NCBI RefSeq assembly: GCF_013409305.1
Contig: NZ_JACBZJ010000001.1
Location: 124,001 to 188,000, forward strand
Direction of reading: 5' to 3'
DNA: 64,000 nucleotides
DNA from: Cellulomonas soli
GTDB lineage: Bacteria > Actinomycetota > Actinomycetes > Actinomycetales > Cellulomonadaceae
Part shown: positions 1 through 64,000 of the stretch, one piece after another
Position numbering within the stretch: the first letter of the stretch is position 1
Layout: each line of letters begins with the position of its first letter
Position numbers and translations under genes: made by a program
The notes under the pieces: generated by a model
The model's database searches: none
Told to the model about the DNA's origin: nothing
The model's input: the letters and a program-made list of their open reading frames with translations, nothing else

Positions 1-2359
1 GGACCTGGGTGGCCAGCCGGGTCGTGTCGACCTCGCCGCCCTGCGGGCCCAGGTAGTACTCGGACTGCACCAGCAGGTACTCCCGGTCGACCTGCGGCAG
101 GCCGGGCGGGTCGATGACCACCGCACCGGCCATCCCGTTGGCGATGTGCGCGCTCATCGGCATGGTCGAGCAGTGGTACATCCAGATGCCGCTGCGCGTG
201 GCCGTGAACGTGTAGGTCAGCCGCTCCCCCGGGGCGATCGTGCGCATGACGTCGTCCGGGGCGAGGGCGCCGGCGTGGAAGTCGATCGAGTGCCCGATCG
301 ACCCGTCGTTGACCAGGGTGATGACGAACGTGTCGCCGACCGCGCCGCGCAGCACGGGGCCGGGCGCCTGCCCGCCGAACGTCCACAGCCGTTGCGTGAT
401 GCCGGGTGCGACCTCGCGCTCGACCTCCTGCACGGTGAGGGTGATCCGGTGGGTTGTCGGGCCGTCGCCGTCGTGCTCGGCGGGCTCGAGGGTCGCGTCG
501 TGCGCCTGGAAGCCAGGGGCGGGCGCGGCCGACATGTCGATGTCCGCTGCGGCGGACGCGGCGGTGGGGGCAACAGTGGGGGCAGTGGTGGGGGCAGCTG
601 CGGGGTCACGGTCGGGCATGTCCATGCCGTCGTGCGTCGTGGCCTGGTCGGTCGTCGTGTCGTCGGTGGCCGCGTCGCTGGTGGCGGTGCCGCCTGCGTC
701 GACGGCGACGACGGTGAGCGTCATCCCCATGAGCCGGTGCCCGGCGACCGAGCACCACCCCTCGAGGTCGCCGGTGACGACCCCGACGTCGACGCGCGAG
801 GACGCGCCGGGGGCGAGGCGTCCGGAGGTGGCGCCCGAGGCGAGCACCAGGTCGTGGACGGTCGAGTCGGTGTTGGTCACCTCGACGACCAGGCGGTTCC
901 CGGCCGGCACCTCGACACTGTCCGGGGTGAACCGCATGTCGCCGGCCTCGACCGTCACCGTGGTGGTCAGGCCGGTCGCCGCGGCGGTGCCGGCGTCCGG
1001 AGCCGAGCCGGCGGCGAGCGCGAGACCGGCAGCCGCCGGGTCGACGGCGACGCCGCCGACGACCGCGAGCGCGAGGACGGCGACGGCCAGTGCGGCGGCG
1101 CCGGCGCGGGACGGCAGGACCGGCTCGTCCACCGCGACTCCCCCGGCTCGGGACGGCGACGCGTCGGCGTGCGGCCGGGCGGCCGCCACGGCCCGGGCGG
1201 CCAGCACGAGGAAGGCCGCGAGCGCCCCGAGCCCGACGACCGAGACGAGCACCCGGACGGCGCTCGGCACGGGGGCGACGAAGAGCACGAGAGCGCCGTT
1301 GACGAGCAGCACGCGCACGAGCGCCCCGCGGTCGAGCTCGGCCGCGGTCCGCCGGGCCACGGCGGGGCCGCCGCCGAGCACGACGGGCATCAGGTAGGAC
1401 AGCGAGCCGAGCAGCACCTGGGCGACGAACCCGACCGCGAAGGGGGCCACCAGCACCCGGACGTCCTCGGCGGCGGCAGCCCACGAGGGCGCGAGGACGA
1501 CGACCGCACCGAACGCGACGACGTCGACCAGGAACCACGCCGTGGCCGCCGCGACGCTCCAGCCGGCGTAGGTCCGGGGCGGGGCGGTCCGGGCCTGGCG
1601 CACCATCATGAGCACGACGAGCACGACCGCTGCCGCGACGACCGCGGCGCCGACCCCGACGAGCGCTCGCCAGCCCGTGGCGGCCGCCACAGCGACGACC
1701 CCCAGTCCGAGGAGGACCAGGGGCAGCGCGCGGGTACCCGCGGTCGCGTCCTGCGGCTCGATCCGGGCGTGCAGCACCGTGGGCCACAGCACGAGCAGGG
1801 TGCCGAGCACGGTCAGGCCGACCCAGCCCAGCAGCGTGAACGTCAGGTGCGCGACGTAGATCCGTCCGTGCAGCTCGTCACCCGCGGTGCCCCGCGCGAG
1901 CAGCACGCCGGCGGCCACGCCGAGCGGCAGCACCGCACCGGCTGCGACGTAGTAGCGCACGAGCGGACCGAACTGGGAGGGCAGCGCACCCCGCGACTGC
2001 CTGCGGATCACCATGACCTGGCTCAGCGCGGCGACGGCGACCAGGGCCCCGCCGAGCACGGTCAGCGACCAACGGACGCTGAGCACGCCGACGACCACGA
2101 GCAGGGCGCCGAGGGTGTGCGCGGTCAGCCGGACGACCTGGAGGCGCCGTCCGCCGGGGGCCGGGCGGCGCAGCAGCGTGTCGGCGAAGTGCTGGCTCCA
2201 CACCAGGATCGCGGTGCTGGCGGCGCCGAGCAGCAGCAGGTGCACCATGAGCCAGCCGGACGCGGCGACCTGCCGGTGCAGGAGGGTCGCCACGACGGCG
2301 GCGAGCAGCCAGGCGGCGACGGGCACGTGCGCCCGCAGGTGCCAGGTCGCGCGGGTCAT
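1..2359 (-). CDS. Membrane-fused copper nitrite reductase-like multicopper oxidase, cut by the left window edge
   Basis: One uninterrupted leftward reading frame gives 786 visible residues and no stop before base 1, so the C-terminus is missing. Residues 1-455 hold about 12 hydrophobic segments. Residues 465-555 form a cupredoxin with a complete type 1 copper set (VHDL near 501, then Cys near 533 in WCSVAGHRLMGM). After a Thr/Ala/Pro-rich linker comes a NirK-type cupredoxin with GHSIDFH (His690 type 1, His695 type 2), YHC (His729 type 2, Cys730 type 1) and SAHIANGM (His and Met of type 1). This spacing is that of copper nitrite reductases, which make NO from nitrite; the second-domain His of the type 2 site would lie outside the window. 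ATG at 2359 overlaps the upstream gene by four bases, so the two are translationally coupled. Other multicopper oxidase activity is possible. The fold assignment is secure; the substrate is inferred from motifs and the nar neighbours. Confidence 0.85.
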   Translation of the reverse strand, partial: MTRATWHLRAHVPVAAWLLAAVVATLLHRQVAASGWLMVHLLLLGAASTAILVWSQHFADTLLRRPAPGGRRLQVVRLTAHTLGALLVVVGVLSVRWSLTVLGGALVAVAALSQVMVIRRQSRGALPSQFGPLVRYYVAAGAVLPLGVAAGVLLARGTAGDELHGRIYVAHLTFTLLGWVGLTVLGTLLVLWPTVLHARIEPQDATAGTRALPLVLLGLGVVAVAAATGWRALVGVGAAVVAAAVVLVVLMMVRQARTAPPRTYAGWSVAAATAWFLVDVVAFGAVVVLAPSWAAAAEDVRVLVAPFAVGFVAQVLLGSLSYLMPVVLGGGPAVARRTAAELDRGALVRVLLVNGALVLFVAPVPSAVRVLVSVVGLGALAAFLVLAARAVAAARPHADASPSRAGGVAVDEPVLPSRAGAAALAVAVLALAVVGGVAVDPAAAGLALAAGSAPDAGTAAATGLTTTVTVEAGDMRFTPDSVEVPAGNRLVVEVTNTDSTVHDLVLASGATSGRLAPGASSRVDVGVVTGDLEGWCSVAGHRLMGMTLTVVAVDAGGTATSDAATDDTTTDQATTHDGMDMPDRDPAAAPTTAPTVAPTAASAAADIDMSAAPAPGFQAHDATLEPAEHDGDGPTTHRITLTVQEVEREVAPGITQRLWTFGGQAPGPVLRGAVGDTFVITLVNDGSIGHSIDFHAGALAPDDVMRTIAPGERLTYTFTATRSGIWMYHCSTMPMSAHIANGMAGAVVIDPPGLPQVDREYLLVQSEYYLGPQGGEVDTTRLATQV

Positions 2360-3513
2360 GCCGACACCTGCGTCCGACCGGTCGCCGTGGCCGCCGCTGT
2401 GTCGGCCGCTGTGCTGGCCCCTGTGCCGGGGCGTGCGAGGCCCCGGACCGTCCCGTGCACAGCCAGGGCGAGGAACCCCAGCACCGCGAGGATGTTGCCG
2501 ACCCCGCCGACCTGCACGGCGAGCGCGCTGCCGTGGGCGTCGCCGACGAGCACCCGCAGCGCGAGCGTGACGTGCAGGGCGGCGAGCGGGACGAGCATCG
2601 CCGACCGGTAGGGCAGGGGGCGGCGCAGCACCGCGGGGAGGATCACGGGCGCGTGCGCCATCACCATCGAGAGCACGAACCCGAGGAAGACGGCGTGCAG
2701 CACGGCGTCGTACGCGGGTCCGTCGGGCACCGGACCGGCGACCAGCCAGGTCCCGCCGGCGACGGCCAGCCAGCCGTACCCGGCGAGCATCGCCAGCGCG
2801 CTGAATCGCGGCAGGCCGGCGGCCCGCACGGTCCGGCGGGCCACGTCGTAGCGGACGAGCGCCGTGACGAGCGCGAGCAGGCACGCGCCGAGCACGGGGT
2901 ACCCGACCGACGGCCACAGCAGCGCGAGCAGCACCGCGCCGGCCAGGGCGAGCGAGGCGGCGACCACGACGGGTTCGGCGTGCGCGGGTGGGAAGCCGAC
3001 CCGCAGCAGCTCGAGCCGTTCGCCGGCGATGGTCAGCACGAGGAATCCGACGAGGAACGGGGCGAGTCCCGGCACCGCGACCCCGGCGAGCCACAGGGCG
3101 CTCGCTCCGACGGCGAGCACAGCGCCGAGCGCCTGCACGGCCACGGGCGCGGCCTGCTGGCGGCGCCAGATCGCGACGTACAGCCCGGCGAACGCGAGCG
3201 TCCCGGCGAGCTGGGTGAGCTGCCCGACGGCCACGGGCAGCGGCGTCAGCAGGAGCAACCCGCCGGCGCCGAGCAGCGCGGGTGCGGCGAACGCGGGGCC
3301 GCGGCCGAGCGCGACCGCACGTTCCAGCGCGATGAGGGTGCCGACGAAGCCGAGGACCATGAGCATGCCGTGGACCTGCGGCAGCCGGTCGACCCGCACG
3401 GGGGCCGGCAGGCCGAGCAGCATCAGGGCCGCGTCCATGCCGGCGAGCAGCGCGAGCCCCGCCGGGACGAGCAGCACGAGGCGGCGGGAGCCCGCTGACG
3501 CGCGGGGAGCCAT
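2356..3513 (-). CDS. NnrS-like polytopic membrane protein
   Basis: A 385-residue protein that is almost entirely membrane: about 11-12 hydrophobic helices from residue 10 onward. Two conserved-looking His-bearing segments stand out, VHGMLMVLGFVGTLIALERA near residue 57 and HAVFLGFVLSMVMAHAPVI in the last third. This layout resembles NnrS and related haem- or copper-associated membrane proteins of denitrifiers, but I see no decisive signature. The start is ATG 3513; a longer frame from 3594 would add a basic, non-hydrophobic leader that is unlike a mature N-terminus. The stop overlaps the start of the copper oxidase gene, so the pair forms one unit transcribed away from the regulator gene. A role in nitrite/NO metabolism or tolerance is inferred from context. 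Confidence 0.6.
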   Translation of the reverse strand: MAPRASAGSRRLVLLVPAGLALLAGMDAALMLLGLPAPVRVDRLPQVHGMLMVLGFVGTLIALERAVALGRGPAFAAPALLGAGGLLLLTPLPVAVGQLTQLAGTLAFAGLYVAIWRRQQAAPVAVQALGAVLAVGASALWLAGVAVPGLAPFLVGFLVLTIAGERLELLRVGFPPAHAEPVVVAASLALAGAVLLALLWPSVGYPVLGACLLALVTALVRYDVARRTVRAAGLPRFSALAMLAGYGWLAVAGGTWLVAGPVPDGPAYDAVLHAVFLGFVLSMVMAHAPVILPAVLRRPLPYRSAMLVPLAALHVTLALRVLVGDAHGSALAVQVGGVGNILAVLGFLALAVHGTVRGLARPGTGASTAADTAAATATGRTQVSA

Positions 3514-3665
3514 TTCCACGGAACGAACCGTAGGTATCCGCTGGCCTGCACGCCTGGGACGTCGGTCCCGTGCGCCACGGCTCCGCCGGGTCATCGAACA
3601 GGTCAGGCCGCGGTCAGGGACCCCGGTCCCAGATCCCCCGGTTTTTCCCCGTCGATACTCATGTC

Positions 3666-4430
3666 ATGTCGGCCCGTCGCTCCCCTGCAGCGCGCACGCT
3701 CGCGTCGGGCAGCCGCGTGGACCTGCTCGACCTGCTCCAGCGCGGCGGCCCGCAGACCGTGGGTGAGCTCGCCACCCTCACCGGCCTGCACCAGAACACC
3801 ACGCGCGAGCACCTGCAGCGACTCGTGAGCGACGGCTACGTGCTCCGGGAGCCCGAGGTCCGCACGGTCCGGGGACGTCCCCGGATGATCTACCGGATCG
3901 CCCAGGCCGAGGACGTGCGCACCGACCCCGTCGCCGCGGTCCGGCTCGAGGAGTCCATCGCGCGCGCCGCGCTGACGCGTGTGCTCCTCGACGGCTACGG
4001 CAAGCAGCTCGACTCCCCCCGGCGCTCGGCCGAAGAGGCCGGCCGGACCCTGGCGCTGCGGCACGCGCGGCGCAAGCCCGGCCAGTGCCGACCGGGCTGC
4101 CAGGACGCCGAGCACGACACGAGCGGCCTGAGCGACGAGGACCTCGTCCAGCGGCAGGTCGACGCGGTCGACGCCCACCTCGACCGCCTGGGCTTCGACC
4201 CGACGCTCGACGCCGACGACACCGGGCTCGACTTCCACCTGTGGCGGTGCCCGTTCCTCGACCTGGCCCGTGAGCGTTCCGAGGTCGTGTGCAGCGTGCA
4301 CCTCGGCCTGGTCCGCGGGGTGCTCGAGGCCACCGGCGGCCCGGTCGTGGCCACCGACCTGCAGCCCTTCGTCGGGCCGCACCACTGCGTGCTGCGTCTG
4401 CGCAAGGACGTCGTCGCCGCCACCGGCTGA
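3666..4430 (+). CDS. Winged-helix regulator with a C-terminal cysteine cluster (SufR-like)
   Basis: The 254-residue protein starts with a helix-turn-helix/winged-helix domain (residues 15-80; VGELATLTGLHQNTTREHL, then the wing RGRPRMIY). The C-terminal half has Cys141 and Cys145 (CRPGC), Cys195 in CPF, Cys209 followed by VH, and Cys241 in HHC. The CPF...C..H...C arrangement is that of SufR-type ArsR/DeoR-like regulators that hold an Fe-S cluster. Such clusters sense oxygen, iron status or NO. The gene lies between the divergent copper oxidase/NnrS-like pair and narK-narGHJI and is the obvious candidate to control both. A GATACT box at 3654-3659 sits six bases before the ATG, consistent with a leaderless mRNA. 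Cluster binding and the signal are inference. Confidence 0.75.
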   Translation: MSARRSPAARTLASGSRVDLLDLLQRGGPQTVGELATLTGLHQNTTREHLQRLVSDGYVLREPEVRTVRGRPRMIYRIAQAEDVRTDPVAAVRLEESIARAALTRVLLDGYGKQLDSPRRSAEEAGRTLALRHARRKPGQCRPGCQDAEHDTSGLSDEDLVQRQVDAVDAHLDRLGFDPTLDADDTGLDFHLWRCPFLDLARERSEVVCSVHLGLVRGVLEATGGPVVATDLQPFVGPHHCVLRLRKDVVAATG

Positions 4431-4569
4431 GGTCGCCCCGCCTCGGGTCCACGACTCGTCGACGATTATTCACGGGCTTTCGCCTGGCACCCCCTGCGCA
4501 CCCGGGCCATGCTGCCGATGACGGCCCCACCGACGGGGTCGGCACCGCTGCCGTCCCCGGAGGGCCACG
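4431..4569 (+). promoter_or_regulatory. Intergenic control region of narK-narGHJI
   Basis: This 139-base gap separates the regulator from narK. It contains the only clearly AT-rich patch nearby (GATTATTCACG around 4463-4473), a plausible core promoter position. The narK ribosome binding site is GGAGGG at 4559-4564. I could not find a convincing FNR-type inverted repeat. Confidence 0.4.
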
Positions 4570-5877
4570 ATGACGTCACCCACCTTGCTGCGCCCCGACC
4601 TGTCGAACTGGGACCCCGAGAACGAGGCGACCTGGGACAGCCGGATCGCCTGGCGCACGCTGTGGATCACCACGTACAACCTGATGCTGGCGTTCTGCGT
4701 CTGGTACCTGGTCAGTGCGATCGCCCCCCGTCTGAACCTCATCGGGTTCGACCTGACGAAGGGGCAGCTCTACTGGCTGGTCGCCCTGCCCGGTCTGGCC
4801 GGTGGGCTGTTCCGGATGGTCTACATGTTCCTGCCCCCGATCACCGGGACGCGCACGCTCGTGGGCGGCTCCGCCACGCTGCTGCTGCTGCCGATGATCG
4901 GCTGGACGCTGGCCGTGCGGGACACCTCGACGCCGTACTCGGTGCTCCTGCTGCTCGCCGTCGCGTGCGGGGTCGGCGGCGGGGCGTTCTCCGGGTTCAT
5001 GCCCTCGACCAGCTACTTCTTCCCCAAGCGGATGGCCGGCACGGCCCTGGGCCTGCAGGCCGGGATCGGCAACTTCGGCGTCAGCCTCATCCAGTTCCTC
5101 GTGCCGTGGGTCGTCGGCTTCGGCCTGCTCGGCACGACGGCCCTGGCACCGCAGCAGACCACCGAGGGCACGAACATCTGGCTGCACAACGCCGGGCTCG
5201 TGCTCATCCCCTGGGTCCTGCTGGGCATGGTCCTCGCCGCGGTGTTCCTGCGCCGGGTGCCCGTGACGGCCAACTTCCGTGAGCAGCTCGACATCTTCCG
5301 GGAGAAGCACACCTGGTTCATGACGGCGATCTACACGATGACCTTCGGGGCGTTCTCGGGGTTCGCCGCCCAGCTCGGCCTGATGATCCTCAACCTGTAC
5401 GGCGGGTTCGAGGACGCACCCGACCCGTTGAAGTTCGCGTTCCTCGGCCCGCTGCTCGGCTCGCTGACCCGGGCCGCCTGGGGGCCGCTGTGCGACCGGT
5501 ACGGCGGCGCGGTGTGGACGCTCGTCTCGGGCATCGGCATGACGATCAGCACGGTCTTCACCGCGTTCTTCCTCACCCCCGAGGCGGTGGGCGAGTTCAC
5601 CTGGTTCCTGGTCGGCATGCTCGCGATCTTCACGTTCGCCGGCATCGGCAACGCCGGCACGTTCAAGCAGATGCCGATGATCTTCGACCGCCGCCGCGCC
5701 GGGGGCGTCATCGGGTTCACCGCCTCGATCGCCGCGTTCGGCCCGTTCCTGGTCGGCATGGCGCTGTCGGTGTGGTCGCCGCAGGCGTTCTTCATCGGCG
5801 CCGCCGTGTACTTCGCCGGCTGCACCGTCCTGACCTGGGTGCAGTACGCCCGGCCGGGCGCCCCCAAGCCCAGCTGA
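4570..5877 (+). CDS. narK: Nitrate/nitrite transporter, MFS family
   Basis: A 435-residue protein with 12 predicted membrane helices of the nitrate-nitrite porter family. It opens with the soluble segment seen in NarK proteins (NWDPENEATWDSRIAWRTLW) and continues through the nitrate-signature glycine-rich helices (GVGGGAFSGFMPSTSYFFPK; GLQAGIGNFGVSLIQFLVPW near 155-175; AGIGNAGTFKQMP later). NarK moves nitrate in and nitrite out across the cytoplasmic membrane, supplying the cytoplasm-facing NarG active site. GGAGGG stands six bases upstream of the ATG. It is the first gene of an apparent narK-G-H-J-I operon, with 51 bases to narG. Confidence 0.95.
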   Translation: MTSPTLLRPDLSNWDPENEATWDSRIAWRTLWITTYNLMLAFCVWYLVSAIAPRLNLIGFDLTKGQLYWLVALPGLAGGLFRMVYMFLPPITGTRTLVGGSATLLLLPMIGWTLAVRDTSTPYSVLLLLAVACGVGGGAFSGFMPSTSYFFPKRMAGTALGLQAGIGNFGVSLIQFLVPWVVGFGLLGTTALAPQQTTEGTNIWLHNAGLVLIPWVLLGMVLAAVFLRRVPVTANFREQLDIFREKHTWFMTAIYTMTFGAFSGFAAQLGLMILNLYGGFEDAPDPLKFAFLGPLLGSLTRAAWGPLCDRYGGAVWTLVSGIGMTISTVFTAFFLTPEAVGEFTWFLVGMLAIFTFAGIGNAGTFKQMPMIFDRRRAGGVIGFTASIAAFGPFLVGMALSVWSPQAFFIGAAVYFAGCTVLTWVQYARPGAPKPS

Positions 5878-5928
5878 CCCGCACCAGCCCGCACGACCCG
5901 TCCCGAACCCGCAGGCCCGGAGGTCCCC

Positions 5929-8900
5929 ATGGCATCGACCGGCACGTCCCCCGCAGGGACCGACAACCGCGCCGTCGACGCGTTGCTGCGGCTGGGCTCG
6001 CACCTGCGCCGCGGCGAGGTGTCGCAGGACCTGCGCACGCTGTTCCTGCAGGGCGGTCGCGAGGGCGACGCGTTCTACCGGGACCGCTGGTCGCACGACA
6101 AGGTGGTCCGCTCCACGCACGGCGTGAACTGCACGGGCTCGTGCTCCTGGAAGGTCTACGTCAAGGACGGCATCATCACGTGGGAGACGCAACAGACGGA
6201 CTACCCCTCCGTCGGCCCGGACTCCCCCGAGTACGAGCCGCGCGGGTGCCCCCGGGGCGCCGCGTTCAGCTGGTACACCTACTCCCCGACCCGGATCCGG
6301 TACCCGTACGTGCGCGGCGCCCTGCTGCGCGCCTACCGCGAGGCCAAGGCCCGCACCGGTGACCCCGTGACCGCCTGGGCGCAGCTGACCGCCGATCCCG
6401 AGGTGGCCCGTTCGTACAAGGCGGCACGGGGGAAGGGCGGGCTCGTGCGCGCCTCCTGGGAGGAGGCCGCAGAGATCGTCGCGGCCGCGCACGTGCACAC
6501 CATCAAGGCCTACGGGCCCGACCGCATCGCGGGGTTCTCCCCGATCCCCGCGATGTCGATGGTGTCGCACGGCGCGGGCGCACGGTTCGTGCAGATGCTC
6601 GGCGGCACGATGCTCTCGTTCTACGACTGGTACGCGGACCTGCCCGTGGCCTCGCCGCAGGTCTTCGGCGACCAGACGGACGTGCCCGAGTCGGCCGACT
6701 GGTGGAACGCCTCGTACCTGATGATGTGGGGCTCGAACGTGCCGGTGACGCGCACGCCCGACGCGCACTTCATGGCCGAGGCGCGCTACCGCGGGCAGAA
6801 GGTCATCACCGTCTCGCCCGACTACGCCGACAACACCAAGTTCGCCGACGAGTGGCTGGCCCCGCACCCCGGCACGGACGGTGCTCTGGCCATGGCCATG
6901 GGGCACGTGATCCTGCGCGAGTTCCTCGTCGAGCGGCGCACGGCACGATTCGCCGACTACATGACCCGGTACACCGACGCACCGCACCTGGTGACGCTGC
7001 GCCGCCACGGCGACGCGTGGGTGCCCGACAAGTTCCTCACCGCCGACGCGATCGACGGGCTCGGTGACGGGCGCGACCGTGCGTTCCAGACCGTCCTGCT
7101 CGACGGCGATGGCGTGCCGCACGTGCCCAACGGGACGCTCGGCCACCGGTTCGACCCGGCGAAGGCCGGGACGTGGAACCTCGACCTGGGCGACCTGTCA
7201 CCCGTGCTGTCGATCGCGGACCTCGCGGCCGGTGCGGCGGCGGACCGGGTCGAGGGCGTGGCCGTCGACCTGCCGCGGTTCGACGTCGCCCCGCAGACCG
7301 GCGAGGAGCACACCGGCGGAGCCGGGGTCGTGCGCCGCGGCGTGCCCACGGTCCGCATCGGCGACCGGGTCGTGACCACGGTGTTCGACCTCATGCTCGC
7401 CCAGTACGGCGTCGGCCGCGACGGCCTGCCCGGCACGTGGCCCACCGGCTACGACGACGCCTCCACCCCCGGCACGCCCGCCTGGCAGGAGGAGATCACC
7501 TCCGTGCCCGCGGCCGCGGCCGCGCGGATCGGGCGAGAGTTCGCGCAGAACGCCGAGCAGTCGGGCGGGCGCTCGATGATCCTCATGGGCGCCGGGACCA
7601 ACCACTGGTTCCACTCCGACACGATCTACCGCACGTTCCTCGCGCTGGTCACGATGACCGGCTGCCAGGGCGTCAACGGCGGCGGCTGGGCGCACTACGT
7701 CGGCCAGGAGAAGTGCCGACCCGTGACCGGCTGGGCGCAGTACGCCGGAGGCCTGGACTGGGCACGACCGCCGCGGCAGATGATCGGCACCGCGTTCTGG
7801 TACCTGAGCACGGACCAGTGGCGCTACGACGGCCTGGCCGCCGACCAGCTGGCCTCACCGCTCGCGCAGGGCCTGTTCGCCGGGCGCACCACGGCCGACT
7901 GCCTCGTGGAGTCCGCCAAGCGCGGCTGGATGCCCTCCTACCCGACGTTCGACCGCAACCCGCTGGACCTGGTCGACGAGGCCCGGGCGGCAGGGGTCGA
8001 CCCCGCGGCGCACGTGGTCTCCGAGCTGGAGGCCGGGCGGCTGCACTACGCGTGCGAGGACCCGGACGACCCGGCGAACTTCCCGCGGGTGCTGACCGTG
8101 TGGCGGGCGAACATCCTCGGCTCGTCGGGCAAGGGCAACGAGTACTTCCTGCGGCACCTGCTGGGCACCGACTCGGCGGTGCGCGCCGAGGAGTCCGGGC
8201 CGGACCGGCGGCCGGTGTCGATGACCTGGCGCGACGAGGCACCGCGCGGCAAGCTCGACCTGCTGGTCACCAGCGACTTCCGGATGACGTCGACCACGCT
8301 GTTCAGCGACGTCGTGCTGCCAGCGGCCACCTGGTACGAGAAGGACGACCTGTCGAGCACGGACATGCACCCGTTCGTGCACGCGTTCAGCCCGGCGATC
8401 GCCCCGCCGTGGCAGACGCGCACCGACTTCGACATCTTCGCCACGCTGGCCCGCTCGGTGACCGACCTGGCCGTCGACCACCTCGGGGCGCGCAGCGACC
8501 TGGTGGCCGTGCCGCTGCTGCACGACACGCCTGACGAGCTGGCCACCCCGCACGGCACGGTCGTCGACGGCGCCGCCCTGGTGCCCGGTCTGACCATGCC
8601 CAAGCTGGTCGTCGTCGAACGGGACTACACGACGTTCGCCGACCGGTTCGGTGCGCTCGGCCCGCTCACCGCGAGCGCCGGCATGCTCACCAAGGGTGTG
8701 CCGTTCATGCCGGACGTCGAGGTCGCCGAGCTGGCCCGCCTCAACGGCGTCGTCGCGGAGGGCTCGGCCGCGGGCCGGCCACGGCTGACCACCGCGCGGC
8801 ACGTGTGCGAGACGATCCTGGCGCTGTCCGGCACCACCAACGGCCGCCTGGCCGTGCAGGGGTTCGAGAAGGTCGAGGAGCGCACCGGCACCGAGCTGGC

Positions 8901-9681
8901 CTCGCTCGCCCGCGACCACCAGGGCAAGCGCATCACGTTCCCCGACGTGCAGGCCAGGCCCGTGCCGGTCATCACCAGCCCGGAGTGGTCGGGCTCGGAG
9001 CACGGCGGGCGGCGGTACTCGGCGTTCACGATCAACGTCGAGCACCTCAAGCCGTGGCACACGCTCACGGGCCGTCAGCACTTCTACCTGGACCACGACT
9101 GGATGGGTGAGCTCGGCGAGAACCTGCCGGTGTACCGGCCGCCGCTGGACATGCACCGGCTGTTCGGCGACGCGCGCATCGGCTCGACGGACCCGACCGG
9201 GGCTCCCGGGTCCGAGGGTCACGCCGAGGTCGCCGTGCGCTACCTGACCCCGCACTCGAAGTGGTCGATCCACTCCGAGTACCAGGACAACCTGTTCATG
9301 CTCTCGCTCTCGCGCGGCGGCCCGACCATCTGGATGTCACCGCAGGACGCGACGACGATCGGCGTGCGGGACAACGACTGGATCGAGGCGTACAACCGCA
9401 ACGGCGTCGTCGTGGCGCGGGCGATCGTCTCGCACCGCATGCCCGCCGGGACCGTGTTCATGTACCACGCGAAGGACCGCACGGTGGACGTGCCCCGCTC
9501 GGAGACCTCGGGCCTGCGCGGCGGCATCCACAACTCCTTGACCCGCGTGCTGCTCAAGCCCAGCCACCTGGTCGGCGGGTACGCGCAGCTGTCGTACGCG
9601 TTCAACTACCTGGGCCCCACCGGCAACCAGCGCGACGAGGTCACCACGATCCGTCGCCGCGCGCAGGAGGTGACGTACTGA
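5929..9681 (+). CDS. narG: Respiratory nitrate reductase alpha subunit
   Basis: A 1250-residue NarG, the usual length. The N-terminal FS0 iron-sulfur site is complete: His in THGVNCTGSCSWK, its two Cys, and the distant Cys in EPRGCPRG. The molybdenum-ligand aspartate is in LSFYDWYADLP (Asp233). The Mo-bisMGD regions (GSNVPVTRTPDAHF; MGAGTNHWFHSDTIYR; TVWRANILGSSGKGNEYF) are all present and the C-terminal molybdopterin-binding domain is intact. There is no twin-arginine signal, so the subunit stays on the cytoplasmic side, bound to NarH. It reduces nitrate to nitrite with electrons from the quinol pool. GGAGG lies six bases before the ATG. The next 43 bases hold only a strong ribosome binding site for narH. 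Confidence 0.97.
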   Translation: MASTGTSPAGTDNRAVDALLRLGSHLRRGEVSQDLRTLFLQGGREGDAFYRDRWSHDKVVRSTHGVNCTGSCSWKVYVKDGIITWETQQTDYPSVGPDSPEYEPRGCPRGAAFSWYTYSPTRIRYPYVRGALLRAYREAKARTGDPVTAWAQLTADPEVARSYKAARGKGGLVRASWEEAAEIVAAAHVHTIKAYGPDRIAGFSPIPAMSMVSHGAGARFVQMLGGTMLSFYDWYADLPVASPQVFGDQTDVPESADWWNASYLMMWGSNVPVTRTPDAHFMAEARYRGQKVITVSPDYADNTKFADEWLAPHPGTDGALAMAMGHVILREFLVERRTARFADYMTRYTDAPHLVTLRRHGDAWVPDKFLTADAIDGLGDGRDRAFQTVLLDGDGVPHVPNGTLGHRFDPAKAGTWNLDLGDLSPVLSIADLAAGAAADRVEGVAVDLPRFDVAPQTGEEHTGGAGVVRRGVPTVRIGDRVVTTVFDLMLAQYGVGRDGLPGTWPTGYDDASTPGTPAWQEEITSVPAAAAARIGREFAQNAEQSGGRSMILMGAGTNHWFHSDTIYRTFLALVTMTGCQGVNGGGWAHYVGQEKCRPVTGWAQYAGGLDWARPPRQMIGTAFWYLSTDQWRYDGLAADQLASPLAQGLFAGRTTADCLVESAKRGWMPSYPTFDRNPLDLVDEARAAGVDPAAHVVSELEAGRLHYACEDPDDPANFPRVLTVWRANILGSSGKGNEYFLRHLLGTDSAVRAEESGPDRRPVSMTWRDEAPRGKLDLLVTSDFRMTSTTLFSDVVLPAATWYEKDDLSSTDMHPFVHAFSPAIAPPWQTRTDFDIFATLARSVTDLAVDHLGARSDLVAVPLLHDTPDELATPHGTVVDGAALVPGLTMPKLVVVERDYTTFADRFGALGPLTASAGMLTKGVPFMPDVEVAELARLNGVVAEGSAAGRPRLTTARHVCETILALSGTTNGRLAVQGFEKVEERTGTELASLARDHQGKRITFPDVQARPVPVITSPEWSGSEHGGRRYSAFTINVEHLKPWHTLTGRQHFYLDHDWMGELGENLPVYRPPLDMHRLFGDARIGSTDPTGAPGSEGHAEVAVRYLTPHSKWSIHSEYQDNLFMLSLSRGGPTIWMSPQDATTIGVRDNDWIEAYNRNGVVVARAIVSHRMPAGTVFMYHAKDRTVDVPRSETSGLRGGIHNSLTRVLLKPSHLVGGYAQLSYAFNYLGPTGNQRDEVTTIRRRAQEVTY

Positions 9682-9724
9682 TGCGTGAGCTCGTCGCACA
9701 GGACACCGGCCGGAGGGCGGACCG

Positions 9725-11419
9725 ATGAGGGTCATGGCGCAGATGGCGATGGTGATGAACCTCGACAAGTGCATCGGCTGCCACACGTGCTCGGTCACGT
9801 GCAAGCAGGCGTGGACGAACCGCACGGGCGTGGAGTACGTCTGGTTCAACAACGTGGAGACGCGCCCCGGCGTGGGCTACCCGCGCACGTACGAGGACCA
9901 GGAGCGCTGGGGCGGCGGCTGGGTGCGCAACAAGCGCGGCCGGCTCAAGCTGCGTTCGGGTGGTCGGTTCACCAAGCTGACGCACATCTTCTCCAACCCG
10001 ACGCTGCCGGAGATCAGCGACTACTACGAGCCGTGGACGTACGACTACGACGTCCTGCTGTCCGCCCCGCAGGGCGAGCACACGCCCGTGGCCCGGCCCA
10101 AGTCGTTGCTGACCGGCAAGGACATGCAGATCCGCTGGTCGGCCAACTGGGACGACAACCTGGGCGGCTCGGGCGAGACGATGGCCGACGACCCGATCCT
10201 GGCGGGGATGAGCCAGAAGGTGCAGGCCGAGTTCGAGCAGGCCTTCATGTTCTACCTGCCGCGCATCTGCGAGCACTGCCTGAACCCGTCGTGCGTGGCC
10301 TCGTGCCCGTCGGGCGCGATGTACAAGCGGGCCGAGGACGGCATCGTGCTGGTCGACCAGGACGCGTGCCGGGGTTGGCGCATGTGCGTGTCGGGCTGCC
10401 CGTACAAGAAGGTCTACTTCAACCACAAGACCGGCAAGGCCGAGAAGTGCACCATGTGCTACCCGCGCCTGGAGGTCGGGCTGCCGACGGTCTGCTCCGA
10501 GACGTGCGTGGGCCGGCTGCGCTACCTGGGCCTGGTGCTGTACGACGCCGACAAGGTGCTCGAGGCGGCGAGCGTCGAGGACCCCACCGAGCTGCTGGAC
10601 GCGCAGCGCTCGGTGCTGCTCGACCCGAACGACCCGGCCGTGGTCGACGCCGCGACCGCCTCGGGCATCCCGCGCGACTGGGTGACCGCGGCGCAACGCT
10701 CACCGGTGTGGGCGCTCATCTCGACGTACCAGGTGGCCCTGCCGCTGCACCCGGAGTACCGGACGATGCCGATGGTCTGGTACGTCCCGCCGCTGTCGCC
10801 CGTGGTCGACGTCGTCACGGGTTCGGGCAACGACGGGGAGGACGCGCGCACCCTGTTCGCCGCGATCGACAAGCTGCGCATCCCGGTGGAGTACCTCGCC
10901 GGGCTGTTCACCGCGGGCGACACCGCCCCCGTCACGGGCGTGCTGCAGCGGCTGGCCGCGATGCGCGCGCACATGCGCAACGTGAACCTCGGCGTCGAGC
11001 AGGACCCGCGGATCGCGGGGGCCGTCGGCATGGACGGCGCGCAGATCGAGGCCATGTACCGGCTGCTGGCGATCGCCAAGTACGAGGACCGGTACGTGAT
11101 CCCCGCGGCGCACGCCGAGACGGCCCGGCACCTGGAGGAGATCGCCAGCGGCTGCTCGTTGGACACCGACGGTGGGCCCGGCATGGGTGGGCCCGGACCG
11201 TTCGGCTCGTCCAGCGGCCACCCCGAGCGCGCGACCGTGGAGACGTTCCACGCGTTGAAGAACCGGCAGACCGCTGACCGCCCGGCCGGTGCGGACACGC
11301 CCTCGCGCGTGAACCTGCTCAACTGGGACGGCAACGGGGCACCCCCGGGACTGTTCCCACCGCCTCCCGGGCAGCCGGGCTACGGCTCGGGCCCGGACGC
11401 GCCGGGCGGGGAGCACTGA
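9725..11419 (+). CDS. narH: Respiratory nitrate reductase beta subunit
   Basis: A 564-residue iron-sulfur subunit that passes electrons from NarI haem to NarG. Four ligand groups are visible: CIGCHTCSVTCK near residue 16, CEHCLNPSCVASCP near 184, CRGWRMCVSGCP near 217, and CTMC plus CSETCVGRL near 244-270. The Trp replacing one Cys in CRGWRMC is the known hallmark of NarH, giving one [3Fe-4S] and three [4Fe-4S] clusters. The C-terminal 80 residues are Gly/Pro-rich and poorly conserved. GGAGGG at 9713-9718 supports ATG 9725; ATG 9734 is an alternative. The stop shares one base with the narJ start. Confidence 0.96.
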   Translation: MRVMAQMAMVMNLDKCIGCHTCSVTCKQAWTNRTGVEYVWFNNVETRPGVGYPRTYEDQERWGGGWVRNKRGRLKLRSGGRFTKLTHIFSNPTLPEISDYYEPWTYDYDVLLSAPQGEHTPVARPKSLLTGKDMQIRWSANWDDNLGGSGETMADDPILAGMSQKVQAEFEQAFMFYLPRICEHCLNPSCVASCPSGAMYKRAEDGIVLVDQDACRGWRMCVSGCPYKKVYFNHKTGKAEKCTMCYPRLEVGLPTVCSETCVGRLRYLGLVLYDADKVLEAASVEDPTELLDAQRSVLLDPNDPAVVDAATASGIPRDWVTAAQRSPVWALISTYQVALPLHPEYRTMPMVWYVPPLSPVVDVVTGSGNDGEDARTLFAAIDKLRIPVEYLAGLFTAGDTAPVTGVLQRLAAMRAHMRNVNLGVEQDPRIAGAVGMDGAQIEAMYRLLAIAKYEDRYVIPAAHAETARHLEEIASGCSLDTDGGPGMGGPGPFGSSSGHPERATVETFHALKNRQTADRPAGADTPSRVNLLNWDGNGAPPGLFPPPPGQPGYGSGPDAPGGEH

Positions 11420-12090
11420 TGGCCCGCCGCGAGTCGTTGCCGTTCTTGCACCCCGTGCGCGTCGACACCGAGCAGCGCACGGTCGCGCACATGGCCGCCG
11501 CGCTGCTGCTGGACTACCCCACGCCGGCGACGCACGAGCAGGGTGACCTGCTGCGCACCGCCACCGCCTCGCTGCCCCGACCGGTGTCCGAGGCGTTCGG
11601 CCGGTTCCTGGACGAGCCGTGGACCCTGGCCGAGCAGCAGGCGCACTACGTGTCCACGTTCGACCTCAAGCGCCGGTGCGCGCTCTACCTGACGTACTAC
11701 TCCTCAGGCGACACCCGCCGCCGCGGCATGGCGCTGGTGACGTTCGTCGAGGCGTACCGGGCGTGCGGCTGGGAGCCGCGCGAGGACGAGCTGCCCGACT
11801 ACCTGCCCACGGCCCTGGAGCTGTCCGCCCGCGACCCCGGGCCGATCGCCGACGCGCTGCTGGGCACCCACCGGGACGGCATCGAGGTGCTGCGCTCGGC
11901 CCTGCACTCCGTGCCCAGCCCGTACGCGCACCTGCTCGACGCTGTGTGCCTGACCCTGCCGGCCGTGGACGCCGCCACGGCGGAGCGGTTCAGCGCGCTC
12001 GTGCAGGCCGGACCGCCCTCGGAGATGGTCGGGCTGTCCGCGCCGCTGCTGCCCTTCCCGACCGTCCGGGACGCGGAGGTCCCCGCATGA
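11419..12090 (+). CDS. narJ: Nitrate reductase assembly chaperone
   Basis: The 223-residue product belongs to the TorD/NarJ chaperone family. It is all-helical, with the family motif HYVSTFDLKRRCALYLTYYS around residues 76-95 and ADALLG/HSVPSPYAHLLDAV later. NarJ binds apo-NarG in the cytoplasm, helps insert the molybdenum cofactor and is not part of the final enzyme. ATG overlaps the narH stop by one base and the stop overlaps narI by four, so translation of the three genes is coupled. Confidence 0.93.
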   Translation: MARRESLPFLHPVRVDTEQRTVAHMAAALLLDYPTPATHEQGDLLRTATASLPRPVSEAFGRFLDEPWTLAEQQAHYVSTFDLKRRCALYLTYYSSGDTRRRGMALVTFVEAYRACGWEPREDELPDYLPTALELSARDPGPIADALLGTHRDGIEVLRSALHSVPSPYAHLLDAVCLTLPAVDAATAERFSALVQAGPPSEMVGLSAPLLPFPTVRDAEVPA

Positions 12091-12842
12091 GCACCCTCGA
12101 CACGCTGCGGTGGGTCGTCCTGCCGTACGTCGCGCTGGCCGTCTTCGTCGTCGGGCACCTGTGGCGCTACCGCTACGACAGGTTCGGCTGGACGACGCGC
12201 TCGTCGCAGGTCTACGAGAGCCGCCTGCTGCGCGCGGGGTCACCGATGTTCCACATCGGCATCCTCATGGTGATCGGCGGGCACGTCGTCGGCCTGCTGA
12301 TCCCCCGGAGCTGGCTCGAGGCGATCGGCATCAGCGAGCACGCCTACCACCTGGTGGCCACGTGGGCCGGTTCGATCGCCGCGGCGCTCACCCTGGCCGG
12401 GCTGGCGATCCTCGTGTACCGCCGGCGCACGGTCGGGCCGGTGTTCCTGGCCACGACGCGCACCGACAAGCTCATGTACGTGGTGCTGGGCGGCACGCTG
12501 CTGCTGGGCACCATCGCCACGGTGCTGTTCCAGGTGTTCGGCGGCGGGTACGACTACCGCGGCTCGATCTCCCCGTGGATCCGCGGCATCCTCACGTTCC
12601 GTCCCGACGCCTCGCTCATGGCCGGCGTGCCCGGGTTCTTCCAGGCGCACGTGGTGGCCGCGATGCTGCTGTTCGCGCTGTGGCCGTTCACCCGGCTCGT
12701 GCACGTGTTCTCCGCACCGCTGGGGTACGTCGTGCGGCCGTACATCGTCTACCGCACCCGCGACGAGCGCATCGGCTCGCGGGCCGTGCGGCCCGGCTGG
12801 GAGCGCGCCGAACGCCCCGGCACGACGAGCGGGCGGCACTGA
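12087..12842 (+). CDS. narI: Respiratory nitrate reductase gamma subunit, cytochrome b
   Basis: A 251-residue membrane protein with five hydrophobic helices. Two pairs of haem-ligating histidines are at positions almost identical to the characterised protein: His56 and His66 (MFHIGILMVIGGHVVG) and His188 and His206 (FFQAHVV; RLVHVFSAPLGY). NarI takes electrons from menaquinol on the outer face and hands them to NarH. The reading frame is open upstream well into narJ, but the family N-terminus (STLDTLRWVVLPYVALAVFV) fixes the start at 12087. The start overlaps the narJ stop as ATGA. It is the last canonical nar gene; a hairpin follows before the DUF2249 gene. Confidence 0.95.
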   Translation: MSTLDTLRWVVLPYVALAVFVVGHLWRYRYDRFGWTTRSSQVYESRLLRAGSPMFHIGILMVIGGHVVGLLIPRSWLEAIGISEHAYHLVATWAGSIAAALTLAGLAILVYRRRTVGPVFLATTRTDKLMYVVLGGTLLLGTIATVLFQVFGGGYDYRGSISPWIRGILTFRPDASLMAGVPGFFQAHVVAAMLLFALWPFTRLVHVFSAPLGYVVRPYIVYRTRDERIGSRAVRPGWERAERPGTTSGRH

Positions 12843-12866
12843 CCCACCTCGACCATCGACCCCCCG

Positions 12867-12895
12867 GGTCGCCCGTGCTCGATGCGCGGGCGACC
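12867..12895 (+). terminator. Hairpin after narI
   Basis: GGTCGCCCG at 12867-12875 pairs exactly with CGGGCGACC at 12887-12895 around an 11-base loop. There is no U-tract, as is usual at this GC content. It could weaken read-through from narI into the DUF2249 gene instead of ending transcription fully. Confidence 0.45.
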
Positions 12896-12923
12896 ACCCA
12901 CCACCCCCTCCAGGAGGAACGCT

Positions 12924-13235
12924 GTGCCCACCGAACCCGTCGAGATCCTGACGACCGCCCCGCACGCCGAGCCCGCCGCCCACACGTGCGACTGCGGCGG
13001 CCACGACGAGGCCGACCCGGTCCTGGACGTGCGCACCATCCCGCACGCCATCCGCCACGCCACCGTCTTCGGCGCCTACGGTGCGATCCCGGCCGGCGGA
13101 TCGCTCGTGCTCGTCGCCCCGCACGCCCCGCTGCCGTTGATCGCCCAGCTCGAGGCCCGTGAGCCGGTCACCGTGACCTGGCTCGAGGAGGGCCCCGAGG
13201 CCTGGACGGTCCGGCTCACCCGTCCCGAGGCCTGA
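12924..13235 (+). CDS. DUF2249 domain protein downstream of narI
   Basis: A 103-residue soluble protein. The start is GTG 12924, six bases after a perfect AGGAGGA. The N-terminus carries a His/Cys cluster (HTCDCGGHDE, residues 21-30) typical of actinobacterial members, followed by the DUF2249 core: DVRTIPHAIRHATVFGAYGA, GGSLVLVAPHAPLPLIAQL and VTWLEEGPEAWTVRL. DUF2249 proteins occur beside nitrate, nitrite and NO genes and adopt a small SirA-like fold. The chemical role is unknown. The position 81 bases after narI suggests co-expression with the reductase. The Cys/His cluster could bind metal, but this is inference. Confidence 0.75.
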   Translation: MPTEPVEILTTAPHAEPAAHTCDCGGHDEADPVLDVRTIPHAIRHATVFGAYGAIPAGGSLVLVAPHAPLPLIAQLEAREPVTVTWLEEGPEAWTVRLTRPEA

Positions 13236-13293
13236 TCGTGACGGCCGGGCGACCCGACAGGGACCGGCCGGCGAACATCGCGTGACGACTTGC

Positions 13294-13330
13294 CCGAGGG
13301 GCCCGCCGCACACCGCGACGGGCCCCTCGG
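13294..13330 (+). terminator. Hairpin closing the nitrate island
   Basis: CCGAGGGGCCCG at 13294-13305 and CGGGCCCCTCGG at 13319-13330 form a perfect 12-base stem with a 13-base loop, 58 bases after the DUF2249 stop and directly before the promoter of the next gene. Confidence 0.7.
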
Positions 13331-13336
13331 CGTTCC

Positions 13337-13342
13337 TACCCT
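13337..13342 (+). promoter_or_regulatory. -10 box TACCCT for the UMF1-type transporter
   Basis: TACCCT ends six bases before GTG 13349, leaving no room for a ribosome binding site; leaderless transcription is likely. Confidence 0.5.
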
Positions 13343-13348
13343 GGCCGC

Positions 13349-14830
13349 GTGACCCTCCCCACGGCCGCCGCCGAGCCCTCGCCCGCCGCGGTCACCGCGG
13401 ATCCTCCCGAGGCCACCGCCTCGGCCGCAGCCCCGACTCCGGCGTCGATCAGATCCGACGCGACCACGGAGGTGCACCGGCGCCCCGGGCAGATCGCCGC
13501 GTGGGCGGCATGGGACTGGGGATCGGCCGCGTTCAACGCGGTCATCACGACGTTCGTGTTCACCCGGTGGCTCACCTCCGACGCGTTCGTCGACCCCGCA
13601 CTCGTCTCCGCGGCGGGGATCGAGGGTGCCGACGGCGGGCCGGCGACCGACGCGGTCGCCGCGGTCCTGGCGACGCACTCGGCGTGGCTGGGCTGGGGTC
13701 TGACCGCGGCCGGGGCGCTCATCGCCCTCGTCGCGCCCGTCGTGGGTGCCCGCGCGGACGCCGCCGGTCGCCACCTGCGCCGGCTCGGTCGCCTCACGGC
13801 CGTGACCGTGCTGCTCTGCGCCGCGATGTTCCTCGTGCGCCCCGCACCGGACGCTCTGGCGGCGAACGTGCTGCTCGGCCTGACGCTGCTCGCGCTGGCC
13901 AACGTCGCGTTCGAGCTCGCGTCGGTGCACTACAACGCACTGCTGCCCACGATCGCCTCGGGCCGCACGCTCGGGCGCGTGAGCGGGCTCGGCTGGGGTG
14001 CGGGCTACCTCGGCGGGATCGTCCTGCTGCTCGTGCTCTTCGTCGGGTTCATCAACCCCGACGTCGGCTGGTTCGGCGTGACCGGCGAGGGCGGCCTCGA
14101 CGTGCGCGTGTCCGTGCTGGTCGCGGCCGGCTGGTTCGCGCTGTTCGCGACGCCGGTGCGGCTCGCGCTGCCCGACTCCCCCGCCTCGACGACCGCGCGG
14201 CCGGGTGTCGTGGCCTCGTACCGCACGCTGGCCCGCGACGTCGCCGGGCTGTGGCGCGGGTCGCGGTCGACGCTGCTGTTCCTGCTGGCCAGCGCGGTGT
14301 ACCGCGACGGGCTGGCCGGGGTCTTCACGTTCGGCGCGGTCATCGCCTCGGGCACGTTCGGGTTCGACGCCTCGCAGGTCGTGCTGTTCGCCATCGCCGC
14401 CAACGTGGTCGCCGGGCTCTCGACCGTGCTCGCCGGGTTCCTCGACGACCGGGTGGGCCCCAAGGCTGTGATCGTCGCCTCGCTGGTGGGGCTGCTGGTC
14501 ACCGGGCTCGCCCTGTTCGCGCTGCACGACGCGGGGCAGGGGGCGTTCTGGGTCGGCGGGCTCGCCCTGTGCGCGTTCGTCGGTCCGGCGCAGTCCTCGA
14601 GCCGTTCCCAGCTCGCCCGGCTCGCACCGGCCGGTCGCACGAGCGAGCTGTTCGGCCTCTACGCCACGACCGGGCGTGCGGCCAGCTTCATGGCCCCGCT
14701 CGCGTTCTCGGTCGCCGTCACCGTGTCGGGATCCCAGCACTGGGGCATCCTGGGGATCATGGTGGTGCTCCTCGCCGGGCTGGTCGCACTCCTCCCCCTG
14801 CGCCTGAGCGGACCGGTCGCACGGCCATGA
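13349..14830 (+). CDS. MFS transporter, UMF1 (Atg22-like) family
   Basis: A 493-residue membrane protein. The family fingerprint WAAWDWGSAAFNAVITTFVF is at about residues 50-70, followed by 11 further hydrophobic helices. Between helices 1 and 2 lies an insert characteristic of this family. UMF1 members are exporters or permeases of uncertain substrate. The first 45 residues are a Pro/Ala-rich cytoplasmic tail. The start is GTG 13349 with a TACCCT box six bases upstream and no ribosome binding site. The stop overlaps the next start as ATGA, coupling it to the hydrolase gene. Confidence 0.85.
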   Translation: MTLPTAAAEPSPAAVTADPPEATASAAAPTPASIRSDATTEVHRRPGQIAAWAAWDWGSAAFNAVITTFVFTRWLTSDAFVDPALVSAAGIEGADGGPATDAVAAVLATHSAWLGWGLTAAGALIALVAPVVGARADAAGRHLRRLGRLTAVTVLLCAAMFLVRPAPDALAANVLLGLTLLALANVAFELASVHYNALLPTIASGRTLGRVSGLGWGAGYLGGIVLLLVLFVGFINPDVGWFGVTGEGGLDVRVSVLVAAGWFALFATPVRLALPDSPASTTARPGVVASYRTLARDVAGLWRGSRSTLLFLLASAVYRDGLAGVFTFGAVIASGTFGFDASQVVLFAIAANVVAGLSTVLAGFLDDRVGPKAVIVASLVGLLVTGLALFALHDAGQGAFWVGGLALCAFVGPAQSSSRSQLARLAPAGRTSELFGLYATTGRAASFMAPLAFSVAVTVSGSQHWGILGIMVVLLAGLVALLPLRLSGPVARP

Positions 14831-15813
14831 CCGCGTCGGCGGGTCCCCTCGCAGACGGGTGGGAGGCCGACCGCCTCGTCCCGGGCTGGCAGGCGCGCAC
14901 CCTCGCGCTGCACCCGCGCGGCGGTCGGCAACCCGTGGCCACGCTGTTGCGGCGCGCACCCCTCGCCCCCACGACGGCCGTCGCCGCGCTGCACGTGCAC
15001 GGCTACAACGACTACGTCTTCCAGGCGCACGTCGCCGACGCCCTCACCGCACGCGGCGTCACGTTCTACGGGCTCGACCTGCGCCGCTGCGGTCGCTCGA
15101 CGCGCCCCGGCGACGTCCCGCACTACACGGACGACCTCACCGAGTACCACGAGGAGCTCGAGGCGGCCGTGCGCCTGCTGCGCGAGGAGCTCGGGCACGA
15201 ACGCGTCGTCCTCGTCGGGCACTCCACCGGCGGCCTGTCCGCGAGCCTGTGGACCGCGACCGCGACCGGCAGCGAGCTCGTCGACGCCCTCGTGCTCAAC
15301 AGCCCGTGGCTCGACCTGGACGCCAGCTGGTTCGCGCGCGTGATCTCGACCCGGGCGCTGGACTTCTGGGCGCCGCGCTCCCCCCTGCGGGTGCTCGCCG
15401 ACGGCCCCTCGGCCTACTCCCACCACCTGCACGTGCAGCACGGCGGTCGCTGGGACTACGACCTCGCCCTCAAGCCGCCGTCCGGCTTCCCGGTGCGGGC
15501 CGGCTGGTTGCGGGCGGTGCGCCGCGGGCACGCCCTCGTCGGGCGAGGGCTCGACCTGCGCGTGCCGGTGCTCGTCTGCTCGGCCGAACGCTCCGGGCCC
15601 AACACCCCCGACAACCCCGAGCTTGACGCGCAGGACACGATCCTCGACGTGCGGCGGATCGCCGAGCGCGCCCCGACGCTCGGCCGTCATGTCCTGTACG
15701 TCCCGGTGCCCGGCGGCATCCACGACCTGAGCCTGTCGACGACGCCCGCCCGCGAGACCTACCTGAGCACGATGCTGTCGTGGGTGGACGCGCAGGTCCC
15801 CGTGCGGCGCTGA
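14827..15813 (+). CDS. Alpha/beta hydrolase, monoacylglycerol lipase-like
   Basis: A 328-residue cytoplasmic hydrolase of the lysophospholipase/monoacylglycerol lipase type. It shows the oxyanion strand VAALHVHGYNDYVFQ (HG near residue 59), YGLDLRRCGRS, and the nucleophile elbow GHSTGG near residue 135. The late His of the triad is probably in PGGIHDLSLS near residue 300. No signal peptide is present. It overlaps the transporter stop by four bases, so the two are expressed together; a lipid- or ester-linked substrate is possible but unproven. Confidence 0.8.
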   Translation: MTASAGPLADGWEADRLVPGWQARTLALHPRGGRQPVATLLRRAPLAPTTAVAALHVHGYNDYVFQAHVADALTARGVTFYGLDLRRCGRSTRPGDVPHYTDDLTEYHEELEAAVRLLREELGHERVVLVGHSTGGLSASLWTATATGSELVDALVLNSPWLDLDASWFARVISTRALDFWAPRSPLRVLADGPSAYSHHLHVQHGGRWDYDLALKPPSGFPVRAGWLRAVRRGHALVGRGLDLRVPVLVCSAERSGPNTPDNPELDAQDTILDVRRIAERAPTLGRHVLYVPVPGGIHDLSLSTTPARETYLSTMLSWVDAQVPVRR

Positions 15814-15854
15814 GCCGCGGCTGGCCCGGCACGGCGCCGCTGGCGAACCCTCCG

Positions 15855-15860
15855 TACGAT
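15855..15860 (+). promoter_or_regulatory. -10 box TACGAT for the SRPBCC gene
   Basis: TACGAT lies six bases before GTG 15867 with no ribosome binding site between them, consistent with a leaderless mRNA. Confidence 0.5.
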
Positions 15861-15866
15861 CCTCGT

Positions 15867-16349
15867 GTGGGCGAACCCGACGGCGCACCGGACCTGGAGC
15901 TCACCCGCGTGATGGCGGCGCCCGCGGCGGCGATCTGGGCGGCATGGCTCGACCCGTCCGCAGTCGCGGCGTGGTGGGGACCGGACGGGTTCACGAGCAC
16001 GGTGCGCCTGCTTGAGCTGCGCGACGGCGGGCGCTTCGAGGTCGTGATGCACAGCCCCGACGGCACGGACTACGAGAACCTGTACCTGTTCGACGAGGTG
16101 CGACCGACGCGTGGCCTCACCTACGTCCACCAGGGGTCCGAGGAGTGGGGACTGGGTCCGTCCCGCACGGTCGTGCTGCTCGACGAGGACGAGGCGCTGC
16201 CGCGCCGCACCCGCGTGACCATGCGTACGTCCTACGCCTCCGACGAGGACAGGCGGCGCCACCTCGAGGACTTCCACGCGGCCGACGGGGCGCGCCAGCT
16301 CCTCGAACGGCTCGAGCGGGTCGCGACGAGCGGTCGACGCGCGCGCTGA
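15867..16349 (+). CDS. SRPBCC/AHSA1 domain protein
   Basis: The 160-residue protein has the START-like AHSA1 pattern: LELTRVMAAPAAAIWAAWLD, AVAAWWGPDGFTS, LRDGGRFEVVMHSPDG, then a C-terminal helix (DFHAADGARQLLERLE). This fold makes a hydrophobic cavity for small ligands; actinobacterial members are often annotated as activator-of-Hsp90-like or toxin-antitoxin-linked but have no defined ligand. GTG 15867 is preferred to an upstream ATG because it sits behind TACGAT and the domain starts there. It forms its own short unit between the hydrolase and the S4 gene. Confidence 0.82.
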   Translation: MGEPDGAPDLELTRVMAAPAAAIWAAWLDPSAVAAWWGPDGFTSTVRLLELRDGGRFEVVMHSPDGTDYENLYLFDEVRPTRGLTYVHQGSEEWGLGPSRTVVLLDEDEALPRRTRVTMRTSYASDEDRRRHLEDFHAADGARQLLERLERVATSGRRAR

Positions 16350-16400
16350 GGGAGGCTCGGCGGCGTCCGGCCGCCGTGGCAGGCGTGAGAGGGTCGGGGC

Positions 16401-16772
16401 ATGGCCGAGGTGACGCACGCGCGCGTGGACGCCTGGTGCTGGGCGGTGCGACTGTTCGCGACGCGCTCGGCCGCCGGTGCCGCCTGCCGGGCCGGGCACG
16501 TGCGGGTCAACGGTGAGCGCGCCAAGCCCGCGACCATGGTCGTGCCCGGTGACGAGGTGCACGTGCGCGGCGGCGAACGCGAGCGGATCGTCGTGGTGCA
16601 GCGCACCATCGTCAAGCGCGTGGGCGCGCCGGTGGCCGTGACCTGCTACCTCGACCGCTCCCCCGCGCCGGTGCCCCGCGAGCTGGCGGTCGTCGCGGGG
16701 GCGCGTGACCGCGGCGCGGGTCGGCCGACCAAGCGCGAACGACGCCAGATCGAGAAGCTCCGTGGCCACTGA
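16401..16772 (+). CDS. S4-domain RNA-binding protein, Hsp15-like
   Basis: A 123-residue basic protein with an S4 fold in residues 7-70 (VDAWCWAVRLFATRSAAGAA, HVRVNGERAKPATMVVPGD) and a Lys/Arg-rich tail ending [15 protein letters not shown]. It matches the HslR/Hsp15 layout; Hsp15 recycles stalled 50S subunits that carry nascent chains. GAGGG stands about eight bases before the ATG. Its 3' end overlaps the next gene by 11 bases. Confidence 0.85.
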   Translation: MAEVTHARVDAWCWAVRLFATRSAAGAACRAGHVRVNGERAKPATMVVPGDEVHVRGGERERIVVVQRTIVKRVGAPVAVTCYLDRSPAPVPRELAVVAGARDRGAGRPTKRERRQIEKLRGH

Positions 16773-17637
16773 CCGGGACCTCGGGCGGGCGACGGGTCAG
16801 AGCACGGACGAGGCCGCACCCGACCCGCGGGCGCGCCTGCGGGCGGACTGCGCCCGGTGCGCGGGGCTGTGCTGCGTCGCCCTGCCGTTCCACCGCTCCT
16901 CGGAGTTCGCGTTCGACAAGGCCGCCGGAACCCCGTGCCGGAACCTGGCCGAGGACTTCCGCTGCCGTGTGCACGCCGACCTGCGCACGCGCGGCATGGC
17001 GGGCTGCACCACGTTCGACTGCCTCGGCGCCGGTCAGCAGGTCACGCAGGTGACGTTCGGCGGGCGGACGTGGCGCGACGACGCGGCCCTCGCGCAGCCG
17101 ATGTTCGGGACCTTCGCGACGGTCCGCCGGCTGCACGAGCTGCTCTGGTACCTCGCCGACGCGATCGAGCGACCGGCGACCGCACCGTTGCGCACCGAGC
17201 TGCACGAGGCCGCGCTCGCCGTCGAGCGGCTGACCGCCCGCCCGGCCGAGGCCCTCGTCACGATCGACGAGGAGATCTCCTCGCGGGGACGGGCGACCGA
17301 CGACCTGCTCCGGCGGGCCAGCGCGCTCGTGCGCGCCGAGCACCTCGACCGGACGCGGCCCGCGGACCGGTCCGGGGCCGATCTCGTGGGCGCGCGGCTG
17401 GCCGGGGCGGACCTGCGCGGCACCGACCTGTCCGCCGCGCTGCTGCTCGGGGCCGACCTGCACGGCGCCGACCTGCGGCTCGCCGACGTGCGGTACGCGG
17501 ATCTGCGCGGGGCGGACCTGCGCGGTGCGGACCTGTCGAGCTCGCTGTACGCGCTGGGACCCCAGCTGGCCGGCGCGCGCGGCGACGCCCGCACCGTGCT
17601 GCCTCCGGGAGTCGCCCGCCCGGCGCACTGGGAGTGA
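16762..17637 (+). CDS. Cys-rich (YkgJ-type) plus pentapeptide-repeat protein
   Basis: This 291-residue protein has two parts. The N-terminal 95 residues hold eight cysteines: CARCAGLCC (30, 33, 37, 38), Cys59, Cys68 in CRVH, Cys82 and Cys87 in GCTTFDC. This is like the CxxCxxCC proteins thought to chelate zinc or iron. After a helical middle, residues 205-265 form a pentapeptide-repeat helix with many A(D/N)LxGA units. Pentapeptide helices mimic double-stranded nucleic acid in some proteins that protect gyrase. The joined metal-binding and repeat layout recurs in actinobacteria but its job is unknown. GTG 16762 is chosen because it overlaps the S4 gene in coupled fashion. Confidence 0.75.
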
Positions 17638-17701
17638 CGGGGCCCGTCACGAACGACCGATGCGTCGCACCCCTGCTCCCGGGGCTCCCTCCCGGGGCAC
17701 A

Positions 17702-18178
17702 ATGGCCGATGTGAATCAGCAGCGCATGAACGTGGAGTCGTTCAACCTCGACCACCGGACCGTCCTGGCCCCCTACGTCCGCCTCGCGGACACCAAGGTG
17801 CTGCCTGCGGGCGACGTCATCCAGAAGTACGACGTGCGTTTCACGCAGCCCAACAGGGCGCACCTCGAGATGCCCGTGGTGCACTCGCTCGAGCACCTGT
17901 TCGCGGAGCACTCGCGCAACCACTCCGACCGGGTGATCGACTTCTCGCCGATGGGCTGCCAGACCGGCTTCTACCTGATCCTGCAGGGCACGTGGGACTA
18001 CGACGCCGTGCTCGACCTCGTGCAGTCCACGCTCGAGGACGTCACGACCGCCACCGAGGTGCCGGCCGCCAACGAGGTCCAGTGCGGCTGGGGCGCCAAC
18101 CACACGCTGACCGGAGCCCAGGAGGCCGCGCGCACGTTCCTCGCGGCGCGTGACGAGTGGAGCACGGTGACCGCGTGA
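17702..18178 (+). CDS. luxS: S-ribosylhomocysteine lyase
   Basis: The 158-residue enzyme is full length. The metal site is His61, His65 (HSLEH) and Cys128 (QCGWG), with catalytic Glu64 and Cys86 in [11 protein letters not shown]. LuxS cleaves S-ribosylhomocysteine to homocysteine and the AI-2 precursor DPD in the cytoplasm. It overlaps the S-adenosylhomocysteine nucleosidase gene by four bases, so the two steps of the activated methyl cycle are coupled. ATG 17702 is given; GTG 17711 is a real alternative because a CACAAT box at 17698-17703 lies seven bases before it, and Met at 17726 begins the conserved family N-terminus. Confidence 0.95.
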
Positions 18179-18882
18179 TCGCCGTCGACGCCGTCGTCGT
18201 CACGGCGATGGTCGACGAGGCCGCCCCGTTCCTGGAGCGCGCCGACTTCGTCGGCCTGGAGTCACGGGTCGGTCAGGCCTCGCACCGCGTCGTCGCGTTC
18301 GGGGAGCGCGGCGTGCTGCTCGTGCAGTGCGGCATCGGCCTGGTCAACGCTGCCACGGCCGCCGCGGTGGCGATCAACGGCACGCACCCGCGCGCCGTGA
18401 TCTCCGCCGGCAGCGCGGGCGGGCTCGGGGTCGACGTGCGGGTCGGCGAGGTCGTCGTCGGCACCGACTACGTGTACTCCGGCGCCGACGCACGCGCCTT
18501 CGGCTACTCCCTCGGCCAGGTGCCCGGCATGCCCGAGGTCTACCGCGCCGAGGAGCAGCTGCTGGCCGCGGCGTTGCGGGCCGAGGCCCCGGGCCTGCAC
18601 GTGCGCCCCGGGACGATGCTCTCGGGCGACAAGTTCATCGACGCCGCCCTGGTCGACGAGGTGCGTTCGGCGTTCCCGTCCGCGCTGTCGACCGACATGG
18701 AGTCGGCGGCGCTGGCGCACACCTGCCACCTGTACGGCGTGCCGTTCCTGTCGGTCCGCGGGATCTCGGACCTGTGCGGGCCGGTCGCGGGTTCGGACTT
18801 CCTGACGCACGTGGACGACGCCGCCGACCGTTCGGCAGCCGTCGTCATCGCGGCGCTGCACGCCGCAGCCGCGGGGGCCTGA
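18175..18882 (+). CDS. mtnN: 5'-methylthioadenosine/S-adenosylhomocysteine nucleosidase
   Basis: A 235-residue PNP/UDP-family nucleosidase. Visible motifs are the substrate strand [25 protein letters not shown] near 80, GDKFID near 155 and the ribose-binding [14 protein letters not shown] near 172, with VRGISDLCG near the end. It hydrolyses S-adenosylhomocysteine and methylthioadenosine to adenine plus the thioribose product, feeding LuxS. The start GTG 18175 overlaps the luxS stop as GTGA. A strong hairpin follows directly. Confidence 0.93.
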
Positions 18883-18894
18883 GGAGCGAGGACC

Positions 18895-18933
18895 AGGTCG
18901 GGGAGGACGCGACGCCCGCGTCCTCCCCGACCT
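18895..18933. terminator. Strong bidirectional hairpin terminator
   Basis: A perfect 17-base stem: 18895-18911 pairs with 18917-18933 around the loop ACGCC. It sits between mtnN and the convergent DUF308 gene and can serve both. Confidence 0.85.
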
Positions 18934-18963
18934 CCCCGTCACCGTGTGCGGGCCCCGCAGGGC

Positions 18964-19500
18964 TCAGGCGGTCGCGTCCCGCAGGTGGATGCGGCCGAGC
19001 GTGATGAGCGTGAGGCCCTCGACGAGGATCTGCACGCCCAGCAGGACCCCGAGCAGCACGAGCGTGGCCGCCGCCGGGTTGATGAGCACGTACACGCCCA
19101 GGCCGATCGAGATCACGCCGCTGATCGTCAGGATCACCTTGTGCGTCGGCGACTGGACCGCCGCCACGATCCGCGCCAGCCCGCCGGCCAGGAAGAGCGC
19201 CCCCGCCAGGAGCGTGAGGGTCACCGCCCCGATCACCGGGTTGCGCAGCATGAAGATGCCGAGCACCGCCAGCACGGCGCCGCCGATCGCCGCCGACCAC
19301 GCGCCGCCGGACCGGATCCGGAACAACGAGCCGACCAGCAGCACGACGCCGCTGAACAGGCTGGTCCACGCGATGACGAGGACCGAGACGGCTGTGGCGA
19401 GCACGACGTCTCCCAGGACGACGAACCCGCCGATGACGAGCAGGATGCCCAGGATGACGTCCCAGCCGGTGCGGCGACGCTCGATCACGGGTGTGGCCAT
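18964..19500 (-). CDS. DUF308 (HdeD-type) membrane protein
   Basis: The 178-residue protein has six hydrophobic helices arranged as paired repeats (WDVILGILLVIGGFVVLGDV; AAIGGAVLAVLGIFMLRNPV; VILTISGVISIGLGVYVLIN), the DUF308/HdeD pattern. HdeD protects enterobacteria at acid pH; most actinobacterial members have no known role. ATG 19500 has GGAAGTG upstream. It lies 4 bases downstream of the lipase-like gene and is probably co-transcribed with it. Confidence 0.8.
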   Translation of the reverse strand: MATPVIERRRTGWDVILGILLVIGGFVVLGDVVLATAVSVLVIAWTSLFSGVVLLVGSLFRIRSGGAWSAAIGGAVLAVLGIFMLRNPVIGAVTLTLLAGALFLAGGLARIVAAVQSPTHKVILTISGVISIGLGVYVLINPAAATLVLLGVLLGVQILVEGLTLITLGRIHLRDATA

Positions 19501-19504
19501 CGGA

Positions 19505-20329
19505 TCACTTCCGTTCTTCTCGGTCTTCTGGTCGGACTTCTGATCGGTCTTCGTCCCGGTCCTCGCCCGGGTCGGCGCGGCCGGCCAGGTGGGCCATCGC
19601 GTCCAGCACCGCCTGGTGCACCCGCGGGTCGGCGAGCACCCGGAAGTGCCCGTCGACGGGCAGCTCGACGTTCCTCGCCCCGGGCAGCTCGCTCCCCGCG
19701 GGCACGTGCGGGTCGAACCGCGCGTAGACCGACACGATCCGGTCGTGCACGTGCTCGCGGGTGGCCAGCGCGAGCACGTGCGGGTCGCGCGGGGAGAGCG
19801 CGCGCACGGGCCGGGCGGGGAACCAGCGGGCGTAGGCCGAGCCGGAGAACGGGGTGTTGACGGCCACCAGTCCGGTGACACGGTCCTCGTCCTCGGCGTC
19901 CTGCGAGCTCATGGCGAGCTTGCCGATCAGACCACCCTTGGAGTGCGCCACGAGCAGGGCGCGGTCGATCCCGAGCGCGTCGATCCGCGCCTGCACCTGC
20001 CGGGCCAAGTGCGCCAGGCTCGCCTGGTTGAGCCCGAGCGCCGGCACGGTGTGCACCGGGTGGCCGGCGTCGTGCAGCGCGAGCGCCAACGGGGACATGA
20101 CCGCCCAGGTCTCGTAGATGCCCGGCAGCAGGACGACCGGGTCGCGGTGCCCGGACGTCAGCTCGGACGGCTTGAGCCGACGCATCGCCGCCCGGGCCTG
20201 CGCCGCCCCGATCCACGCGTAGTCGGCGGCCCACGCGGCGCCACGTCGGACGAGCAGCCCCGGGTGCACCGGGCGTCCGGCCGCCCGCTTGACCGGCTGA
20301 CGGGACGGGTGGTGCGTCGGGTGGTTCAT
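19505..20329 (-). CDS. Alpha/beta hydrolase, lipase-like
   Basis: A 274-residue protein with DPVVLLPGIYETWAVM near residue 62 and the nucleophile elbow VAHSKGG near 130, the variant GHSxGG of triacylglycerol lipase/PGAP1-like hydrolases, then NTPFSGSAYARWF. The acidic tail after residue 255 (EDRDEDRSEVRPEDREERK) is low complexity. There is no clear signal peptide. The start is placed at ATG 20329, 16 bases after the preceding gene's stop; the open frame upstream of it overlaps that gene and lacks hydrolase features. The substrate is unknown. Confidence 0.75.
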   Translation of the reverse strand: MNHPTHHPSRQPVKRAAGRPVHPGLLVRRGAAWAADYAWIGAAQARAAMRRLKPSELTSGHRDPVVLLPGIYETWAVMSPLALALHDAGHPVHTVPALGLNQASLAHLARQVQARIDALGIDRALLVAHSKGGLIGKLAMSSQDAEDEDRVTGLVAVNTPFSGSAYARWFPARPVRALSPRDPHVLALATREHVHDRIVSVYARFDPHVPAGSELPGARNVELPVDGHFRVLADPRVHQAVLDAMAHLAGRADPGEDRDEDRSEVRPEDREERK

Positions 20330-20345
20330 CGCCGGATCGACCGCC

Positions 20346-21149
20346 TCAGCGCGCGATGTGGTCGAGGATGAGCGCCGCGACCGCGTCGGAGTGGTCGTAG
20401 ATGACCGCGTGCGCGGCACCGGGCACCTCCGCGGTGCCTGCGGCTGGGGCGGCCCGGGCGACCATCTCGACCCAGTCGCGCGGGGCGACCGCGTCGTGCT
20501 CACCGCGGATCACGAGCGTGGGGGCGTCGACCTTCGCCATGCGCTCCTCGATGGGGTACGCGAGCATGCGCGGCAGCACCTGGGAGAACCAGTACGGGCC
20601 GCACTGGGCGTAGCCGGACAGGGCGATCCGCCGCGTGCGGGAGGACTCGCGCACCGAGCTCTGCACCAGACGCAGCGCCTGCCGGCCGGCCGAACGCTCG
20701 GCGACGTTGACCGGGGGGCCGATCAGCACGCCGTGCGTGGCCAGGTCCGGCTCGGTGGCCAGGACCTCGGTGACGATCTGCGAGCCCATCGAGTGCCCGA
20801 CCAGCACCGGGGCCGCGAGCGCCTCGCGCCGCACCCACCAGGCGACGAGGGCGGCGAAGTCCTCGATGGAGGGCTGCCTGGCCGGACGCGGCACCCCGGC
20901 GAACCCCGGCAGGTCGAGCAGGTGCACGACCCCGACGTCGGCCAGCCGCAGCGCGAGGCGCTCGAAGTACTGCGAGCTGACCCCCAGGCCGTGCACCAGG
21001 ACGATGTCGTGCCGCCGCTCGCCGGTGACCTGCGTCGAGCGGTCCAGGGTCATCCGCCACGCCCGCAGGTACATGCCGCCGTGCGCGACACGGTCCAGCC
21101 GGATGCTCAAGCCCGTCGGCGCGTCCGAGGCTTTGAGCGAGTGCGGCAT
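20346..21149 (-). CDS. Alpha/beta hydrolase
   Basis: The 267-residue hydrolase shows DIVLVHGLGVSSQYFERLAL (oxyanion HG near residue 53), HLLDLPGFAG, nucleophile VGHSMGSQ near 117, the acid loop RGEHDAVAP and the terminal His in PGAAHAVIYDH. These complete the Ser-Asp-His triad. It resembles small ester or C-C bond hydrolases and carries no signal peptide. ATG 21149 follows AAGGG. A longer frame continues upstream but has no conserved content. It is the first gene of a leftward unit with the lipase-like and DUF308 genes. Confidence 0.8.
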   Translation of the reverse strand: MPHSLKASDAPTGLSIRLDRVAHGGMYLRAWRMTLDRSTQVTGERRHDIVLVHGLGVSSQYFERLALRLADVGVVHLLDLPGFAGVPRPARQPSIEDFAALVAWWVRREALAAPVLVGHSMGSQIVTEVLATEPDLATHGVLIGPPVNVAERSAGRQALRLVQSSVRESSRTRRIALSGYAQCGPYWFSQVLPRMLAYPIEERMAKVDAPTLVIRGEHDAVAPRDWVEMVARAAPAAGTAEVPGAAHAVIYDHSDAVAALILDHIAR

Positions 21150-21176
21150 GTGACGACCCTTCGTCCGGCGACGTTC

Positions 21177-21202
21177 CCGATCGTGGCTGCTCCGATCGTG
21201 GC
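21177..21202. repeat. Direct repeat CCGATCGTGGC x2 in a divergent promoter
   Basis: The 11-base word occurs at 21177-21187 and 21192-21202, offset by 15 bases, between the hydrolase start and the 52-codon gene. It may be a regulator binding site. Confidence 0.5.
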
Positions 21203-21394
21203 AGAACGCGGGCCGACCCGCTGGTCGGGAGGCACTCGCCCCCACGGTGCGCCGCGCGGCGCACCGCTGCGCGCTCCCGAGGTGTATCTGCCCCGCGTCC
21301 CGACGCCTCCTTCCGGGTGGACGGCCGCACGCCGACCGACAGGCCGACGACGCGGGGTCCTCCCACCAGGTGAACCCACGAGAGGTGTCAGGCC

Positions 21395-21553
21395 ATGACC
21401 ACGCACTCCCCCAGTCCGGCCGTCGCCGTCGCGACGACGAGCCGCGACGCCACGCTCCTCGAGCCCACGACGTTCCCGCCCGACGAGTACCCGGACCCCG
21501 AGCAGACGCCCGACGACCTCGGTCTGACGGCACCGACCGAGGCGGAGCCATGA
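21395..21553 (+). CDS. Small acidic protein coupled to the CHAP amidase
   Basis: This 52-codon frame starts at ATG 21395 behind GAGAGG and ends by overlapping the next start as ATGA, the coupling used by real genes here. The product is Pro/Glu/Asp-rich in its second half (PPDEYPDPEQTPDDLG) with no membrane segment or signal. I recognise no family. Coupling supports translation; it could also act only as a leader that governs translation of the amidase. Confidence 0.5.
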   Translation: MTTHSPSPAVAVATTSRDATLLEPTTFPPDEYPDPEQTPDDLGLTAPTEAEP

Positions 21554-22449
21554 CCGCCACGGCTGACGCGGTGATCGGTGCCGCCGCGTCGCAGATCGGC
21601 TACTTCGCCGCACCGGGCACCCCGTCACGGTTCGGCACCTGGTACGGCGACCCCCGCGGGCCGTGGTGCGCGATGTTCGTCTCGTGGGTCGCCGACCAGG
21701 CCGGCGCGCGCGACATCATCCCGCACCACGCCTACACGCCCGCCGGGGCGCAGTGGTTCCGCACGCACGGCGGCTGGCACGCCGGGCTCGGCGGGGTCGA
21801 CCGGGGTGACGTCGTCTACTTCGACTTCCCTGGCCGTCCGGACCGGATCAGCCACGTCGCGCTCGTCGAGCAGGTCGGGGCCGACGGCTCGGTGCAGACG
21901 ATCGAGGGCAACACCTCCGGACCCGGGGGTGACCAGCGCAACGGCGGTCTGTGCGCGCGCAAGCGTCGGCGCTCGTTCATCGTCGGCTACGGTCGGCCCG
22001 CCTACGCCGCCACCCACGGCGCGGCGCCCGCACCCGCGCAGGCGCGCAACGCCGACGGGTCCCTCACGCTCGTGCTCGACGGGCAGCTGGGTCCGGCGAC
22101 GATCGGACGGTGGCAGGAGGTCATGGGCACGCCGATCGACTTCACCATCAGCCCCGGGTTCTCGGCGCTCATCGCCGCCGACCAGACGTTCCTGAACTCG
22201 GTGGTCGCGAGCGGTCACGTGCAGAACCTCACCGGCCGGCCGGCCCTGGCGGTCGACGGCGACCAGGGACCCCGGACGATCCAGGTCCGCCAGTTCTGGC
22301 TGCGGAACGCGATGAACCCCGTGCACCAGCAGAACCTCATCGGTCGGCTGCTGGACTTCGACGGGATCGCCGGGCCGCAGACCGTCAAGGTCCTGCAGTT
22401 CGCGCTGAACAACGCCACGACCCGCGGGGCGACCTACGGCCGGGTGTGA
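21550..22449 (+). CDS. CHAP-domain peptidoglycan amidase/endopeptidase
   Basis: A 299-residue protein. Residues 10-130 form a CHAP domain with catalytic Cys40 (GPWCAMFVSW), His102 (SHVALVEQ) and Glu119/Asn121 (IEGNTS). The C-terminal 130 residues carry three DGxxGPxT(I/V)-type units (near 178, 236 and 276), a cell-wall binding-like module. CHAP enzymes cut peptidoglycan. Surprisingly there is no signal peptide, which is the arrangement of phage endolysins, although no phage genes lie nearby. The start overlaps the 52-codon gene. It may be a domesticated endolysin or be exported by another route. Confidence 0.8.
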   Translation: MTATADAVIGAAASQIGYFAAPGTPSRFGTWYGDPRGPWCAMFVSWVADQAGARDIIPHHAYTPAGAQWFRTHGGWHAGLGGVDRGDVVYFDFPGRPDRISHVALVEQVGADGSVQTIEGNTSGPGGDQRNGGLCARKRRRSFIVGYGRPAYAATHGAAPAPAQARNADGSLTLVLDGQLGPATIGRWQEVMGTPIDFTISPGFSALIAADQTFLNSVVASGHVQNLTGRPALAVDGDQGPRTIQVRQFWLRNAMNPVHQQNLIGRLLDFDGIAGPQTVKVLQFALNNATTRGATYGRV

Positions 22450-22532
22450 TCGGCCGGCCTGATCAGCAGGTGTGGCCTACGGGCGCGGTCAGCGGGGTGC
22501 TCGCCGGGTGATCGCCTCCCCCACGGAGGTGG

Positions 22533-23813
22533 TCAGGCGGCGTCGCGCCGCTGGCCCTCGACGGCACCCGCCCACTCCACGAGGGCGTCGGTGAGGGCCG
22601 AGGCCGCCCCGGCGTACCCGTCGGTGGCGGCCATCGCCGCCCGTGCCGCGTCGGCGCGGCCGGCGGTGGCCTCGGTGAGCACGCGCGCGGCGGACCTGTG
22701 GAACTCGGCGTGCAGCCCCGTCACCGTCCGGCACCGCGTCGCGTCGAGCGCGCGCGCCTCGGCACCGTGCAGCCACTTCCCGAACGCGCACGCGTCGTCG
22801 CGCCCGGCGGCGGCCATCGTGGTGCCCTGCGGCATCCGCCCGGTGTCGATCGACTCGCGCAGCCGTCGCTTCCACGCCGCGTGCGCGACGAGCGCGGCCC
22901 GCAGCGGGTGCACCTCGATCCCCGAGCTCAGGCCTGCGATCTCCTCACGCTGCTCGCGCACGGTCGTGCTCACGCGCCCGAGCCACTGCATCGCCCGCCC
23001 GATCGCCTCCGCGGCGTCACGCGCGGCGTGGGTCGACGCGCTGACCGCACCGTCCAGGTCGCGCGCGGCGTCGGCCGACTCGGTCGCCGACCGCGTGATC
23101 GACTCGATCGCCGCGGTCTGCTGCTCGACGGCCGCGGCGATCGTCTGCTGCAGGGCCTCGATTCGCCCGAGGATCTCGTCGATGCGGTCGACCGCGGTCC
23201 GCACGCCCTCGCTGTCGGCGGTCAGGTCGGCCAGCTGCTCGCCGATCCGCGTGGTCGCGTCGCCCGACTGCGCCGCCAGGTTCTTGACCTCCTCGGCCAC
23301 CACGGCGAAGCCCTTGCCTGCCTCGCCCGCGCGCGCCGCTTCGATGGTCGCGTTGAGCGCGAGCATGCGGGTGCGGTCGGAGATGCCGGTGACGATCCCG
23401 ACGACGCCCTCGATCTGGGTCGTCGAGGCGGCGAGCCGCTCGACGGAGTCCCGGACGTCGTGCGTCGCCTCGGCGGCCAGTCCGGTCACGGTCGTGGCAG
23501 CCGCGGCCGACTGGGCGACCTCGCGCATCGCGGCCGCCATCTGCTGCACGGCGGCGGCGACCTGGCCGGAGCCGGCCTCGACCTGGGCGGTCGCGGCGCT
23601 CGCCGACACGGCGGCACGCGCGGTGTCGCTCGTCGAGGCGTTGACGCGCTCGCACGACTCTGCGAGGTCCTCCACGGCCAGGCCGAGGTCGTCGCTTCGG
23701 TTCATCAGCCGACGGACCGTGGCGAGCGGGACGCCCACCGATCCGTCCGATCCCTGGGAGGCGGTGGTGCCGGCGACCGCGGCGGTGCGGTCTTCGCGAC
23801 GGCTGAGTCGCAC
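22533..23813 (-). CDS. Soluble methyl-accepting chemotaxis protein with C-terminal CZB domain
   Basis: The 426-residue protein has no membrane segment. Residues 45-290 are a coiled-coil MCP signalling domain with the tip [20 protein letters not shown] near 147 and [12 protein letters not shown]. Residues 300-410 are a zinc-binding CZB domain: [21 protein letters not shown] and [12 protein letters not shown] give the three His and one Cys ligands. CZB receptors sense zinc or hypochlorous acid in the cytoplasm. Start is GTG 23813 with AGGAG about ten bases upstream. No che genes are in the window, so it must signal to an array encoded elsewhere. Confidence 0.9.
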
Positions 23814-24043
23814 GGGGAGCTCCTGATCTCGTGTCGGGCCGGGGACCGACCCCTGCAGGCCCGACCATCGACACCCAGTTCGGGCGCATGAGCGTTCACC
23901 TGCGGGTTCACCCGCGCGCGGGCCACCACTCGGGCCCGCCGCCTCCGGTCGTCAGCAGACGAGGTGCCGCGCCCGTGCGCGTGTGGGCGGTCGGTTCGAT
24001 ACTCGGAGGGCACATCACCCCACGGCACGCGAGGAGGTCCCCC
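23814..24043. other. Divergent intergenic region
   Basis: This 230-base stretch separates the soluble chemoreceptor from the VOC gene. It contains the small inverted repeat GCGGGttcaCCCGC around 23902-23915 and ends in the strong GAGGAGG site for the VOC gene. No gene is evident. Confidence 0.4.
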
Positions 24044-24460
24044 ATGACCACGCGACTCAACCCGTACCTCGGCTTCCGCTCCGAGGCGAAGGACGCGATG
24101 GAGTTCTACCGGTCCGTCTTCGGCGGTGAGCTCACGTCGATGACGTTCGCCGAGATGCACGCCAGTGAGGACCCGGCCGAGCAGGACAAGATCATGCACT
24201 CCCAGCTGCTCACCGAGGGCGGCCTGACGCTCATGGCCGCGGACACCCCGAACGTCATGGAGCTGACGCCCGGGACGAACCACTCGGTCTCGCTCAGCGG
24301 CGAGGACGAGGCCGAGCTGCGCGGCTACTGGGACCGGCTCAGCGAGGGCGCGACGATCACCGAGCCGCTGCGCACGGCGCCGTGGGGCGACTCCTTCGGC
24401 ATGCTGGTCGACAAGTTCGGCGTGCCGTGGCTGGTCAACATCGCGGGCACGCCCGCCTGA
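24044..24460 (+). CDS. VOC-family (PhnB/DUF1428-like) protein
   Basis: A 138-residue single-domain vicinal-oxygen-chelate protein of the PhnB type: LNPYLGFRSEAKDAMEFYRS, FGGELTSMTFAEMH, HSQLLTEGGLTLMAAD and the closing FGMLVDKFGVPWLVNI. These are cytoplasmic, usually dimeric, with unclear substrates. The start is ATG 24044 behind GAGGAGG; the open frame upstream has no domain content. Confidence 0.85.
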   Translation: MTTRLNPYLGFRSEAKDAMEFYRSVFGGELTSMTFAEMHASEDPAEQDKIMHSQLLTEGGLTLMAADTPNVMELTPGTNHSVSLSGEDEAELRGYWDRLSEGATITEPLRTAPWGDSFGMLVDKFGVPWLVNIAGTPA

Positions 24461-24470
24461 GCCGCACATG

Positions 24471-24499
24471 GGCCCGGCCTGAGCCCGGGCCTGAGCCCG
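24471..24499. repeat. Tandem 12-base repeat forming a small hairpin
   Basis: GGCCTGAGCCCG occurs twice head to tail (24476-24487 and 24488-24499). GGCCCGG at 24471-24477 can pair with CCGGGCC at 24485-24491, so this may also be the terminator of the VOC gene. Confidence 0.5.
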
Positions 24500-24571
24500 A
24501 AGTCAGCCGGACGTGCGCCCGGTCGGCGGACCGGTTTCGGGCGCGGCGGCCGGTCCTGGGAGGATCGGCCG

Positions 24572-25408
24572 GTGACCCCCGTGCTCGAACCCCCCGTCCT
24601 CGAGGCCGTCCCCGACGTGCGCCTGATCGCCGTCGACATGGACGGCTCGCTGCTCGACGACCAGGACCGCATCGACGACTCGCTGTGGCCGCTGCTCGAC
24701 GAGCTCGACCGGCGCGGCGTCGCGTTCTGCCCGGCGAGCGGCCGGCAGTACGCCAACCTGCGTCAACGCTTCGGCCGGGACGACCTGGTCTACATCGCCG
24801 AGAACGGTGCGTACGTCGTGCGCGACGGCCGCCGCGTCAGCTCCGACGGCATCGACCTGCCGACGATGCACGCGCTGGTCGATGCGGTGCGCCGGCACAC
24901 CGTGCTCGGCGGTGACGTGGGCGCCGTGGTCTGCGGGATCGACTCGGCGTACGTGGAGCGCACCGACGAGGTCTTCCTCGACCAGGCGCGGACCTACTAC
25001 GCCCGGCTCGAGGTGGTCGACGACCTGCGGGAGGTCGACGACGAGGTGCTCAAGGTCGCGGTCTACGACTTCGGGTCCGCCCAGGACGGCGTCGCGCACA
25101 CCCTGCGCCCGTTCGAGGGCCTGCACCGGGTGGTCGTCTCCGGCGCGCACTGGGTCGACGTGATGAGCCCGACGGCCGACAAGGGCGCCGCGCTGCGCCA
25201 GGTGCAGGCGGACCTCGGCATCGGGCCGGAGCACACGATGGCGTTCGGCGACTACCTCAACGACCTCGGGCTGCTCGCGGCCGCGGACCTCTCGTTCGCG
25301 ATGGACAACGCGCACCCGCAGGTGCGCGAGCAGGCGCGGTTCGTCGCCCCGGCGAACACCCGCAACGGGGTCGTGCGGACCATCACGTCGGTGCTCGGTC
25401 TGGGCTGA
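24572..25408 (+). CDS. Cof-type HAD phosphatase
   Basis: The 278-residue HAD hydrolase of subfamily IIB (Cof/YbjI-like) has motif I VDMDGSLLDD near residue 20, motif II PASGRQ, the Lys of motif III (DKGAALRQV) and motif IV FGDYLNDLGLL. Such enzymes remove phosphate from sugar phosphates or flavin cofactors. Its start is GTG 24572, nine bases after GGGAGG. It converges on the sucrose phosphorylase gene, so a shared sugar-phosphate role is only a guess. Confidence 0.88.
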   Translation: MTPVLEPPVLEAVPDVRLIAVDMDGSLLDDQDRIDDSLWPLLDELDRRGVAFCPASGRQYANLRQRFGRDDLVYIAENGAYVVRDGRRVSSDGIDLPTMHALVDAVRRHTVLGGDVGAVVCGIDSAYVERTDEVFLDQARTYYARLEVVDDLREVDDEVLKVAVYDFGSAQDGVAHTLRPFEGLHRVVVSGAHWVDVMSPTADKGAALRQVQADLGIGPEHTMAFGDYLNDLGLLAAADLSFAMDNAHPQVREQARFVAPANTRNGVVRTITSVLGLG

Positions 25409-25447
25409 GCGGCTCGCGCGCACCGGCGCGGCGGGTCGGGCCCCGTG

Positions 25448-26935
25448 TCAGCGGTGCGGCGGGTCCTCCAGGAGGTCCGTCGTGCGGCCGTGCGCGGCGC
25501 CGTCCGTCCACTCGAGCACGCAGTCGCCCGTCCGCAGGTCCACCTGCAGGGCGGCGGAGCGTGCCTCGTGGGACCAGTCCAGGTGCAGGACGTGGTCGTC
25601 GTCCTCGGTGCGGAACGCGAAGACGCCGTCGAACACCTCGAGCGTGCTGCGCAGCCGCATGAGCGCGACCAGCGCGGCGACGACCGGTCGGCTCACCTCG
25701 GCGTCGATGTCCTCGCGGGTGTACCGGTGGCGGTTGATGTCGCGGCCCACGCCGGAGTCGTCGAGCAGCTCGAGGTCGTTGCGCCCGGCGAGCGCACCGA
25801 CGTAGTACACCTGCGGGATCCCCGGGGTGAAGAACTGCAGCGCCCGCGCCGCCAGGTAGCGGCGGTCGTCGCGCCCGAGCGCGTCGTAGAACGTGCAGTT
25901 CACCTGGTAGAGGTCGAGGTTCGAGGCGGCCTGCCCGGTGGCCAGGCGTGAGGCGCCGGCGGACCTGTCGTGGATGCCCTCGACGAGCGCGTCGATCTGC
26001 CCGGGCCGCAGCAGGCCGGGACGGTCGGGCTCGGTCTGGTCGGGGCCGACGTCGATGACCCCGATGCCGTCGTGCGTGTCGAGCACCGTGACCGCGTTGG
26101 TGGGCCGTTCGCGCATCCACCGGGCCAACGGGGCGCCGTCTCCCGTGAACAGCCCGTGCAGCACGAGCGGGGGCAGCGCGAAGTCGTACACCCGGTCGAC
26201 GCGGCGACCGATCTCGACCTGCCGCTGGTAGTAGGAGTGCACCTCGACGAGCACGTCGAGCCCGAGCCCGCGGGCCTGCGCGGTGAGCTCGTCGATGAAC
26301 GCGAACGTCTCGGGCGTCATGAAGCAGGTCGTGCCGGCGGTCTTGATCGCGTACCCCACGGCGTCGAGCCGGATCATCCTGACCCCGGCGTCGGCGAGGG
26401 TCCGGAGGATCTGGGTGAGGTACGCGCGGCCCGCCTCGGCGCGCACGTCGATGTCGACCTGCTGCGGCGTGAAGGTCGTCCAGACCAGGCGACGCTCGCC
26501 ACCGAGCGTCATCGGCGTGAGCGGCAGTCCGGGCCGAGGGCGGTACACCGCGGCGAGGTCGGCCTCGTGCGCGCCGTCGGGGAACACATCGTCGAACGTG
26601 AGGAACAGGGCCGCGTGCTCGGAGGCCCGGCCCCGCCGCACGACGTCCTCGAACGCGGCGGAGTCCGCCGAGACGTGGTTGACGATCACGTCGACGACGA
26701 CGTCGCGGTCGCGGGCGAGGGCGCGCACGTCGTCCCAGGTGCCCAGCCGTGGGTCGACGGCCGTGTGGTCGACCGGGTCGAACCCGGCGTCGGCGCCGTC
26801 GTACGGGGTGAAGAAGGGCAGCAGGTGCACCCCGCCGACGCTGTCGCCGAAGACGTCGTGCAGCACCTGGGCCGTGCCGGCGATCGTGCCGCCGAGCCGG
26901 TCGGCGTACGTGATGAGCTGGACCTGGTTGCGCAT
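25448..26935 (-). CDS. sucP: Sucrose phosphorylase, GH13 subfamily 18
   Basis: A 495-residue cytoplasmic enzyme close in sequence to bifidobacterial sucrose phosphorylase throughout. The nucleophile is Asp191 (RLDAVGY), the acid/base Glu231 (EVHSYY) and the stabilising Asp is in LDTHDGIG (286-293). Other family stretches include FTPQQVDIDV and PGIPQVYYVGALAG. It converts sucrose and phosphate to fructose and glucose-1-phosphate without spending ATP. Related GH13_18 enzymes act on glucosylglycerol or glucosylglycerate, so specificity is likely but not certain. ATG 26935 follows GAGGAG. It stands alone, without a transporter or LacI regulator beside it. Confidence 0.92.
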   Translation of the reverse strand: MRNQVQLITYADRLGGTIAGTAQVLHDVFGDSVGGVHLLPFFTPYDGADAGFDPVDHTAVDPRLGTWDDVRALARDRDVVVDVIVNHVSADSAAFEDVVRRGRASEHAALFLTFDDVFPDGAHEADLAAVYRPRPGLPLTPMTLGGERRLVWTTFTPQQVDIDVRAEAGRAYLTQILRTLADAGVRMIRLDAVGYAIKTAGTTCFMTPETFAFIDELTAQARGLGLDVLVEVHSYYQRQVEIGRRVDRVYDFALPPLVLHGLFTGDGAPLARWMRERPTNAVTVLDTHDGIGVIDVGPDQTEPDRPGLLRPGQIDALVEGIHDRSAGASRLATGQAASNLDLYQVNCTFYDALGRDDRRYLAARALQFFTPGIPQVYYVGALAGRNDLELLDDSGVGRDINRHRYTREDIDAEVSRPVVAALVALMRLRSTLEVFDGVFAFRTEDDDHVLHLDWSHEARSAALQVDLRTGDCVLEWTDGAAHGRTTDLLEDPPHR

Positions 26936-27123
26936 ACCGCTCCTCGACCCTCCCGGGCCCTCGTCGTCGAGGGCTCCAGACCCACCCTTCCACCGCACCC
27001 GTGCGCCTGCAGGCCACGGGCGTTCACAGCGGGCTCATCGGTAGCACCCGGCGCGGCTCCAGCCGGGTCGATCACGGTGGTGGTCAACCGTTCGACACCC
27101 CTGTCACCTGCTGGGAGGCACTC

Positions 27124-27720
27124 GTGACCACCACACCGACCGCCGGCACACCCGGCGGCACCGCCGACGACGCCCGCGCGACGGCACCGCTGCCTGCGAC
27201 CCCGCCCACCGATCCGGACGCGCCGGACCTCGAGGCCACCGAGCAGATCGCGCCGGTCGAGACGGTCGACCCGACGACGGTCACCCAGCCGCCGGCCTCG
27301 GCACCGGGGATCGCGGCACCCGCCCCGGCCACCACCGACCCGCTCCTCGCCCTGGCCGCGGCCGCCGGCACGGCGACCGACGAGGGCACGGCCACCGGCG
27401 CGTCCGGGCCGAGCACGGGATTCCTCGCCCGCATCCGTGCCTCGCTGGCGACCCATCCCGTGATCACGGGCGCTGTGGCGGTCGTCCTGGCCGCGGGCGC
27501 CGGGTTCGGCGGCGGCTACGCGGTCGGTCATGCAGGCGGCGGCGACCAGGGGCAGTTCACCCCCGGCGAGGACGGGTGGGGCGACCGCCCCGGCATGCCG
27601 GAGGACGGCACACGACCCGACGACCGCACGGGTCAGGGCGGCACCGACACCGCACCCGACTCCGGCTCGGGCACCGACTCGGGCACGGACTCCGGAAGCG
27701 CCTCGGGCAGCGACACCTGA
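27124..27720 (+). CDS. Single-span membrane protein with low-complexity ends
   Basis: A 198-residue protein of no recognised family. The first 95 residues are Thr/Pro/Ala-rich and acidic. One hydrophobic helix (VITGAVAVVLAAGAGFGGGYAVG, near 115-138) follows a basic segment, so the N-terminus is probably cytoplasmic. The rest is Gly/Asp/Ser-rich outside the cell and ends in GSGTDSGTDSGSASGSDT. GTG 27124 is preceded by GGGAGG at the right distance. Composition is typical of actinobacterial proteins with disordered tails; no function is proposed. Confidence 0.65.
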   Translation: MTTTPTAGTPGGTADDARATAPLPATPPTDPDAPDLEATEQIAPVETVDPTTVTQPPASAPGIAAPAPATTDPLLALAAAAGTATDEGTATGASGPSTGFLARIRASLATHPVITGAVAVVLAAGAGFGGGYAVGHAGGGDQGQFTPGEDGWGDRPGMPEDGTRPDDRTGQGGTDTAPDSGSGTDSGTDSGSASGSDT

Positions 27721-27739
27721 GCCCGCGCGCACCCGGGGG

Positions 27740-27760
27740 CGACACGTGCCCGACACGTGC
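27740..27760. repeat. Direct repeat CGACACGTGC x2 upstream of the dehydrogenase
   Basis: Copies at 27740-27749 and 27751-27760 each hold the palindrome CACGTG and cover the expected -35 position of the promoter at 27767. A regulator site is plausible. Confidence 0.45.
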
Positions 27761-27766
27761 GGCCGC

Positions 27767-27772
27767 TACGTT
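27767..27772 (+). promoter_or_regulatory. -10 box TACGTT for the hydroxyacid dehydrogenase
   Basis: TACGTT is six bases before GTG 27779 and no ribosome binding site intervenes. Confidence 0.5.
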
Positions 27773-27778
27773 GCACGC

Positions 27779-28747
27779 GTGAGCGCCCGTCCCCGCATCG
27801 TGTGTCCCAGTGGTGAGGGCGGCCTGGCCGCCCTCTTCGACGCCTCGCCCCTGCGCGAGCGGCTCGAGGCGGTCGGTGACCTGACCGTGCACCTCGACGT
27901 CCCGGACGACGCGCAGGTCCGCGCACGACTGGCGGACGCGGACGCCGGGCTGCTGTCCACCCACCTGACGTCCGACACCCTGCGGGCGATCGGCGGACGC
28001 ACCCGGCTCCTGGCGTTCACCGGCACCGGCGCGGCCTCCTACGTCGATCTGCCCACGGCACGCGAGCACGGCATCGCGGTCTCGAACGTCACCGGCTACG
28101 GCGACCGGGCGGTGGCCGAGCACGCGCTCGCGCTGCTGCTCGGTGCGGCCCGCTCGGTCGCGGTCGGCGACCGGACGGTGCGCGCGGGCGACTGGTCGGG
28201 CATGCTCGGCCCGGAACTGGGCGGCATGCGGATCGGCGTCGTCGGCTTCGGCGGGATCGGACGCACGTTCGCGCAGATCGCCGCCGCGCTGGGCATGCAC
28301 GTGCACGCGTGGGACCGCTCGCCCCACCCGGACCTGACCGCCCTGGCCGGCCCGGACGCCCGCTGGCTCGAGCTGGACGAGCTGCTCGCGACGTGCGACG
28401 CGGTGAGCCTGCACCTGCCACTGACCCCGCAGACCCGCGGCCTGCTGACCCTCGAGCGGCTCGACCTGCTGCGACCCGGCACGATCCTGGTGAACACCGC
28501 CCGCGGCGAGCTCATCGCCCCCGGCGCGCTCGCGACCCGGCTGGCCCGTGGCGACCTGCTCGCCGCGATCGACGTGTTCGACCCCGAACCCTTGCCCGCC
28601 GACGACCCGCTGCTCCAGGCGCCCGGCACCACGTTCACGCCGCACCTCGGCTTCCGCACCCCGCAGGCCCTGCGGCGGATGGCCGAGGGCACGGTGGAGT
28701 GCGTCGAGCGCTTCTTCGCCGGCGACCCCGTCCGGATCGTCAACTGA
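27779..28747 (+). CDS. D-isomer-specific 2-hydroxyacid dehydrogenase
   Basis: The 322-residue enzyme has the NAD-binding motif GVVGFGGIGRTFAQIAAALG near residue 150 and the catalytic trio: Arg in VNTARGELI, Glu in DVFDPEPLP and His in TPHLGF. It reduces 2-keto acids or oxidises D-2-hydroxy acids with NAD(P)H. Members of this type include glyoxylate/hydroxypyruvate reductases and phosphoglycerate dehydrogenase-like proteins; no ACT domain is present. GTG 27779 is chosen because of the TACGTT box six bases upstream. It converges on the acyltransferase gene. Confidence 0.85.
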   Translation: MSARPRIVCPSGEGGLAALFDASPLRERLEAVGDLTVHLDVPDDAQVRARLADADAGLLSTHLTSDTLRAIGGRTRLLAFTGTGAASYVDLPTAREHGIAVSNVTGYGDRAVAEHALALLLGAARSVAVGDRTVRAGDWSGMLGPELGGMRIGVVGFGGIGRTFAQIAAALGMHVHAWDRSPHPDLTALAGPDARWLELDELLATCDAVSLHLPLTPQTRGLLTLERLDLLRPGTILVNTARGELIAPGALATRLARGDLLAAIDVFDPEPLPADDPLLQAPGTTFTPHLGFRTPQALRRMAEGTVECVERFFAGDPVRIVN

Positions 28748-28769
28748 GGCGCAGGCGACACCCTCACGC

Positions 28770-30047
28770 TCAGGAGGGCTCAGGCGGCGCCAGCGCGAGG
28801 ACTTCCTGCAGCTCGTCGTTGAGCGCCGCGGTGAGCGCCTCGACCTCCGGCACGGCGTCCGGGTCGACGTCCACGGACACCGTGAGCGTGCCCGCGTAGG
28901 ACAGGGCGGCGAACGCCGTCGGCACGTTCCCGGCGCCGACGACGATCGGCACCAGCCGCTCGACAGACGCACCCGCGAACGTGATCGGGCTGGTCGGACC
29001 GATCATGTTGGTGAGGAAGATGTTCACGAGCCGTTGGTTCTCGATGACCCGCTGGTAGGTCCCCGTGGCCACGGCCAGACGGAACAGCGGCCGGACCAGC
29101 GCGGTCGAGGTGCGACGGGCATGCCCCTTGTGCCGCCGTGTCTGCCGGGTGACAGCCGCCAGCCGATCCCCCGCCGACCCATGCAACGGCACCCGCACGG
29201 GCATGACGCCGACATGGTTGCCGAGCCCGTGCGCCGCGTCCGGCGCGCGGGTGGCCACCGCGACCGACACGACGAGCGCGTCGACGTCCTCCCCCCGAGC
29301 CCGCAGCAATCGGCCCGCCGCCCCGGCGACGACCACCAGCAGGACGTCGTTCACGGTTGCGCCGCGCGTCCGCCCCGCGGCCTTCGTCGTCGCGAGGTCC
29401 GCCTCGACGACGACCGTCACCCGCCGCGGGCCGGTCGGGACGTTGAGCGAGGTGCGCGGGGCCCCGACCCGACGACGGACCCGCACCGCCGAGGCATCGG
29501 CCGGCAGGACCACCGGCCTCGGCGCGCCCGAACCCCGCGGGGCTCCGGGTGCCCCCACCACCCCGCCCGCTGGCACCGGCTCGGACGAGTCGTCGACCAG
29601 GCGCGACAGCACCGCCAACCCACCGAGCCCGTCGGCCAGCACGTGGTGCAGAACAAGCACGACGGCCACGCCTCCGCCCGCGAGCCCGTCCACGACCTCC
29701 GCACGCCACAACGGCCCGGACCGGTCCAGCGGCCGGGTCAGCGCCGCCGTCGCCACCGCCAGCAGCGCCTCCTGATCACCTGGCGCCGGACAGGTGAGAC
29801 GACTGACCTGACCGGCGACCGACTGGGCACCGGCATCAACCCACCGCGGGCGACCCCGCCCGGACTGCTCGAGCCGCTGACCGAACCGTCGCAGCTTCCC
29901 GAACCGCTCGACGAGCACCCGCTCGACGTCCATCACGTCGATGTCGGAACCACCCAGCACCAGCAGCGCGCCGACCTGCTTGGGCGCCGGTCCGACGTCC
30001 GTCAGCCACTCGACCAGATCTCCGGCGCCGACTCGCTCACCTGTCAC
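28770..30047 (-). CDS. Wax ester synthase/diacylglycerol acyltransferase-like protein
   Basis: A 425-residue condensation-fold acyltransferase. The active-site HHxxxDG is present as HHVLADG (His134, His135, Asp139). Other family blocks are TRGATVNDVLLVVVAGAAGR, GNHVGVMPVRVPL and VNIFLTNMIGP near the C-terminus. WS/DGAT enzymes make storage wax esters or triacylglycerol from acyl-CoA at the membrane face; some homologues act on other alcohols. The start is GTG 30047, with CATCCT six bases upstream as a weak leaderless promoter. The sequence is rather divergent at the N-terminus (LVEWLTDVGPAPKQVGALLVL). Confidence 0.82.
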   Translation of the reverse strand: MTGERVGAGDLVEWLTDVGPAPKQVGALLVLGGSDIDVMDVERVLVERFGKLRRFGQRLEQSGRGRPRWVDAGAQSVAGQVSRLTCPAPGDQEALLAVATAALTRPLDRSGPLWRAEVVDGLAGGGVAVVLVLHHVLADGLGGLAVLSRLVDDSSEPVPAGGVVGAPGAPRGSGAPRPVVLPADASAVRVRRRVGAPRTSLNVPTGPRRVTVVVEADLATTKAAGRTRGATVNDVLLVVVAGAAGRLLRARGEDVDALVVSVAVATRAPDAAHGLGNHVGVMPVRVPLHGSAGDRLAAVTRQTRRHKGHARRTSTALVRPLFRLAVATGTYQRVIENQRLVNIFLTNMIGPTSPITFAGASVERLVPIVVGAGNVPTAFAALSYAGTLTVSVDVDPDAVPEVEALTAALNDELQEVLALAPPEPS

Positions 30048-30110
30048 GCCCTGAGGATGCCAGCCCGATCTCGGACCGAAGCGGCAGAAACTGCCGTGGC
30101 GAGCCGGTGC

Positions 30111-30320
30111 TCACCGAAGCCCGGCCAGGGCCTGCCACCGCCGGGATGCCGTTGACCTGGCAGGTTGCGACGTGAGGTGCCACTGGTCAGCGCAATGGGT
30201 GCACGGGTGCACCGCGACCGGCGACGTTCGTCCCCTTGCTCGCAGGGCCATCTGCACGTACTTGAGCGCACGAGCGGCAGCGCGAGGAGTCGGGTAAGGG
30301 ATCTTGGAGCAGGTCGGCAT
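30111..30320 (-). CDS. Small zinc-ribbon-like protein
   Basis: A 69-residue basic protein: MPTCSKIPYPTPRAAARAL, then ALRARGRTS, VHPCTHCADQWHLTSQ. The N-terminal Cys and the closing CxxC...WHLT form the pattern of small actinobacterial and phage proteins that look like a split zinc ribbon and are made from a Cys/Pro start, a helix of Ala/Arg and a Cys-His end. No function is known. GGAAGAG is upstream of the ATG. It stands in a gene-poor stretch with weaker coding bias than its neighbours. Confidence 0.6.
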   Translation of the reverse strand: MPTCSKIPYPTPRAAARALKYVQMALRARGRTSPVAVHPCTHCADQWHLTSQPARSTASRRWQALAGLR

Positions 30321-30660
30321 GGCGACTCTTCCAGAGAAGAGTGCGCGCCGGACTCACATTCCGGTCCGCACCTGGGCCTGCCTCATATGCGCGGCGCCGG
30401 TGTGTGGCTCATTGCCTTGACGCCGCACACGCTAGGCGAGGACGCCGCGTGGCGCCAGCACCGCGCACCGGTGCGCATCGGCGGTTGGTCACCCGTCGGC
30501 GACTTGATCAAGCCCTACGGCAGTTGGGCGAACTGCACAGCCACGAACGCGGCGATCACCTCTGCTGCGAGCGCCAGCGGCACAGCACGCGCTGCGTGGC
30601 ACGACCTGGCGGCTTAGGGCGTGTCCCCCATCTCGCCGTCCCTGGGGGTAGCGCTGCAGG
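30321..30660. other. Gene-poor stretch
   Basis: No frame in these 340 bases has a recognisable product or a good start signal. A rightward frame to 30617 is open but its product looks like a random translation. This may be decayed sequence. Confidence 0.4.
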
Positions 30661-30936
30661 TCAGAGCGCGTTGATGGCGTCACCGAGGTCAGACGCGTAG
30701 GCGCTCCAGCAAACGACGGTGCCGTCGTCGTCGAGTTCGCCCATGTACCAGTCCTCGTCGTGCCGTAAGAGGATCAGCCCGCCGACTTTGATGATCGCCC
30801 GGGGGGTGAGCGGAACGAGATCGTGGCCATCGTCGAGGTACGTGCTCCGGTCCAGTGAGAGCAGCTCTGCAGTTGCGTCGCCGGAGTGACCGCGGACGCG
30901 CTCGATCGTCCAGCCCTCGCCGAGGATCATCGTCAT
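30661..30936 (-). CDS. Hypothetical 91-residue acidic protein
   Basis: A small soluble protein with alternating short strands (AIIKVGGLILLRHDEDWYMG, DDDGTVVCWSAYASDLGDAI) and no membrane segment. The acidic, beta-rich look recalls immunity proteins of polymorphic toxins, but no toxin gene is near and I recognise no family. ATG 30936 is followed by a second ATG at codon 3. GACCAT six bases upstream of 30936 could be a leaderless -10. Confidence 0.55.
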   Translation of the reverse strand: MTMILGEGWTIERVRGHSGDATAELLSLDRSTYLDDGHDLVPLTPRAIIKVGGLILLRHDEDWYMGELDDDGTVVCWSAYASDLGDAINAL

Positions 30937-31133
30937 CTCTCGATGGTCGCACTCCGAAGCCAGACCACGATTGCGGCGAGGACCCCGCCGGCGCGGTCAG
31001 CGCGGTGGTGAGTCATCTGCGCCGGCGACCCGAAAAGCGTCGACTACTGCACCCCGCCACACGCCCGGCGTGCCTGCGGCCGGCAACTCGACGACCACGC
31101 CCCGACGTCGCCGAGCGCGGTCCGACTGGCGCC

Positions 31134-31394
31134 TCACGGACCCGGCGGCGCTACGAGCCTGAGCTCGACTCCGGCCAGCTCACTCAGCCGGGCAAGGATC
31201 GCCGGTGCGATCTCGGGGACGCATCCGTCTCCATAGGCCGTGACGCGAATCGCGCTCGGTGGTTCACCCACGAGCACGACGCGCTTGGCGGGTTGGAACT
31301 CAAGCAGGTGGACGAGGGCCTTGTCCCAGGTCGCGTCGGTGAACTTGAGCCGCCCGTTCACCGGAACCAGCTCGAAGTCGGTCGTCGAGGCCAT
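31134..31394 (-). CDS. Hypothetical 86-residue protein
   Basis: A small soluble protein without recognised domains (FTDATWDKALVHLLEFQPAK; VVLVGEPPSAIRVTAYGDG). The ATG at 31394 has TACCTT ending six bases before it, the same leaderless arrangement as at many real genes in this window, which is the main support. Confidence 0.5.
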   Translation of the reverse strand: MASTTDFELVPVNGRLKFTDATWDKALVHLLEFQPAKRVVLVGEPPSAIRVTAYGDGCVPEIAPAILARLSELAGVELRLVAPPGP

Positions 31395-31400
31395 GCGCCC

Positions 31401-31406
31401 AAGGTA
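31401..31406 (-). promoter_or_regulatory. -10 box TACCTT for the 86-residue gene
   Basis: On the minus strand TACCTT lies six bases before ATG 31394. Confidence 0.45.
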
Positions 31407-31520
31407 GAGGTCCGGCGGCGTCGGACCGCTTCCTCTGGGGGTTCAGCGCGTGGCGTGGCATCCTCGCCGACTGCGTGACCGTCCCCTTCCCCAGCCTCCC
31501 CGTGAGGGCATCGCCCCAGC

Positions 31521-32933
31521 TCAGCCGCGCGGCACAGTGAGAACGGCGCGCAGTCCGCCCGCAGGAGCTGGCTGCAGGGCGATGTCCCCACCCTGCTCGC
31601 GAGCGAGCTCTCGGGCGATCGCCAACCCGAGCCCGGCGCCGCCCGCACCGCGCTGGCGGGAGTCGTCGAGCCGCACGAATCGTTCGAAGACGCGCTCGCG
31701 GTCTGGTTCGGCGATGCCCGAGCCGTCGTCGTCGACGATCACCCGGCCTGCGTCGAGCGTGACCTGGACCGCGCTGGCGGCATGCCGCGCCGCGTTCTCG
31801 ACAAGGTTGCGGACGGCACGGGCGAGTGCCCCGGCATCCGCCGTCGCGACGCCGTCGCCGATGACCTGCACGGTCACGCCGGGGGTGCCCGCTGCGCCAG
31901 CCACCCCGGCAGCGACCGTCGTCCAGGGTGCCCCCGGAGCCGCAAGCACCTGCTCGACCACCTCGCGCAGGTCGACCCGGGCGGCCCGCAGAGGCCGGGA
32001 GCCGACGCGGGCGAGCAGCAGCAGGTCGTCGACCAGCGCCTGCATGCGGGCGACCTCCCCCGCGAGCTCCTCGACGAGCTCGCCGGGCGCGTAGGAGTCG
32101 GGGTGGGACCGGGCGACGTCGAGGGCGGCTCGAAGTGCGGCGATGGGTGAGCGCAGCTCGTGGGCGGCGTCGGCGACGAAGCTGCGTTGCCGGGCGGAGG
32201 CTTCTTCGAGCCGGTCGAGCATGCGGTTGAGGGTGCGGGCCAGGGCGGCCAGCTCGTCGTCGCCGCGTGGCACGGGCAGGGCGCCGGGGCCGCCGGTGAC
32301 GGCGACCTGCTCGGCGGCGCGGCGCAGTTGGTCGACGGGGTGCAGGGCACGTCCGAGGGCGAGCCAGACGGCCAGGGCGAGCAGCGCGGTGAGCACGGGT
32401 ACGACGCCGATGAGCGAGACGCGCAACGCCGACAGGAGTCCCTGCACCTCCTGCAGCGGCATGCTCGCCACCACGGTCGCGGGCGACCCGGCGACCTCGA
32501 CGCCGACGACGGCCACGCGGGCGGACCCGTCGTACCCGGACGCGGTCGTCGTGGCGAGGGCGACCTGGTCGGCGGGCACGTCGCCGGCGAGGCGGCTGAG
32601 CTCGGTGAGCGGGAGCAGGGGCAGGGTGCGGCTGGCGGTGGGTGAGGTGGCGAGCACGCGGCCGTCGGCGTCGAGCACCTGGACGATCTCGCCCGGTTCG
32701 GCCACGGGCAGGGCGTCGGGCATGCGGTCCTCGGCGGCCAGGGTGGCCACGGTGGTCGCGCGGGCGCGGACGATGTCGTCGAGGGCGGCGACGCGGCTGC
32801 GGGACAGTACGGCGGTGAGGGCGACGGCGCCCGCGACGAGCGCTAGGCACAGCAGCCCGGCGGTGACCGCCGTGAGGCGGAGTCGCAGGGACCGGCCCCA
32901 CCAGCCGCGCACACCTGACGGACGGCCGGTCAC
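31521..32933 (-). CDS. Two-component sensor histidine kinase
   Basis: A 470-residue membrane kinase. Two helices (residues 18-42 and 170-192) flank an external sensor region of about 125 residues, followed by HAMP (192-245), a HisKA dimerisation domain with phosphorylatable His258 (AHELRSPIAAL) and an HATPase domain with N-box NLVENAARHA, DDDGSGI and GLGLAI. It autophosphorylates and passes phosphate to the adjacent regulator. The GTG start overlaps the regulator stop as GTGA. The divergent LolA-like and ABC genes are likely targets. Confidence 0.93.
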   Translation of the reverse strand: MTGRPSGVRGWWGRSLRLRLTAVTAGLLCLALVAGAVALTAVLSRSRVAALDDIVRARATTVATLAAEDRMPDALPVAEPGEIVQVLDADGRVLATSPTASRTLPLLPLTELSRLAGDVPADQVALATTTASGYDGSARVAVVGVEVAGSPATVVASMPLQEVQGLLSALRVSLIGVVPVLTALLALAVWLALGRALHPVDQLRRAAEQVAVTGGPGALPVPRGDDELAALARTLNRMLDRLEEASARQRSFVADAAHELRSPIAALRAALDVARSHPDSYAPGELVEELAGEVARMQALVDDLLLLARVGSRPLRAARVDLREVVEQVLAAPGAPWTTVAAGVAGAAGTPGVTVQVIGDGVATADAGALARAVRNLVENAARHAASAVQVTLDAGRVIVDDDGSGIAEPDRERVFERFVRLDDSRQRGAGGAGLGLAIARELAREQGGDIALQPAPAGGLRAVLTVPRG

Positions 32934-33583
32934 GCGCCCACCCGGTACCCGGCGCCGCGCACCGTGGTCACGGCGTCGCGGCCGAGCTTGCGGCGCAGGT
33001 AGCCGACGTAGACCTCGACGACGTTGACGTCCTCACCGGGCCCGTCCCAGACGTGGTCGCGCAGCTCGACCTTGCCGACGACGCGGTCGGCGTGCCGCAT
33101 GAGGTACTCCAGGAGGGCGGTCTCGCGCGCGGTGAGCTCGACGGGTCGGCCGGCACGGGCGACCTCGCGGGTGGCAGGGTCCAGGACCACGTCGCCGACC
33201 TGGAGCACGGCCGGCCGGGCCTGCGCGGGTCGACGTACCAGCGCGCGCAGGCGGGCCACGAGCACGACGAACGAGAACGGCTTGGTCAGGTAGTCGTCGG
33301 CGCCGACGTCCAGCCCGTCGGCGACGTCGTGCTCGCCGTCCTTGGCGCTGAGCATCAGCACGGGCGTCCAGACCCCGGCGGCGCGCAGCGCGGTCACCAC
33401 GTCGTAGCCGTTGCGGCGCGGGAGCATCACATCGAGCACGATCGCGTCGTAGTCGTGGTCCACGGCCAGGTCGAACCCCGTGTCGCCGTCGTGCGCGACG
33501 TCGACCGCGAACCCCTCGGCGGTCAGCCCCCGACGCAGGGCGCGCACGAGCGTGACCTCGTCGTCGACCACCAGCACGCGCAC
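32930..33583 (-). CDS. OmpR/PhoB-type response regulator
   Basis: The 217-residue regulator has a receiver domain (MRVLVVDDE start, phospho-acceptor Asp51 in VLDVMLP, Lys in LTKPFSF) and a winged-helix DNA-binding domain (LTARETALLEYLMRHADRVV, VEVYVGYLRRKLG). It is first in the operon and overlaps the kinase gene by four bases. GTG 33583 is the family-consistent start; a longer frame reaches 33703 but adds unrelated residues. Confidence 0.93.
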   Translation of the reverse strand: MRVLVVDDEVTLVRALRRGLTAEGFAVDVAHDGDTGFDLAVDHDYDAIVLDVMLPRRNGYDVVTALRAAGVWTPVLMLSAKDGEHDVADGLDVGADDYLTKPFSFVVLVARLRALVRRPAQARPAVLQVGDVVLDPATREVARAGRPVELTARETALLEYLMRHADRVVGKVELRDHVWDGPGEDVNVVEVYVGYLRRKLGRDAVTTVRGAGYRVGA

Positions 33584-33678
33584 CCCCGCAGCATCCCACC
33601 GGGCTGCGCCGCACACCCCGCACCGGCCGCGGGGGCTTCTCAGCGTCCCCTCAGGCACCGTCAGGCAGGGTGGTTGCC

Positions 33679-34932
33679 ATGAGCACACCGTCCGCTCCCT
33701 CACCGCGCCCCCGCACGCTCTCGACCCGCGCCCGCTGGGCCGTCCCGGCGGTCGTCGCCGTCGGTGTGGCCGCCGCGTTCGCCGCGCCGCCGCTGCTCGC
33801 CTCGGCGGGCGAGGCCGTCCAGCCGCCGGTCGACCCGGCCGAGCTGGTCGCGACGGTGCTGCAGGCCGAACCGACGCCGCTGTCCGGCACGGTCGTCTAC
33901 ACCGCGCGGCTCGGGCTCCCCGAGCTGCCGATCAACGAGATGACGGGGGCCGACCCGATCGACCTGCTGTCCGGCTCGTCGACGCTGCGGGTGTGGACCG
34001 ACGGCGCGGAGCGGTCGCGGGTGTCGCTGCTGGGCACCGCGAGCGAGTACTCGGTGGTGCGCGACGGCCCGGAGGCCTGGACGTACTCCAGCGCCGACGA
34101 CGAGTCCGTGCACTACACGCTCGACGCCGCCGGTCAGGCCGCCTACGCCTCGGCACAGCAGCAGATGGCCGACGCGCTCGACCCGACGGTCACCGGCGAC
34201 CTGCCGACTCCGCAGGAGGCGGCCGCGCAGATCCTCGAGCACGCCTCGGAGCACTCGACGGTGACCCTGGGCGAGTCGCTCACGATCGCCGGACGGGCGG
34301 CCCACCAGCTCGTCGTCACGCCGGACGACCCGGCGACGCTGGTCGCGAAGGTCGTCGTGGCGGTCGACGCCCGCACCTCGGTGCCGCTGCGCGTGCAGGT
34401 GTGGAGCACGGCCGACGGCTCGGCGCCCTCCCTCGAGCTCGGCTTCACCGACATCGCGTACGACGCCCCGTCCGACGCGGTGCTGACGTACTCGGCCCCG
34501 GCCGGCGCGAGCACCCGTGAGGTCGTCGTCCCGCTGCCCGAGCACACCGACGCCCCCGCGGTCGGCACGGCTGCGGGCCTCCCGGAGGGTGTCGCCGTCG
34601 CCGGTGAGGGCTGGTCCACGGTCGTCACGCTCTCGGACGTGGACGTGGCCGGTCTGCTCGCCGGGGACCCGACCTCCACCCCGGCCGGGCGCGCCGTCGA
34701 GAAGACGTTCGGCTCGGACAGCGCGCAGGACCTCATCGGGGAGTTCATGCCCTCCGACGAGGACGGCGGTCACGGCATGCAGCTCGACACGACCGCGCTG
34801 TACAGCCAGCTGACCAGCGCCGTCCCTGAGGGCCGGCTGCTGTCGTCCACCCTGCTGTCGGTGCTGGTCACCGACGACGGCCGCGTGCTCGTGGGCTCGG
34901 TGGCCCCCGAGGCGCTGCGCGCGGCGGCCTGA
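33679..34932 (+). CDS. LolA/DUF2092-like exported protein
   Basis: A 417-residue protein with an N-terminal signal or anchor (ARWAVPAVVAVGVAAAFAAPPLLASA, residues 18-45) and an exported region rich in long beta strands: TPLSGTVVYTARLGLPEL, LRVWTDGAERSRVSLLG, EAWTYSSADDESVHYTLD. This half-barrel fold is that of LolA, RseB and related actinobacterial lipoproteins that carry or sense lipids. A second C-terminal domain (GWSTVVTLSDVDVAGLLAG onward) is of unknown type. It is divergent from the two-component genes and shares its last base with the ABC ATPase start. It could bind the lipid or antibiotic handled by that exporter. Confidence 0.75.
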   Translation: MSTPSAPSPRPRTLSTRARWAVPAVVAVGVAAAFAAPPLLASAGEAVQPPVDPAELVATVLQAEPTPLSGTVVYTARLGLPELPINEMTGADPIDLLSGSSTLRVWTDGAERSRVSLLGTASEYSVVRDGPEAWTYSSADDESVHYTLDAAGQAAYASAQQQMADALDPTVTGDLPTPQEAAAQILEHASEHSTVTLGESLTIAGRAAHQLVVTPDDPATLVAKVVVAVDARTSVPLRVQVWSTADGSAPSLELGFTDIAYDAPSDAVLTYSAPAGASTREVVVPLPEHTDAPAVGTAAGLPEGVAVAGEGWSTVVTLSDVDVAGLLAGDPTSTPAGRAVEKTFGSDSAQDLIGEFMPSDEDGGHGMQLDTTALYSQLTSAVPEGRLLSSTLLSVLVTDDGRVLVGSVAPEALRAAA

Positions 34933-35876
34933 TGGAGGCGATCGTCACCGCCGGGCTGACCAAGCGGTTCGGTCGGCCCGGCACCGGCCAGACGGCCGTC
35001 GACGGCATCGACCTGCACGTGCCCGCCGGCGCGGTGTACGGGTTCCTCGGCCCGAACGGGTCGGGCAAGACGACCACGATCCGCATGCTCCTCGGCCTGG
35101 TCCGGCCCACCAGCGGTGAGGCGTGGGTGCTCGGCGGGCCGATGCCGCAGGCCGCCGCGTCGGTGCTGCCACGAGTCGGCGCACTCGTCGAGGGTCCGGC
35201 GTTCCACCCGTACCTGTCGGGGCGGGCCAACCTCGCCCGGCTGGACGCCGCCGACGCGACCGCCGACCCGCGCACCGCCCGACGTCGCACCGACGACGCG
35301 CTCGACCGGGTCGGTCTGGGCGCCGCGGCGCTCAAGCCGTACCGGCAGTACTCGCTGGGCATGAAGCAGCGGCTCGGCCTGGCTGCGGCTCTGCTGCGCC
35401 CACGGGACCTGATGATCCTGGACGAGCCGACCAACGGTCTCGACCCGCAGGGCACGCGCGAGGTCCGGCACCTGGTGCGCGACCTGGCGGCCGCGGGCAC
35501 GACCGTGCTCGTCTCCTCGCACCTGCTGGCCGAGATCGAGCAGGTGTGCACGCACGTGGGGATCATGAGCCGCGGGCACCTGCTACTGCAGGGGCCGCGC
35601 GAGCTGCTCATGGAGCACGGCGCCCCGCGCGTCGTCGTCACGACGGCCACGTCGCAGGCCTCGGAGGCCGCCCAGGTCCTCGTCGGTCTCGGCGTCGAGC
35701 AGGTGGCGGTCGAGGGGGCCGTGGTCACGGGGACGCTCGGCCCGGTGCCACCGGCCAAGGCGTCGGCGGCGCTCGTGCACGCCGGCGTCGAGCTGGTGGG
35801 GTTCGAGGTGCGCACCCCGAGCCTGGAACAGGTCTTCGTCGAGCTGACCGGGGAGGGCTTCGATGTCGCCCGCTGA
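34932..35876 (+). CDS. ABC transporter ATP-binding protein
   Basis: The 314-residue ATPase of the DRI/bacitracin-exporter type has Walker A GPNGSGKTTT near residue 37, signature YSLGMKQRLG near 140, Walker B LMILDEPTNGLD near 157 and the H-loop SSHLLAEIE. A C-terminal 100-residue regulatory domain follows. It starts on the last base of the LolA-like gene and overlaps the permease by 14 bases. Confidence 0.92.
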   Translation: MEAIVTAGLTKRFGRPGTGQTAVDGIDLHVPAGAVYGFLGPNGSGKTTTIRMLLGLVRPTSGEAWVLGGPMPQAAASVLPRVGALVEGPAFHPYLSGRANLARLDAADATADPRTARRRTDDALDRVGLGAAALKPYRQYSLGMKQRLGLAAALLRPRDLMILDEPTNGLDPQGTREVRHLVRDLAAAGTTVLVSSHLLAEIEQVCTHVGIMSRGHLLLQGPRELLMEHGAPRVVVTTATSQASEAAQVLVGLGVEQVAVEGAVVTGTLGPVPPAKASAALVHAGVELVGFEVRTPSLEQVFVELTGEGFDVAR

Positions 35877-36750
35877 CACGACCGCCGCGCCCGCGACGGG
35901 CACCGCGCTGCCGCCCGTGCCCGTGGTCCGCGGCGCCGGGTGGCGGCTGCAGCGCTCGGAGCTGCGGCTCGTGCTGCTGCGCAAGCGCACGCTCGCCCTG
36001 CTCACCGGCCTCGCCCTGGTGCCGCTGCTGCTCGGCCTGGTGCTCTACTTCACGCAGGACTCCGCGCTCGGCGGTCAAGGGCCCGGGTTCGTCGCCCGGG
36101 TGACCGGCAACGGGCTGTTCCTCGTGGTGGCCTCGCTGTTCCTGTGCCTGCCGTTCCTGCTGCCGCTGACAGTCGGGATCGTCGCGGGCGACGCGATCGC
36201 GGGCGAGGCCTCCGCCGGCACCCTGCGCTACTTGCTGGCCGTCCCCGTCGGCCGTACACGGCTGCTGCTCGTCAAGGCCGTGACCGCGCTCGCGTTCGCG
36301 CTGGCCGCGGTCCTGGCAGTCACGCTCGTCGCGCTCGTGACCGGGGCGGTGCTGTTCGGCTGGTCGGACGTCACGCTGCTGTCGGGGTCGACCGTCCCGC
36401 TGGCCGACGGTGTGCTGCGGATGCTCGGCGTGGCCGGGTACGTGGCGCTGTCGTTGACCGGGCTGGTCGCCGTTGGGCTGTTCTTCTCGACGCTGACCGA
36501 GGTCCCGGTCGGGGCCATGGCCGCGACCGTGGTCGTCGCGGTTGTCTCCTCCGTGCTCGACTCGCTCCCGCAGCTCTCGGCGATCCAGCCGTGGCTGCTC
36601 ACGCACCACTGGTTCGACTTCGCCGAGTTCCTGCGCATCGACGTCGGCTGGGACGTGCTCGGGCAGGGGCTCGCGGTGCAGGCCGCCTGGGTCGCGGTGT
36701 TCGGCGCCCTGGCGTGGAGCCGGTTCACCACGGCCGACGTCTCGTCCTGA
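35863..36750 (+). CDS. ABC-2 type permease
   Basis: A 295-residue membrane protein with six hydrophobic helices and the ABC-2 hallmark DAIAGEASAGTLRYLLAVPVGR at about residues 108-129. It forms the exporter with the preceding ATPase. The substrate is probably a lipid, antibiotic or envelope component, judged only from the linked sensor kinase and LolA-like gene. Confidence 0.9.
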   Translation: MSPADTTAAPATGTALPPVPVVRGAGWRLQRSELRLVLLRKRTLALLTGLALVPLLLGLVLYFTQDSALGGQGPGFVARVTGNGLFLVVASLFLCLPFLLPLTVGIVAGDAIAGEASAGTLRYLLAVPVGRTRLLLVKAVTALAFALAAVLAVTLVALVTGAVLFGWSDVTLLSGSTVPLADGVLRMLGVAGYVALSLTGLVAVGLFFSTLTEVPVGAMAATVVVAVVSSVLDSLPQLSAIQPWLLTHHWFDFAEFLRIDVGWDVLGQGLAVQAAWVAVFGALAWSRFTTADVSS

Positions 36751-36763
36751 GGGGCGGACGCGC

Positions 36764-37777
36764 TCAGCCCTGGACGAGCACCCCGGACCAGCCCAGACCC
36801 GCGTACGTCTCGTACCCCGGCGTGCCCGCGAAGCCGACGGTGCGCGCACCCTCCTCGTAGGAGCCCGAGGCCCGTCCCCCGGTGCGCAGGTCGATCCGCT
36901 CCTCCAGGACGCCGCGCCGGTCGGAGGCGGCCAGGACCGTGCCGTCGCGGCCGACGACGAGCACACGCGTGCGCTCCCACTCCTCGGGCGAGAGGCGCAC
37001 GCCCTCGACGATCCCCTGCGCCTGCCGCTCCCAGTCGAAGAACACCCCGAGCGCGCCGATCGCCCGCCCGTGCGTGGCACCACCGGCCCGGACCGCGGTC
37101 GCGTACGTCGCGACCGTCGACCCCAGGGCCGCGTGCCGTTCGACGTCGAGCGCGGCGTAGTCGTCGCCGTCCGTCGTGGCCATCGCCGCCCGGAACCAGG
37201 GCGCGTGCGACACGTCCGCGCCGACCACGCCCGGGCGACCGTGCGCCGCGTGCGCGACGACCTTCCCGTCCGCGTCGGCGAGCCACAGGTCGAGGTAGAC
37301 CGTGTAGTTGCGCAGGATCACCGCCAGGCGCTCCCCCGCCCGCGCCGCCGCCGAAGGGTCGGCCAGCGCGTCGACCAGCGCGTCGACAAGGGAGGAGTCC
37401 GTGGCCCACCAGCGCACGTCGCAGCTGCGCTCGTACAGGTTGCGGTCCATCAGCTCGATGACGTTGAGCGCCAGGTCGGCCAGCCGCTGCCCCCGCACCT
37501 GCGCGACCAGCTCGGTGCCCAGAGCCGTCAGGCTCTCGATCCGGGGTTCGAGCTCGTCGGTCAGCGCGGTGGCCAGCGCACGAGCCTGCTCGGCGACCTG
37601 ACCGACCTCACGCGCGACGACCGCGAACCCGCGACCCTTCTCGCCGGCGTGCGTCGCCTCGATCAGCGCGTTGAGCGCGAGCATCTTCGTGCTCGTGGCC
37701 ATGCGGTCGATCCCGCCGAGCTTGCTCGCCGTGACCGCGCTGATCTCCGCGGCCAACGAGACGACGCGTTCGGGCAC
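36764..37777 (-). CDS. Soluble protein with MCP-tip and Cache-type sensor domains
   Basis: This 337-residue protein has an unusual order. Residues 1-80 contain only the hairpin tip of an MCP signalling domain (KMLALNALIEATHAGEKGRG, FAVVAREVGQVAEQARALA). A linker helix follows, and residues 130-337 look like a Cache sensor (LDLWLADADGKVVAHA, VGADVSHAPWFRAAM, VVGRDGTVLAASDRR, YAGLGWSGVLVQ). There is no membrane helix or signal peptide, so sensing must be cytoplasmic. The GTG start at 37777 has AGGAG upstream. The MCP part is far shorter than a full receptor and may act as an array adaptor or be unable to bind CheA. Confidence 0.75.
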   Translation of the reverse strand: MPERVVSLAAEISAVTASKLGGIDRMATSTKMLALNALIEATHAGEKGRGFAVVAREVGQVAEQARALATALTDELEPRIESLTALGTELVAQVRGQRLADLALNVIELMDRNLYERSCDVRWWATDSSLVDALVDALADPSAAARAGERLAVILRNYTVYLDLWLADADGKVVAHAAHGRPGVVGADVSHAPWFRAAMATTDGDDYAALDVERHAALGSTVATYATAVRAGGATHGRAIGALGVFFDWERQAQGIVEGVRLSPEEWERTRVLVVGRDGTVLAASDRRGVLEERIDLRTGGRASGSYEEGARTVGFAGTPGYETYAGLGWSGVLVQG

Positions 37778-37872
37778 GGGGGCACTCCTCGCTCGGGTCG
37801 GGACCAGGACCTTCGTCCAGGATCATCGGCACGCCGTGACCGCGGCTGAGGGATCCGCCGTCCTCGAGGGGC

Positions 37873-38598
37873 TCACCAGAGATCGGCGTACCCGGGCACG
37901 AAGGCCGTCAGCAGCGGGTTCAGGACCAGGACGAGGACGAACGCCCAACCACCGGTGAGCCGCCCCGGCCGTGAGGGGGCCGGCACGCGCCGCCACAAGG
38001 GCACCGGTTCGAGCACGACGAACGCGAGCCACACGGGCGTGATCGTCGCGAGCCAGAACCACGCCCATCGGGTGGCGAGCCGCGGTTGCGGGCCGAGCAC
38101 GAGGACGAGCAGCCCTCCGAGCACCCCGAGCGGACCCAGCAGGGGGACGTGCCCGGTGGGTAACGGCCCGGCGTGCCACGTGACGTCGACCTGCTGCGGG
38201 GACTGCGCGGCGAGCGAGGCGATGACCTCGCCCTGGTCCACCGCCGTCACGGCCGGGTCGCTGGAGACCTCGTACCGGTACGTGCTGGACCCCGGGCGCC
38301 CTGCCCCGGACCACCGCACCGCGAACGTGCCCTGCCCGTCCGACCAGACCTCCCGCGGACGCTCGATCGTCACCGAGGTCACCTGCCCGGCCTCGAGCGC
38401 GCCGTACAGGTCGCTCAGGTCCCGCTCGACCGGCGAGGCGTAGACCTGCACCCAGCCGATGAGGAGGGCGAGCGCCACGACACCCCGCACGAGCAAGCCG
38501 GGCAGTCCCGACGGGGCGACCGTGGCGACCGACGCGGTCGTGGCGACCGACCCGCTCCAGGCACCCTCCGGCAGCGGGTCGACGACGGGCGTGCTCAC
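37873..38598 (-). CDS. Hypothetical membrane protein
   Basis: A 241-residue protein with one helix near residues 33-52, an external domain of about 95 residues (YRYEVSSDPAVTAVDQGEVI), then three more helices to the end (LLGPLGVLGGLLVLVLG; WAWFWLATITPVWLAFVVL; WAFVLVLVLNPLLTAFVPG). I recognise no family. The start is GTG 38598, six bases after TACGGT on the minus strand. Confidence 0.7.
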   Translation of the reverse strand: MSTPVVDPLPEGAWSGSVATTASVATVAPSGLPGLLVRGVVALALLIGWVQVYASPVERDLSDLYGALEAGQVTSVTIERPREVWSDGQGTFAVRWSGAGRPGSSTYRYEVSSDPAVTAVDQGEVIASLAAQSPQQVDVTWHAGPLPTGHVPLLGPLGVLGGLLVLVLGPQPRLATRWAWFWLATITPVWLAFVVLEPVPLWRRVPAPSRPGRLTGGWAFVLVLVLNPLLTAFVPGYADLW

Positions 38599-38604
38599 CC
38601 GCCG

Positions 38605-38610
38605 ACCGTA
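38605..38610 (-). promoter_or_regulatory. -10 box TACGGT for the hypothetical membrane protein
   Basis: On the minus strand TACGGT lies six bases before GTG 38598, without a ribosome binding site. Confidence 0.5.
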
Positions 38611-38641
38611 CCGACGGATCGCCCGCCCGTCCCGGGAACGG

Positions 38642-39775
38642 TCAGCGGCGTTCGAGCAGCGTGAGGACCTCGTAGTGCGGGGTCTGCGGGAACATGTCGA
38701 GCAGCTGGGCCCGACTCGGTCGCAGCGAGGGCATGGCGGCCAGGTCCCGGGCGAGCGACTCGGCGTGGCAGCTGGAGTACACGACCTGCCGCACGGACGA
38801 GCCCTCCAGCCACCTGCTCAGCTCGGGACCGATCCCCCGGCGCGGCGGGTTCACGACGACCAGGTCGGGTGCGTGCGACGAGCCCAGGGCGAAGGCCGTG
38901 GCGTCACCGGCCTCGAAGCGCACCCGCGTGAGCCCGAGCTCGCGCGCGCTGAGCCGGGCGCTGGCGACGGCCTCGCTGCTGGTCTCGATGCCGACGACGT
39001 CGCGCTCGGTGCCGGCCGCCGAGCGGGCGCAGTGCAGGGCGAACCCGCCGACACCGCAGTACAGGTCCCACACGGACGCCGGTGCGAGCGCGTCGACCCA
39101 GGCCTGCGCCTGACGGTAGAGCGCCGCCGCGATGTCGGTGTTGGTCTGGAAGAAGCTCTGCGGGCGCAGGTGCAGGTCGATGTCGTTGACCCGCATGCGC
39201 AGGGTGGAGGCCTCGGTGAGCAAGATCTCGCGCTCGCCCTCGAGCACCGCGCGGTGCTCGGGCAGCAGGTTGACGGACACCACGCGGACCGCGGGCAGAG
39301 CCTCGTGCAGCCAGGGCAGGTGCTTGCGGATCCGGGAGACGGCCTCCTGCGAGCGCAGCACGAACCGCACCATGAGCTCTCCGTCCGGCGAGCGGGTGAC
39401 CAGCACGTGCTTGAGCTCGCCGGTCCGCGATGGCACGTCGTACGGGGTGATCGCGGCCCGGGTGACGAACGCGGCGACCACCGGGAACGCGCGCTGCAGG
39501 TCCGCCGGGTACAGACCGCAGGACCGCAGGTCGACGCCGCGGCCGTCCGCGTCGAGGATGCCGAGCGTGGGCTCGTCGAGCGTGCCGCCGGCGACCATCT
39601 TGGCCTTGGTGCGAAAGCCCTGCTCCGGGCCGGCGACCGGGGGCAGCCACACGACGTCGGCACCGGGGACGAGGTCGCGGCAGTGCTGCTCCTTGGCGAG
39701 CAGCTGGGCGTCGTACGGCTGCTCGATGAGGGTGCAGGAACGGCACCGACCGGCGTCGTAGTAGTCGCACTGCAC
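38642..39775 (-). CDS. rlmC: 23S rRNA (uracil-C5)-methyltransferase RlmC-like
   Basis: The 377-residue enzyme has the short form typical of RlmC without a TRAM domain. N-terminal Cys3, Cys11 and Cys14 (QCDYYDAGRCRSC) are Fe-S ligands. The SAM site is DLYCGVGGFALHCA, followed by VVVNPPRRG and the catalytic Cys in VVYSSCHAE. It methylates a uridine of 23S rRNA (U747 in E. coli) at carbon 5. The start is GTG 39775 with TAGACT six bases upstream on the minus strand. Confidence 0.9.
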   Translation of the reverse strand: MQCDYYDAGRCRSCTLIEQPYDAQLLAKEQHCRDLVPGADVVWLPPVAGPEQGFRTKAKMVAGGTLDEPTLGILDADGRGVDLRSCGLYPADLQRAFPVVAAFVTRAAITPYDVPSRTGELKHVLVTRSPDGELMVRFVLRSQEAVSRIRKHLPWLHEALPAVRVVSVNLLPEHRAVLEGEREILLTEASTLRMRVNDIDLHLRPQSFFQTNTDIAAALYRQAQAWVDALAPASVWDLYCGVGGFALHCARSAAGTERDVVGIETSSEAVASARLSARELGLTRVRFEAGDATAFALGSSHAPDLVVVNPPRRGIGPELSRWLEGSSVRQVVYSSCHAESLARDLAAMPSLRPSRAQLLDMFPQTPHYEVLTLLERR

Positions 39776-39781
39776 GCCTGG

Positions 39782-39787
39782 AGTCTA
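39782..39787 (-). promoter_or_regulatory. -10 box TAGACT for rlmC
   Basis: Minus-strand TAGACT ends six bases before GTG 39775; leaderless arrangement. Confidence 0.5.
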
Positions 39788-39829
39788 CGGACGGGGCGTC
39801 GACCCCACGGGCCATCCGGCCGTGGGGTC

Positions 39830-40645
39830 TCAGTCCTCCAGCAGCCGATGCACGAGCCGCGAGCCGGCGGCGGTCGCCTCCGACGGGTCGTGCGCGAGCG
39901 CCCCGAACATGACCGCCAGGTTCGTCGAGGCGACGAGCCCGAGCGCGGTGTCGCGATCCTGCGCGGTGGGTGCGGGCATCACGGCCGGCAGCCCGGCGAC
40001 CCCGGCGGCCCTGCGCTCGCGCCGCACGCGGTCGTCTCGGACTCGTTCGGCCATCCAGTCCCAGGACGCGCGCAGCAGGGGTGCCAGCTCGGGCCGGGAC
40101 TCGGGGTGCCGGATGCCGTAGGCCATGATCTCGAGGGCCACAAGCGTGACGGGGTCGCCGACGGTGGCCGCCATCGACGCCTCGAGCGTCGTGGCGAGGT
40201 CGTCGATCTCCTGCCCGTCCCGGGTCTCGTGCTCCAGAGTCACGCGGGCGAACTCCAGGAACAGCGCGCTCTTGGAGCCGAAGTGCGCGTAGAGGGCGCC
40301 CTTGGTGTACCCGGCCTCGATCGCGATGTCCCCGACCGAGGCGCCCTCGTAGCCGCGTGCGGCGAAGACCCGGCCGGCCGCCGCCAGCAGGTCCGCGCGG
40401 GTGCGGTCGACCTTCTGCCGGCGGCGTTCGTCGGCGCGCAGGCCGTGCGTGCTGCGTTCGACGGACTCGGACGCGTCGGCCAGGCCGCGTGAGGCCTCGC
40501 GCAGGGAGGCGGCGACGGTCTCGGTGACCTCGGTGCCGACCGAGGCGACCTGCTTGCCGATGATCTTGCTCAGCGTCGCGGTCGCGTCGGCGAGCGCGCG
40601 CGTGGCTGCGCTGAGGGAGTCGTCGTCCGGTGTGCGGCGGGCCAT
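39830..40645 (-). CDS. TetR-family regulator with an N-terminal extension
   Basis: A 271-residue protein. The TetR helix-turn-helix is at residues 78-125 (TRADLLAAAGRVFAARGYEG, VGDIAIEAGYTKGALYAHFG), preceded by about 75 residues of predicted amphipathic helix not present in ordinary TetR proteins. The C-terminal ligand and dimer domain is typical. It is divergent from an ABC exporter, and three TACC/GGTA palindromes lie between them, so it probably represses both itself and the exporter. TATCGT six bases before the ATG gives a leaderless start, which supports the long N-terminus. Confidence 0.88.
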   Translation of the reverse strand: MARRTPDDDSLSAATRALADATATLSKIIGKQVASVGTEVTETVAASLREASRGLADASESVERSTHGLRADERRRQKVDRTRADLLAAAGRVFAARGYEGASVGDIAIEAGYTKGALYAHFGSKSALFLEFARVTLEHETRDGQEIDDLATTLEASMAATVGDPVTLVALEIMAYGIRHPESRPELAPLLRASWDWMAERVRDDRVRRERRAAGVAGLPAVMPAPTAQDRDTALGLVASTNLAVMFGALAHDPSEATAAGSRLVHRLLED

Positions 40646-40651
40646 GCGGAC

Positions 40652-40657
40652 ACGATA
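40652..40657 (-). promoter_or_regulatory. -10 box TATCGT for the tetR gene
   Basis: Minus-strand TATCGT lies six bases before ATG 40645 and 11 bases from the first operator palindrome. Confidence 0.55.
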
Positions 40658-40667
40658 CAGAACCTCG

Positions 40668-40679
40668 TACCGATGGGTA
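40668..40679. promoter_or_regulatory. Operator-like palindrome 1, TACCGATGGGTA
   Basis: One mismatch from the perfect palindrome TACCGATCGGTA found at 40728. It lies near the promoter of the tetR gene. Confidence 0.6.
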
Positions 40680-40688
40680 TCTGAACGA

Positions 40689-40702
40689 GCGGTATCTACC
40701 GC
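40689..40702. promoter_or_regulatory. Operator-like palindrome 2, GCGGTA-TC-TACCGC
   Basis: A perfect 6+6 inverted repeat built from the same GGTA/TACC half-sites, in opposite orientation to the flanking palindromes, midway between the divergent genes. Confidence 0.55.
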
Positions 40703-40727
40703 CCGGCATCTGATACCTTCTCGAATG

Positions 40728-40739
40728 TACCGATCGGTA
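40728..40739. promoter_or_regulatory. Operator-like palindrome 3, TACCGATCGGTA
   Basis: A perfect 12-base palindrome 16 bases before the exporter ATG, where bound repressor would block the promoter or start. GAGGAGG follows at 40745-40751. Confidence 0.7.
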
Positions 40740-40755
40740 TCTACGAGGAGGACGC

Positions 40756-41760
40756 ATGACGACGGGGACCGTGCTCACCATCCGTGAGCTGCGCAAGCGC
40801 TACCGAGGCGGGTCGGGGGTGCAGGCCAACGACGGCATCGACCTCGACGTCGACGCCGGCCAGGTCGTCGGCCTCCTCGGCCACAACGGGGCAGGAAAGT
40901 CCACCCTGGTCAACCAGGTCGTCGGCCTCGTGCGCCCCGACTCGGGCACCATCACGCTCGACGGGATCGACGCTGTCGCCCAGCCGCACCTGGCCCGCCG
41001 CCGCGCCTCGATCCAGGCGCAGGCGAACGTGCCGATCACCGGCCTGACGCCGCGCTCGGCCGTGCAGCTCGTCGGACGCATCCGCGGAGGCCGACGCGCC
41101 GACGTCGTGCGCCGGACCGCCGACCTGTTCGACGCCCTCGACCTGGGCCCGTGGGCGGACACCCCGGCGCAGAAGATCTCCGGCGGGGTCGCCCGGCTCA
41201 CCGCGTTCGCCATGACCGCCGTCGTCCCCGGTCGGCTCGTCGTGCTCGACGAACCCACCAACGACGTCGACCCCGTCCGACGCCGCCTGCTGTGGGACCA
41301 GATCCGCGCGCTCGCCGACGACGGCGCCGGCGTCCTGCTCGTCACCCACAACGTCCGCGAGGCCGAACGGGTCGTGGATCACCTCGCGATCCTCGAGCAC
41401 GGCACCGTGATCGCCGCCGACACCCCCGCAGGCCTGACCGCCTCGCTGCGCGGCGAGCTGACGATCGAGCTCGACCTGGCCCCCGGGGCCGAACCCGACT
41501 GGCCCGACGGCGTCACGCCCGGTCGTACCTCACGCCTGCGCGCGCTCGGCACCGTCGTCGCCGCCAGCGCCGCCGACGTCGTGCGCTGGGCGCAGGGTCG
41601 CGTCGAGACGGGGGCCGTCGAGCGGTACGCGCTCACCCCCGCCTCGCTCGAGGACGTCTACGTCCGCCTGGTCGGCACCGGCCACGACACCGACACGCAC
41701 GACCAGGACGACCCCATCACCCGCACACCAGGCGCAGCACGGACGGAGGTCGCAGCATGA
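40756..41760 (+). CDS. ABC transporter ATP-binding protein
   Basis: A 334-residue ATPase: Walker A GHNGAGKST near residue 45, signature ISGGVARLTAF near 140 (a variant of LSGGQ), Walker B LVVLDEPTNDVDP near 163, H-loop VTHNVREAE. The C-terminal part (residues 220-334) is a regulatory tail. It has a strong GAGGAGG site and overlaps the permease as ATGA. Regulation by the divergent TetR protein is inferred from the palindromes. Confidence 0.9.
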   Translation: MTTGTVLTIRELRKRYRGGSGVQANDGIDLDVDAGQVVGLLGHNGAGKSTLVNQVVGLVRPDSGTITLDGIDAVAQPHLARRRASIQAQANVPITGLTPRSAVQLVGRIRGGRRADVVRRTADLFDALDLGPWADTPAQKISGGVARLTAFAMTAVVPGRLVVLDEPTNDVDPVRRRLLWDQIRALADDGAGVLLVTHNVREAERVVDHLAILEHGTVIAADTPAGLTASLRGELTIELDLAPGAEPDWPDGVTPGRTSRLRALGTVVAASAADVVRWAQGRVETGAVERYALTPASLEDVYVRLVGTGHDTDTHDQDDPITRTPGAARTEVAA

Positions 41761-42491
41761 CCGCGGTCCGCCAGCTCGGCCTGTTCGCCCAGTGGCAGCT
41801 GCGGCGCCAGGCGCAGTTCCTGCCCCTGCTCGTGATCGTGCAGATCCTCCTCGCGATCACCACGATCCTCGGCTACGGGCTGCTCATCGGTGAGCCCGAC
41901 CCGCAGACGGCCCTCTACCTGGCCACGGGTGCCCCGACGATCACGCTCATCACGGTCGGCCTGGTGCTGACCCCGCAGATGCTCGTCACCGCCAAGACCG
42001 AGGGCTCCCTCGACTGGCTGCGCACCCTGCCCGTGCCGCGCTGGGTGTTCCTCGCCGGAGACCTGCTCGTCTGGACGCTGCTCGCGCTGCCCGGCACCGT
42101 GCTCGGCGTCGTGGCCGGCGCGCTGCGGTTCGACCTGACGCTGTCCGTCGCCCCCTGGATCGTCGGCGCCGCCGTGCTCGTCTCGCTCACGGCCGCCGCC
42201 GTCGGCTACGCCATGGCCAGCGTGCTGCCCGCGCAGCTGGCCATGCTCATGACGCAGGTGCTGATCTTCGTCGTGCTGCTGTTCTCCCCCGTCAGCTACC
42301 CGGCCGACCGCATGCCCGGCTGGCTGCAGCAGGCGCACGAGTGGCTTCCCGTCGAACCCATGGCGCAGCTCATGCGCACCGGGCTCGCGCAGGACACCTT
42401 CGACGTGCCCGGCCGGTCGCTCGTCGTGCTCGCGGTCTGGTGCGTCGTCAGCGTCGCGGCGGCGTCGGCCGCGCTGCGCCGCAGGGCCTGA
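41757..42491 (+). CDS. ABC-2 type permease
   Basis: The 244-residue membrane protein has six helices in the drug/polysaccharide exporter layout, with TAKTEGSLDWLRTLPVPR at about residues 78-95 as the ABC-2 motif. It starts within the ATPase stop codon. The reading frame is open far upstream through the ATPase gene, but the membrane domain begins only here. A multidrug or lipid substrate is likely from the TetR context. Confidence 0.9.
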   Translation: MTAVRQLGLFAQWQLRRQAQFLPLLVIVQILLAITTILGYGLLIGEPDPQTALYLATGAPTITLITVGLVLTPQMLVTAKTEGSLDWLRTLPVPRWVFLAGDLLVWTLLALPGTVLGVVAGALRFDLTLSVAPWIVGAAVLVSLTAAAVGYAMASVLPAQLAMLMTQVLIFVVLLFSPVSYPADRMPGWLQQAHEWLPVEPMAQLMRTGLAQDTFDVPGRSLVVLAVWCVVSVAAASAALRRRA

Positions 42492-42500
42492 GGACGACGT

Positions 42501-42537
42501 CGGCGGTCCGCCCCGGAGCACCAGGGGCGGACCGCCG
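42501..42537. terminator. Bidirectional hairpin terminator
   Basis: A perfect 14-base stem (42501-42514 with 42524-42537) and 9-base loop between the permease and the convergent HAD gene. Confidence 0.85.
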
Positions 42538-42548
42538 TCGACCGGCCG

Positions 42549-43214
42549 CTACTTCGCTAGCCGCTTGACCGTCGCGAGGAAGTCCTCGAGCTGTGTCGCC
42601 CAGTCGTCGACCGTGAGCACCGGCCCGAACTTCGAGAGCTTCTTCGCGCTCGTCCCGCCCGTGGTCACCGCCACGAACGCGAACCCGCCGGCGTTCGCCG
42701 CCACGCCGTCACCGCCGGTGTCGCCGACCAGCACGCCGTTCGGCACCGCGCGCTGCGCCGCACGGGCCAGCGCCGCACGGTCGGGGTAGATCGAGCCGTA
42801 GAACGAGTGACCCCAGTCGAACGCGTCCAGGTCGAAGCCCGCACTGGCCAGCTTCACGCGCACGCGCGGCTTGGAGTTGCCGGTGATCAGCGCGTTCCTC
42901 CAGCCGTGCTCGTGCACCGCCCGCACCGCGTCCATCACACCGGGCACCGCGACGCACGCGTTCTCCGGCGTCGTGTACCACTGCTCCGACAGCTCGAGGA
43001 AGCGCGTCGTCAGGGGGCCGGCCAGCTCGGCGCCGACCTGGTTCTCCCGACGCATCTCGTCGAGGATCTGCCAGTCGACCTTGCCCTGCCGGTCGGGGAC
43101 CACCACGTCGTCGAGGCCGCTGACGTCCTTCAGCGCCTGCCCGAACACGCTCTCGCCCCCCTGCGGGCTGGTGTCCAGCAGCAACGTCCCGTCCAGGTCC
43201 CAGAGCACGATCAT
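42549..43214 (-). CDS. HAD-superfamily hydrolase, phosphoglycolate phosphatase-like
   Basis: A 221-residue HAD protein with motif I LWDLDGTLLLD at residues 4-14, motif II LITGNSK near 110, and motif IV VGDTGGDGVAA near 163. The helical cap between motifs I and II is the PGP/beta-phosphoglucomutase type. Removal of phosphate from a small metabolite is expected. ATG 43214 has AGGAGAGG upstream. The gene is closed by the hairpin at 42501-42537. Confidence 0.85.
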   Translation of the reverse strand: MIVLWDLDGTLLLDTSPQGGESVFGQALKDVSGLDDVVVPDRQGKVDWQILDEMRRENQVGAELAGPLTTRFLELSEQWYTTPENACVAVPGVMDAVRAVHEHGWRNALITGNSKPRVRVKLASAGFDLDAFDWGHSFYGSIYPDRAALARAAQRAVPNGVLVGDTGGDGVAANAGGFAFVAVTTGGTSAKKLSKFGPVLTVDDWATQLEDFLATVKRLAK

Positions 43215-43421
43215 CGTCGAACCTCTCCTCGTCCCGGCGACGGGCCGTCGACCCGCGCCTCCCGGTCACCCCCCAGGTTGCCCGTGCGGGGTCAGCAGCA
43301 CCATCCGACCACCGATCTCACCCCCACGACCCAGGACCATGGCCACGAGACAGGACCGATCGGCGCGTCGCCCGACCGTCAGCGGCGAGCCGTCGCCGGG
43401 CGGAGGGACACCGGTCCGCCC

Positions 43422-43427
43422 TACGCT
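43422..43427 (+). promoter_or_regulatory. -10 box TACGCT for the SulP gene
   Basis: TACGCT lies six bases before ATG 43434. Confidence 0.5.
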
Positions 43428-43433
43428 GACCGG

Positions 43434-45125
43434 ATGGACCGAGGGCGGTTCGACCGGCTGCTGCCCGGCATCGCCACGGCCCGACGGTACGAGCGCGCGT
43501 GGCTGCGGGCCGACCTCACCGCAGGGCTGACGCTCGTCGCCCTCGCGATCCCCGCCGGCATGGCCTACGCGCAGGCGGCCGGCCTGCCCCCGGTCACCGG
43601 TCTGTACGCCACGATCGTCCCGCTGACCGTCTACGCGCTCGTCGGGCCGTCCCGCGTGCTGGTGCTCGGACCCGACTCCTCGCTCGCGCCCATGATCGCC
43701 GCCGCGGTGCTGCCCCTCGCGCTCGGCGACCCGGACCGGGCGGTCGCGCTGGCCGGGACGCTCGCGCTGCTCATGGGCGCGATGCTCGTGATCGGCCGGC
43801 TGCTGCACCTCGGGTTCGTCACCGCCCTGCTGTCCAAGCCGATCCGGGTCGGCTACCTCAACGGGATCGCGCTCGTCGTGATCACCTCGCAGCTGCCCCG
43901 GCTGCTGGGCGTGAGCGTGCCGGGCGGCTCGATCTGGGAGGAGCTCGGTCAGACCGTCCAGGCGGTGGCGGCAGGCGAGCTCGACGTGGCCGCCACCGTG
44001 CTCGGCGTCGGCTCGCTCGCCGTGATCGTGCTCGCCCGCATGCTGCGCTCACCCGTCCCGGGCATCGCGATCGCGGTGGTCGCCGCCACCGTCGCCACGG
44101 CGGCGCTGGGGCTCGCCGACCAGGTGCCCGTGGTCGGCGCCCTGCCGCAGGGGTTGCCGGCACCCGCGCTCGCCGGCGTGCGGTCCGACGACGTGCTGGC
44201 CCTGGTCGCCCCCGCCGCGGGGATCGCGCTCATCGCCTTCGCCGACACCGGTGTGCTCTCCCGGACGCTGGCCGGCGTGCGCGGCGAGAGCGTCGACGGC
44301 GACCGGGAGATGGGCGCGCTCGGCCTGGCCAACGCCGCGACGGGACTGCTCGGCGGCTTCCCCGTCTCGAGCAGCGCGTCCCGCACCCCGGTCGCCGTGC
44401 AGGCCGGGGCCCGCACGCAGCTCGTGGGCGTCGTCGCGGCGGCGGCCCTGGTCGCGTTCATGGTGCTCGTCCCGGGGCTGACCGCGACGCTGCCGACCAG
44501 CGCGCTCGCCGCTGTCGTCATCGCCGCCGCCTCGACATTCGTGGACGTGCGCACCTTCGTGCGGCTGGTGGGCATGAGCCGCACCGAGGCTGCACTGCTC
44601 CTGGCGGCCTTCCTCGGCGTGGCGTTCGTCGGCGTGCTGCCCGGCATCCTCGTGGCGATCGCGCTGTCGCTGGCCGACTTCGTGCGGCACGCGTGGGACC
44701 CGTACCGCGCCGAGCTCGGCAGCCTCGAGGGCGTCCCCGGCTACCACGACCTGAGCCGGCACCCCGAGGGGCAGCGGGTGCCCGGTCTGGTCATCGTGCG
44801 GTTCGACGCACCGCTGTTCTTCGCCAACGGCGACCTGTTCGACACCTGGGTGCGCGATGTCGTCGAGGGCGCGCCCGCGCCCGTGCACCAGGTGGTCGTG
44901 GCCGCCGAACCGCTCACCGGCGTCGACTCCACCGCCATCGACGAGCTCGTCGAGCTCGACGACCACCTGGCCCGGCTGGGCGTCGACCTGGTGTTCGCCG
45001 AGATGAAGGGCCCGGTCAAGGACCGCCTCGTCCGGTACGGGGTCGGCGCACGCTTCGGGCCGGACCACTTCTTCCCGACCGTGCACAGCGCCGTCCGCGA
45101 GTACCGGCGCACCTGGCACGTGTGA
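43434..45125 (+). CDS. SulP-family anion transporter with STAS domain
   Basis: A 563-residue transporter. The SulP signature is LVALAIPAGMAYAQAAGLPPVTGLY (residues 33-57, cited in parts: GMAYAQAAGLPP) followed by about 12 helices and VGYLNGIALVVITSQLP. The cytoplasmic STAS domain spans about 440-555 (LVIVRFDAPLFFANGDLFD, VDSTAIDELVELD). Family members carry sulfate, bicarbonate or dicarboxylates. The start is ATG 43434; the open frame upstream is unrelated. No sulfate-assimilation or carbonic anhydrase gene is adjacent to decide the substrate. Confidence 0.9.
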   Translation: MDRGRFDRLLPGIATARRYERAWLRADLTAGLTLVALAIPAGMAYAQAAGLPPVTGLYATIVPLTVYALVGPSRVLVLGPDSSLAPMIAAAVLPLALGDPDRAVALAGTLALLMGAMLVIGRLLHLGFVTALLSKPIRVGYLNGIALVVITSQLPRLLGVSVPGGSIWEELGQTVQAVAAGELDVAATVLGVGSLAVIVLARMLRSPVPGIAIAVVAATVATAALGLADQVPVVGALPQGLPAPALAGVRSDDVLALVAPAAGIALIAFADTGVLSRTLAGVRGESVDGDREMGALGLANAATGLLGGFPVSSSASRTPVAVQAGARTQLVGVVAAAALVAFMVLVPGLTATLPTSALAAVVIAAASTFVDVRTFVRLVGMSRTEAALLLAAFLGVAFVGVLPGILVAIALSLADFVRHAWDPYRAELGSLEGVPGYHDLSRHPEGQRVPGLVIVRFDAPLFFANGDLFDTWVRDVVEGAPAPVHQVVVAAEPLTGVDSTAIDELVELDDHLARLGVDLVFAEMKGPVKDRLVRYGVGARFGPDHFFPTVHSAVREYRRTWHV

Positions 45126-45249
45126 GCCGCCGCCCGGGACCGAGCACGCGGTGTGCCGCACCGGGCGACAAGCCGCGCGACCCCTGCTGTGCTGGAGGGT
45201 GCGGACCGGTCAGCGTCCCGCGGACGGACCGCGCGGCAAGGAGGCCGAC

Positions 45250-46092
45250 ATGTGTCGATGGCTCGCGTACACCGGATCACCCGTCCTCGTGGAGGACCTG
45301 CTGTACAAGCCGGCGAACTCCCTCGTCATGCAGTCGCTGCACAGCCACCTCGGGGCCGAGCCCACCAACGGGGACGGTTTCGGCGTCGGCTGGTACGACG
45401 ACCACTCCCCCGTGCCCGGGCTGTTCCGCAGCACCGAACCGGCGTGGAACGACCAGAACCTGCGCGAGCTGTCCGCGCACGCCCGGGCGCGGGTCGTCCT
45501 CGCGCACATCCGGGCGTCCAGCGGCTCGGCCGTGCAGCAGACCAACTGCCACCCGTTCCGGCACGGACCGTGGCTGTGGATGCACAACGGGGTGCTGTCC
45601 GACTTCCACGCCTACAAGCGCGACCTGGTGCTGGCCGTCGACCCGGAGCTGTTCCCGCTCATCGCGGGGTCGACGGACTCCGAGGTGCTCTTCTACCTGG
45701 CCCTGACGTTCGGGCTCGAGCAGGACCCGCCCGCCGCGGTGGCCCGTGCGGTCGGGTTCGTGGAGGCGGCCGCCGCCCGCAAGCACGTGCCGTTCCCCGT
45801 GCAGATGACGGTGTGCACGACCGACGGGCAGCGGCTGTGGGCGTTCCGCTACTCCAGCGAGGGCCGCTCGCGCTCGCTGTTCCACAGCACCGACGTGGCC
45901 GTGCTGCGCGAGCAGTACCCCGACAACCCGACGCTGCACGAGCTGTCGGACAGCGCGCGGCTCGTGGTCTCCGAACCGCTCGGCGACCTGCGCGGCGCGT
46001 GGCGCGAGGTGCCCGAGAGCACGTGCGTGCGCATCGAGCAGGGCCGCGAGGAGCTGACCCCGTTCGCGCCCGTCGCCGCCGCGACCGCCTGA
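45250..46092 (+). CDS. Class II glutamine amidotransferase (YafJ/EgtC-like)
   Basis: The 280-residue Ntn-type enzyme begins MCRWLAYTGSP: Cys2 becomes the nucleophile after Met removal. NGDGFGVGWYDD, LAHIRASS, NCHPF and MHNGVLSDF are the glutaminase motifs. Homologues include E. coli YafJ and the EgtC hydrolase of ergothioneine synthesis, but no egt genes are nearby, so the acceptor is unknown. AAGGAGG lies six bases upstream. It ends one base from the convergent hydrolase gene. Confidence 0.88.
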   Translation: MCRWLAYTGSPVLVEDLLYKPANSLVMQSLHSHLGAEPTNGDGFGVGWYDDHSPVPGLFRSTEPAWNDQNLRELSAHARARVVLAHIRASSGSAVQQTNCHPFRHGPWLWMHNGVLSDFHAYKRDLVLAVDPELFPLIAGSTDSEVLFYLALTFGLEQDPPAAVARAVGFVEAAAARKHVPFPVQMTVCTTDGQRLWAFRYSSEGRSRSLFHSTDVAVLREQYPDNPTLHELSDSARLVVSEPLGDLRGAWREVPESTCVRIEQGREELTPFAPVAAATA

Positions 46093-46093
46093 C

Positions 46094-46798
46094 TCAGGCG
46101 AGCGCCGCGACGATCGCCGCCCCCAGGTCCGCCGGTCGGGTCAGCTGCGGCCAGTGCCCGGTGGGCAGGTCGACGAGCGTCGCGTCGTGGACGCGGGCGA
46201 GCTCGGCCACGTAGGGGTGTCCCTGCGCGATCAGGTCCCGCAGCGTCGAGGTCGGGAACTCGCAGGCGATGACCGTGACGGGCACGTCGAACCGCCGGGG
46301 GTCGTGCAGCACCTGCTTGTCGCTGGCCACGCGTGCCGGCTGCGGGATCGCGATCGCCCGGAAGTGCGCGCGCAGGGCGTCGTCCAGGTCCGTGAGGTCT
46401 GCCTCGTCGAAGACCGACCAGTCCGGCAGCGGGATCTCGTCGCCCACGACGGGCAGCTCGTCGTTGATCACGCCGCCGTCGCCCAACGGGCCGGAGTCGA
46501 CGTAGACCACGTGCGCAACCCGGTCGGGCCGTGCGTCGACGGCCCCGTGCGCGATCGCGCCGCCACCGCTGTGCCCGACCAGCACCACCGGTCCGTCCTC
46601 GGCGCCGATCGCGTCGATCTCCGCGACGACCGCGGCGATGTGGTCGGCCAGACCGATGCCCGCCCGGTCCTCGTCGACCGAGCCCAGGCCGGGCAGGGTG
46701 AGCGCGCGCACCCGGTGGCCGGCGGCCTCGAGCGCGGGGACGACGCCGGCCCAGGAGGCCGCGTCCAACCAGAATCCGGGGATCAGGAGCAGGTTCAT
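46094..46798 (-). CDS. Alpha/beta hydrolase
   Basis: The 234-residue enzyme has LLLIPGFWLDAASWAGVV at the N-terminus, LPGLGS, nucleophile VGHSGGG near residue 90, a cap, and the terminal TGHWPQLTRP His. It is an esterase or haloperoxidase-like cytoplasmic hydrolase. ATG 46798 is chosen over a start 27 bases upstream because TACCTT stands six bases before it. Confidence 0.82.
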   Translation of the reverse strand: MNLLLIPGFWLDAASWAGVVPALEAAGHRVRALTLPGLGSVDEDRAGIGLADHIAAVVAEIDAIGAEDGPVVLVGHSGGGAIAHGAVDARPDRVAHVVYVDSGPLGDGGVINDELPVVGDEIPLPDWSVFDEADLTDLDDALRAHFRAIAIPQPARVASDKQVLHDPRRFDVPVTVIACEFPTSTLRDLIAQGHPYVAELARVHDATLVDLPTGHWPQLTRPADLGAAIVAALA

Positions 46799-46804
46799 GC
46801 CACG

Positions 46805-46810
46805 AAGGTA
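46805..46810 (-). promoter_or_regulatory. -10 box TACCTT for the hydrolase
   Basis: Minus-strand TACCTT ends six bases before ATG 46798. Confidence 0.5.
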
Positions 46811-46938
46811 ACGACGCGGACCCACACCGGCCCGGCCAGAGCGGTCACCGTGAAGTCATGCCGGCACCTGGGCCTGCGCACAGGCCTCCCACAGGTCCAC
46901 CTGGGCGCGCACCCAGGCGCTGCTGGTGGTGTCCTCGC

Positions 46939-48393
46939 ATGCCACGCACCCGCACGTCCCGGCCCGCCAGCACAGCCCTGACCACCGCGACGACCATGGC
47001 CCTGACCTCGGCACTCCTGCTGGGCGGGTGCACCACCGACGACGGCGAGCGCAGCGCCACCGCGACCGACGGCCTCTGGGACGCCACCGCCGTGCACTCG
47101 ATCGAGGTCGAGGTCGACGACGACGCGGTCGCGGCGACGATCGGGACCTACCTCGACTCCGGCGAGAAGGAGTGGATCAGCGGTGACGTGACGATCGACG
47201 GCGAGACGTTCTCCGACGTCGGCCTCAAGCTCAAGGGCAACTCCTCGCTCAAGCAGATCTCGACCGACACCCCGGCGCAGGACCTGCCATGGCGGATCCG
47301 GCTGGACAAGTTCGTCGACGGGCAGGAGCTCGACGGCTGGACCGACCTCGTGGTGCGCTCCAGCACGAGCCGGACCGCGCTCAACGAGTTCGTCGCCCTG
47401 GACCTGCTCGAGGACGCGGATCTGGCCTCCGAGCAGGCGATCGCGACCCGGTTCTCGGTCAACGGCGGGGACGAGACGCTGCGACTGACGCTGCAGAACC
47501 TCGACGACACCTGGGTCGAGGAGAACTTCGCCGGCACCGAGGGGACGCTCTACAAGGCCGACGCCGAGGGCGACTGGTCGTGGCGCGGTGAGGACGGCGA
47601 CTACAGCACGGCGTTCGAGGTCGAGGCGGGCGAGGAGGACTACGCGCCCCTGATCGCCCTGCTCGACCTGGTGAACAACGGCACCGACGAGGAGGTCGCG
47701 CAGCGGCTTCCCGAGCTGCTCGACGTCGAGTCCTTCGCCCGCTACCTGGCCTTCGAGGAGCTGGTCGACAACTTCGACGACATCGACGGCCCCGGCAACA
47801 ACTCCTACCTCTACGTCGACAGCGAAACCGGCGTGGCGACCGGCGTGGCGTGGGACCACAACCTGGCCTTCGGTGCTTCCCCTGCCGCAGGTGGCGCCCA
47901 GGGTGCCGGAGGTGCAGGGAGCGTTCGAGGCGGCGGCGAGGTGCCGACCGACCTACCCACGGACATGCCCGGCGGCTTCCCGACCGACATGCCCACCGAC
48001 TTGCCCACCGAGATGCCCAGCGACATGCCCGCCGGCATGCCCACCGACGGACCCGTCGGCCCCGGCGGCGACAGTGCGCCCGACAGGCCGTCGGGCGAGG
48101 GCGGCGCTCCCGGCGGGGCGGGCGCGGGCGGTGCTGACACGGGCGGTGCTGACACGGGCGGTGCCGCGGCGGGTGGGGACAACCCGCTCGTGCAGCGCTT
48201 CCTGGCGAACGCGGACTTCACGGCCCTGTACGAGCAGGCGCGCACGGACCTGCAGGCCGACCTGTACGACTCGGGCGTGCTCGAGGAGACGGTGACCCGG
48301 TGGCAGCAGGTGCTCGAGCAGGGAGCGAGCGACCTGGTGGACTCCGGCACGATCGCGTCGGAGGCCGAGCAGATCAGCGCCTACGCCGACTGA
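46939..48393 (+). CDS. CotH-like kinase-fold lipoprotein
   Basis: A 484-residue exported lipoprotein: TTMALTSALLLGGC gives a lipobox with Cys about residue 31. The CotH region covers roughly 50-310 (FSDVGLKLKGNSSLKQ, LPWRIRLDKFVDGQ, SRTALNEFVALDLLEDA, YLAFEELVDNFDDIDGPGNN, GVAWDHNLAFG). CotH proteins are atypical kinases; in Bacillus CotH phosphorylates spore coat proteins. Residues 314-415 are an inserted low-complexity tract of PTDLP/MP repeats and GGADT repeats, after which a helical C-terminus resumes. The repeats are encoded by near-identical DNA copies. ATG 46939 begins the signal peptide. Its 3' end overlaps the convergent marR gene by 13 bases. Confidence 0.82.
   Translation: MPRTRTSRPASTALTTATTMALTSALLLGGCTTDDGERSATATDGLWDATAVHSIEVEVDDDAVAATIGTYLDSGEKEWISGDVTIDGETFSDVGLKLKGNSSLKQISTDTPAQDLPWRIRLDKFVDGQELDGWTDLVVRSSTSRTALNEFVALDLLEDADLASEQAIATRFSVNGGDETLRLTLQNLDDTWVEENFAGTEGTLYKADAEGDWSWRGEDGDYSTAFEVEAGEEDYAPLIALLDLVNNGTDEEVAQRLPELLDVESFARYLAFEELVDNFDDIDGPGNNSYLYVDSETGVATGVAWDHNLAFGASPAAGGAQGAGGAGSVRGGGEVPTDLPTDMPGGFPTDMPTDLPTEMPSDMPAGMPTDGPVGPGGDSAPDRPSGEGGAPGGAGAGGADTGGADTGGAAAGGDNPLVQRFLANADFTALYEQARTDLQADLYDSGVLEETVTRWQQVLEQGASDLVDSGTIASEAEQISAYAD
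47948..48173 (+). repeat. Low-complexity repeat tract inside the CotH-like gene
   Basis: Short repeated codon blocks encode Pro-Thr-Asp-Met/Leu-Pro units, then GGCGGTGCTGACACG in tandem at about 48129-48158. Length variation by slippage is likely. Confidence 0.6.
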
Positions 48394-48914
48394 CCGGGGC
48401 TCGCGGCCTCAGCCGCCGCATCGACGGGTGCCACGTGCCCGGTCGCGCAGTCGGGCCGCAGGTGCCGGAAGATCTGCGCGCCGATCTCCTCCAGCTGGGC
48501 GACCTGGGTGGGTGTGAGCTGGTCGAACACGTGCTCGCGTACCGCGGCGACGTGACCGGGGGCACTGGCGACGACCTTGCGCCACCCGTCCTCGGTGAGG
48601 ATCGCGAGCGTGTAGCGGCCGTCGGCGGGGTCCGGCGTGCGGCGCACCCAGGAGCGCTGCTCGAGCCGCGCGACGATCCGGGACAGGTGCGACAGCGTGA
48701 CGTTGGCGGTGTCGGCGAGCTCGCTCATACGGCGTGTGCGGTCGGTGCTCATGGACAGCCAGGAGAGCACCTGGTACTCGGCGTGGCTGATCCCGGCGTC
48801 ACGCTGCAGCTGGGCGTCGAGCGTGGCGGGCAGCCAGATGACGGTGCCGGCCAGCGCGACCCAGGCGCGCTGCTCGCCGGGCGTGAGCCAGCGGGGCTCG
48901 TCGGCGTCTGTCAT
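48381..48914 (-). CDS. MarR-family regulator
   Basis: The 177-residue MarR protein has the winged helix at residues 45-105 (HAEYQVLSWLSMS, RMSELADTANVTLSHLSRIV, ARLEQRSWVRRTPDPADGR). It is divergent from a quinone oxidoreductase gene with two identical inverted repeats between them, so autorepression and control of the oxidoreductase are likely. ATG 48914 has TATCGT seven bases upstream. The C-terminal coding end overlaps the CotH-like gene. Confidence 0.9.
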   Translation of the reverse strand: MTDADEPRWLTPGEQRAWVALAGTVIWLPATLDAQLQRDAGISHAEYQVLSWLSMSTDRTRRMSELADTANVTLSHLSRIVARLEQRSWVRRTPDPADGRYTLAILTEDGWRKVVASAPGHVAAVREHVFDQLTPTQVAQLEEIGAQIFRHLRPDCATGHVAPVDAAAEAASPGQSA

Positions 48915-48921
48915 GTGCGTC

Positions 48922-48927
48922 ACGATA
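48922..48927 (-). promoter_or_regulatory. -10 box TATCGT for marR
   Basis: Minus-strand TATCGT lies seven bases before ATG 48914 and next to the first palindrome. Confidence 0.5.
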
Positions 48928-48934
48928 CGCCGCG

Positions 48935-48956
48935 ATGACTTGACGCGGAAAGTCAT
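48935..48956. promoter_or_regulatory. MarR operator-like palindrome 1
   Basis: ATGACTT at 48935-48941 and AAGTCAT at 48950-48956, eight bases apart; identical in layout to the second copy 32 bases away. Confidence 0.75.
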
Positions 48957-48966
48957 TCGACGAAGG

Positions 48967-48988
48967 ATGACTTTCCGTAGCAAGTCAT
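48967..48988. promoter_or_regulatory. MarR operator-like palindrome 2
   Basis: ATGACTT at 48967-48973 and AAGTCAT at 48982-48988, again with eight bases between; the centres are 32 bases, about three helical turns, from copy 1. Confidence 0.75.
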
Positions 48989-49025
48989 CGTGCCGCCACG
49001 GCGAGCACCCAGCGAGGAGGACCCC

Positions 49026-49928
49026 ATGCGCGCAGCGCGCTTCCACCAGTTCGGCGAGCCCCAGGTGCTGACCGTCGAGGACGCCCCCGAGCCGCACGCC
49101 GGCCCCGGCGAGATCCGCATCCGCGTCGCCGCGGCCAGCGTCAACCCGATCGACTGGAAGCTGCGAGCCGGCCACCTCGAGGCCGTCTACCCCGTGCCGC
49201 TGCCCGCGATCCCCGGCCGCGACGCCTCGGGCACCGTCGACGAGGTCGGCGAGGGCGTCACCGACGTCCAGGTCGGCGACACCGTCTGGGGCCTGGGCGG
49301 CCTGGCCGCCACGACCGCCGAGCTGGCCGTGCTGACCGCCTGGGCACCCGTGCCGTCCACCTGGTCGCTCGAGCAGGCCGCAGCCGCCGGGCTGGCGACC
49401 GCCACCGCCGCGGGCGCGCTCGACGCGCTCGGCGACCTGCAGGGTCGCACGCTGCTCATCGAAGGTGCCGGCGGCGGCGTCGGCAGCGCAGGCGTCGAGC
49501 TCGCCGTGGCCCGCGGCGCGACCGTCATCGGCACCGCCAGCGAGCGCAACCACGAGTTCCTGCGCAGCCTGGGTGCCGTGCCGACCACGTACGGCCCGGG
49601 CCTGGCCGACCGGGTGGCCGCGCTGGCCCCGCAGGGCGTCGACGCCGCGTTCGACACCGCTGGCTCCGGCTCGCTCGCCGACCTCGTCGCGATCGTCGGC
49701 GACGCCGCGCAGGTCGTGACGGTCGCCGACTACACCGCGGCCTCGCTCGGGGCCCGGCTCGTCAGCGCCGAGAACGACTCCACGCGCCTGCGTGCCGCAG
49801 CCGAGCTCGGCAAGAACGGCGCCTACACGCCCCGCGTCGAGCGCACGTTCCCGCTCGCGGAGGTCGCCGACGCGCACGTGTACGTGCAGGGCGGCCACAC
49901 GCAGGGCAAGGTCGTCGTCACCCTCTGA
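49026..49928 (+). CDS. Zinc-free NADP-dependent quinone oxidoreductase
   Basis: A 300-residue medium-chain reductase of the QOR type. The N-terminal GroES-like domain (MRAARFHQFGEPQVLTVEDA, SVNPIDWKLRAG) lacks the structural-zinc Cys cluster, and the cofactor motif is GAGGGVGSAG near residue 154. It reduces quinones or enones with NADPH. The divergent MarR gene and twin operators suggest induction by a reactive phenolic or quinone compound. GAGGAGG lies just before ATG 49026. Confidence 0.9.
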   Translation: MRAARFHQFGEPQVLTVEDAPEPHAGPGEIRIRVAAASVNPIDWKLRAGHLEAVYPVPLPAIPGRDASGTVDEVGEGVTDVQVGDTVWGLGGLAATTAELAVLTAWAPVPSTWSLEQAAAAGLATATAAGALDALGDLQGRTLLIEGAGGGVGSAGVELAVARGATVIGTASERNHEFLRSLGAVPTTYGPGLADRVAALAPQGVDAAFDTAGSGSLADLVAIVGDAAQVVTVADYTAASLGARLVSAENDSTRLRAAAELGKNGAYTPRVERTFPLAEVADAHVYVQGGHTQGKVVVTL

Positions 49929-49983
49929 CGCGCGCGCCACCTGGCCCGCAACGCCTGACGCGCGCCACCTGGCCCGCGACGCC
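49926..49983. repeat. Tandem duplication starting at a stop codon
   Basis: A 30-base unit at 49926-49955 is repeated as a 28-base unit at 49956-49983, differing by loss of one CG pair and one base change. The first copy begins with the TGA of the oxidoreductase gene. Confidence 0.7.
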
Positions 49984-49987
49984 CGGC

Positions 49988-51604
49988 TCAGACCCGGAAC
50001 CGCGCCACGAGCGTGGACAGGTCACCGGACATGCGGGCCAGGTCGGCGACACCGGCCCGGGACTCATCCACGCTGGTCGTCGTCAGGTGCGCCGCGGCCG
50101 CGACGCCCGAGATGTTCTGCGCGATCTGCTCCGAGCCGCCTGCCGCCTCGGCGACCGACCGGCTGATCTCCGCGGTCGTCGCGGTCTGCTCCTCGACGGC
50201 CGCGGCGATCGTGTCCTGGAAGCCGCTGATCGAGTCGACGATGGCGGCGATCCCCCCGATCGCGGAGACGGCCTGCTCGGTGTCGGCCTGGATGACCTCC
50301 ACGCGCCGGGCGATGTCCTCGGTCGCACGCGCCGTCTCCTGCGCGAGCTCCTTGACCTCACCCGCGACGACCGCGAAGCCCTTGCCCGCCTCACCGGCAC
50401 GCGCAGCCTCGATCGTCGCGTTCAAGGCCAGCAGGTTGGTCTGCTCCGCGATGCTCGTGATGACCTTCACGACGTTGCCGATCTCCCGCGAGGACTCCCC
50501 GAGCCGCGCGATCGTCGCGCTGGACCCCTGGGCCGCGGTCACGGCCTGGGTCGCGACCTGCGCCGCCTGGGAGGCGTTCTGCGCGATCTCGCGGATCGAG
50601 GCACCCATCTGCTCGACCCCCGAGGCGACCGAGGCGACGTTGCCGGACACCTCGCCAGCGGCGCCCGAGACGACCTCGGCCTGCGCCGACGTCTCCTGGG
50701 CACCCGAGGCGATCTGCGTCGTCGTCGCCGACAGCTCCTCCGCGGCGCCGGCCAGCGAGGAGGACGACTCCTCCACGGTGGCGATCAGCGAGCGCAGGTT
50801 CACGACGGCGGCGTCCAGCGAGCCGGCCATCGCGCCGACCTCGTCGCCCGTGCGCACGTCCGCGGTGACCGTGAGGTCGCCGTCGGCCAGCGCCGTGGCC
50901 ACGTCCTGCACGCGGCGCAGCCCGCGCACGATCGAACGCGACACCCACAGGCCCAGGGTCAGCGCCAGGGCCAGACCGCCGACCGTCAGCACGATCGAGA
51001 TCAGGCGGTTGCGCTGGTACTCGGCATTGGCGGCGGCCGTGGCCTCCTCGGCCTCGGTCGTCTCGACCTCGTCGATCACGCTCAGCGCGTCCATGATCGC
51101 CTTGACGTGCGGGACCAGCTCGTCGTTGCGCAGGGTCATCCACTCGGCGTAGCGGTTCTCCCGGCCGAGCGGGAACAGCTGGTCGTAGACGATGGCGGAG
51201 TACGCGTCGAGCTCCGCGGTGATCGTGTCGGCGGCCTCCTGCGTGCTCCCGCTCTGGCCGAGGTCGACGTAGGCGGCGAGCGCCTCACGGGCGGCGGTCT
51301 CGTCGTCCCGCACGGCCTGCTCGTAGGCGTCCATCGCATCGGGGTCCAGGGCCAACGCCTGCGAGGTGGCGTCCAGCCGCATCTGCAGCATCGACTCCTT
51401 GAAGTGCGCGGACAGCACGAGCCCGCCCAGGTTCTCCGTCTTGAGCGAGTCGAAGTCCTGGTCCGCGCCGGCCAGCGCTCGGATGCCGAGCGCCGCGATG
51501 ATCACGCTGACGAGCGCGGCGACCAGGAGCGCGGCGGAGAACTTGACGGTGACGCTCAGGTCGGAGAACGACCGGCGGGGACGTGCGGCGGGCGATGTCG
51601 ACAT
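49988..51604 (-). CDS. Transmembrane methyl-accepting chemotaxis protein
   Basis: A 538-residue receptor: helix 1 at 19-42, a four-helix-bundle sensor of about 140 residues (KESMLQMRLDATSQALAL), helix 2 at about 200-222 (LISIVLTVGGLALALTLGLW), HAMP, then the signalling coiled coil with the tip [20 protein letters not shown] near 395. It should bind CheA/CheW at the membrane. ATG 51604 starts the protein; the frame stays open further upstream only because of codon bias. It is divergent from the channel gene. Confidence 0.92.
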   Translation of the reverse strand: MSTSPAARPRRSFSDLSVTVKFSAALLVAALVSVIIAALGIRALAGADQDFDSLKTENLGGLVLSAHFKESMLQMRLDATSQALALDPDAMDAYEQAVRDDETAAREALAAYVDLGQSGSTQEAADTITAELDAYSAIVYDQLFPLGRENRYAEWMTLRNDELVPHVKAIMDALSVIDEVETTEAEEATAAANAEYQRNRLISIVLTVGGLALALTLGLWVSRSIVRGLRRVQDVATALADGDLTVTADVRTGDEVGAMAGSLDAAVVNLRSLIATVEESSSSLAGAAEELSATTTQIASGAQETSAQAEVVSGAAGEVSGNVASVASGVEQMGASIREIAQNASQAAQVATQAVTAAQGSSATIARLGESSREIGNVVKVITSIAEQTNLLALNATIEAARAGEAGKGFAVVAGEVKELAQETARATEDIARRVEVIQADTEQAVSAIGGIAAIVDSISGFQDTIAAAVEEQTATTAEISRSVAEAAGGSEQIAQNISGVAAAAHLTTTSVDESRAGVADLARMSGDLSTLVARFRV

Positions 51605-51781
51605 CGGGGGCTCGCTTCGTTGGGCCAGCGGTCTGGCGGCTGCGGCAGCGGGTGGGACTGCCTCCGTATCCCCCGATCGGCCGAACGGCGGGCGGGGCGA
51701 GGCGCAGATCCGGGTGAAACCGCGGATCGGGCGGCCTGCGCGCCCCGCGCGACGGCTCCGCAGGTGCGGGATCATGCGGCC

Positions 51782-53593
51782 ATGGAGCACCTGCCGGCGG
51801 GTCCGGGTGGGCACGTGATCGTGCACGGGCTCGAAGGCCTCGGTCTGCGGGTGATCGAGCACCTCGTGGCGCTCGGCCTGGAGGTCGTCGCCGTCGACGA
51901 CGGGGCCCGGCCGGGTGCCGTGCAGGCCGCGACCGCCCTGGGTGCCGTCGTCGTCCCGCACCACGACGGCGCCGCGGCGGCGCTCAGCGCGGCCGGGCTG
52001 CGCGACTCCCGCGCGGTCGTGTGCCTGTCGGCGACCGACCTGGGCGCCCTGGAGACCGCGCTGCTCGCGCGACGACTGCGCCCCGAGCTGACCGTGGTCG
52101 CGCAGATCCGCAACCCTGCGGTCGCCCGGGCCGTGCGCGCTGACGCCGGGGTGCTCGTGCTGGACGTCGCGACGATCGCCTCGCCGGCCATCGTGGAGGC
52201 GTGCCTGGGCGAGCAGGGGCACGGGCTGCGCGTGGCCGACGAGGTCGTGCAGGTGCGGACGGTCGAGGCCGCCCGGGACGGGCTGCTGCGCGACCTGTTC
52301 GGCGAGGAGCTGGTCCCGCTGTCGGTGCAGCGGCCGGGCGAGCCCGACGACCCTGCCGTCTGCCCCGGCCGGGACCTGCCGGTGCGCACCGGGGACGCGG
52401 TCAGCCTCCTCGGCCCGGCGTCCGCGTGGGACGCGGTGCGCACGCGACCCTCGGGCGGCGCGCCGATCCGTCCGACCCCGTCCCGCCCGTCCGATCCGCC
52501 GGCCCGCGATCCGCGCACCCGGACCCGACGGCTGCCCGGCGGCCGGGTGCGGCACTGGAGCCAGGCGGTCGTGCGCGCCACCGACGCGCGCCTGCGCCGG
52601 GCGTTGGCGGCGCTCGTGATCCTCGGCGTGGCCTCGGTCCTCGTGCTGATGGCCGGGTACCAGGAGCCCGACGGCACCCGGATGACCCCGCTCGACGCCC
52701 TGTACTTCACCGCCGAGACGATCGGCACCATCGGCTACGGCGACTTCAGCTTCCGGGAGCAGCCGGACTGGTTGCGCGCCTACGCGGTGCTGCTCATGCT
52801 CGCCGGTGCGGTGCTGGCCGCGCTGACGTACGCGCTGCTGACGAACCTGCTCGTCTCGCAGCGGCTGCAGGAGTCGTTCGGCCACGGGCAGGTGACGGGG
52901 CTGCGCGGGCACGTCGTCGTCGTGGGGCTGGGATCGGTGGGCGTGCGGGTCGTGGAGTCGGTGGTGGCGGCCGGCACGCCGGTCGTCGTCGTGGAGAGCG
53001 AGGAGAGCAACCGGTACCTCGCGCAGGCCCGCGCGCTGGGCGCGAAGGTCGTGCTCGGTGACGCGACGCTGGCGGGCACGCTCGAGCTGGTCAACCTCGA
53101 CCGGGCGCGCGCGGTGGCCGTGCTGACCTCCGACGACCTGACGAACCTCGAGGTCGCGCTCGCGGTGCGCGACTGGCTGGGCGAGCGCACCGGGGTGACC
53201 GTGGCCATGCGCCTGTTCGACCGTCGGCTGGCGGCGACGGTCCGGCAGGCGTTCGGGTTCACGCACGTGCGCTCGACCGACGAGCTGGCGGCCCCCTGGT
53301 TCGTCGGCGCCGCCCTGGGCCTGGAGGTGCTGGGCACGTTCCTCGCCGGCGACGTGCCGCTGCTGCACGCCCGGGTGCACGTGACGCCGGGCGGGGGCCT
53401 GGACGGGGCGCGCCTGGATGCGCTCACCGGCCGCAGCCGGGTGCTGTCGGTGCGGCACGCGGACGAACGGTCGGCGCACCGGGCCGTACGGCGGTGGACG
53501 ACGCTCGAGGCCGGCGACGAGGCGTTCGTGGTCGGACCGCACGAGGAGCTGCTCGCGCTGCTGCGTCAGGACGCGCTGCCGCACCGGGAGTGA
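51782..53593 (+). CDS. Potassium channel with two RCK/TrkA-N domains
   Basis: The 603-residue protein starts with a TrkA-N domain (HVIVHGLEGLGLRVIEHL, residues 11-28) and a partial TrkA-C region. Near residues 275-355 are two membrane helices flanking a pore loop with TIGTIGYGDF, a potassium selectivity filter. A second TrkA-N domain follows (HVVVVGLGSVGVRVVESV, near 378) with its C-domain. It should gate potassium flow by nucleotide or ion binding on both sides of the pore. A second RCK set before the pore is unusual: most channels carry it only after. ATG 51782; no other transport genes are adjacent. Confidence 0.88.
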   Translation: MEHLPAGPGGHVIVHGLEGLGLRVIEHLVALGLEVVAVDDGARPGAVQAATALGAVVVPHHDGAAAALSAAGLRDSRAVVCLSATDLGALETALLARRLRPELTVVAQIRNPAVARAVRADAGVLVLDVATIASPAIVEACLGEQGHGLRVADEVVQVRTVEAARDGLLRDLFGEELVPLSVQRPGEPDDPAVCPGRDLPVRTGDAVSLLGPASAWDAVRTRPSGGAPIRPTPSRPSDPPARDPRTRTRRLPGGRVRHWSQAVVRATDARLRRALAALVILGVASVLVLMAGYQEPDGTRMTPLDALYFTAETIGTIGYGDFSFREQPDWLRAYAVLLMLAGAVLAALTYALLTNLLVSQRLQESFGHGQVTGLRGHVVVVGLGSVGVRVVESVVAAGTPVVVVESEESNRYLAQARALGAKVVLGDATLAGTLELVNLDRARAVAVLTSDDLTNLEVALAVRDWLGERTGVTVAMRLFDRRLAATVRQAFGFTHVRSTDELAAPWFVGAALGLEVLGTFLAGDVPLLHARVHVTPGGGLDGARLDALTGRSRVLSVRHADERSAHRAVRRWTTLEAGDEAFVVGPHEELLALLRQDALPHRE

Positions 53594-53627
53594 CGAGCGC
53601 CACGACGCCGGCCGGCACGCACGGTCA

Positions 53628-53633
53628 TATAGT
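53628..53633 (+). promoter_or_regulatory. -10 box TATAGT for the tetR gene at 53641
   Basis: TATAGT ends seven bases before GTG 53641, the clearest -10 of the window. Confidence 0.6.
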
Positions 53634-53647
53634 GAACACCGTGTCCA
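53633..53647. promoter_or_regulatory. Operator-like inverted repeat over a start codon
   Basis: TGAACAC-C-GTGTCCA pairs in six of seven positions and covers the transcription start and GTG 53641, a good place for autorepression. Confidence 0.55.
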
Positions 53648-54234
53648 GTAAAGCGCAGGCCGTCAGGCCCGGTCGCCCGCGGTCCCAGGAGCGGCGCCTC
53701 GCCGTCCTGCACGCCGCCGCCGAGCTCGCGCTCGAGGACGCCGCGGCACCGACGATGGACGCCATCGCCACCCGCGCCGGCGTGTCACGGACCACGCTCT
53801 ACAAGTGGTGGCCCTCCCCCTCCGCGGTGCTGCTCGAAGGTCTGCTGGAGCACTTCCACGAGAGCATCGAGCTCGACGACGCGCTCCCGGTCCGCGAGGC
53901 GCTGACCGGCCAGGTCGACGCGCTCGTCCACCTGCTGCGGGACACCGCCGCCGGCACCCTGCTGCGCGGCCTCATGGCCGCCTCGAGCTCGGACCGCACG
54001 GTCGGCGAGGCGATGCTCGACACCTGGCTGCGCCCGCGACGGGAGCACGCCGTGCACCACCTGCACCGCGGCATCGCCGACGGCAGCCTGCGGGCCGGCA
54101 CCGACGTCGAGATCGTCACCGACGCACTCTTCGCGCCCGTCTACCACCGGCTCGTGTGGGGGCACGCGCCCCTCGAGGACGACCTCGCTGAACGCATCTG
54201 CGACCTCGTCTGGTCGGGCATCGCCGCACCCTGA
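53641..54234 (+). CDS. TetR-family regulator
   Basis: A 197-residue TetR protein with the helix-turn-helix at 20-65 (LAVLHAAAELALEDAAAP, MDAIATRAGVSRTTLYKWWP) and a TetR_C_16-like ligand domain. GTG 53641 is chosen because TATAGT lies seven bases upstream; GTG 53632 is possible. It precedes poxB by 45 bases in the same direction and may control it together with itself. Confidence 0.88.
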   Translation: MSSKAQAVRPGRPRSQERRLAVLHAAAELALEDAAAPTMDAIATRAGVSRTTLYKWWPSPSAVLLEGLLEHFHESIELDDALPVREALTGQVDALVHLLRDTAAGTLLRGLMAASSSDRTVGEAMLDTWLRPRREHAVHHLHRGIADGSLRAGTDVEIVTDALFAPVYHRLVWGHAPLEDDLAERICDLVWSGIAAP

Positions 54235-54279
54235 CCGCCCGCACCACCCCACCCACCCCGCACCAGAGAGAAGACCCCG

Positions 54280-56001
54280 ATGGTCACCGTCGCCAAGAAC
54301 ATGGTCGACACCCTCGCCGCCAGCGGCGTGCAGCGCGTCTACGGCATCCCCGGCGACTCGCTCAACGGCTTCACCGACGCGCTGCGCGGCTCGGGCATCG
54401 ACTGGGTGCACGTCCGGCACGAGGAGGCCGCCGCGTTCGCGGCCGGAGCCGAGGCCGCGCTCACCGGCGAGATCGCCGTGTGCGTCGGCAGCTGCGGGCC
54501 CGGCAACCTGCACCTGATCAACGGCCTGTACGACGCGCAGCGCTCCCGTGTGCCCGTGCTGGCCATCGCGGCGCACATCCCCACCTCGGAGATCGGCAGC
54601 AGCTACTTCCAGGAGACGCACCCGCAGGACCTGTTCCGCGAGTGCTCGGTGTACGTCGAGTACGCTGCGTCCGCCGACCAGATGCCCCGCATCCTGCGCA
54701 CCGCCATGCAGGCCGCTGTCGAGCGCAAGGGCGTCGCGGTCGTCGTCATCCCCGGTGACGTCGCCCTCGCCGAGGCCGTGCACACCACCGTCACCGCGGT
54801 ACGCGCCGGCACCCCGCACGTGGTGCCCTCGGACGACGAGCTGGCACGCGCCGCACAGCTGCTCGGCGCGGCGAAGAAGGTGACGATCCTGGCCGGGGCC
54901 GGTGCCGCCGACGCGCACGACGAAGTCGTCGCCCTGGCCGACCGGCTCGGCGCCCCCGTGGTGCACACGCTGCGCAGCAAGCAGTTCATCGAGCACGACA
55001 ACCCGTTCGACGTCGGCATGACCGGCCTGCTGGGGTTCGCCTCCGGCTACCGGGCGCTGGAGGCGTGCGACACGCTGCTCATGCTCGGCACCGACTTCCC
55101 GTACCGCCCGTTCCTGCCCGAGGGCGCCACCGTGATCCAGGTCGACCTGCGCGGCGAGCACCTGGGCCGCAGGGTCCCGCTCGAGCTCGGGCTGGTCGGC
55201 GACGTGAAGGACACCGTCCAGGCCCTGCTCCCCCGGCTCGCACCCCGCACCGACCGTTCGCACCTGGACGACTCGCTGGCCCACTACGCCAAGACGCGCA
55301 CCAAGCTCGACGACCTGGCAACCCCGCGCAAGGGGTCCCAGCCGCTGCACCCGCAGTACGTCGCCAAGCTCGTCGACGAGGTCGCCTCGGACGACGCGGT
55401 GTTCATCCCCGACGTCGGCTCGCCGGTCATCTGGGCCGCCCGCTACCTGCGGATGAACGGACGCCGCAAGCTCATCGGCTCGTTCATCCACGGGTCGATG
55501 GCCAACGCACTGCCGCAGGCCGTCGGAGTCGCCTCGGCGTACCCGGGGCGCCAGGTCGTGGCGCTCTCCGGTGACGGCGGCATCGAGATGCTGCTCGGCG
55601 AGCTGCTGACGCTCACCCAGAACAAGCTGCCGGTCAAGGTCGTCGTGTTCAACAACTCCTCGTTGAACTTCGTCGAGCTGGAGATGAAGGCCGCCGGGTT
55701 CGTCACGACCGCGACCGACCTGCACAACCCGAACCTGGCGGCGATCGCCGAGGCGGCGGGGCTGAAGGCGTTCCGCGTCGAGCGGTCCGAGGACCTCCCC
55801 GGTGCACTGGCCGAGGCGTTCGCGTACGACGGCCCGGCGCTGCTGGACGTGGTGACCGAGCGGCAGGAGCTGACGATCCCGCCGTCGATCAAGCTCGACC
55901 AAGCCAAGGGCTTCGCGCTCTACGCCCTGCGCACGCTGCTGTCGGGTCGGGGCGACGAGCTGCTCGACCTCACGCGGGCGAACCTGCGGCAGGTGCTCTG
56001 A
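54280..56001 (+). CDS. poxB: Pyruvate dehydrogenase (quinone)
   Basis: A 573-residue ThDP enzyme with the three domains of PoxB: PYR (GIPGDSLNGFTDAL, catalytic Glu in HVRHEEAAAFAAGAEA), FAD-binding centre (VTILAGAGAADAHDEV), and PP domain with GDGGIEMLLGELLTL...VVFNNSSLNF, the ThDP motif. The C-terminal helix (LRTLLSGRGDELLDLTRANLRQVL) is the amphipathic membrane-binding segment. It turns pyruvate into acetate and CO2 and reduces membrane quinone, bypassing acetyl-CoA. AGAGAGAAG lies upstream of ATG 54280. With NarGHI it could link pyruvate oxidation to nitrate respiration. Confidence 0.93.
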   Translation: MVTVAKNMVDTLAASGVQRVYGIPGDSLNGFTDALRGSGIDWVHVRHEEAAAFAAGAEAALTGEIAVCVGSCGPGNLHLINGLYDAQRSRVPVLAIAAHIPTSEIGSSYFQETHPQDLFRECSVYVEYAASADQMPRILRTAMQAAVERKGVAVVVIPGDVALAEAVHTTVTAVRAGTPHVVPSDDELARAAQLLGAAKKVTILAGAGAADAHDEVVALADRLGAPVVHTLRSKQFIEHDNPFDVGMTGLLGFASGYRALEACDTLLMLGTDFPYRPFLPEGATVIQVDLRGEHLGRRVPLELGLVGDVKDTVQALLPRLAPRTDRSHLDDSLAHYAKTRTKLDDLATPRKGSQPLHPQYVAKLVDEVASDDAVFIPDVGSPVIWAARYLRMNGRRKLIGSFIHGSMANALPQAVGVASAYPGRQVVALSGDGGIEMLLGELLTLTQNKLPVKVVVFNNSSLNFVELEMKAAGFVTTATDLHNPNLAAIAEAAGLKAFRVERSEDLPGALAEAFAYDGPALLDVVTERQELTIPPSIKLDQAKGFALYALRTLLSGRGDELLDLTRANLRQVL

Positions 56002-56008
56002 GCGACCC

Positions 56009-56051
56009 CGTCCTGACGGTCGGCCGGGTGACCGGTCGGTCCGTCAGGACG
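56009..56051. terminator. Bidirectional hairpin between poxB and the VOC gene
   Basis: CGTCCTGACGG at 56009-56019 pairs with CCGTCAGGACG at 56041-56051; an inner CCGG/CCGG stem extends it. The stop codon of the convergent VOC gene is inside the right arm. Confidence 0.7.
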
Positions 56052-56808
56052 CGGGGGCGGGCGTGACCGTGCCGGTGGTGGGGTCGCGCGGTGTCAGGCA
56101 GTACGACGCACCCGCCGGGTCGCGCATCACGGTCCACCACTGCCCCGCACCGACCACGCGTGCACCCAGCGCGGTGTGCTCGGCCGCGACCTCGGCCTGC
56201 CCACCGCCGCAGGCCAGGTCGAGGTGGGCCGTCACCGAGCGGCGCGGCCCCGGGTCGTCGAGCCGCTGCAGCAGGAATCGCAGCGGGATGCCGGCGGGGC
56301 GCTCGAGCGCGGCGAACTCCGGTCGCGACCCGGCGTGCAGCGCCCACCCGGTCAGCGCCGACCAGAACGCACCCTCGACCTCGAACGCGTCCGGCGGCAC
56401 GTCGAGGCACACCTGGTCGACGATCGCCACGGCCCCGAGCGCACCGGTCACAGGCGCCGGTCGGGTCCGCTCGCCCCGGTCGCGCACCAGGCAGAAGACG
56501 AAGCCCCCTGGCGAGACCAGCACGACGTGCCCGGCCCGCAGCACGAGCGTCGCACCGAGCCGCTCGGCGAGCGCGGTGTGCGCGTCGAGGTCCTCCACGT
56601 GCAGGTCGAGGTGCACGCGCGGGACGTCACCGAGTCGCTGCACGCGCAGGTAGGCGTCGCCCTCGGCAGGCACGAGGGTCGCGAACTGCCCCTCGTCCCC
56701 CCGCGTGGCCGACGGCGTCGTCGCGGTGACGGCGCACCAGAACGCGACGCCGGCGGCGTGCCGCGCAGGCGGGAGGTCGAGGAACGCGGTGGTCCAGACG
56801 ACGGCCAT
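56044..56808 (-). CDS. Two-domain VOC (glyoxalase-like) protein
   Basis: A 254-residue protein made of two VOC repeats (FLDLPPARHAAGVAFWCAVT; VCLDVPPDAFEVEGAFWSAL), each ending in a PxGxxxxL strand (SPGGFVFCLV; DPAGASYCLT). Such paired domains bind one metal centre per pair. The substrate is unknown. ATG 56808 has TACGCT seven bases upstream on the minus strand. Its stop lies within the shared terminator. Confidence 0.82.
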   Translation of the reverse strand: MAVVWTTAFLDLPPARHAAGVAFWCAVTATTPSATRGDEGQFATLVPAEGDAYLRVQRLGDVPRVHLDLHVEDLDAHTALAERLGATLVLRAGHVVLVSPGGFVFCLVRDRGERTRPAPVTGALGAVAIVDQVCLDVPPDAFEVEGAFWSALTGWALHAGSRPEFAALERPAGIPLRFLLQRLDDPGPRRSVTAHLDLACGGGQAEVAAEHTALGARVVGAGQWWTVMRDPAGASYCLTPRDPTTGTVTPAPAS

Positions 56809-56815
56809 GGCGCGC

Positions 56816-56821
56816 AGCGTA
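56816..56821 (-). promoter_or_regulatory. -10 box TACGCT for the VOC gene
   Basis: Minus-strand TACGCT lies seven bases before ATG 56808. Confidence 0.5.
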
Positions 56822-56832
56822 CGGGCACACGG

Positions 56833-58395
56833 TCAGCGCCAGTGGTCGACCGGCGGCTCTGCCTCGCCACCTGCGTGCCTGCGGGCCGCCCACCGGGTGA
56901 CGAGGGCGCCGACGGCGAAGACCACGAACGCCAGGAGCGCGAGGAGCGCCGCCGGGGTGACGGTCCCGACGACGAGTGCCACGCCCAGCCCGGTGGCTGC
57001 GGCGAACGCGGCCGCCTCCCCCCCGCGCAGGAGCCCGGCCGAGGCGATCGCCAGGGTCGCCGCCGCGAAGGCGAGCCCGCCGACCACCAGGTACGGGACG
57101 AGCGACCCCACCAGGATCAGGTCGACCTCGATCGTCTGCCCCTGGGTGACCGACCACATCCTGTTCAGCCCGGCCGCCAGGGACAGCGCGAGCGCGGCCA
57201 CGAGAGCGCTCAGACGACCGGTCCGCTCGCGGCGCGACCACGGCACGACCGTGGCGCCCGTGCTGCTCAGGGCGGCCGCCCCCAGCACCGCCAGCAGGCC
57301 CACGAAGACACCGGGCGGCACGGGATACTCCCTCGGGATCGACACCTGCGGGAGCGGGACTGCCGGTGTGCCGCCGTAGTAGGTGAACCCGATCCGCTCC
57401 CATGCCCCGGTCTCGTCCCGCACCGCCAGGCCGTCCTCGTCACCGGCCGCGTAGACCCGGTACCCCGTCGCGGTTGGCTGGACGGCGACCGCGACGGTCT
57501 GCAGGTGCGGGTCGTCCTGGTCGTACCGCTCCGCGAGCGCGGCGAGCTCCTCGCCGGTGACGGACCACTCGAGGTTCCAGGTGCGACCACCGTCGTCGCT
57601 GCGCAGGACCCCGAGCCCCGCCTCGACCGCGCGGAAGCAGACGCGGGGCAGGTCGGGTACGCACGCGGTCGTGGCCGGAGCCGCATCCCCGCTGGCGGCT
57701 TCCCCGAGCAACGCAGGCGCCTCCCCGAACGGGACCTCCTGCCAGTGCGACCCGTCGACAGACGTGGACCACCCGCCGTCCAGGACTGCGACATCGCCCC
57801 CGACGACCACCACGTCACGCGTGCTCGGCGGCCCCGCCTGACTGGTCCCGACGGTTGCCAGCACAGCGACGGGCAGGACGACGAGCCACCGCACGTCCTT
57901 CGTCAGCCCGCCCCGGCGTCCGACGCCGACCCTCGTGGATCGTGCTACCGCCCAGGCCACGAGCAGCGCCGGCAGAGCCAGCAGATCGGTCGGGTCGCAC
58001 CGGACGAAGCTCGGGCCCGCCAGTGCGGTCAGGACGGCGGACGCCGCCTCGGCACCTGCCTCCGTCGACTTGACGAGCACGAAGCCGAGTCCGGTGAGAG
58101 CCAGCGCGGCCGTGTCTCGATGCTGCGGTCGCCGCGATGGGAACGAGGGGCGCCCGTCAGGTCGCCTCGGGAGCGTTGTCGTCACGCCTGCGGTCAGTAC
58201 CGCCACCAGCGGTGGCGCCACCACGAGCCAGGCGAGATCCGAGGCCTTCCCCGTCCACCAGGAGCCCCACCGGTCCTTGAGTACTCGGTCGTTGACCAGC
58301 AGCAGCACAAGGGCCGCACAGGTCACCGGGTGCACCAGCCAGGCGATCGCCGCATCCCGGGGCGAGCGCCGCCCTCTCGCCGGTCCTTGCGTCAC
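56833..58395 (-). CDS. Polytopic membrane protein with an external Asp-box domain
   Basis: A protein of about 520 residues. Three or four N-terminal helices (AWLVHPVTCAALVLLLVND; LAWLVVAPPLVAVLTAGV) precede an external domain at about 195-380 with beta-propeller-like features, including the Asp-box SDDGGRTWN and the related SVDGSHWQE. Five or six more helices follow to the C-terminus. Asp-box repeats occur in sialidase-like and YCF48/VPS10-like propellers. GTG 58395 behind GCGGGGG is preferred; ATG 58425 is possible. I recognise no named family, so no function is given. Confidence 0.65.
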   Translation of the reverse strand: MTQGPARGRRSPRDAAIAWLVHPVTCAALVLLLVNDRVLKDRWGSWWTGKASDLAWLVVAPPLVAVLTAGVTTTLPRRPDGRPSFPSRRPQHRDTAALALTGLGFVLVKSTEAGAEAASAVLTALAGPSFVRCDPTDLLALPALLVAWAVARSTRVGVGRRGGLTKDVRWLVVLPVAVLATVGTSQAGPPSTRDVVVVGGDVAVLDGGWSTSVDGSHWQEVPFGEAPALLGEAASGDAAPATTACVPDLPRVCFRAVEAGLGVLRSDDGGRTWNLEWSVTGEELAALAERYDQDDPHLQTVAVAVQPTATGYRVYAAGDEDGLAVRDETGAWERIGFTYYGGTPAVPLPQVSIPREYPVPPGVFVGLLAVLGAAALSSTGATVVPWSRRERTGRLSALVAALALSLAAGLNRMWSVTQGQTIEVDLILVGSLVPYLVVGGLAFAAATLAIASAGLLRGGEAAAFAAATGLGVALVVGTVTPAALLALLAFVVFAVGALVTRWAARRHAGGEAEPPVDHWR

Positions 58396-58506
58396 AGCAG
58401 CCCCCGCTCGTCGACACCGCGGCATCGACCGCGGGGGGTCAGAACTTGAGCAGACTGCGGTCACTGTCGCCCGTACGCCTCGTGCCACGAGGGTCGCACA
58501 TCTCTC

Positions 58507-58518
58507 TACAACGTTGTA
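58507..58518. promoter_or_regulatory. LacI-like operator TACAACGTTGTA
   Basis: A perfect 12-base palindrome about 90 bases before the GH43 gene, with a further TACAAC half-site at 58533-58538. TACAGT at 58517-58522 overlaps it and may be the -10 box. Confidence 0.65.
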
Positions 58519-58608
58519 CAGTGACGCTCCGGTACAACCAGGCGACGCCGCCGTCACCCGGGAGCGACTGCGCCGTCACCCCTCACGTCCACCGCCGGAG
58601 GCCTCCTC

Positions 58609-59640
58609 ATGCTGGTCAACCCACTCGTCCTGCAGCGCGCCGACCCCTGGGTGCTGCGCCACGAGGGCCGCTACCTGTTCACCGCCTCGCACCCGCGGTA
58701 CGACCGCATCGTGCTGCGCGGGGCAGAGCGGCTGGAGGACCTGCAGGACGCCCCGGAGCACACCGTCTGGACGAAGCACGAGTCCGGTCCCCTCTCGCAC
58801 CTCATCTGGGCGCCCGAGCTGCACCGCGTCGGCGGGCGTTGGTACCTGTACTTCGCCGCCGCGCCGCACGACCACGGCACGGTCGACGCGCCCGGCGCCA
58901 ACGAGACGTTCGCGCACCGCGTCTTCGTCCTGGAGTGCGCCGACGAGGACCCGCTGACGGGCACCTGGGTCGAGCGCGGTCAGCTCGACACGGGCTGGGC
59001 GTCCTTCGCGCTCGACGCGACGAGCTTCGTGCTCGACGACGTGCAGTACCTGGTCTGGGCGCAGCAGGACCTGGCGATCCGCGGGCACTCGAACATCTAC
59101 ATCGCCCGCATGGAGGACCCGACGACGCTCGGCTCCCCCGCCGTGCTGCTCTCGAAGCCGGAGTTCGACTGGGAGATCAAGGGCTTCTGGGTCAACGAGG
59201 GCCCGGCCGTCCTGGTCCGCGACGGCGTCGTGCACGTGACGTTCTCGGGCGCGGCGACGGGCATCGACTACGCCATGGGCCTGCTCACCGCGCCGGTCGG
59301 CGCCGACCTGCTCGACGCCGCGTCCTGGACCAAGCACCCCGACCCGGTGTTCGTCTCCGACCCCTCGGTCGACGTGTACGGCCCCGGCCACAACTCGTTC
59401 ACGCAGACCGAGGACGGCGAGACGGTGCTCATCTACCACGCCCGCTCGTACGAGGACACGATCGGCGACCCGCTGTGGGACCCGAACCGGCACGCGCGCG
59501 CCCAGGTGCTGCCGTTCGTCGACGGCCACCCCGTGTGGGGGACGCCCGTCGCCGACGGCCGCCCGACGCCCACGACGATCGACGTGCTCACGCCCGACGG
59601 CCGCGCGGTCGAGGGCGCCGAGGAGACCGTGAGCGTCTGA
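58609..59640 (+). CDS. GH43-family glycoside hydrolase
   Basis: The 343-residue five-bladed propeller enzyme has no signal peptide and so works on imported oligosaccharides. Catalytic candidates are Asp12 in RADPWVL (base), Asp in the ALDATSFVLDD strand and Glu in VNEGPAVLVRDG (acid), with His in GPGHNSFTQTEDG. WAPELHRVGGRWYLYF is the family signature. Members release L-arabinose or D-xylose from hemicellulose fragments. GGAGG lies before ATG 58609. The LacI-like palindrome upstream points to sugar induction by a regulator encoded elsewhere. Confidence 0.85.
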   Translation: MLVNPLVLQRADPWVLRHEGRYLFTASHPRYDRIVLRGAERLEDLQDAPEHTVWTKHESGPLSHLIWAPELHRVGGRWYLYFAAAPHDHGTVDAPGANETFAHRVFVLECADEDPLTGTWVERGQLDTGWASFALDATSFVLDDVQYLVWAQQDLAIRGHSNIYIARMEDPTTLGSPAVLLSKPEFDWEIKGFWVNEGPAVLVRDGVVHVTFSGAATGIDYAMGLLTAPVGADLLDAASWTKHPDPVFVSDPSVDVYGPGHNSFTQTEDGETVLIYHARSYEDTIGDPLWDPNRHARAQVLPFVDGHPVWGTPVADGRPTPTTIDVLTPDGRAVEGAEETVSV

Positions 59641-59668
59641 CCGTCGCGGCGCTCCACCGCACCGCCCT

Positions 59669-59713
59669 CGAGGGGAGCGGGCCGACCACCTCCCGGTCGG
59701 CCCGCTCCCCTCG
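59669..59713 (+). terminator. Hairpin terminator after the GH43 gene
   Basis: A perfect 19-base stem: 59669-59687 pairs with 59695-59713 around a 7-base loop. This is the strongest hairpin found in the window. Confidence 0.9.
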
Positions 59714-59733
59714 CCCGTCCCCGACGCCCGGTC

Positions 59734-59739
59734 TAGCGT
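59734..59739 (+). promoter_or_regulatory. -10 box TAGCGT for the PCD-VOC gene
   Basis: TAGCGT lies seven bases before ATG 59747; no ribosome binding site is present. Confidence 0.5.
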
Positions 59740-59746
59740 GGCCCGC

Positions 59747-60403
59747 ATGCCGGACCGGATCACCCCGAAGCAGTTCCACGAGGCCGACGGCGTCGACGAC
59801 TGGCGGGTCATCGGCGAGGGCGCCTGCACGGTCTTCCGCACCGGCACCCTCGCGGTCGGCGCCCAGCTCGCGGAGGCGATCAGTGCGCTGCCCGCCCTTG
59901 ACGCGCACCATCCCGACCTGGACCTGCGGCACGACGGCGTCACCGTGCGACTCATCACGGTCGGCCCCGACGGGCCCGGGCTCAGCACGCGTGACCTCGC
60001 GCTCGCCCGGGAGATCTCCGCGGTGGCCCGCACGCTGGAGATCCCTGCCGACCCCAGCGGCGTGCAGACCGTGCAGGTCGCCGTCGACGCGCTCGACATC
60101 CCGGCGGTGCTGCCGTTCTGGCGCGCGGTGCTCGGCTACGACGTGCGCGGCGGCACGGACCTGCTCGACCCCCGGGGTCGCGGTGCACCGTTCTGGTTCC
60201 AGCAGATGGACGCCCCGCGCCCGCAGCGCAACCGCATCCACATCGACGTGTACGTCCCGCACGACCAGGCGCAGGCGCGCATCGCGGCCGCGCTCGCCGC
60301 GGGCGGACGCCTGGTCACCGAGGAGTGGGCCCCCGAGTGGTGGACGCTGTCCGACCCGGAGGGCAACGAGGTCGACATCGCCACGACCCACACGCGCGGC
60401 TGA
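59747..60403 (+). CDS. Pterin dehydratase-like/VOC fusion protein
   Basis: A 218-residue fusion. Residues 5-100 match pterin-4a-carbinolamine dehydratase: WRVIGEGACTVFRTG, the active-site HHPD (54-57), VTVRLITVG and LSTRDLALAREIS. Residues 108-215 are a VOC domain (VQVAVDALDIPAVLPFWRAV, IHIDVYVPHDQA, LSDPEGNEVDI). The dehydratase recycles pterin cofactor of aromatic hydroxylases, but no hydroxylase gene is near. The joined form occurs in actinobacteria. ATG 59747 follows a TAGCGT box by seven bases; GTG 59738 would add three residues. Confidence 0.8.
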   Translation: MPDRITPKQFHEADGVDDWRVIGEGACTVFRTGTLAVGAQLAEAISALPALDAHHPDLDLRHDGVTVRLITVGPDGPGLSTRDLALAREISAVARTLEIPADPSGVQTVQVAVDALDIPAVLPFWRAVLGYDVRGGTDLLDPRGRGAPFWFQQMDAPRPQRNRIHIDVYVPHDQAQARIAAALAAGGRLVTEEWAPEWWTLSDPEGNEVDIATTHTRG

Positions 60404-60432
60404 GCGCGGCCGTCCCGTCCGGGCCGGCGCTC
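60402..60432. terminator. Imperfect convergent hairpin
   Basis: GAGCGC-GGCC and GGCC-GGCGCTC can pair with one bulge over the stop codons of the PCD-VOC and MFS genes; a weak two-way terminator. Confidence 0.4.
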
Positions 60433-61753
60433 AGACCTCGTCGCCGACCGTGATGGCCTGCGCCTCGCCCTGCGCGTCGGCGTGCGGCCGGTGGCCGACG
60501 TGCGCGAGCGTGCGTCCGCCGAGGGCGAGCACCACGATCGCGACGCCGAGCGAGGCGACCGCGCACCAGTAGGGGGCACCTGCTCCGAGCCGGTCGGCGA
60601 TCCGGCCCGCGACCGCCGGGGCGATCGCCCCGCCGAGGAACCGCACCCCGGAGTACGTCGAGGAGGCCACCGAGCGCGGCAGGTCGGTCGCCTCCATGAC
60701 CGTCTCGGTGAGCGCCGTGTTGAGCACCCCGAGGAACAGCCCGCAGGCGATGACGGTGCCGATCAGCACCGACGCCGACCCGACCCCGACGGCCATCACG
60801 ACGAACCCGGCGGCGAGCAGCGCGAACATCGTGAACAGCACCGGTCGCAGCCCGACCCGGCGGGTGAGCTGCGGCGCGACGAAGACCGAGGACACGGCCA
60901 GCGCCAGTCCCCAGCCGAAGAACACCAGTCCGAGCTCGTGCGCCCCGAAGTCCTTCCCGGCTGCGGCCGCGGCGGCCTCGATCGGGTAGGGCGAGTAGGC
61001 GAGCAGCGTGAAGAACGCGAAGTTGTAGAACAGCGCGGTCAGGGCGAGGGTGCGCAGCGCAGGGTTGCGCAGCGCGGCGAGCCCGGCGCCGAGGCCGATG
61101 CGCGGCGCGGGTGCGGCGGGCGCCCGCAGCAGCACGAGCAAGGCGACGAACCCGACGGCCATGAGCGTGGCGGTCCCGAAGAACGGTCCGCGCCAGGACA
61201 CCTCGCCGAGCACCCCGCCGAGCAGCGGCCCGACCGCCATGCCGACGCCGAGCGCCGCCTCGTACAGGATGATCGCCTGCCCGCTGCCCCCGCTGGCAGC
61301 ACCGACGATCGCGGCGAGCGCGGTCGAGATGAACAGGGCGTTCCCAAGCCCCCACCCGCCGCGGAAGGCGATGATCTGCTCGACCGTGCCGGACGCACCG
61401 GCCAGGGCGGCGAACACCACGACGAGGCTCAGGCCCACCAGCAGGGTGCGCCGCACGCCCAGCCGGCTGGAGACGAAACCGGTGAAGAACATCGCGACGG
61501 CGGTGATGAGCAGGTAGCTGGTGAACAGCAGCATGGTCTGCGAGGGCGTCGCGTCGAGCTCGGAGCTGATCGCGGGCAGGATCGGGTCGACCAGCCCGAT
61601 GCCCATGAAGGACACCGCGCAGGCGAAGGCGATCGCCCACACGGCGACGGGTTGCCGCAGGATCGACGGCGCGGGCGCACCGGCCCTGGGTGCGTCCGTG
61701 GGCGTCCGGGTCTGGTGCCCCGTGTCGGGGTCGGTCTCGGCGAGGGTGCTCAT
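60431..61753 (-). CDS. MFS drug exporter
   Basis: The 440-residue transporter has 12 hydrophobic helices and the multidrug-type pattern: helix 1 SFMGIGLVDPILPAISSEL, motif A variant FVSSRLGVRRTLLVG, and motif C-like GVGMAVGPLLGG. It likely exports a toxic small molecule. ATG 61753 follows AAGGAG. The marR gene lies 107 bases upstream in the same direction, so repressor-controlled efflux is likely. Confidence 0.88.
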   Translation of the reverse strand: MSTLAETDPDTGHQTRTPTDAPRAGAPAPSILRQPVAVWAIAFACAVSFMGIGLVDPILPAISSELDATPSQTMLLFTSYLLITAVAMFFTGFVSSRLGVRRTLLVGLSLVVVFAALAGASGTVEQIIAFRGGWGLGNALFISTALAAIVGAASGGSGQAIILYEAALGVGMAVGPLLGGVLGEVSWRGPFFGTATLMAVGFVALLVLLRAPAAPAPRIGLGAGLAALRNPALRTLALTALFYNFAFFTLLAYSPYPIEAAAAAAGKDFGAHELGLVFFGWGLALAVSSVFVAPQLTRRVGLRPVLFTMFALLAAGFVVMAVGVGSASVLIGTVIACGLFLGVLNTALTETVMEATDLPRSVASSTYSGVRFLGGAIAPAVAGRIADRLGAGAPYWCAVASLGVAIVVLALGGRTLAHVGHRPHADAQGEAQAITVGDEV

Positions 61754-61860
61754 GCCGCTCCTTCGTGCCTCGTGCACGGCCCGGGCGTCCGCGCGCGGGC
61801 ACGTCGACGACGCGCTCGGCGCACGTCGTCGGGGCCGCCCTGGATGTGTCGCACCGCCGG

Positions 61861-62319
61861 TCAGGCGGTGGTGGTGCCTGTCGACCGCGGGTCGCTGAGC
61901 TGCTCGAGCAGGTCGGCCGCCCGGTCGAGCACCGCGAGGTCCTCGGCGCTGAGCCGTTCGAGCGCGGGGCGCGCCCGCTCGGCCGCGCGCCCGCGGAAGT
62001 CCTCGAGCTCGGCCCGGCCGGCGTCGGTCAGCTCGACGACGCACGCACGCGCGTCGTCGAGGTCGGCGCGCCGCAGGACCAGACCGTCCTCCTCGAGCCG
62101 GTTGACCGCGGAGGTCATGGCCGGCTGGGAGATGCGTTCGCGGGCGGTCAGCTCGCCGATGCGCAGGGGCCCCTCGTGCTGGAGGTTGGCCAGGACGCGG
62201 ACGGCGACGACCGAGCGCCGCTCGCCCGGTCCGCGCGAGGCGTAGCGGGCGAACCGGCTGCCGTGCACGACGAGGCGCGCGGCGAGCTGGTCGAGGGAGG
62301 TCCCGGTGGGGTCAGGCAC
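61861..62319 (-). CDS. MarR-family regulator
   Basis: A 152-residue MarR protein with the winged helix at residues 30-95 (VLANLQHEGPLRIGELTARE, QPAMTSAVNRLEEDGLVLRR). GTG 62319 has TATGGT six bases upstream, between it and the stop of the sigma factor gene. It probably represses itself and the following exporter. Confidence 0.9.
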   Translation of the reverse strand: MPDPTGTSLDQLAARLVVHGSRFARYASRGPGERRSVVAVRVLANLQHEGPLRIGELTARERISQPAMTSAVNRLEEDGLVLRRADLDDARACVVELTDAGRAELEDFRGRAAERARPALERLSAEDLAVLDRAADLLEQLSDPRSTGTTTA

Positions 62320-62325
62320 GACCCG

Positions 62326-62331
62326 ACCATA
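62326..62331 (-). promoter_or_regulatory. -10 box TATGGT for marR
   Basis: Minus-strand TATGGT ends six bases before GTG 62319 and adjoins the near-palindrome ATCA-G-TGAT at 62331-62339, a possible MarR operator. Confidence 0.5.
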
Positions 62332-62339
62332 TCAGTGAT

Positions 62340-63644
62340 TTATATAGATGATGGATCGATGGTGTTCGCGGCAGGCGTCGCGAGGTCCGCCACCCGGCCG
62401 TTGAGGTAGCGCTGCTCGGGGATGCTCGTGGCCAGCGAGGCCGCGAGCGCGAACGCCTCCCGCGCCCGCTGCGGACGTCCGGCGGCGAGCAGCAGGTGGC
62501 CGTGCACGGCGTGCACCCGGTGCAGCCGCCGCAGCCCCGGCTCGGCCAGGAGCGGCTCGACCATGGCCAGCGCCGCCACCGGGCCCTGCAGCTCGGCGAC
62601 CGCGACCGCGCGGTTGAGCGTCACGACGGGTCCGGGCGCGACGGCCTCGAGCATCCGGTAGAGCAGGTCGATCTGCGCCCAGTCGGTCTGCGCTGCGCTG
62701 GGCGCCTCGTCGTGCACGGCCGCGATCGCCGCCTGCAGCTGGTACGGCCCGACGGGTCCGGCGGGCAGGACGGCCTCGACGAGGGCGACCCCCTCGGCGA
62801 TGCGTGCGCCGTCCCACAGCGCACGGTCCTGCTCGGCCAGCGGGACGAGCGACCCGTCGGGCCGGGTCCGCGCCGGCCGGCGCGCGTCGGTGAGCAGCAG
62901 GAGCGCGAGCAGGCCCGTGACCTCGTCGTCGCCGGGCACGAGCGCGTGCAGCAGCCGGGTCAGGCGCAGCGCCTCCGCCGCGAGCCCAGGATCGGTCAGG
63001 TCGCTGCCGGCGGTGGCCGTGTGCGCCTCGGTGAACGTCAGATAGAGCACCTGCGCGACCACGGCGACCCGCGCCGGCAGCTCGTCGGCCGGCGGCGGGG
63101 CGAACCGCGCACCGACCTCGCGCAGCCGGGCCTTGGCGCGGCTGATCCGCTGGGCCATCGTCGCCTCGGGCACCAGGAACCCGCGCGCGATCTGCGCGGT
63201 CGTGAGCCCGGCGACGGCCCGCAGCGTCAGGGCGACCTGCGAGGGCGCGGCCAGCGCCGGGTGGCAGCACAGCAGCAGCAGGGCGAGCGAGTCGTCACCA
63301 TCGCCGCTGCCGCCGCTGCCGTCGCTGCCGTCGACGACCTGGTCGGCCGCGGGCGCCAGCCACGCGTCCGTGGGCGTGCGGGCGGCAGCGAGCTCCTCGC
63401 GTGCGGCGCGGGCACGGTCCGCCCGCCAGCCGTCGATGAGCCGCCGCGAGGCGACGGTCACCAACCAGGCGCGCGGATCGCGCGGGAGCCCCTCGACGGG
63501 CCACTGGCGCGCGGCGGCGAGCAGCGCCTCCTGCACCGCGTCCTCGCACCGGTCGAAGTCCCCGTACCGGTGCACGAGCGCGGTCAGGACGTGCGGCGCT
63601 GCGGCACGCCACACGTCCTCACCGGTCGTCGACGCCGAGGTCAC
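62340..63644 (-). CDS. ECF sigma factor, ECF42-type with C-terminal extension
   Basis: A 434-residue sigma factor. Region 2 (residues 10-75: VLTALVHRYGDFDRCEDAVQ, EALLAAARQWP, DPRAWLVTVASRRLID) and region 4 (115-185: VALTLRAVAGLTTAQIARGF, LVPEATMAQRISRAKARL) are followed by about 240 residues of helical repeats (LTFTEAH..., LLALLLLTDARR..., YQLQAAIAAVHDEAP) seen in ECF42. The GTG start overlaps the DGPF-type gene stop as GTGA, the standard pairing for this group. No anti-sigma factor is linked; the C-terminal extension is known to be needed for activity in ECF42. Confidence 0.88.
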   Translation of the reverse strand: MTSASTTGEDVWRAAAPHVLTALVHRYGDFDRCEDAVQEALLAAARQWPVEGLPRDPRAWLVTVASRRLIDGWRADRARAAREELAAARTPTDAWLAPAADQVVDGSDGSGGSGDGDDSLALLLLCCHPALAAPSQVALTLRAVAGLTTAQIARGFLVPEATMAQRISRAKARLREVGARFAPPPADELPARVAVVAQVLYLTFTEAHTATAGSDLTDPGLAAEALRLTRLLHALVPGDDEVTGLLALLLLTDARRPARTRPDGSLVPLAEQDRALWDGARIAEGVALVEAVLPAGPVGPYQLQAAIAAVHDEAPSAAQTDWAQIDLLYRMLEAVAPGPVVTLNRAVAVAELQGPVAALAMVEPLLAEPGLRRLHRVHAVHGHLLLAAGRPQRAREAFALAASLATSIPEQRYLNGRVADLATPAANTIDPSSI

Positions 63645-64000
63645 CGGTCGTCGCCGTCGCCCCACATCGCCGGACGCAGCTCGATGACGTCGCCCGGGTG
63701 GGCGAACCGCTCGGCGATCTCCTCGGCGCGCTCGCGCGTGGCGCAGTCGACCTGGAAGAAGCCGGCCAGCTGCTCCTTCGTCTCGGCGTACGGGCCGTCC
63801 GTGGCGACCGAGCCGCCCGCGGCCCACCGGTAGACCGTCGAGGCGGTCGGTGCGGCGAGCGCCTCGGCCATGACGAGCTCCCCGGAGGCGGAGATCTCGC
63901 CCATGAGGGTCTCGAACGTGCCACGGCGCCGCTCGCGCTCGGCGGGGTCCATGGCCCGGCCCTCGGCGGTGAAGTCGCCCGTCGGGTGGCCCCACGGCTC
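63641..64000 (-). CDS. DGPF/YCII-domain protein, cut by the right window edge
   Basis: 119 codons are visible and the frame stays open to base 64000, so the N-terminus is missing; the segment EPWGHPTGDF before the first ATG (63952) fits the family better than an internal start. The family motif is DGPYAETKEQLAGFFQVDC, and AEEIAERFAHPGDVIELRP closes the fold. Such proteins are paired with ECF42 sigma factors and share a YciI-like fold; their role is unsettled. The stop overlaps the sigma start by four bases. Confidence 0.85.
   Translation of the reverse strand, partial: EPWGHPTGDFTAEGRAMDPAERERRRGTFETLMGEISASGELVMAEALAAPTASTVYRWAAGGSVATDGPYAETKEQLAGFFQVDCATRERAEEIAERFAHPGDVIELRPAMWGDGDDR

Follow-up and report, generated by a model that had tools for sequence, protein, structure and literature searches.

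The window analysed here, a stretch of 64,000 nucleotides, comprises bases 124001-188000 of the 4.26-Mb chromosome of Cellulomonas soli. A gene read on the minus strand occupies its first 2359 bases (window 1..2359, residues 1-786) and fuses a membrane domain, a cupredoxin, and a NirK domain; the rest of the gene lies outside the window. In full it encodes 904 amino acids (L002:15645-18359, minus strand; genome C1:123645-126359), beginning with the ATG at window 2359 and ending 355 bases past the window edge. This ATG sits inside an ATGA overlap with the stop of an upstream membrane gene, P0002 (window 2356..3594, minus strand), which codes for a 12-helix protein of oxidase fold and probably has its true start at window 3513. 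The database form of the upstream protein has 385 amino acids and is 100% identical.

On the plus strand, a divergent winged-helix regulator (window 3570..4430 by ORF bounds, the true start probably lying further in) matches Pfam HTH_20 with 35.2 bits, over the cut-off, and is ArsR/SufR-like by NCBIfam matches under the cut-off. Its C-terminal half contains several cysteines. It is followed on the same strand by a narK-like nitrate/nitrite transporter gene (window 4570..5877; TIGR00886, E 2.8e-73, 247 bits, the cut-off of 312 not being reached) and by the nitrate reductase genes narG, narH, and narJ (window 5929..12090; NCBIfam equivalogs over the cut-off). One possible role of the regulator is that of a switch, metal- or Fe-S-dependent, acting on the nirK and narK operons between which it lies.

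The type 1 copper cupredoxin covers residues 455-555 (window 695..997, minus strand; Pfam Cupredoxin_1, E 6.1e-11). Its ligands H502, C536, H541, and M546 are kept in all 18 aligned rows, two of which are the Cellulomonas protein itself. The domain from residue 623 on (window 1..493, minus strand) is identified as NirK by similarity to solved structures, and its alignment with the solved NirK structure 3wi9 has an E-value of 1.8e-50. Here, the type 1 ligands H690, C730, H738, and M743, the type 2 ligands H695, H729, and H884, and the catalytic residues D693 and H828 are present, that is, all nine positions are filled in the alignment. The type 1 ligands, D693, and type 2 His695/His729 lie inside the window, and HisCat828 and type 2 His884 outside it. 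The domain remains under the cut-off of NCBIfam Cu_nitrite_red TIGR02376 (161.3 bits versus 296.3), as do the matches in 47 of the 52 genomes that reach at least 130 bits with this model in a phylum sample of 396 genomes.

A sequence-only reading of the window had claimed a complete type 1 cupredoxin and a NirK-like domain with both kinds of copper ligand, and both claims agree with the residues located. It had proposed extending the gene past the window, which recovered the missing type 2 histidine, H884, and had considered a possible frameshift between the membrane and copper parts. Over the full length neither frameshift nor internal stop was found, and the gene is continuous in a single 904-aa frame. 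The product is one intact protein with the complete copper NirK residue set.

The structure model gives the membrane domain a 12-helix heme-copper-oxidase fold in residues 1-400 (window 1160..2359, minus strand). The sequence-only reading had counted about 12 membrane helices: 12 are indeed present in the model of residues 1-430, but a 13th lies near residues 415-436 (window 1052..1117, minus strand; bounds set by hand), as indicated by loop charges and by hydropathy, which peaks at residues 421-439. The N-in/C-out topology satisfies the positive-inside rule, with 14 K+R inside and 4 outside. Thirteen helices and these loop charges together place the cupredoxin and NirK outside the cell, and the 13th helix fits that placement. 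Gram-positive denitrifiers have no true periplasm. The suggestion of a tethered enzyme with a built-in cupredoxin was right in both parts.

A NorB/CcoN-like fold, guessed earlier for the membrane part, is supported by the structure model and by Foldseek as a predicted fold. The best Foldseek match of the membrane-domain model was NO reductase, and the CcoN and NOR rows cover 371-387 aligned residues at 9-12% identity. At the level of sequence, kinship with oxidases has weak support. The COX1 profile gave weak matches in 2 of 52 membrane domains (best E 4.3e-5), and COX1 also matched, under its cut-off, at two places inside genes found in the domain scan of 396 genomes. These 52 domains, 44 stand-alone and 8 fused, form alignment A3, whose comparison with COX1 of the Cellulomonas genome gave E 0.059. 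When PDB sequences were searched with the A3 profile, three weak matches and no oxidase subunit I came up, and so the relation to oxidases rests on fold. No Pfam or NCBIfam family exceeded its cut-off in residues 1-430. With residues 1-440 as the query, 857 proteins were found among 7993 scored candidates; nearly all of the best 120 of these 857 have copper-oxidase domains too.

How many of the oxidase haem ligands has this domain kept? Only two histidines are invariant in A3 (52/52 each): His40 of helix 2 (window 2240..2242, minus strand) and His171 of helix 6 (window 1847..1849, minus strand), both predicted haem ligands. H57 is kept in 30 of the 52 domains and a histidine at position 173 in 28. 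At a conservation threshold of 80%, 28 helix positions stand out, 23 of them on helices 2-6; helices 7 and 10 of the 52 domains have no conserved histidine. CcoN and NorB share the 12-helix fold with the Cellulomonas domain but carry six histidines on helices 2, 6, 7, and 10, whereas the latter has its two on helices 2 and 6. As a control, all six oxidase histidines were kept in 30/30 COX1 rows. Six conserved histidines serve as the oxidase criterion in a passage of PMC3084760. Thus the domain has the 12-helix fold of the catalytic subunits of heme-copper oxidases and NOR but not their six conserved histidines, and the comparison of haem-ligand histidines that the earlier reading called for gave two invariant residues and not the six-histidine set, those of helices 7 and 10 being absent. 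Judged by its residues, the membrane domain is without an oxidase or NO-reductase active site.

These data bear on the idea that NO, too, is reduced by the membrane domain, one protein then converting nitrite to N2O. In qNOR, according to passages of PMC6713497, haem b is ligated from helices IV and XII, and the ligands of b3/FeB come from helices VIII, IX, and XII; after subtraction of the two extra N-terminal helices we read these as helices 2 and 10 for haem b and as helices VI, VII, and X in the 12-helix numbering (6, 7, and 10) for b3/FeB. The idea accords with the best Foldseek match, but helices 7 and 10 have no conserved histidine and there is no FeB set, which makes it very improbable.

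The three four-helix repeats of the domain align with one another in profile comparison: EU1 with EU2 at probability 91.5 and E 8.7e-7, EU1 with EU3 at 85.1 and 6.2e-6, and EU2 with EU3 at 79.2 and 1.6e-5, all E-values being single-pair and possibly inflated by the similar make-up of membrane helices. The repeat alignments put G45, G178, and G310 in one column and pair H40 with position 173, not 171. The third repeat of COX1 aligned weakly (probability 6.4, E 0.0058), with H359 opposite 171, H361 opposite 173, and G366 opposite G178 (COX1 residues are numbered by the extracted core). The other eight comparisons with COX1 repeats had probabilities of 1.03 or less, one of them putting H40 opposite H276 (helix 7), and the repeats within COX1 gave no useful alignment in the same test.

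If H-x6-G is called register 0 and H-x4-G register +2, then the NirK-fused domain has register +2 on helix 2 (H40) and register 0 on helix 6 (H171). The low-spin haem ligand on helix 10 of oxidases is presumably the second histidine, H361, in register +2. For the COX1 helix 2 histidine, the proline found 22 residues further along indicates, in a reading of the sequences, register 0, the register of H359 and H171. Since both pairs combine registers +2 and 0, H40/H171 would represent the oxidase low-spin pair turned by one repeat, and we infer that their site is the pseudo-symmetric equivalent of the oxidase low-spin haem site, one four-helix repeat away. In oxidase anatomy we take the helix 2/6 site to be the third, empty pore. 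Both helices start on the outer side, H40 being 6 and H171 10 residues in, so that a haem would sit close to the docking face of the cupredoxin. We regard a haem b in the membrane domain as likely.

It was also of interest to trace the domain across the phylum. Among 396 genomes drawn from it, 53 had a domain match, and 57 loci around these matches were taken, the Cellulomonas locus included. By profile the domain is present in 56 of the 57, fused in 8 and stand-alone in 48. The locus L082, a weak match in genome G048, has no domain by profile and was dropped; G048 is still counted among the 45 genomes with a non-fused match. Within 3 kb of the stand-alone genes we detected a NirK-profile match in 9/48 loci, a cupredoxin in 8/48, and a P0002-like gene in 3/48; 13/48 have at least one of the three and 35/48 none, and because some contigs end near the domain gene these neighbour counts are lower bounds. 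A P0002-like gene also lies beside 2 of the 8 fused genes. Such genes adjoin the stand-alone domain genes of L056, L058, and L064 and the fused gene of L083.

Seven of the nine NirK neighbours (L041, L043, L046, L048, L049, L050, and L071) have all nine positions filled. In two of these split NirKs, L048:9964-11085 and L050:8364-9911, Gln replaces the type 1 Met ligand. The neighbours in L044 and L045 are cupredoxin-laccase-like proteins without the NirK type 1 Cys and were removed, which leaves 7/48 loci with true NirK; the position of the domain near laccase-like proteins there means that the membrane part may also work with copper oxidases other than NirK. No common theme emerged from ten flanking proteins of nine further stand-alone loci: three have no Pfam family, and one (L068) is a winged-helix regulator. 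The latter (L068:9011-9772, minus strand) is ArsR-like, overlaps the start of the stand-alone gene, and recalls the regulator of the Cellulomonas operon. In L093, two membrane-protein paralogues, two cupredoxin matches, and a P0002-like gene share one 6.3-kb contig.

NirK reaches 130 bits or more in 30 of the 45 genomes with a non-fused match, compared with 14 of the 343 that lack any domain match (Fisher p 4e-23, relatedness of the genomes being ignored). Of the 53 domain-matching genomes, 15 are without NirK at this threshold. In a scan of named genomes for the Nitriliruptoria-type protein, 23 loci were found, overlapping the first locus set; in Salsipaludibacter albus AS10 (L107) NirK adjoins the domain gene. 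A Nitriliruptoraceae locus (L095) holds all three as separate proteins: membrane protein, cupredoxin, and NirK. Alignment A4 of 14 Nitriliruptoria-type proteins has three further invariant histidines, at positions 53, 138, and 165 of its first row. They are missing from many other family members, which suggests an extra metal or haem site in this clade.

In the tree of the 52 domains, the eight fused rows and the stand-alone L034 form one supported clade (99/96). L034 contradicts strict monophyly of the fused rows, so that two changes are required on the tree, such as a single fusion followed by a single loss. With midpoint rooting, loci with a NirK neighbour fall on both sides of the tree, L043 on one and L041/L046 on the other.

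Could the membrane domain be only an anchor or assembly scaffold at the cell surface, with bcc-aa3 or some other carrier feeding the cupredoxin directly? A lipid or a single helix serves as the tether in other NirKs, no quinol site was identified in the domain, and the single COX1-family gene of the Cellulomonas genome codes for an ordinary oxidase subunit with six histidines, all of which would suit such a role. However, a 12-helix oxidase fold is needless for anchoring, and the two histidines persist in every member of A3, the 44 stand-alone ones included; we consider this explanation unlikely.

The upstream oxidase-fold protein has the invariant histidines H75 (helix 2) and H300 and H314 (helix 10) and is apparently non-catalytic. 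It has no Pfam family at E 1 or less and no NCBIfam family either, and among the matches listed its nearest named relatives, at 86-87% identity, belong to Cellulomonas soli. Compared as profiles, the membrane domain and the upstream family matched weakly (probability 20), and no alignment was obtained for the repeats inside the upstream family. Some of its relatives among the matches listed are labelled 'NnrS family' in UniRef. This label favours another role for the membrane-domain haem, in which it would sense or bind NO, or help to load copper or to detoxify NO, as in NnrS, rather than carry electrons to NirK. The only COX1-family gene being an oxidase, the genome yielded no NO reductase from this family, which also speaks for such a role. 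Nevertheless, true NirK is found within 3 kb in 7/48 stand-alone loci and a cupredoxin in 8/48, and Pfam NnrS (PF05940) has no match at E 1 or less in the Cellulomonas genome, so that this role seems even less probable than that of an anchor. PF05940 is also missing from the family lists (E 1 or less) of the 52 + 26 members of the two families. A weak PF05940 match in L091 was set aside, as the protein resembles neither of the two families and seems to be a signalling protein.

The architecture itself is not new: the order membrane domain, cupredoxin, NirK was described in 2016 for Propionibacterium acnes (PMC4770552). Like the Cellulomonas protein, that long NirK has about 900 amino acids, with a 400-aa membrane domain, a CX4HX4M cupredoxin, and NirK; the membrane domain is called 'of unknown function', and the passages on it in PMC4770552 mention neither fold, nor histidines, nor split partners. 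According to the same source, Hyphomicrobium denitrificans also has an N-terminal cupredoxin fused to NirK. In contrast to the Cellulomonas protein, this 447-residue chain has no membrane domain. We take PDB 2dv6 to be its structure. TsNirK, a soluble enzyme presumably from Thermus scotoductus, offers another comparison. It has three copper domains, as in Cellulomonas, and a type 1 Cu coordinated by Gln, a feature that the split NirKs of L048 and L050 may share, but its extra type 1 Cu domain stands at the C-terminal end (PMC6400189).

A literature search over titles and the starts of abstracts found no fold assigned to the membrane domain and no account of electron delivery to actinobacterial NirK. 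Pei et al. 2014, Protein Sci 23:1220, reportedly described HCO-homology (HCOH) proteins, including NnrS, with 12 helices and two histidines; these are said to consist of three repeats, possibly with one haem, and to have links to denitrification. The Cellulomonas domain, with 12 helices, three homologous four-helix repeats, and two conserved histidines, agrees with this reported definition, and that paper may already contain its fold assignment. It is cited in PMC4602095 in connection with novel heme-copper oxidase homologous families.

The reading that we favour, with some reserve, is a copper nitrite reductase that is bound to the membrane and carries its own module for electron input. Against it count the weak sequence kinship with oxidases, the stand-alone loci that have no NirK, cupredoxin, or P0002-like neighbour, the domain-matching genomes that lack NirK, the two laccase-like pairings, and the mixed set of flanking proteins. 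H40 and H171 would hold one haem b near the outer face, and the input role of this haem appears supported by the invariant histidines and the split partner genes. A membrane donor, most likely menaquinol, would reduce haem b, from which electrons would pass to the type 1 Cu of the cupredoxin and on through the type 1 Cu of NirK to its type 2 Cu. Nitrite made by nitrate reductase and exported by NarK would arrive outside, near the copper domains, and be reduced to NO at the type 2 Cu. The upstream oxidase-fold protein, which has the canonical haem pair, may also take part in this electron chain. Donation from the membrane domain to the cupredoxin seems somewhat more likely than not; quinol oxidation by the membrane domain is a putative further step, and menaquinol as the direct donor is plausible at somewhat under even chances. 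With NirK present, one COX1-family gene, and no NosZ over the cut-off in the genome (one fragment lies below it), NO may be the end product of the Cellulomonas pathway.

At somewhat under even chances, we further propose that the domain is the first of a family of quinol:cupredoxin oxidoreductases that have the oxidase fold and use haem b, with haem at the third pseudo-symmetric site (helices 2 and 6), which oxidases leave empty. In deep actinobacteria it would operate in a chain of three separate genes and, after fusion, as a one-protein quinol:nitrite reductase. If the favoured reading holds, the unknown-function domain of hundreds of proteins would become a testable haem b donor, the oxidase fold would prove able to use a different one of its three equivalent sites for haem, and actinobacteria would have a concrete route to NO production.
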